A stretch of DNA of 17,954 nucleotides from Verrucomicrobiota bacterium (lineage in GTDB: Bacteria; Verrucomicrobiota; Verrucomicrobiia; Verrucomicrobiales; DEV007): contig JAHDIL010000001.1 in assembly GCA_020630835.1 (NCBI GenBank), forward strand, positions 2,239 through 20,192. Reading direction: 5' to 3'. Every line of letters begins with the position of its first letter. The stretch's first letter is position 1. The position numbers were made by a program, and so were the translations under genes. The notes beneath the pieces were generated by a model that ran no database searches, was not told the origin of the DNA, and saw nothing but the letters and a program-made list of their open reading frames with translations. Below are positions 1 through 17,954 of the stretch, piece after piece.

Positions 1-257
1 AGATCCTTGTGTCGACGCCAGCGGTCGCTTCCGTTATTCGTGAAGGCGCTACGCAGAAGATGGTAGATATCATCACAGGCGGTTCAGAGCACGGTATGCA
101 GTTTATGGATGATGCCATTTGGGCTAAGCTCATCGAAGGGCAAATTTCGCCGGTAGAAGCTTATATGAAGGCCATCGATAAAGGACGCTTCAAGGCGATG
201 CTGCCAGCCGAAATGGCTGAGCTGGGTAACTCGGCCGGTGGTGGTGGAGAGGAGTAG
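1..257 (+). CDS. pilT: PilT-type twitching motility ATPase, C-terminal fragment
   Basis: Only the last 84 or so codons are in the window; the frame is open at the left edge (from base 3) and ends at TAG 255-257. The visible text runs ILVSTPAVASVIREGATQK, then GMQFMDDAIWAKLIEGQISPVEAYMKAIDKGRF. This is the C-terminal helical region of the PilT/PilU family: a (N/S)TPAV..lIREg segment, a short Met-rich stretch, and the L...G.I..e.A...a.dk..f ending. PilT is the cytoplasmic hexameric ATPase that powers type IV pilus retraction. The Walker A and B motifs lie outside the window, so activity cannot be judged. A GTG at 9 is just an internal Val. The tail after residue 70 of the visible part is Gly- and Glu-rich. 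The gene converges on manA with a 10-nt gap and no visible terminator. PilT versus a close paralogue such as PilU cannot be settled from this fragment. Confidence 0.85.
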   Translation, partial: ILVSTPAVASVIREGATQKMVDIITGGSEHGMQFMDDAIWAKLIEGQISPVEAYMKAIDKGRFKAMLPAEMAELGNSAGGGGEE

Positions 258-267
258 GGCGACCCGC

Positions 268-1239
268 TCACTTCCCCCACGTCGTAAGCAGGACTGTTGT
301 GTCGGTGTCGGCTGAAGGACAGTCGTCCTGGTCGGCATTGAAAGGCTGGATGAAGAAATCACCTTTCTGGAATTTCGTCTCGTCGTGACTCAATGAGCCG
401 CTCACTACTGTCATGATGGCGAAACGTCCGTCGGTGATTGAGCTTATGGACTCGTCGGCCTTCAGTTGATGGCGTTCCAGCCGGAAATGCGGACATTCGC
501 AAAGCAGCGGACTATGACTGTCGGAACCGCCATCCATGGTAGGCTCGAAGTCGTCAAAATCGATACACGCCAGCGAGGGTTCGATGTGCAGCTCCCGAGG
601 CTGCCCATCTAGTCCCATTCGATTCCAATCGAAGACTCGATAGGTCTTGTCCGAGCTTTGCTGAATCTCATAGATCAGCAAGCCAGCTCCGATGGCGTGG
701 AGTCGACCGCTGGGAATGAAAATGTAGTCACCGCTCGAAACGGGAATCCGATGGACGTAGTCCTCGACCGAGCCTTCCTCTAGAGCTTGGGCAAATTGCT
801 TTTTTGTGGTTCCTTTTTTGAATCCTACATAGAGCTCCGCCCCGGGCTCTGCCTCGGCGATATACCAGACCTCAGTCTTTGGCTCTCCTCCCAGCCGGGG
901 CGCGATCTCAGCCGGAGGGTGCACCTGAATGGAGAGCCTATCCTGAGCGTCGAGAATTTTGCAGAGAAGCGGGAACTCCTCTGTGTCAGGAGCGTCCTGG
1001 CCAAAAACCTGGGCGCGCTGCGTCTTATCTTTCCACAACTCACGGAGGCTGCGTATCCCCAAGCTGCTATTTTCGATGAGCGTGTCCACATCGGCTCGAG
1101 CAGAGAGTTCCCATGATTCGCCATAGGGCTGCCCATCGGGAAGATTTCGCCCAAAGCTCTCAGCGAGTGTGCGCCCGCCCCACACACGGGTTTGGTAGAC
1201 GGGACGGAAGCGGATTGGAGATCGGGTTAGTTCGGCCAT
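268..1239 (-). CDS. manA: Type I mannose-6-phosphate isomerase (ManA)
   Basis: This 323-residue cytoplasmic enzyme should interconvert mannose 6-phosphate and fructose 6-phosphate, linking glycolysis with GDP-mannose and polysaccharide synthesis. The zinc-site motifs of the cupin-fold type I family are present: QVHP at 105-108 (Q105, H107), the KTEVWYI segment with E123, and the PSGRLHAIG segment with H171. The QQSSDKTYRVFDWNR stretch at about 193-207 is also typical. The length fits the short Bacillus-like class (about 315 residues) and not the roughly 390-residue E. coli form. The ATG at 1239-1237 is the first start consistent with the conserved N-terminal P.Y..r.WGGr.L segment; no strong Shine-Dalgarno site precedes it. 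It is divergent from the Fur-family gene, sharing a 137-nt upstream region, and converges on pilT. Confidence 0.93.
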   Translation of the reverse strand: MAELTRSPIRFRPVYQTRVWGGRTLAESFGRNLPDGQPYGESWELSARADVDTLIENSSLGIRSLRELWKDKTQRAQVFGQDAPDTEEFPLLCKILDAQDRLSIQVHPPAEIAPRLGGEPKTEVWYIAEAEPGAELYVGFKKGTTKKQFAQALEEGSVEDYVHRIPVSSGDYIFIPSGRLHAIGAGLLIYEIQQSSDKTYRVFDWNRMGLDGQPRELHIEPSLACIDFDDFEPTMDGGSDSHSPLLCECPHFRLERHQLKADESISSITDGRFAIMTVVSGSLSHDETKFQKGDFFIQPFNADQDDCPSADTDTTVLLTTWGK

Positions 1240-1293
1240 ATTCTTGAATGAAATGCCGAAGCAGAAGACTTGCCATTTCTTTATGAGATCGAT

Positions 1294-1320
1294 TGTCTAA
1301 CTATTATTTGGCGTGTCTAA
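1294..1320 (+). repeat. Direct repeat TGTCTAA upstream of the fur-like gene
   Basis: The heptamer TGTCTAA occurs at 1294-1300 and again at 1314-1320, start to start 20 bp apart, or two helical turns. The DNA between them is AT-rich (CTATTATTTGG). The pair sits in the divergent manA/fur promoter region, 57 nt before the chosen fur start. That spacing would suit two regulator half-sites on one DNA face, perhaps autoregulation by the Fur-type protein. It does not match the classical Fur box, and two 7-mers can arise by chance. Confidence 0.3.
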
Positions 1321-1376
1321 GTAGATGGAAATTCCGTTTGGAAAATAGCAAAGGGTCGCTAAAATCAGGATCATCT

Positions 1377-1862
1377 ATGGATCCCGACATCAAAAAGCGT
1401 TTTGACGACTATGTTCGCAAGCGAGGCTTGCGGCGGACGGGTCAGCGTGATGTTATCCTGAAAGCAGCCTTCGCATCTGATGAGCACTTCACGGCCGAAG
1501 AGCTGTGGGCCAAGGCGAAAAAAATCGACCCTAAGACTTCGCGTGCCACGCTATACCGGACTATCGGTCTGTTAGTAGAAAGCGGATTGCTTCGTGAGAC
1601 AGATTTGGGGCGAGATGAAAGGGTTTACGATCCGAACTTTGTCGATTCACCCGATCACAACCACCTAATTTGCGTGGATTGCGGCAAGGTGGTTGAGTTC
1701 GAGGATGCAAACACGGGAACCCTCATCGACTGCATCACGCGGCGACTCGGTTTTCGTCCGTCCGCTAAGTCTATGCGGATCGAGGCCTGCTGTGATGTTC
1801 TTCGGCAAAAAGGTTTTTGCCCTGATCTCGTCCAGCGCCGCCTCGAAAAAGGAAAAGTGTGA
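1377..1862 (+). CDS. Fur-family transcriptional regulator (Fur/PerR/Zur type)
   Basis: This 161-residue protein is a metal-responsive DNA-binding repressor by family. The N-terminal winged helix is clear: GLRRTGQRDVILKAAF, then FTAEELWAKAKKIDPKTSRATLYRTIGLLVESGLL, including the S.aTlYRtl.lL..sGll recognition-helix signature. The C-terminal dimerisation and metal domain has HNHLICVDCGKVVEFED, supplying the conserved H.H and first CxxC. The usual second C-terminal CxxC is not canonical: the end reads EACCDVLRQKGFCPDL, giving a CC pair and a lone Cys. Which metal or signal it senses cannot be told. The start is set at ATG 1377, preceded by AGGA at 1367-1370. A TTG at 1293 would add 28 residues with no resemblance to the family. 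The secreted thioredoxin-like gene starts 34 nt downstream, suggesting co-transcription. Confidence 0.9.
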   Translation: MDPDIKKRFDDYVRKRGLRRTGQRDVILKAAFASDEHFTAEELWAKAKKIDPKTSRATLYRTIGLLVESGLLRETDLGRDERVYDPNFVDSPDHNHLICVDCGKVVEFEDANTGTLIDCITRRLGFRPSAKSMRIEACCDVLRQKGFCPDLVQRRLEKGKV

Positions 1863-1896
1863 AACTATTGATGCCGCAGGGAGTTTCCTCTTTTTG

Positions 1897-2955
1897 ATGA
1901 AACGAATCGTTTGTTCTTTGTTCCTTCTAGGGAGCGTTGCCGCAGGCTCCGCCTATTCCCAGCATGTCCGCCCTATCGATATAGGTGCCTCGCCGCAAGC
2001 AGTGGGGGAGGCGGGGGTGGCTTGGTATACCACTTGGGAAACGGCTCTCGCTGAGGCCGAGCGCTCCAATCGCCCTATTTTTTTCATGTCCGCCGCAGCA
2101 ACCTGCAGCGGCATTTCTGGTGTGTTCTGACCGGGCTACACCCGCACGCAGAACAGTTTGTTCTCGTCTCCAGAATTTTTAGAAGCCATCCAGAGCTTTG
2201 TCGCTGTTCGTCTCGAAACCTTCGAGAGCAAGGAGCATGAGAAGCTCATTCGTGAGCTGATGGATGGCCGTTTCGCCAACACAGCCTTCTGCATCCTCGC
2301 GCCAGATGGGGAGGAGCGCCTAACTCGAACCGGCCGCAGCCCAAGCCAGATACTTGGCCCTGACGCTCCAAATCGTGGACGCGGTAATAGTTCGGATGAA
2401 AAAATCGTCGCTCATATGCAGGAAATTGCTGAGGGCTACCAACAACGGGATAGCAATGGAGCGCCCGTCTTGCAGGATTTTCATTCCTTTCGCCAGGCGC
2501 TTAATGTGGCAGCGGGTGATCAGCGCTTACTTCTCTATGCTGTTACCGAACGACACCATGCGGATAAACTACAGAGTCGAATAGGATCTATCTTTAGCTA
2601 TGATAAGCTTGCAGGCATCTTCCACGTGGATCAATCCCAAGGTCAGAATGATGAGGTCTGGAGTAAGAATGTCGAAGGGGCAAGCCCTAGTCCAGGCTAC
2701 TACCTCATCGAGGCAGATGAGTTCGGTCAGGACGGTAAGGTTATCGCCTCATTCCCCCTGAGCACTGAAGCCGATGCTCTCGAGAAAAGTCTGCAGGAAG
2801 CCAACCGAATTTACGGGGAACGGGTCGACCGCAAGGTTTACTCGGAGCATGTCGAAGAAGGCCGCCGTAAAGACGTCTTTTTTGAGAACGAGGTTCCCTA
2901 TGGTGAGGATCGGGATGGCGATGGGGAAATCGATCACCGTCGCGGGCGTGGGTAG
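1897..2955 (+). CDS. Secreted thioredoxin-like protein with an in-frame TGA (selenoprotein candidate)
   Basis: Read through the TGA at 2128-2130, this frame encodes 352 residues. Residues 1-22 are a signal peptide (MKRIVCSLFLLGSVAAGSAYSQ), so the product is exported. Residues about 43-70 (WYTTWETALAEAERSNRPIFFMSAAATC) follow the pattern of thioredoxin_7-type domains: an aromatic start, a helix, an RPI..F strand, then Cys. The usual CxxC is CSGI here (C70), and the TGA is codon 78 in GVF-stop-PGYT. The same frame continues through SSPEFLEAIQSFVAVRLETFESKE, the expected next helix and strand, and carries on for 270 codons. The C-terminus has an acidic DRDGDGEIDHR loop resembling a calcium-binding motif. 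A SECIS-like hairpin follows the TGA. If the TGA is a real stop, the product is a useless 77-mer and the gene is broken. Readthrough as Sec, a nonsense mutation, or a sequence error (TGG to TGA) remain possible. The start at ATG 1897 has AGGGAG at 1878-1883, rather far upstream. Confidence 0.7.
2146..2167 (+). promoter_or_regulatory. SECIS-like bulged hairpin after the in-frame TGA
   Basis: ACG (2146-2148) pairs with CGT (2165-2167). After one bulged C (2149) on the 5' side, AGAACA (2150-2155) pairs perfectly with TGTTCT (2159-2164) around a GTT loop (2156-2158). That is nine base pairs with one 5' bulge. The loop G is 25 nt after the TGA, within the spacing known for bacterial SECIS elements, whose apical loop also begins with G and whose stem in E. 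coli fdhF also carries a 5' bulge. The bulge lies 6 bp below the loop, against 3 bp in fdhF. A second small hairpin, CGGG (2132-2135) with CCCG (2141-2144), lies between. The element is inside coding sequence, so chance pairing is possible. Confidence 0.45.
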
Positions 2956-3004
2956 TGCTCCCCCAAAAAGGTGAAGACTTTTTAGGCTGCACCTTCCGTC
3001 ATCC

Positions 3005-3038
3005 CCTAGAGATGCGATGGTATCCTGGTGTCTCTAGG
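3005..3038 (+). terminator. Hairpin downstream of the thioredoxin-like gene
   Basis: CCTAGAGA (3005-3012) pairs perfectly with TCTCTAGG (3031-3038) across an 18-nt loop. It lies 50 nt after the stop at 2953-2955. A nearer weak stem, AAAAAG (2965-2970) with CTTTTT (2978-2983), ends in T residues that are part of the stem. Either could end transcription ahead of the PVC-type gene. Neither is a textbook intrinsic terminator, because no free T-run follows the stronger stem. The rest of the 237-nt gap (2956-3192) shows no gene and no promoter I would defend. Confidence 0.35.
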
Positions 3039-3192
3039 CGCTTTGTGGGCACTCTAGAGCACTTTTTCGTAACCGTTCTATCCGCAAGCGGGTTGAATCC
3101 GCGATGACGCCGGTGACACGCGGTATTGCAGTTGCTCTATTACGCCAATTTTTGAGGCTACCGTTCGCCTCTCCTCGACTGGATCCACATAC

Positions 3193-6100
3193 ATGAATTG
3201 TCATCGACTTTTTCTTACCGTCTCTTTCCTTGCTGCTGCGATATTCTTTTTCGAGAGTCACACTCTGTATGGGCAGGATGCAGAGAGCGGCAAACCGGCT
3301 GAGCAGAAGTCCTCCTCAGCTGAGGTGGCCGCGAGTGTCAGCCTCGAGAAGCAAGGCAACATTACGCCGATGATTGTTGATCTGACGCCAGAAGAAGAGG
3401 CGAAAATTCTCGAAGGCGTATCTGCTGCCGATGGTTTCGATCTGACGCTGTTTGCGCCCTCGCAAACAGCCAACTATCCTGTTTTCGTGGCTGCTGCCCC
3501 CAATGGCGATCTTTACGTTTCTAGCGACGGCAACGGCTCGCTCGGTCGGGAAGCCAAGCGTGGGCGTGTGCTTCGCCTGCGTGACAAAGACGGTGATGGT
3601 CGTGCCGACGAGGTGACCGAGTTCGTCAAGGAGGTCGATTCGCCACGTGGCCTCATCTGGGATCACGATCGTCTTTACCTGCTGCATCCACCGCACATCT
3701 CGGTTTTCTACGATAAGGATGGCGACGGCGTTGCGGAGGATTCTAAGCGTCTCATCGACAACATAGCCTTTGATTTTTCGGATCGTCCCGCAGACCACAC
3801 GACGAACGACATTGAGCTTGGCATCGATGGCTGGATCTACATCGCGGGAGGCGACTTCGGTTTCGTTAAAGCGACGGGCTCAGATGGCCGTGAGCTTCAG
3901 CATCGTGGGGGAGGGGTTATTCGTTTTCGTCCCGATGGCTCTGGGTTGGAACTCTTCGCCACTGGAACGCGGAACATCCTTGCGGTGCCGACGAGCCCCT
4001 TGCTCGATATTTTTTCTCGGGACAATACCAACGATGGCGGTGGCTGGGATGTGCGTTTCCACCATTTCAGTGGACTGGAGGATCACGGCTATCCACGTCT
4101 CTACAAGAACTTTGCTGACGAGCACGTCCATCCACTGGCTGACTATGGCGGTGGCTCGGGCTGTGGAGCTGTCTACATAGACGAGCCGGGCTTTCCCGAT
4201 GAGTGGAATAGTGGTCCTTTCACCTGTGATTGGGGTAAAGGCGCTCTCTTCCGGCACTCGGTGGAACGCGTTGGGGCTAGTTTCAAAGAGGTGGCCGAAC
4301 CGCAGCCTTTCATCAAGATGAGCCGCCCAACGGACGCCTCTGTAGACGCTATGAGCCGAGTTTACCAGGCGAGCTGGAAGGGAGCGACATTTAAATGGGC
4401 TGGTCCAGATGCGGGCTTCATCGTTGCTGTGCAGCCGAGCGGCTATCAGCCGGAGCCATTGCCTGACTTTGACCAGTTGGGTGACGGCGAATTGGTGGCC
4501 CTGCTCGCTTCCCCTAGTCATATTCGAACCCTGACCGCCCAGCGCACCCTCTTGCGCCGCGAGCTTAAGCCGGAGACCAGTGGCCTGCTCCTCTCGATGG
4601 CCAAGGATGGTGGTCAAGAGCTCTCCACCCGGGTGGCCGCTCTCTATGCCCTTAGCCAGCGAGGCCTCGACAGTGCAGGCGCTGCCGCGGTGGTGGCCAA
4701 GCTTGAGCCTTTGGCTTCGGATTCCTCACTCGCTCCCTTTGTCATGCGTGCCCTCGGTGATATGGCTATCGATCGGATCACGCAAGGGGGTCAAGGGGGG
4801 GCGCCGTCCAAGGTGCTGATCGATGGCATGAAGAGCCCGGATCCCCGCACGCGCCTAGAAGCCATGGTGGCAGCAGCGCGCCAAGGATTGCAGGACACGG
4901 GCGACGCCATCGCGGCCAATCTGGGTCACGAAGATGCGCGCCTAGCTCACACGGCTTTTCAGGCCCTGGGCAAGCTTCAGAATTCGACTGCAGCCATTGC
5001 AGTTCTTTTTTCCCAGGATGCAGGCGCAGCGCAGCGCAAGGGTGCTTCTCACGCCCTCATGCGCATGCACTCTGACGAGGTGGTCGACGAACTCATCGAT
5101 CGATTGAAGACTGAGAAACGCTCGGAAGTGCGCAACTTGCTGCTCGCCACACTTGCCCGATTGCATCACCGCGACGGAGAGTGGGAAGGAGCCAGTTGGG
5201 GAACGCGTCCGGATACGCGTGGGCCCTTTTACCAGCTCGAAACTTGGGATGCGTCTGAGCGCATTCTCATCGCACTTAAGGGAGAATTAGCCAGTGCTGC
5301 CCCCCCTGCAGTCGCAGCACTGGTCTCGGAGATGAATCGGAATCGCATTCGTTCTACTGAGGCTCTTGATCGCATCATCACCATGGCGGCTAAGGACCCT
5401 GCACTAGTTTCGCAAGCGGTAGCTCAGATTGCCGCAGCGGATTCAGTGCCAGGTAAGGCAATTCCCCTGCTTCTTACTGCCGCTCGCCGCTCCGACTCGA
5501 AGCCAGATACCCTGGCACTCGCGGTGAAGTCGCTCGCGACTACCGACGACAAAGAGGCTCTTGCCGCAATGCTCTCGGGCCTAGTTTTGCTAGACAAAAC
5601 GAAGGGCTTTAACAAGGATCAGGAAATTGCCCAAAAGGGCTTTCTCGATGCGCCCAAGCTTGAGAATCACCACCTCGCCCTCGAGAAAATTGCTCGGGAA
5701 AAAGTTGGAAGCGGAGAGGCCCATTGGGCACGAATCGGGCTCCTTGCCCTGGCGACACGGAAGAGTGGTTCACCGGAGTCTCGCGAACTTTCGCAAGATG
5801 CCATCTCTAAGGCTTGGAAGGATCCCAGGCAAAAAATCGCGTTCATGAAGGCTGCCATGCAGGTGAAGAACCGCTATCTCGACGAACGCATTCTTATTGC
5901 GGCGAAGGATCCGAGTCCAGAGGTCGCCAAGATGGCCGCTCAGGCTATGGGGCGACTGAAGATTAAACCCAAGGGCGAGGACAATACGCCCAAGTTGGGA
6001 ACGCTTTCTCCCGAGGAGCAGCTTGCGACAATCATCAAGGCCAAGGGTGATATCGCTCTTGGGGAAGCGGTCTTCGAGCGCGCTAATTGCGTGGCCTGCC

Positions 6101-6465
6101 ACACCACCAAGCAGAGTCAGGTCCAGAAAGGGCCCTATTTGGGTAACATTGCCGAGACCTATAAGCGTTCCGAACTCGCCGAAGCCATCATTGATCCCAA
6201 CAAAACCATCGCCCAGGGTTTTGCCACCAACGTCTTCTATCTGAAGGATGGAAAGACGGCCATGGGCTTTGTGACGGATGAAGCAGGGGACTATGTCGTC
6301 ATCCGCGACATCGCCTCGAACGAACACAAGTTTAAGAAGGACCAGGTTGCCAAGCGCGAGACTTTGCCAACCTCCATGATGCCGCCGGCTCTGATGAACA
6401 ATTTTAGTGTTCACGAAGCGGCCAGTCTGTTGGATTACCTTGTGGCCCTGGCGAAGAAGAAATAG
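3193..6465 (+). CDS. PVC-type secreted protein: beta-propeller, HEAT-like repeats and CxxCH heme domain
   Basis: This is a 1090-residue exported protein with a signal peptide at about 1-28 (hydrophobic LFLTVSFLAAAIFFF, cleavage near YGQ). Residues about 80-430 resemble the PVC membrane-bound dehydrogenase domain, a beta-propeller: GFDLTLFAP, VAAAPNGDLYVSSD, TNDIELGIDGWIYIAGGDFG, ATGTRNILAVP and HFSGLEDHGYPRLY. Two acidic loops, DKDGDGRADE (131-140) and DKDGDGVAEDS (174-184), look calcium-binding. Residues about 470-940 are Ala/Leu-rich helical repeats of HEAT type. The C-terminus (about 955-1090) is the PVC heme-binding module, with C966, C969 and H970 in NCVACH, then IDPNKTIAQGF and MPPALMNNFS. 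Proteins of this class are periplasmic or envelope-associated and are thought to oxidise sugars or other organic substrates with electrons passing to the heme; the substrate is unknown. It stands alone, without the DUF1501 or DUF1553 partners often seen near cytochromes of this phylum. Confidence 0.9.
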   Translation: MNCHRLFLTVSFLAAAIFFFESHTLYGQDAESGKPAEQKSSSAEVAASVSLEKQGNITPMIVDLTPEEEAKILEGVSAADGFDLTLFAPSQTANYPVFVAAAPNGDLYVSSDGNGSLGREAKRGRVLRLRDKDGDGRADEVTEFVKEVDSPRGLIWDHDRLYLLHPPHISVFYDKDGDGVAEDSKRLIDNIAFDFSDRPADHTTNDIELGIDGWIYIAGGDFGFVKATGSDGRELQHRGGGVIRFRPDGSGLELFATGTRNILAVPTSPLLDIFSRDNTNDGGGWDVRFHHFSGLEDHGYPRLYKNFADEHVHPLADYGGGSGCGAVYIDEPGFPDEWNSGPFTCDWGKGALFRHSVERVGASFKEVAEPQPFIKMSRPTDASVDAMSRVYQASWKGATFKWAGPDAGFIVAVQPSGYQPEPLPDFDQLGDGELVALLASPSHIRTLTAQRTLLRRELKPETSGLLLSMAKDGGQELSTRVAALYALSQRGLDSAGAAAVVAKLEPLASDSSLAPFVMRALGDMAIDRITQGGQGGAPSKVLIDGMKSPDPRTRLEAMVAAARQGLQDTGDAIAANLGHEDARLAHTAFQALGKLQNSTAAIAVLFSQDAGAAQRKGASHALMRMHSDEVVDELIDRLKTEKRSEVRNLLLATLARLHHRDGEWEGASWGTRPDTRGPFYQLETWDASERILIALKGELASAAPPAVAALVSEMNRNRIRSTEALDRIITMAAKDPALVSQAVAQIAAADSVPGKAIPLLLTAARRSDSKPDTLALAVKSLATTDDKEALAAMLSGLVLLDKTKGFNKDQEIAQKGFLDAPKLENHHLALEKIAREKVGSGEAHWARIGLLALATRKSGSPESRELSQDAISKAWKDPRQKIAFMKAAMQVKNRYLDERILIAAKDPSPEVAKMAAQAMGRLKIKPKGEDNTPKLGTLSPEEQLATIIKAKGDIALGEAVFERANCVACHTTKQSQVQKGPYLGNIAETYKRSELAEAIIDPNKTIAQGFATNVFYLKDGKTAMGFVTDEAGDYVVIRDIASNEHKFKKDQVAKRETLPTSMMPPALMNNFSVHEAASLLDYLVALAKKK

Positions 6466-6466
6466 G

Positions 6467-6480
6467 CCAACCACGGTTGG
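6467..6480 (+). terminator. Short hairpin just after the PVC-type gene
   Basis: CCAAC (6467-6471) pairs with GTTGG (6476-6480) around a CACG loop, one base after the stop codon. It is compact and well placed but lacks a T-run, so it may be a transcript 3' end stabiliser and not a terminator. Confidence 0.3.
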
Positions 6481-6583
6481 GCTTGCTGCACTCGCTCAAG
6501 CTGCCTAAAATGGCTAAGAGTTCGTAGAGAGAACACCTCTAGCGAAGAAGGGGGCAAAACAGGGTGGTTTATTGTCGGCTGGT

Positions 6584-6644
6584 AGGTAGCGATCTAGGCT
6601 TGCGAAGCTCCACCCGCTCTCTTCGCATCACCTTTTAGCTACCT
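6584..6644. terminator. Two-tier hairpin between convergent genes
   Basis: AGGTAGC (6584-6590) pairs perfectly with GCTACCT (6638-6644). Inside it, TGCGAAG (6601-6607) pairs perfectly with CTTCGCA (6621-6627). The two 7-bp stems are separated by a symmetrical 10+10 nt internal loop, and the apical loop is 13 nt. It begins 12 nt past the isocitrate dehydrogenase stop on the minus strand and 119 nt past the PVC-type gene stop on the plus strand. It could serve as a bidirectional terminator or a 3' stability element for the dehydrogenase mRNA. No U-tract follows on either strand. Confidence 0.45.
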
Positions 6645-6656
6645 TTCCGCGGAGAG

Positions 6657-8906
<2,250 letters not shown>

Positions 8907-8960
8907 TCAAAGGAAGCCCAGAGGAGGAGTTCCTCGGCGCGCATTTTTACGCCAGAACCC

Positions 8961-9050
8961 CCGTGCTTGCAAGCCTTGGGTTGTCGAGGGTCTGAAGCCC
9001 GACAGAATTAGGGCTGTAGCCCGGTGCGGGGGCGGCTTGGCTCCCCACGG
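8961..9050. repeat. GC-rich multi-hairpin element (palindromic intergenic repeat or structured RNA)
   Basis: The outer stem is CCGTG (8961-8965) with CACGG (9046-9050). A second stem is CAAGCC (8970-8975) with GGCTTG (9034-9039). Two inner hairpins follow: TGTCG plus GG (8982-8989, with bulged A8987) pairing with CC plus CGACA (8998-9004), and GGGC-TGTA-GCCC (9011-9022). The T-rich TATTTATTTT starts directly after. GGGCTGTAGCCC and CTGAAGCCC motifs are typical of dispersed palindromic repeats in many bacterial genomes, so a repeat element is the simplest reading. No known RNA family was recognised. Confidence 0.45.
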
Positions 9051-9171
9051 TATTTATTTTGCGCGATAATTTTTTCTGGTCATCGATCGCCTAGTTTTCG
9101 CATCCTCCTTTCGGGCACTCGGATAGATATAGCGGCGTATTTTTCATGGTGTCGCTTCTTGAGACTTTGCT

Positions 9172-9265
9172 GACCCATTGGGTCCTTACTTTGTTTGTAA
9201 AGGGTTTGCGTTCTGGGGAGCCTTTTTGCGCAAAATCTCGCGTGACTTGCTGTTCTGTGGCTCCC
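9172..9265 (+). promoter_or_regulatory. Structured 5' leader of the Gfo/Idh gene
   Basis: GACCC (9172-9176) pairs with GGGTC (9180-9184). CCTTAC then pairs with GTAAAGG (9183-9202, one bulge, sharing bases with the first stem). GGGAGCC (9216-9222) pairs perfectly with GGCTCCC (9259-9265), enclosing the palindrome TTTTGCGCAAAA (9224-9235). The last stem ends 16 nt before the ATG at 9282, so its folding could affect ribosome access. No known riboswitch was recognised. The palindrome could equally be a protein operator. Confidence 0.35.
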
Positions 9266-9281
9266 TTATTAGAGTCTAATT

Positions 9282-10352
9282 ATGGCAAAAACAGGTTACG
9301 ACTACGCTCCCTCTTCCAAGGCTCTCCCTCCGGTTGTGTCAGATGGTGAATTTGTGTTCTCCGTTACGGGGTTGGATCATGGGCACATCTTTGGCCAGAC
9401 GAACGGCTTGTTGGATGCTGGTGCTACTTTGAAATATGTTTATGATGCGGATGCTGCTAAGGTAGATGATTTCCTCAAACGCTTCCCTCAGGCCAGGGCC
9501 GCATCATCGTTGGAGCAGATCCTTGACGATGAAGAGACACAGCTAGTGGCCTCAGCAAGTATTCCTTGCGATCGTGGACCATTGGGCATCGCTGTGATGC
9601 GGGCTGGAAAGCATTACTTTACTGACAAAAGCCCTTTCACCACTCTTGAGCAGTTAGCCGAAGCTCGGGAAGTCTGTGCCGCTACTGGCCAGCGCTACAT
9701 GGTCTATTATAGTGAGCGCCTTCACAATGAGTCCTCTATGAAGGCTACTGAGCTTATCCAGCAGGGAGCCATAGGCAAAGTGCTGCATGTCACGAACCTG
9801 GCGCCGCACCGAATGTCTCGCGCAGCCCGCCCGAGCTGGTTTTTTGAGAAGGATAAGTTTGGCGGAATCCTCACCGACATAGGTTCTCATCAATTCGAGC
9901 AATTTCTTACTTTTGCTGGCGCTGAGGATGGGGTGGTCGAATCCGCGCGCGTGGCGAATTTCACGGCCCCTGAGTTTCCTGAATTCGAGGACTTCGGTGA
10001 GGCGTCGATTACGCTCGACACTGGCGCATCTTGCTACTGCCGTCTTGACTGGCTGACACCGGATGGCTTGCGCACTTGGGGGGATGGGCGCGTCTTTATT
10101 GTGGGCACGGAGGGAACGATCGAGATTCGCAAATATATAATCCTGGCGCGTCAGGAGCCGGCTAACAAGATCTTCCTGGTGAATCAAGAGGGTGAGCAGG
10201 AGATTGATTGTGATGGAACGACAGGCTTTCCGTTTTTCAATGAAATGATCCTGGACTTGATAAACGGAACAGAAACGGCCATGACGCAGGCTCATATCTT
10301 TAAGGCCGCGGAGTTATCCATGCAGGCCCAGAAGATGGCTGATCAAGGATGA
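9282..10352 (+). CDS. Gfo/Idh/MocA-family oxidoreductase
   Basis: This 356-residue cytoplasmic protein has no signal peptide. The N-terminal Rossmann half (about 25-145) begins FSVTGLDHGHIFGQTNGLLDAGATLKYVYDADAAK, followed by LVASASIPCDRGPLGIAVMRAGKHYFTDKSPFTT. The family's EKP lysine appears as DKSP with K116. The C-terminal half has GGILTDIGSHQFEQFL, supplying the D199...H203 pair of the D.G.H signature. The usual GxGxxG NAD loop is degenerate (TGLDHGH). By family it is an NAD(P)-dependent dehydrogenase of a sugar, inositol or similar hydroxyl compound; the substrate is not identifiable. The ATG at 9282 gives a normal N-terminus, though without a clear Shine-Dalgarno site. The aminotransferase gene starts 109 nt downstream, and the two may form a transcript. 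Confidence 0.85.
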   Translation: MAKTGYDYAPSSKALPPVVSDGEFVFSVTGLDHGHIFGQTNGLLDAGATLKYVYDADAAKVDDFLKRFPQARAASSLEQILDDEETQLVASASIPCDRGPLGIAVMRAGKHYFTDKSPFTTLEQLAEAREVCAATGQRYMVYYSERLHNESSMKATELIQQGAIGKVLHVTNLAPHRMSRAARPSWFFEKDKFGGILTDIGSHQFEQFLTFAGAEDGVVESARVANFTAPEFPEFEDFGEASITLDTGASCYCRLDWLTPDGLRTWGDGRVFIVGTEGTIEIRKYIILARQEPANKIFLVNQEGEQEIDCDGTTGFPFFNEMILDLINGTETAMTQAHIFKAAELSMQAQKMADQG

Positions 10353-10461
10353 GGCAGCACCTAGGCTGACTGGTTCCTTGGCGGCGCATAGCCGTTACGT
10401 GCTTCAAAGGAGTTGCTTTTCCTCTCTAGCGGTCAATGATCTGGGCCGTTCCCCTTTTTTT

Positions 10462-11349
10462 ATGAGTGATCAGCCTTTGCAAGTTCTTATCGATGGGTCC
10501 TTCTATTCGGAGGCTGAAGCCAAAATTTCAGTGTTCGATCATGGATTACTGTATGGTGACGGCGTTTTCGAGGGCATTCGCTTTTACAATGATCGTGTTT
10601 TTCGATTGGATGAGCATATCGATCGTCTCTACGATTCGGCGAAAGCTATCCACCTAGATATAAAAATTTCACGCGAGCAGATGGCCGAGCAGGTGGTTCG
10701 CACCATCGCGGAGAATACATTGCACGATGGTTACGTGCGACTCGTGGTTACCCGGGGAGCTGGTGGGTTGGGGCTCAACCCCTACCTTTGTGAGACGCCA
10801 TCGATCATCGTTATCGCGTCTACCATCTCACTGTATCCAGCTGAAAAATACGAGAAGGGTCTCATCCTCGCCACCTGCGCGACGCGTCGCCCGACTCATG
10901 ACTCTCTCTCGCCTCTTGTCAAGTCGCTCAACTATCTGAGCAATGTCATGGCAAAGGTGGAGGCCATTGCTTCGGGTGCTGAGGAGGGTGTCATGCTTAA
11001 TACAGCTGGGTATGTAGCCGAATGCACAGGCGATAATATTTTTGTGGTTAAGGACGGGAAAATTACCACGCCGACGGTGCCTTCAGGCTCTCTGGATGGT
11101 ATCACACGGCGTGCCGTAATTGAGCTGGCAGCAGAGGCTGGCTATGAGTTGTCAGAGGTGCAAATGAGTCGTTACGATTTATATACGGCGGATGAGCTCT
11201 TTCTTACCGGCACAGCTGCTGAAGTCGTCCCGGTTGCCGAATATGACAAGCGTGTCATCGGTGCAGGTGAGCCAGGGGTTGTAACCAAAGATTTGATTCT
11301 CCGCTTCCGCGATCTTGTTCAGAACAGCGGGACTCCGATATACGGGTAA
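10462..11349 (+). CDS. ilvE: Class IV aminotransferase, probably branched-chain (IlvE)
   Basis: This 295-residue PLP enzyme should transfer amino groups between branched-chain amino acids and 2-oxoglutarate in the last step of Val/Leu/Ile synthesis. Class IV motifs: FDHGLLYGDGVFEGIRFYNDRVFRLDEHIDRL (25-56), RLVVTRG (93-99), VKSLNYLSNVMAKVEA with PLP lysine K154, AECTGDNIFVVKDGKI (186-201, E187), PSGSLDGITR (207-216) and ELFLTGTAAEVVPV. The length matches the short archaeal/bacterial IlvE class (about 290-310). A D-amino acid or aminodeoxychorismate specificity cannot be fully ruled out, but the GTAAEV and LNPY features favour IlvE. The start is placed at ATG 10462, giving MSDQPLQVLIDG; a TTG at 10378 would add 28 residues without family resemblance. 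The start follows a pyrimidine-rich tract with no clear Shine-Dalgarno site. Confidence 0.9.
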   Translation: MSDQPLQVLIDGSFYSEAEAKISVFDHGLLYGDGVFEGIRFYNDRVFRLDEHIDRLYDSAKAIHLDIKISREQMAEQVVRTIAENTLHDGYVRLVVTRGAGGLGLNPYLCETPSIIVIASTISLYPAEKYEKGLILATCATRRPTHDSLSPLVKSLNYLSNVMAKVEAIASGAEEGVMLNTAGYVAECTGDNIFVVKDGKITTPTVPSGSLDGITRRAVIELAAEAGYELSEVQMSRYDLYTADELFLTGTAAEVVPVAEYDKRVIGAGEPGVVTKDLILRFRDLVQNSGTPIYG

Positions 11350-11427
11350 GCTTATTGCTGCCGCGGTGGTAGCTAGTGCAATTGAGGGGTTGCGATTTCT
11401 CTGCTCGCTACGTAGTTGGTAGAGAAT

Positions 11428-12147
11428 ATGAGCGCCGCCGTGTGGACATCATGTGTCGCCTGCGATAATGGGCAGGCAGATTTCTTTTACTCTTTCTGCG
11501 AGCAGGGAGTGGAAAAGAAATTCCCTTTGTGTCGAAGCTGTGCTGAGGCCTTTGGAGCTTATGACGAGACGGCGTATGATCTGCGTCAAAAGTTGGAAGC
11601 AGCGGGCGTATCACCACTCTCTGAGCCGATTACTATGAAAGATGAGTCGTCCTGTCCCTCCTGCGGTTTCACCCAGAGCGATTTTAAGAGAACGGGCCGC
11701 TTTGGGTGTGCCCACTGCTATGGCGTTTTTGATGAGGGTTTGGAGTCTCTCCTCGATGCGATGCACGGCCATACGGAGCACACTGGTAAGTCACCGCAGA
11801 GTTTCGACTCTGGGCTATCATCACAAGCTCCTGTGGCGCCACCAGAGGGTGTTCGAGAGCTCGAACTCTTCGAGGATCTTCCACAAGAAGAGCTTGAGAG
11901 TCTTGTGATGGGAGAAGAGTTGGCAGGTTTGATCGAAGAGGTGACTGAAGAAGCCGGCGAGGTCGCTCCGTCACAGGAGGGTGGGATTGATGAAGATCTA
12001 CTTTTTGACCCAGACCTAGTCGAGGAAGACTCTCCGGAAACGATTGCCGAGCTCAGTCTTGAGGAGCAGTTGAATAAAGCCATCCTGGAGGAGCGCTATG
12101 AAGATGCGGCGAAATTGCGTGATCTGATCGATAATGAAACTGACTGA
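11428..12147 (+). CDS. mcsA: McsA-like zinc-finger and UVR-motif protein
   Basis: This 239-residue cytoplasmic protein is the likely activator of the arginine kinase McsB encoded next. Four CxxC pairs are visible: C9/C12, C35/C38, C76/C79 and C94/C97, the McsA zinc-binding pattern. A UVR motif closes the protein at about 210-235 (LSLEEQLNKAILEERYEDAAKLRDLID). McsA of Firmicutes is about 180 residues; the excess is an acidic, probably disordered linker at about 115-208, rich in Glu and Asp, between fingers and UVR. The start at ATG 11428 (MSAAVWTSC) is preferred over TTG 11416, four codons upstream. mcsB starts 79 nt downstream. Position and motif set make the assignment firm, although the linker is unlike the reference proteins. 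Confidence 0.85.
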   Translation: MSAAVWTSCVACDNGQADFFYSFCEQGVEKKFPLCRSCAEAFGAYDETAYDLRQKLEAAGVSPLSEPITMKDESSCPSCGFTQSDFKRTGRFGCAHCYGVFDEGLESLLDAMHGHTEHTGKSPQSFDSGLSSQAPVAPPEGVRELELFEDLPQEELESLVMGEELAGLIEEVTEEAGEVAPSQEGGIDEDLLFDPDLVEEDSPETIAELSLEEQLNKAILEERYEDAAKLRDLIDNETD

Positions 12148-12209
12148 GCCCTTTGCTATGCTATAGGATTGAGAGAGCGGTTTGGCCCTCTTTCTGCTGC
12201 TTCTTTACC

Positions 12210-12214
12210 GGAGG
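12210..12214 (+). promoter_or_regulatory. Shine-Dalgarno site deciding the mcsB start
   Basis: GGAGG lies 12 nt before ATG 12227 and 15 nt before ATG 12230. It lies inside the longer frame that opens at TTG 12182, so that upstream start, which would add a hydrophobic 15-residue leader, is unlikely for a cytoplasmic kinase. Confidence 0.6.
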
Positions 12215-12226
12215 TCTCTTTGCCCC

Positions 12227-13339
12227 ATGATGCGTTTTTCTACCCTTCACAACAAGCAACCCGAATGGATGCGAAGTTCCGGGCCTCAGAGCGAAATCGT
12301 CATCACGAGTCGTGTTCGGCTGGCTAGGAATTTGGCACATCATGCTTTTCCGGGTTGGGCGGAACCACGAGAAAGGGAAGAGGTCATGGATACGATACTG
12401 CCTGCACTCGAGCAGCTAGGCGAGATGAAAGAAGCTTTTTCATCCGACATGAAAGACCTGAGCCCTATCGAAAAGCAGGTCCTCGTTGAGAGGCACCTGA
12501 TCAGCCGAGAGCATGCGGCGAAGAGTTCGGGCAGTGCCTCTGTCATGAATCGCCCTCAGACCATCAGTATCATGGTCAACGAGGAGGATCATTTGCGGCT
12601 TCAATCCGTGCGTCCCGGCCTGCAGCTTCATTCGGCTTATAGCGCGTTATCGGATTTGGACACTGAGTTGGAAGACTCCGTCACATATGCCTTTGATGCA
12701 AAGTATGGCTATCTCACCGCATGCCCGACGAATTTAGGGACCGGAATGCGTGCCTCCGCGATGCTTCATCTGCCTGGGCTCGTATTAAGTGATCAAATCA
12801 ATCAGACGATCCAGGGGGCGAATAAAATTGGTTTGGCTGTGCGCGGTCTCTATGGCGAAGGGTCAGAGGCTCTGGCTAATCTCTTTCAGATATCGAATCA
12901 GACGACGTTGGGGCAGGCGGAAGACGAGATCATCTCCCAGTTGGACCGGGTCATCCTCCAACTCATCGAGAATGAGAAGAATGCGCGCTACAAGTTGCTA
13001 GAAGACCACAAGAGTATGGTCCAAGATCAAGTGGGTCGGGCCTACGCTATCTTAAAATACGCTCACATCATTTCCTCCAAGGAGGCGCTGAACTGCATTT
13101 CCATGATCCGCTTCGGCTGTGATTTGGGGGTGTTCGCTGATGAAGAAAAGGAATCTATTAATGTGTTGCTGACAAGAATTCAGCCAGCGCACTTACAAAT
13201 GGCTGCTAAGCGTAAACTATCTTCAGAAGAACGTGATTGTTTGCGTGCTGAGATCATTCAGTCGTCATTATTTCAACTGACGCCGCCCGATTTCAGCGAT
13301 ATATTAAATTTAGGAAAGGAGAACCGAGAAGATGAATAA
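12227..13339 (+). CDS. mcsB: Protein arginine kinase McsB
   Basis: This 370-residue kinase of the phosphagen-kinase fold phosphorylates arginines on misfolded or regulatory proteins, marking them for ClpCP. Motifs: SRVRLARN (28-35, ATP phosphate contacts), NEEDHLRLQSVRPG (118-131, with the catalytic acidic residues), TACPTNLGTGMRAS (165-177, catalytic-loop C166), and RGLYGEG (206-212). An RDxxRA element, RDCLRA at 336-341, matches the allosteric phosphoarginine-binding motif that separates McsB from creatine and arginine kinases. The length is close to the roughly 360 residues of Bacillus McsB. The start ATG 12227 follows GGAGG at 12210-12214; an ATG directly after it at 12230 is equally possible. 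The last 8 nt overlap clpC, so the two are almost surely translationally coupled. Confidence 0.95.
   Translation: MMRFSTLHNKQPEWMRSSGPQSEIVITSRVRLARNLAHHAFPGWAEPREREEVMDTILPALEQLGEMKEAFSSDMKDLSPIEKQVLVERHLISREHAAKSSGSASVMNRPQTISIMVNEEDHLRLQSVRPGLQLHSAYSALSDLDTELEDSVTYAFDAKYGYLTACPTNLGTGMRASAMLHLPGLVLSDQINQTIQGANKIGLAVRGLYGEGSEALANLFQISNQTTLGQAEDEIISQLDRVILQLIENEKNARYKLLEDHKSMVQDQVGRAYAILKYAHIISSKEALNCISMIRFGCDLGVFADEEKESINVLLTRIQPAHLQMAAKRKLSSEERDCLRAEIIQSSLFQLTPPDFSDILNLGKENREDE
13315..13321 (+). promoter_or_regulatory. clpC ribosome binding site inside mcsB
   Basis: AAAGGAG sits 10 nt before the clpC ATG at 13332 and within the last codons of mcsB. It is one of the best Shine-Dalgarno matches in the window. 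It supports the 13332 start and independent initiation on clpC in addition to coupling. Confidence 0.6.
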
Positions 13340-15854
13340 TTTTACCCCGAGAGCACAACAGGTTTTGGCCTTGGCCCGCAAGGAGGCCGATCGATTTAAT
13401 CACAACTACGTGGGCACGGAGCACCTGCTTCTAGGCCTTATCAAGTTGGGGCAAGGAGTCGCTGTCAATGTTCTGCAGAAGATGAGCCTCGATTTGGAAA
13501 CCGTCCGAATGGAGGTCGAAAAGCAGGTCGGGAATGGGCCAGAGACCAAGATGGTTGGAAACATACCATACACTCCGCGCGTGAAAAAAGTGCTCGCCCT
13601 TGCCGGACGTGAGGCAAAGGCGCTCAATCACAGCTATGTAGGCACAGAGCATATCTTGCTAGGGCTACTTCGGGAGGGAGATGGAGTAGCAGCCCGCGTG
13701 CTCAAGAACCTCGACGTTGATATCGAAAACACCCGCACCGAAATTTTGCGTGAGCTGGACCCGAACTTTACGGGTGGTGAGGGAGATGAGGAAGAAGTGG
13801 GTGACTTTGAGGAAGCTTCTGCTGGTTCAGGAAACCGCAAGGAGGGTAAGACTCCTGCGCTTAAGGCCTTTGGACGGGACCTTACTGAGTTGGCTAACGA
13901 GGGAGACTTAGACCCAGTGATTGGACGCGCGGAAGAAATCGAACGCGTTATCCAGATTCTTTGTCGGCGCACGAAGAACAATCCTGTTCTCATTGGGGAG
14001 GCGGGAGTCGGCAAAACGGCCATCGCGGAGGGGTTGGCGCAAGAGATTGGTATGGGTAATGTCCCAGAAATTTTGCGGGACAAGCGCGTCATTACCTTGG
14101 ATCTCGCTCTGATGGTTGCTGGCACAAAATACCGTGGACAATTCGAGGAGCGCATTAAGGCGGTGATGGATGAAATCAAAAAGGCTAAGAATGTCATTCT
14201 GTTTATTGATGAGCTGCACACTATTGTCGGAGCTGGGTCTGCGGAAGGCGCCATGGATGCATCTAACATCATCAAACCTGCCCTTAGTCGAGGTGAGCTG
14301 CAGTGTATCGGTGCGACCACGATGAACGAATATCGCAAGTTTATCGAAAAAGATGCTGCCCTCGAGCGCCGTTTTCAGCAGGTTAAAGTGGAAGAGCCCT
14401 CGGTCGAAGACGCCATACTTATCCTTCAGGGACTTCAGTCAAAATACGAAGCCCACCACAAGGTGACTTATGCAGAAGAAGCCATTGAGGCTTGTGTGAA
14501 ACTTTCCTCGCGCTACCTGACAGGACGTTTTCTGCCAGACAAGGCGATCGACATACTTGATGAAGCAGGCGCCCGTGCGCGCATTGCATCGATGACTCGT
14601 CCTCGCAGTATCAAAGATCTAGAGGATGAGATCGAAGATATTGTCGCCGAAAAAGAGGCGGCCATTAAAGATCAGGACTTTGAGAACGCCGCCGCTCTCC
14701 GCGATCAGGAGAAAACGAAGCGTCAGGAGATGGAAGAAAAACTGGAGACCTGGAAGGCATCCAGCGAGGAGACTATCGTAGACATCGTCGATGACGATAT
14801 CATGTCTGTCGTTGCTAAGTGGACCGGGGTCCCGCTCCAGCGAATGGAGGAAAAAGAGGCGGAGAAGTTGCTCAAGATGGAGGACGAACTTAAAAGCCGC
14901 GTCATTGGTCAGGATGAAGCCGTTACCGCCATTTCAAAAGCTTTGCGTCGCTCTCGTGCTGATTTGAAGGATCCTCGTCGCCCAATCGGATCGTTTATCT
15001 TCCTAGGGCCCACCGGAGTGGGTAAGACCTATCTAGCTCGCAATCTTGCTGAGTTCATGTTTGGTGATCGCGAGGCGCTCATCCAGATCGACATGTCGGA
15101 ATACATGGAGAAGTTCACGAGCAGTCGTTTGATAGGATCTCCTCCAGGATATGTCGGATATGAGGAGGGCGGCCAGCTTTCGGAGGCAGTTCGCCGCCGT
15201 CCCTACTCCGTCGTTCTTTTCGATGAGATTGAGAAAGCCCACCCGGATGTGATGAATCTTATGCTTCAAGTTCTTGAGGAGGGGATGATCACGGACAGCC
15301 TCGGCCGAAAGATCGACTTCCGGAACACCATTATTATTCTCACCTCGAATGTGGGTGCTGAGTTGATCAAAAAGCAGATTACGGTTGGCTTTGGATCAAT
15401 GGGCAAAGGCGAGGATGGTGACTACGACAACATGCGGGAGAAGATTCTTGATCGCGCAAAAGAAGTCTTCAAACCAGAGTTTCTCAATCGACTAGATGGC
15501 CAGATTGTTTTCCATGTTCTTGAGAAAGAAAACCTTATTAAGATCGTCGAGTTGGAAATTACGGCTGTTTTGGAGCGCCTTGCTGAGAAGAACATTCATC
15601 TTAAGCTTGATAAGAAGGCGAAGGAATTCCTCATCGAAAAGGGTTACGACCCTGATTATGGCGCTCGCCCTATGAGGCGTGCCGTCGAACAACATATGGA
15701 AGATCCTCTAGCAGAAATGCTTCTACGCAACGAGGTGGGCGAGGGGATGCTTGTCAAAGTGACTCACCACAAAGGGGGTGAGCAGCTTATCTTTCGTCCA
15801 GAGGACGTTGATACCGATGAAACTCCAGAAAAAGTTGGCTCCGTTGAGGGCTAG
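13332..15854 (+). CDS. clpC: ATP-dependent Clp protease ATP-binding subunit ClpC
   Basis: This 840-residue Hsp100 AAA+ unfoldase feeds substrates to the ClpP peptidase. It has two N-domain repeats ([16 protein letters not shown] near 5-20 and [16 protein letters not shown] near 81-96, each followed by [12 protein letters not shown] or [12 protein letters not shown]). The first AAA+ module has Walker A GEAGVGKT (222-229) and Walker B VILFIDE (288-294). A UVR-type middle region follows ([22 protein letters not shown]). The second AAA+ module has Walker A GPTGVGKT (559-566), the [19 protein letters not shown] pore segment and the C-terminal [14 protein letters not shown] motif. N repeats plus a UVR middle domain identify ClpC and exclude ClpB or ClpA. 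It is last in the mcsA-mcsB-clpC cluster and is followed by a hairpin plus T-run. No ctsR lies upstream. Confidence 0.97.
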
Positions 15855-15887
15855 TCGATTGCTGCGTCAATAGACGCTATGTGAAAG

Positions 15888-15920
15888 AGGTGAATCGTCT
15901 TATGATGGTTCACCTTTTTT
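15888..15920 (+). terminator. Intrinsic terminator of clpC
   Basis: AGGTGAA (15888-15894) pairs perfectly with TTCACCT (15909-15915) across a 14-nt loop and runs into TTTTT (15916-15920). It starts 34 nt after the clpC stop. The 3' arm contains the stop codon of the convergent gene (15910-15912), so the element also lies in that gene's mRNA end. A smaller hairpin, GCGTC-AATA-GACGC, occurs just before it at 15864-15877. Confidence 0.7.
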
Positions 15921-17904
15921 CCTTTTGACGGCGCGCGGCTATATCCTTTTTGAGCCATCCGCCTTTCTGTCGCTTGTTCATGCGCTGTATCTCACTAGCA
16001 GCCTTCGCCGGGCTGATTCTCAGGTTTGCCATATCTCGGTAAACCTGATCTGCTATTCTGCGTCGACGAATAGCGTCGCCTCCATCAAGAAGCCGTTCGA
16101 TGAGGGTAAGGCATCTTTCATAAACTATACCGATCCAAGAAGAAGAGTTTTGCGTGTCATCTGTTCCTAGACTCGATTTTATGCCATCCAGCGCCTTCAC
16201 CATCGTTGATTCGATAAGCTCCAGTTGCTCGCGTATGCCGCGGTCTTTAGGGACATGCTGTTCAGTTGCCACTCTAATCGCGTCCTGAACTTCTTCCTCA
16301 CAGAGTAAACCGTAATCTGCGAAGGAGCTTAGGGCGGATAGACCCTCGCGAGCCATTTTTAGTTTTTTGCTCTTAATCTTGTGACAGGCATTATAACAAA
16401 GATCCCATGCTTGAAAGCGATAGACAAAGTCTAGTCCAGTTCCCTTAATGTTCTGCATGCCCATCACTTTGTGGGTATAGCCAGGAGGGGTTTCGTTGAT
16501 GATCCGATTGATTGTTTGGTCCCCGGTTGAGAAATAGTCTTGCACGATGATAAACTTTCTTTCGAACCAAGATCTGAGTTGGGACTTCGCTTTGCTCATC
16601 CAGGCATCGTTAGTCGAAACTGTCGAGGCTAGCGCTTCATACTCTGAAAAAGCCTTCTCATAGAAACTGGCGAACTCAGGCTTTTCATCTCCGTCGATAA
16701 TGGCCTCTTGGTAATTTTTTAGTTCTTCTTGTGAAGTAGGTAAGCGCATTTTTAAGGTCCAGTTGCGCCAATGCTCGAGTGGAGTCATTTCAGGAGATGA
16801 AAAATCGATTTGATCTAGCACTCCGTCAAAAGATTCACGAGTGTATCCCATCATGCCCTGTAAATTAGATCCTATCAGGAATATCCGGTCTACTTCGATA
16901 TCCTCTGCAAGGATGGCTGCAAAAACGCGAGATCGAGCGATCCGATCTGCGCGATTATTGACAACAACACTCACCCAAACTCCAGACTCCTTCGTCGGGT
17001 CTTGTTGATCGAATTCAAGTCTTGTCCAGTTACCAAGTGCTCCAAAGCGTTCATTTGCAGAGCATCCATTCACAAACTGAAGTTTACGGGAGCGAATGGA
17101 TGCGGGGGCATAGACCTTCAATACACCCAAGTCAGGCACAACTCTGTCTGCCATCTCTTTTACCGAAAAGTCACCGTCCAGTGACAATTGATTCCCAAGC
17201 TCTTTCACTAACGCGATGTTATTAGGATGCTCGGCGTAAGGGAAACGATCAAGCATGTCACTCGTTAGCAGCCCTGGTTCGAGCCAGCCCACCGTTGTGA
17301 AATTAGATCCGATTTCTCGAGCGCATTGCTCGAGAATAGGCGTCATCTGTTGTTCGCTTGTTATGCAATGTCCCCCCTTTCTTATGAAGTAGGTCATCAC
17401 CTGTGGAATGTTGATGCCTGCGGGCCCCTGCAAGTCTTCATGGTCTGGGTAGGTGTTTACGATCGTCGCTATGTCATCCTTCATCCACTGGCGCTGGATG
17501 ATATTGATGTAGGATGGGGTTAATCCCATGCACTCCCACAAAAATACGTGAGATCGTAGTCTTGCGGAAAGTTGCACGATATTGACTTGTTCCCAGATAG
17601 TTGCCTTATCGTAGGGCCGAAAAAGAAACAGCTCGTGAGTCTTTCCGAATGCGTCGGCGTAGAGAAACATGGCTTCACAACCCGTTGTTTTCGAAACCAT
17701 ACGATGGCCCATAGCATTAAAGAGGGCTGCTTTTATTCGTTCTGTGCCAGACTTACCCCTGGTTCCCCATCCTCCGACGATGAGAGGAACTTGATTGCGC
17801 AGTCGAAAGAAAACTTGATTGAGGTAAACGTGACGTCCGGCAAAATAGAGAAAGGCAAAGAGCAGAAAAACAAAGAGCTGCTCTAAGCTATTTGCGTAGG
17901 CGGA
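15910..17904 (-). CDS. PgsB/CapB-like Mur-ligase-family protein; start unresolved
   Basis: The open frame runs 664 codons back from the stop at 15910-15912 to an in-frame TAG at 17905-17907. Just after the TAG comes a hydrophobic stretch (LEQLFVFLLFAFLYF, probable membrane anchor), then RNQVPLIVGGWGTRGKSGTE, with the P-loop GTRGKS encoded at 17766-17749. PgsB of Bacillus has the same order: N-terminal membrane helix, then GIRGKS. Further matches are NTYPDHEDLQGP (like NVRPDHLDVMGP), FVNGCSANE and VNNRADRIARSRVF (like MNCRPDRVDRTEQF). PgsB/CapB is the membrane-bound ATP-dependent ligase of poly-gamma-glutamate synthesis. The first ATG (17712) lies after the P-loop and cannot be the true start; no ATG, GTG or TTG exists between the TAG and the P-loop, only CTG (17865). 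The final 200 or so residues are a helical, basic extension absent from the roughly 390-residue Bacillus protein. The substrate could differ from glutamate. By eye the gene is more AT-rich than its neighbours. Confidence 0.7.
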   Translation of the reverse strand, partial: SAYANSLEQLFVFLLFAFLYFAGRHVYLNQVFFRLRNQVPLIVGGWGTRGKSGTERIKAALFNAMGHRMVSKTTGCEAMFLYADAFGKTHELFLFRPYDKATIWEQVNIVQLSARLRSHVFLWECMGLTPSYINIIQRQWMKDDIATIVNTYPDHEDLQGPAGINIPQVMTYFIRKGGHCITSEQQMTPILEQCAREIGSNFTTVGWLEPGLLTSDMLDRFPYAEHPNNIALVKELGNQLSLDGDFSVKEMADRVVPDLGVLKVYAPASIRSRKLQFVNGCSANERFGALGNWTRLEFDQQDPTKESGVWVSVVVNNRADRIARSRVFAAILAEDIEVDRIFLIGSNLQGMMGYTRESFDGVLDQIDFSSPEMTPLEHWRNWTLKMRLPTSQEELKNYQEAIIDGDEKPEFASFYEKAFSEYEALASTVSTNDAWMSKAKSQLRSWFERKFIIVQDYFSTGDQTINRIINETPPGYTHKVMGMQNIKGTGLDFVYRFQAWDLCYNACHKIKSKKLKMAREGLSALSSFADYGLLCEEEVQDAIRVATEQHVPKDRGIREQLELIESTMVKALDGIKSSLGTDDTQNSSSWIGIVYERCLTLIERLLDGGDAIRRRRIADQVYRDMANLRISPAKAASEIQRMNKRQKGGWLKKDIAARRQKEKR

Positions 17905-17954
17905 CTAGAAATAGTCGCGGATACGAGAAGCGGCTGAATCAAGAATTGTAATTC

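What the first reader, a model, noticed from the sequence alone, without database searches (positions are those of the whole stretch)
1897..2955. Candidate undescribed selenoprotein: in-frame TGA in a secreted thioredoxin-like gene
Seen: one reading frame is protein-like for 77 codons (signal peptide, thioredoxin-like first half), meets TGA at 2128-2130, then continues for 274 codons in the same frame with a plausible thioredoxin second half. A nine-pair hairpin with a 5' bulge and a loop starting with G follows, loop G 25 nt after the TGA. Known: bacterial SECIS hairpins lie in the coding sequence just after UGA with a loop G at about this distance, and Sec is most common in thioredoxin-fold redox proteins at Cys positions. 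Inference: the TGA may encode Sec78, working with Cys70. Against: the spacing C-x7-U is not a standard CxxU pair, and a TGG-to-TGA change would give an ordinary Trp.
Basis: partly seen in the sequence, partly recalled or inferred. Interest (0 to 1): 0.85.

Follow-up and report, generated by a model that had tools for sequence, protein, structure and literature searches.

The report
New Sec-only thioredoxin-like selenoprotein family
A bacterial gene that looks broken by a stop codon instead very probably encodes an exported thioredoxin-like enzyme with selenocysteine, and it belongs to an apparently undescribed family, shared by two bacterial phyla, in which every copy examined keeps that codon and none replaces it with ordinary cysteine.

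Summary
One frame (1897-2955) is interrupted only by TGA at 2128-2130. All 98 genes examined at this column (window included; Verrucomicrobiota and Planctomycetota) carry TGA there, never a Cys or Trp codon. Of the 95 whose end is visible, 40 also use TGA as terminator. A hairpin keeps its core in the same register after the TGA in 91 of 98. Its stem changes by compensatory substitutions between two subfamilies, and synonymous codons over it are frozen. The genome, though 52% complete, has selA and selB. All 28 gene-bearing genomes among 95 (own included) have a selA match, against 20 of 67 others. Sec78 aligns with the first, catalytic position of CxxC in thioredoxin-like proteins. The usual resolving Cys is Tyr, Lys or Phe in all 98; a Cys eight residues earlier is present in 96. 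Single scans gave scores far below NCBIfam cut-offs, and no row of a 2026 catalogue of 119 selenoprotein families matches. No Cys form was found in the genomes searched, which may explain why searches based on Cys/Sec pairs missed it. No structure could be computed. Direct proof of Sec, the chemistry and the substrate are missing.

The parts
1897..2955 (+). Selenoprotein gene, 352 residues with Sec78; terminator TAG 2953-2955
   Evidence: homologues over the full length
1897..1959 (+). Hydrophobic N-terminus, probable signal peptide (end estimated by eye)
   Evidence: 30 of 36 members have a strongly hydrophobic stretch at the start; no signal-peptide predictor was run
2002..2346 (+). Thioredoxin-like domain (about residues 36-150)
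   Evidence: Pfam Thioredoxin_7 in 36 of 36 members at E<=1, best 3.5e-4; window protein 15.1 bits against gathering score 27; hhalign 98.4% to a VPGU/Trx7 profile
2104..2106 (+). Cys70 codon, eight residues before Sec; candidate resolving thiol
   Evidence: Cys in 96 of 98 genes
2128..2130 (+). In-frame TGA read as Sec78
   Evidence: TGA in 98 of 98 genes, window included
2146..2167 (+). bSECIS hairpin (nine pairs with a 5' bulge)
   Evidence: covariation; synonymous constraint
2151..2163 (+). Core stem of the bSECIS, five pairs; loop GUU at 2156-2158
   Evidence: 97.4% of cells paired on A2; G29 and U30 invariant in its 69 rows; G at this place in 92 of 98
2449..2871 (+). C-terminal domain (about residues 185-325), no known family found
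   Evidence: conserved in A1 and A3; no significant PDB sequence match
2908..2934 (+). Calcium-loop-like DRDGDGEID near the C-terminus
   Evidence: sequence; EF-hand models match 2 to 4 of 36 members, weakly

Best explanation
The gene encodes an exported, thioredoxin-fold selenoprotein. SelB with Sec-tRNA reads UGA at 2128-2130 as selenocysteine, guided by the bSECIS hairpin at 2146-2167 (shown by comparative evidence, not by experiment). Sec78 occupies the N-terminal catalytic position of an ancestral CxxC active site. The resolving Cys at +3 was replaced by an aromatic residue or lysine (shown by alignment). The inferred chemistry: the Sec selenolate attacks a disulfide, peroxide or similar substrate outside the cytoplasm, and the selenenyl intermediate is resolved by Cys70 in an inserted loop, or by an external thiol. 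My estimate is about 0.96 for Sec at this site, 0.8 for thiol-type redox catalysis and 0.5 for Cys70 as the internal resolving partner. The physiological substrate is unknown.
For: TGA at the column in 98 of 98 genes. TGA is also the terminator of 40 of the 95 whose end is visible, so it is not a general sense codon. Both sides of the TGA are under purifying selection against the 82%-identical relative (dN/dS about 0.03 upstream, 0.05 downstream; one pair, dS near saturation). Codons 84-89 are synonymously frozen in 36 subfamily-1 genes (mean excess codon identity 0.56 against 0.026 elsewhere). The hairpin covaries: 97.4% of core cells paired against 39-60% when slid, 72 double-change cells against 22.9 in shuffles. 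selA and selB are in the own genome. The gene co-occurs with selA: relatives of the window's genome 28 of 28 against 20 of 67, p 2.6e-11; genomes of the phylum of G464 50 of 52 against 17 of 28, p 9.5e-5; also 7 of 7 genomes reached through collection loci. ARAGORN calls tRNA-SeC in the five relatives' loci tested. The column aligns with Sec or Cys of related Trx-like proteins: VPGU/VPGC, UPGC, UPPC, UPAC, CPKC (partly by eye).
Against: No protein or 75Se data. tRNA-Sec is not seen at 55 bits or more in 7 of the 28 gene-bearing genomes: the own one (52% complete; its best candidates are ordinary tRNAs) and six others, among them G004, G026 and G041 at 95-96% completeness (that search scored 39 candidates a genome). 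selD was not searched. Two gene-bearers of the G464 phylum, G552 and G802, show no selA. Seven of 98 genes lack the fixed-register core and four lack any model-like hairpin: L142, L132, L137, L151. The published bSECIS geometry is permissive: 666 of 1399 control windows also met my version of it. Cys70 is absent from its place in L147 and L148. One weak hit outside the family (L155, 32 bits) aligns TGC at the column, but has a TGA four codons earlier. No structure could be computed.
Confidence: 0.93

Rival explanations
1. The TGA is an ordinary stop: the gene is a pseudogene or two separate genes, and only the 77-residue product or a re-initiated downstream product is made.
For: Table 11 reading; a TTG-started downstream ORF begins at 2158.
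Against: TGA kept in 98 of 98 genes, residues just after the TGA conserved, purifying selection on both sides, frozen hairpin.
Confidence: 0.015
2. TGA is read as Trp or by near-cognate suppression, not as Sec.
For: TGG to TGA is one change; the residue before the TGA is Trp in most of subfamily 2.
Against: No TGG in 98; TGA is a normal terminator in the same genes and in 5 of 12 window genes looked at; selA association; SECIS covariation; column aligns with Cys/Sec in relatives.
Confidence: 0.01
3. Sec is inserted, but serves metal or selenium binding or an export or assembly role rather than thiol redox catalysis.
For: No Cys at +3 in any of 98; T129 seems to replace the usual cis-Pro (my reading by eye); calcium-loop-like tail; substrate unknown.
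Against: Sec sits at the catalytic Trx position and Cys is conserved at -8 in 96 of 98.
Confidence: 0.18
4. It is simply a divergent member of the known VPGUxxT or Trx7/PDZ selenoprotein families.
For: NF041382 best E 4e-4, NF041199 best 0.0035; hhalign 98.4% over the Trx domain.
Against: At most 18.5 bits in the 16 proteins scanned singly, against cut-offs of 350 and 300; no VPGU motif, no Cys at +3, inserted loop, no match to those models beyond the N-terminal part.
Confidence: 0.07

Closest known systems
VPGUxxT thioredoxin-like (seleno)protein types 1 and 2 (NF041382, NF041383; OS_HP5)
   Same: Trx-like domain with a hydrophobic start; Sec in the same column; relatives of this model occur in some of the same genomes with Sec or Cys, below its cut-off
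   Different: VPGU or VPGC with Cys at +3 in the seven copies read here; Cys forms exist (L089, L090, L092); no inserted Cys loop; no match beyond the Trx part
Trx7/PDZ domain-containing (seleno)protein (NF041199)
   Same: Trx7-like N-terminal domain with Sec in the aligned column (L096, L097)
   Different: CIPUxAC motif with Cys at +3 and, by the family's name, a PDZ domain; the present proteins give 10-16 bits against a cut-off of 300
Unnamed Trx7-like frames with UPGC, UPPC, UPAC (L159, L156, L160)
   Same: Sec in the same column (by eye for L156 and L159, where the profile left a gap); shared U-P-G in L159
   Different: Keep Cys at +3; shorter frames; only 28-31 bits to the A3 profile
Pfam Thioredoxin_7 (PF13899)
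   Same: Weak match over residues 42-71 of the window protein; 36 of 36 members at E<=1
   Different: Window protein 15.1 bits against gathering score 27; CxxC replaced by UxxY/K/F
PrdC form 2 (TIGR04481, motif UPGQ in the review's Table 1)
   Same: Similar U-P-G letters
   Different: Not reported by the NCBIfam scans of 46 members; a different kind of protein (by its name, an electron transfer protein of proline reductase)

Membership tests
Bacterial selenoproteins (SelB/bSECIS decoding) | In-frame TGA conserved between homologues | tested here: met
   98 of 98, window included
Bacterial selenoproteins (SelB/bSECIS decoding) | Hairpin in the coding sequence, loop 16-37 nt after TGA, G in the first two loop bases (model from PMC13188914 section 5) | tested here: met
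   Window: spacing 25, loop GUU. 94 of 98 meet the geometry but 666 of 1399 controls do too; the fixed-register core plus G separates 68 of 70 from 5 of 1399; covariation. The energy limit of the model was not applied
Bacterial selenoproteins (SelB/bSECIS decoding) | selA and selB in the genome | tested here: met
   selB 300.8 bits, selA 482.7 bits, both over cut-off
Bacterial selenoproteins (SelB/bSECIS decoding) | tRNA-Sec in the genome | tested here: inconclusive
   Not over cut-off in the own 52% complete assembly; at 55 bits or more in 21 of the 28 gene-bearing genomes, confirmed by ARAGORN in 5 of 5 such loci tested
Bacterial selenoproteins (SelB/bSECIS decoding) | selD | not tested
Bacterial selenoproteins (SelB/bSECIS decoding) | Sec found in the protein | not testable with these tools
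   needs mass spectrometry or 75Se
Bacterial selenoproteins (SelB/bSECIS decoding) | Cys at the column in some homologues (usual, not obligatory) | tested here: inconclusive
   None inside the family (98 of 98 TGA); present only in remote Trx-like relatives
VPGUxxT family NF041382/NF041383 | Score over curated cut-off (350/275 bits) | tested here: not met
   at most 18.5 bits in the 16 members scanned singly
Trx7/PDZ family NF041199 | Score over cut-off 300 and a PDZ domain | tested here: not met
   10-16 bits, N-terminal part only
Thioredoxin fold | Three-dimensional fold | not testable with these tools
   structure server answered busy in all 27 attempts; only profile evidence

The most novel reading that the evidence does not exclude
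This is an obligate selenoprotein family: an exported thioredoxin-fold enzyme whose chemistry works only with Sec, because it lost the resolving Cys at +3 and pairs a UxxY/K active site with a Cys eight residues earlier. It would be Sec-only in two phyla, horizontally transferred together with its SECIS, and invisible to searches built on Cys/Sec pairs.
Probability: 0.5. Interest if true: 0.82.

Novelty: new variant of a known kind. Interest (0 to 1): 0.74.

Why it matters
[quoted passage not shown] A large family with no Cys form in the genomes searched is a direct test case for chemistry that may need selenium. It also points to a blind spot: the deep-Sep authors say that their method may miss selenoproteins lacking Cys homologues (passage), and routine gene calls by table 11 would break such genes at the TGA. 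Two subfamilies with unrelated stem sequences but the same loop and spacing give a natural experiment on what SelB reads.

Tried and rejected
Structure prediction (A1, later A3) was tried 27 times and always answered 'machine is busy', so no fold comparison was possible. PDB sequence searches gave nothing significant (best E 0.41, best E 0.062, 3ira, profile positions 40-72). Gene neighbourhood gave no clue: the Fur-like and ManA-like neighbours recur only in L007/L036, records of the nearest relative, and the three downstream genes tried recur in none. Most loci hold only about 1.5 kb of flank (up to 4 kb), so more distant neighbours could not be compared. The single-sequence fold is not significant. 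The general bSECIS geometry is too permissive to count as evidence. A loose filter listed false TGA frames; a regular expression with a miscounted spacing found nothing useful and was corrected; a pattern for VPGU copies found nothing and was replaced. A repeat phylum search added nothing. Rejected readings: Trp recoding, pseudogene, sequencing error.

Rows dropped before counts: L036 (record of the genome that gave L007), L006 and L084 (the window itself), L099 (copy of L049); L034, L035 and L163 (do not cover the column). L100 was left out of A2 (register shift). L112 and L126 were missed by the regular expression but found by profile. Two fragments that do not cover the column (in G656 and G723), four of its weak rows (G631, G697, G736, G791) and the weak hit (G192, L087) were not counted; L087 served as an outgroup. 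L155-L162 were treated as outside the family (32 bits or less). Some of the 98 loci are near-identical.

Full report
Observation. The frame 1897-2955 reads through a single TGA at 2128-2130 and ends at TAG. On this sequence alone the fold is unremarkable (z -1.34).

Relatives. A search of 95 genomes (the window's own and its relatives) found the gene in 28, own included. A scan of a collection of 84,980 species' genomes gave 14 loci, titled Roseibacillus, Akkermansiaceae, Verrucomicrobia, Mariniblastus and Pirellulaceae; its search peptides did not include the column. Of 387 genomes drawn from the phylum of the window's assembly, four gave a match: the own one, two more with the gene, and one weak hit to an ordinary CxxC protein. 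A scan of 392 genomes of the phylum of the Mariniblastus genome G464 gave 62 with a match, 52 of them strong. It revealed a second subfamily, homologous over nearly the whole length, mostly with W before and PG plus K, Y or F after the TGA. In all, 98 genes, window included, could be examined at the column, and every one has TGA. The terminator is TGA in 40, TAG in 29, TAA in 26, and 3 are cut. The same triplet therefore means Sec inside and stop at the end of the same genes.

RNA signal. In 36 aligned subfamily-1 genes the codons for residues 84-89 (usually ACG CAG AAC AGT TTG TTC) are almost frozen. The excess of codon identity over pooled usage is 0.56 there and 0.026 elsewhere. In subfamily 2 the stem letters are different (for example GGACAGGA-GUU-UCCUGUCC) while position and loop stay. 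On 69 aligned sequences the five-pair core is 97.4% paired, with 72 double-change cells against 22.9 in shuffles, and 39-60% pairing when slid. Counts of pairs with a double change and of pair types do not exceed the shuffles (231 and 63 of 500 reach them). The full nine pairs are 78.9% paired. G and U at loop positions 1 and 2 are invariant in these 69; over 98 genes G is at that place in 92, and 91 keep the four-pair core in register. In the first 70, core plus loop G is seen in 68, against 5 of 1399 control windows. The looser published geometry (PMC13188914, section 5 read; energy limit not applied) is met by 94 of 98 but also by 666 of 1399 controls, so I give it little weight. L142, L132, L137 and L151 have no clear element.

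Machinery. The own assembly is 52% complete; it has selB at C145 and selA at C158, over the curated cut-offs. No tRNA-Sec passed there, and its five best candidates are ordinary tRNAs by ARAGORN. The nearest relative G016, 82% identical in this protein, has selA, selB and a tRNA-SeC. Of the 95 genomes, all 28 with the gene have a selA match (27 over cut-off; G055 has a contig-edge fragment), against 20 of 67 without it (19 over cut-off), Fisher p 2.6e-11. Of 80 genomes that I chose from the G464 phylum set (all 52 strong bearers, 28 non-bearers) it is 50 of 52 against 17 of 28, p 9.5e-5 (two weak partial matches, G530 and G680, not counted; G750 counted on an end fragment). Seven of seven genomes reached through collection loci also have selA. 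Against: tRNA-Sec at 55 bits or more appears in only 21 of the 28, in a search that scored 39 candidates per genome, and selA is missing in G552 and G802. selD was not searched.

Protein. Purifying selection acts on both sides of the TGA (one pair, dS near saturation). In 50 aligned proteins the only invariant redox residues are C70 and U78; C103 is nearly invariant but is Ala in the window protein. Over 98 genes Cys is at -8 in 96 (not L147, L148), and position +3 is Tyr 55, Lys 42, Phe 1, never Cys. The first half is thioredoxin-like: weak Pfam Thioredoxin_7 in 36 of 36 members, and hhalign 98.4% to a nine-sequence profile of VPGU-like, Trx7/PDZ-like and CxxC proteins. In that alignment U78 falls on the first Cys/Sec of the motif and Y81 on the second. 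Remote relatives show possible steps: CPKC (L158), UPGC (L159), UPPC (L156), UPAC (L160), VPGU and VPGC (L088, L089). For L156, L158 and L159 the profile itself left a gap at the column, and the match is by eye. I read this as a Sec-for-Cys exchange followed by loss of the resolving Cys, with a new Cys in an inserted loop. That Cys70 resolves the intermediate is inference. T129 seems to stand where thioredoxins have cis-Pro, which would fit unusual chemistry, but this is by eye and from recall. The second half has no known family. The N-terminus looks like a signal peptide in 30 of 36, so the protein is probably exported.

Evolution. In a maximum-likelihood tree of 50 members the four Pirellulaceae subfamily-1 proteins form one clade (100/99) nested among Verrucomicrobiota sequences, which suggests transfer between phyla. 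The root is at the midpoint only. One planctomycete sequence that I had put in subfamily 2, L102, falls on the subfamily-1 side with a long branch. G464 also keeps a subfamily-2 copy near its selA (L134).

Known or new. NCBIfam gives only weak matches (NF041382 best 4e-4; NF041199; NF045694); the 16 members scanned singly reach at most 18.5 bits. A 2026 review lists 119 families (PMC13188914: sections 5 and 7 parts 1 and 2 read, with passages elsewhere). No row fits by motif and domain; the nearest letters, UPGQ, belong to PrdC form 2. The deep-Sep paper (PMC12013277, passages) and the GOS selenoproteome paper (PMC2398784, passages) rely on Cys homologues, which this family lacks so far. Paper searches listed nothing that I recognised as this family. 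Not excluded: S9 Table of PMC4807772 (planctomycete selenoprotein candidates; passages seen, supplement not readable), Haft and Tolstoy 2025 (not held; seen only through the review), and annotations in public sequence databases, which I did not search.

Verdict. Sec at residue 78 is about as certain as comparison can make it. The family appears to be new and Sec-only. Its chemistry and substrate are open.

Noticed in passing
L088, L091, L093, L094 (Sec) and L089, L090, L092 (Cys): Copies of a VPGU/VPGC thioredoxin-like protein in the same group of genomes show Sec/Cys exchange at one column; the four Sec copies fold with a GGUC loop after the TGA.
   Followed up: partly
L156, L159, L160: Further Trx7-like frames with TGA in UPPC, UPGC and UPAC motifs from the G464 phylum scan, each followed by a predicted hairpin; possibly more undescribed selenoproteins.
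   Followed up: partly
L096, L097, L161: Proteins with CIPUxAC or CVPUKDC motifs that look like Sec copies of the Trx7/PDZ family NF041199 (that model was not run on them).
   Followed up: partly
L155 (G514 C38:100899-101759): A weak Trx-like frame with a TGA four codons before a Cys that aligns with the Sec column; meaning unclear.
   Followed up: no
L134 (G464 C11:1-9500): A subfamily-2 gene (2967-3842) lies about 3 kb from selA (7009-8367) in a Mariniblastus genome that also has the subfamily-1 copy.
   Followed up: no
L154 (G522 C33:18566-20196): A subfamily-2 copy split by an apparent frameshift near residue 90; left as it is.
   Followed up: no
window 2125-2127: The codon before the TGA is TTC in 35 of 36 subfamily-1 genes, a possible context effect on UGA decoding.
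   Followed up: no
window 11416-15854: Three genes in a row that look like McsA, McsB and ClpC (names from recall, no family search run; ORFs).
   Followed up: no
L027, L030, L031 N-termini: These members start with an EF-hand-like segment (by eye) in place of a visible signal peptide; the start codons that I chose may be wrong.
   Followed up: no
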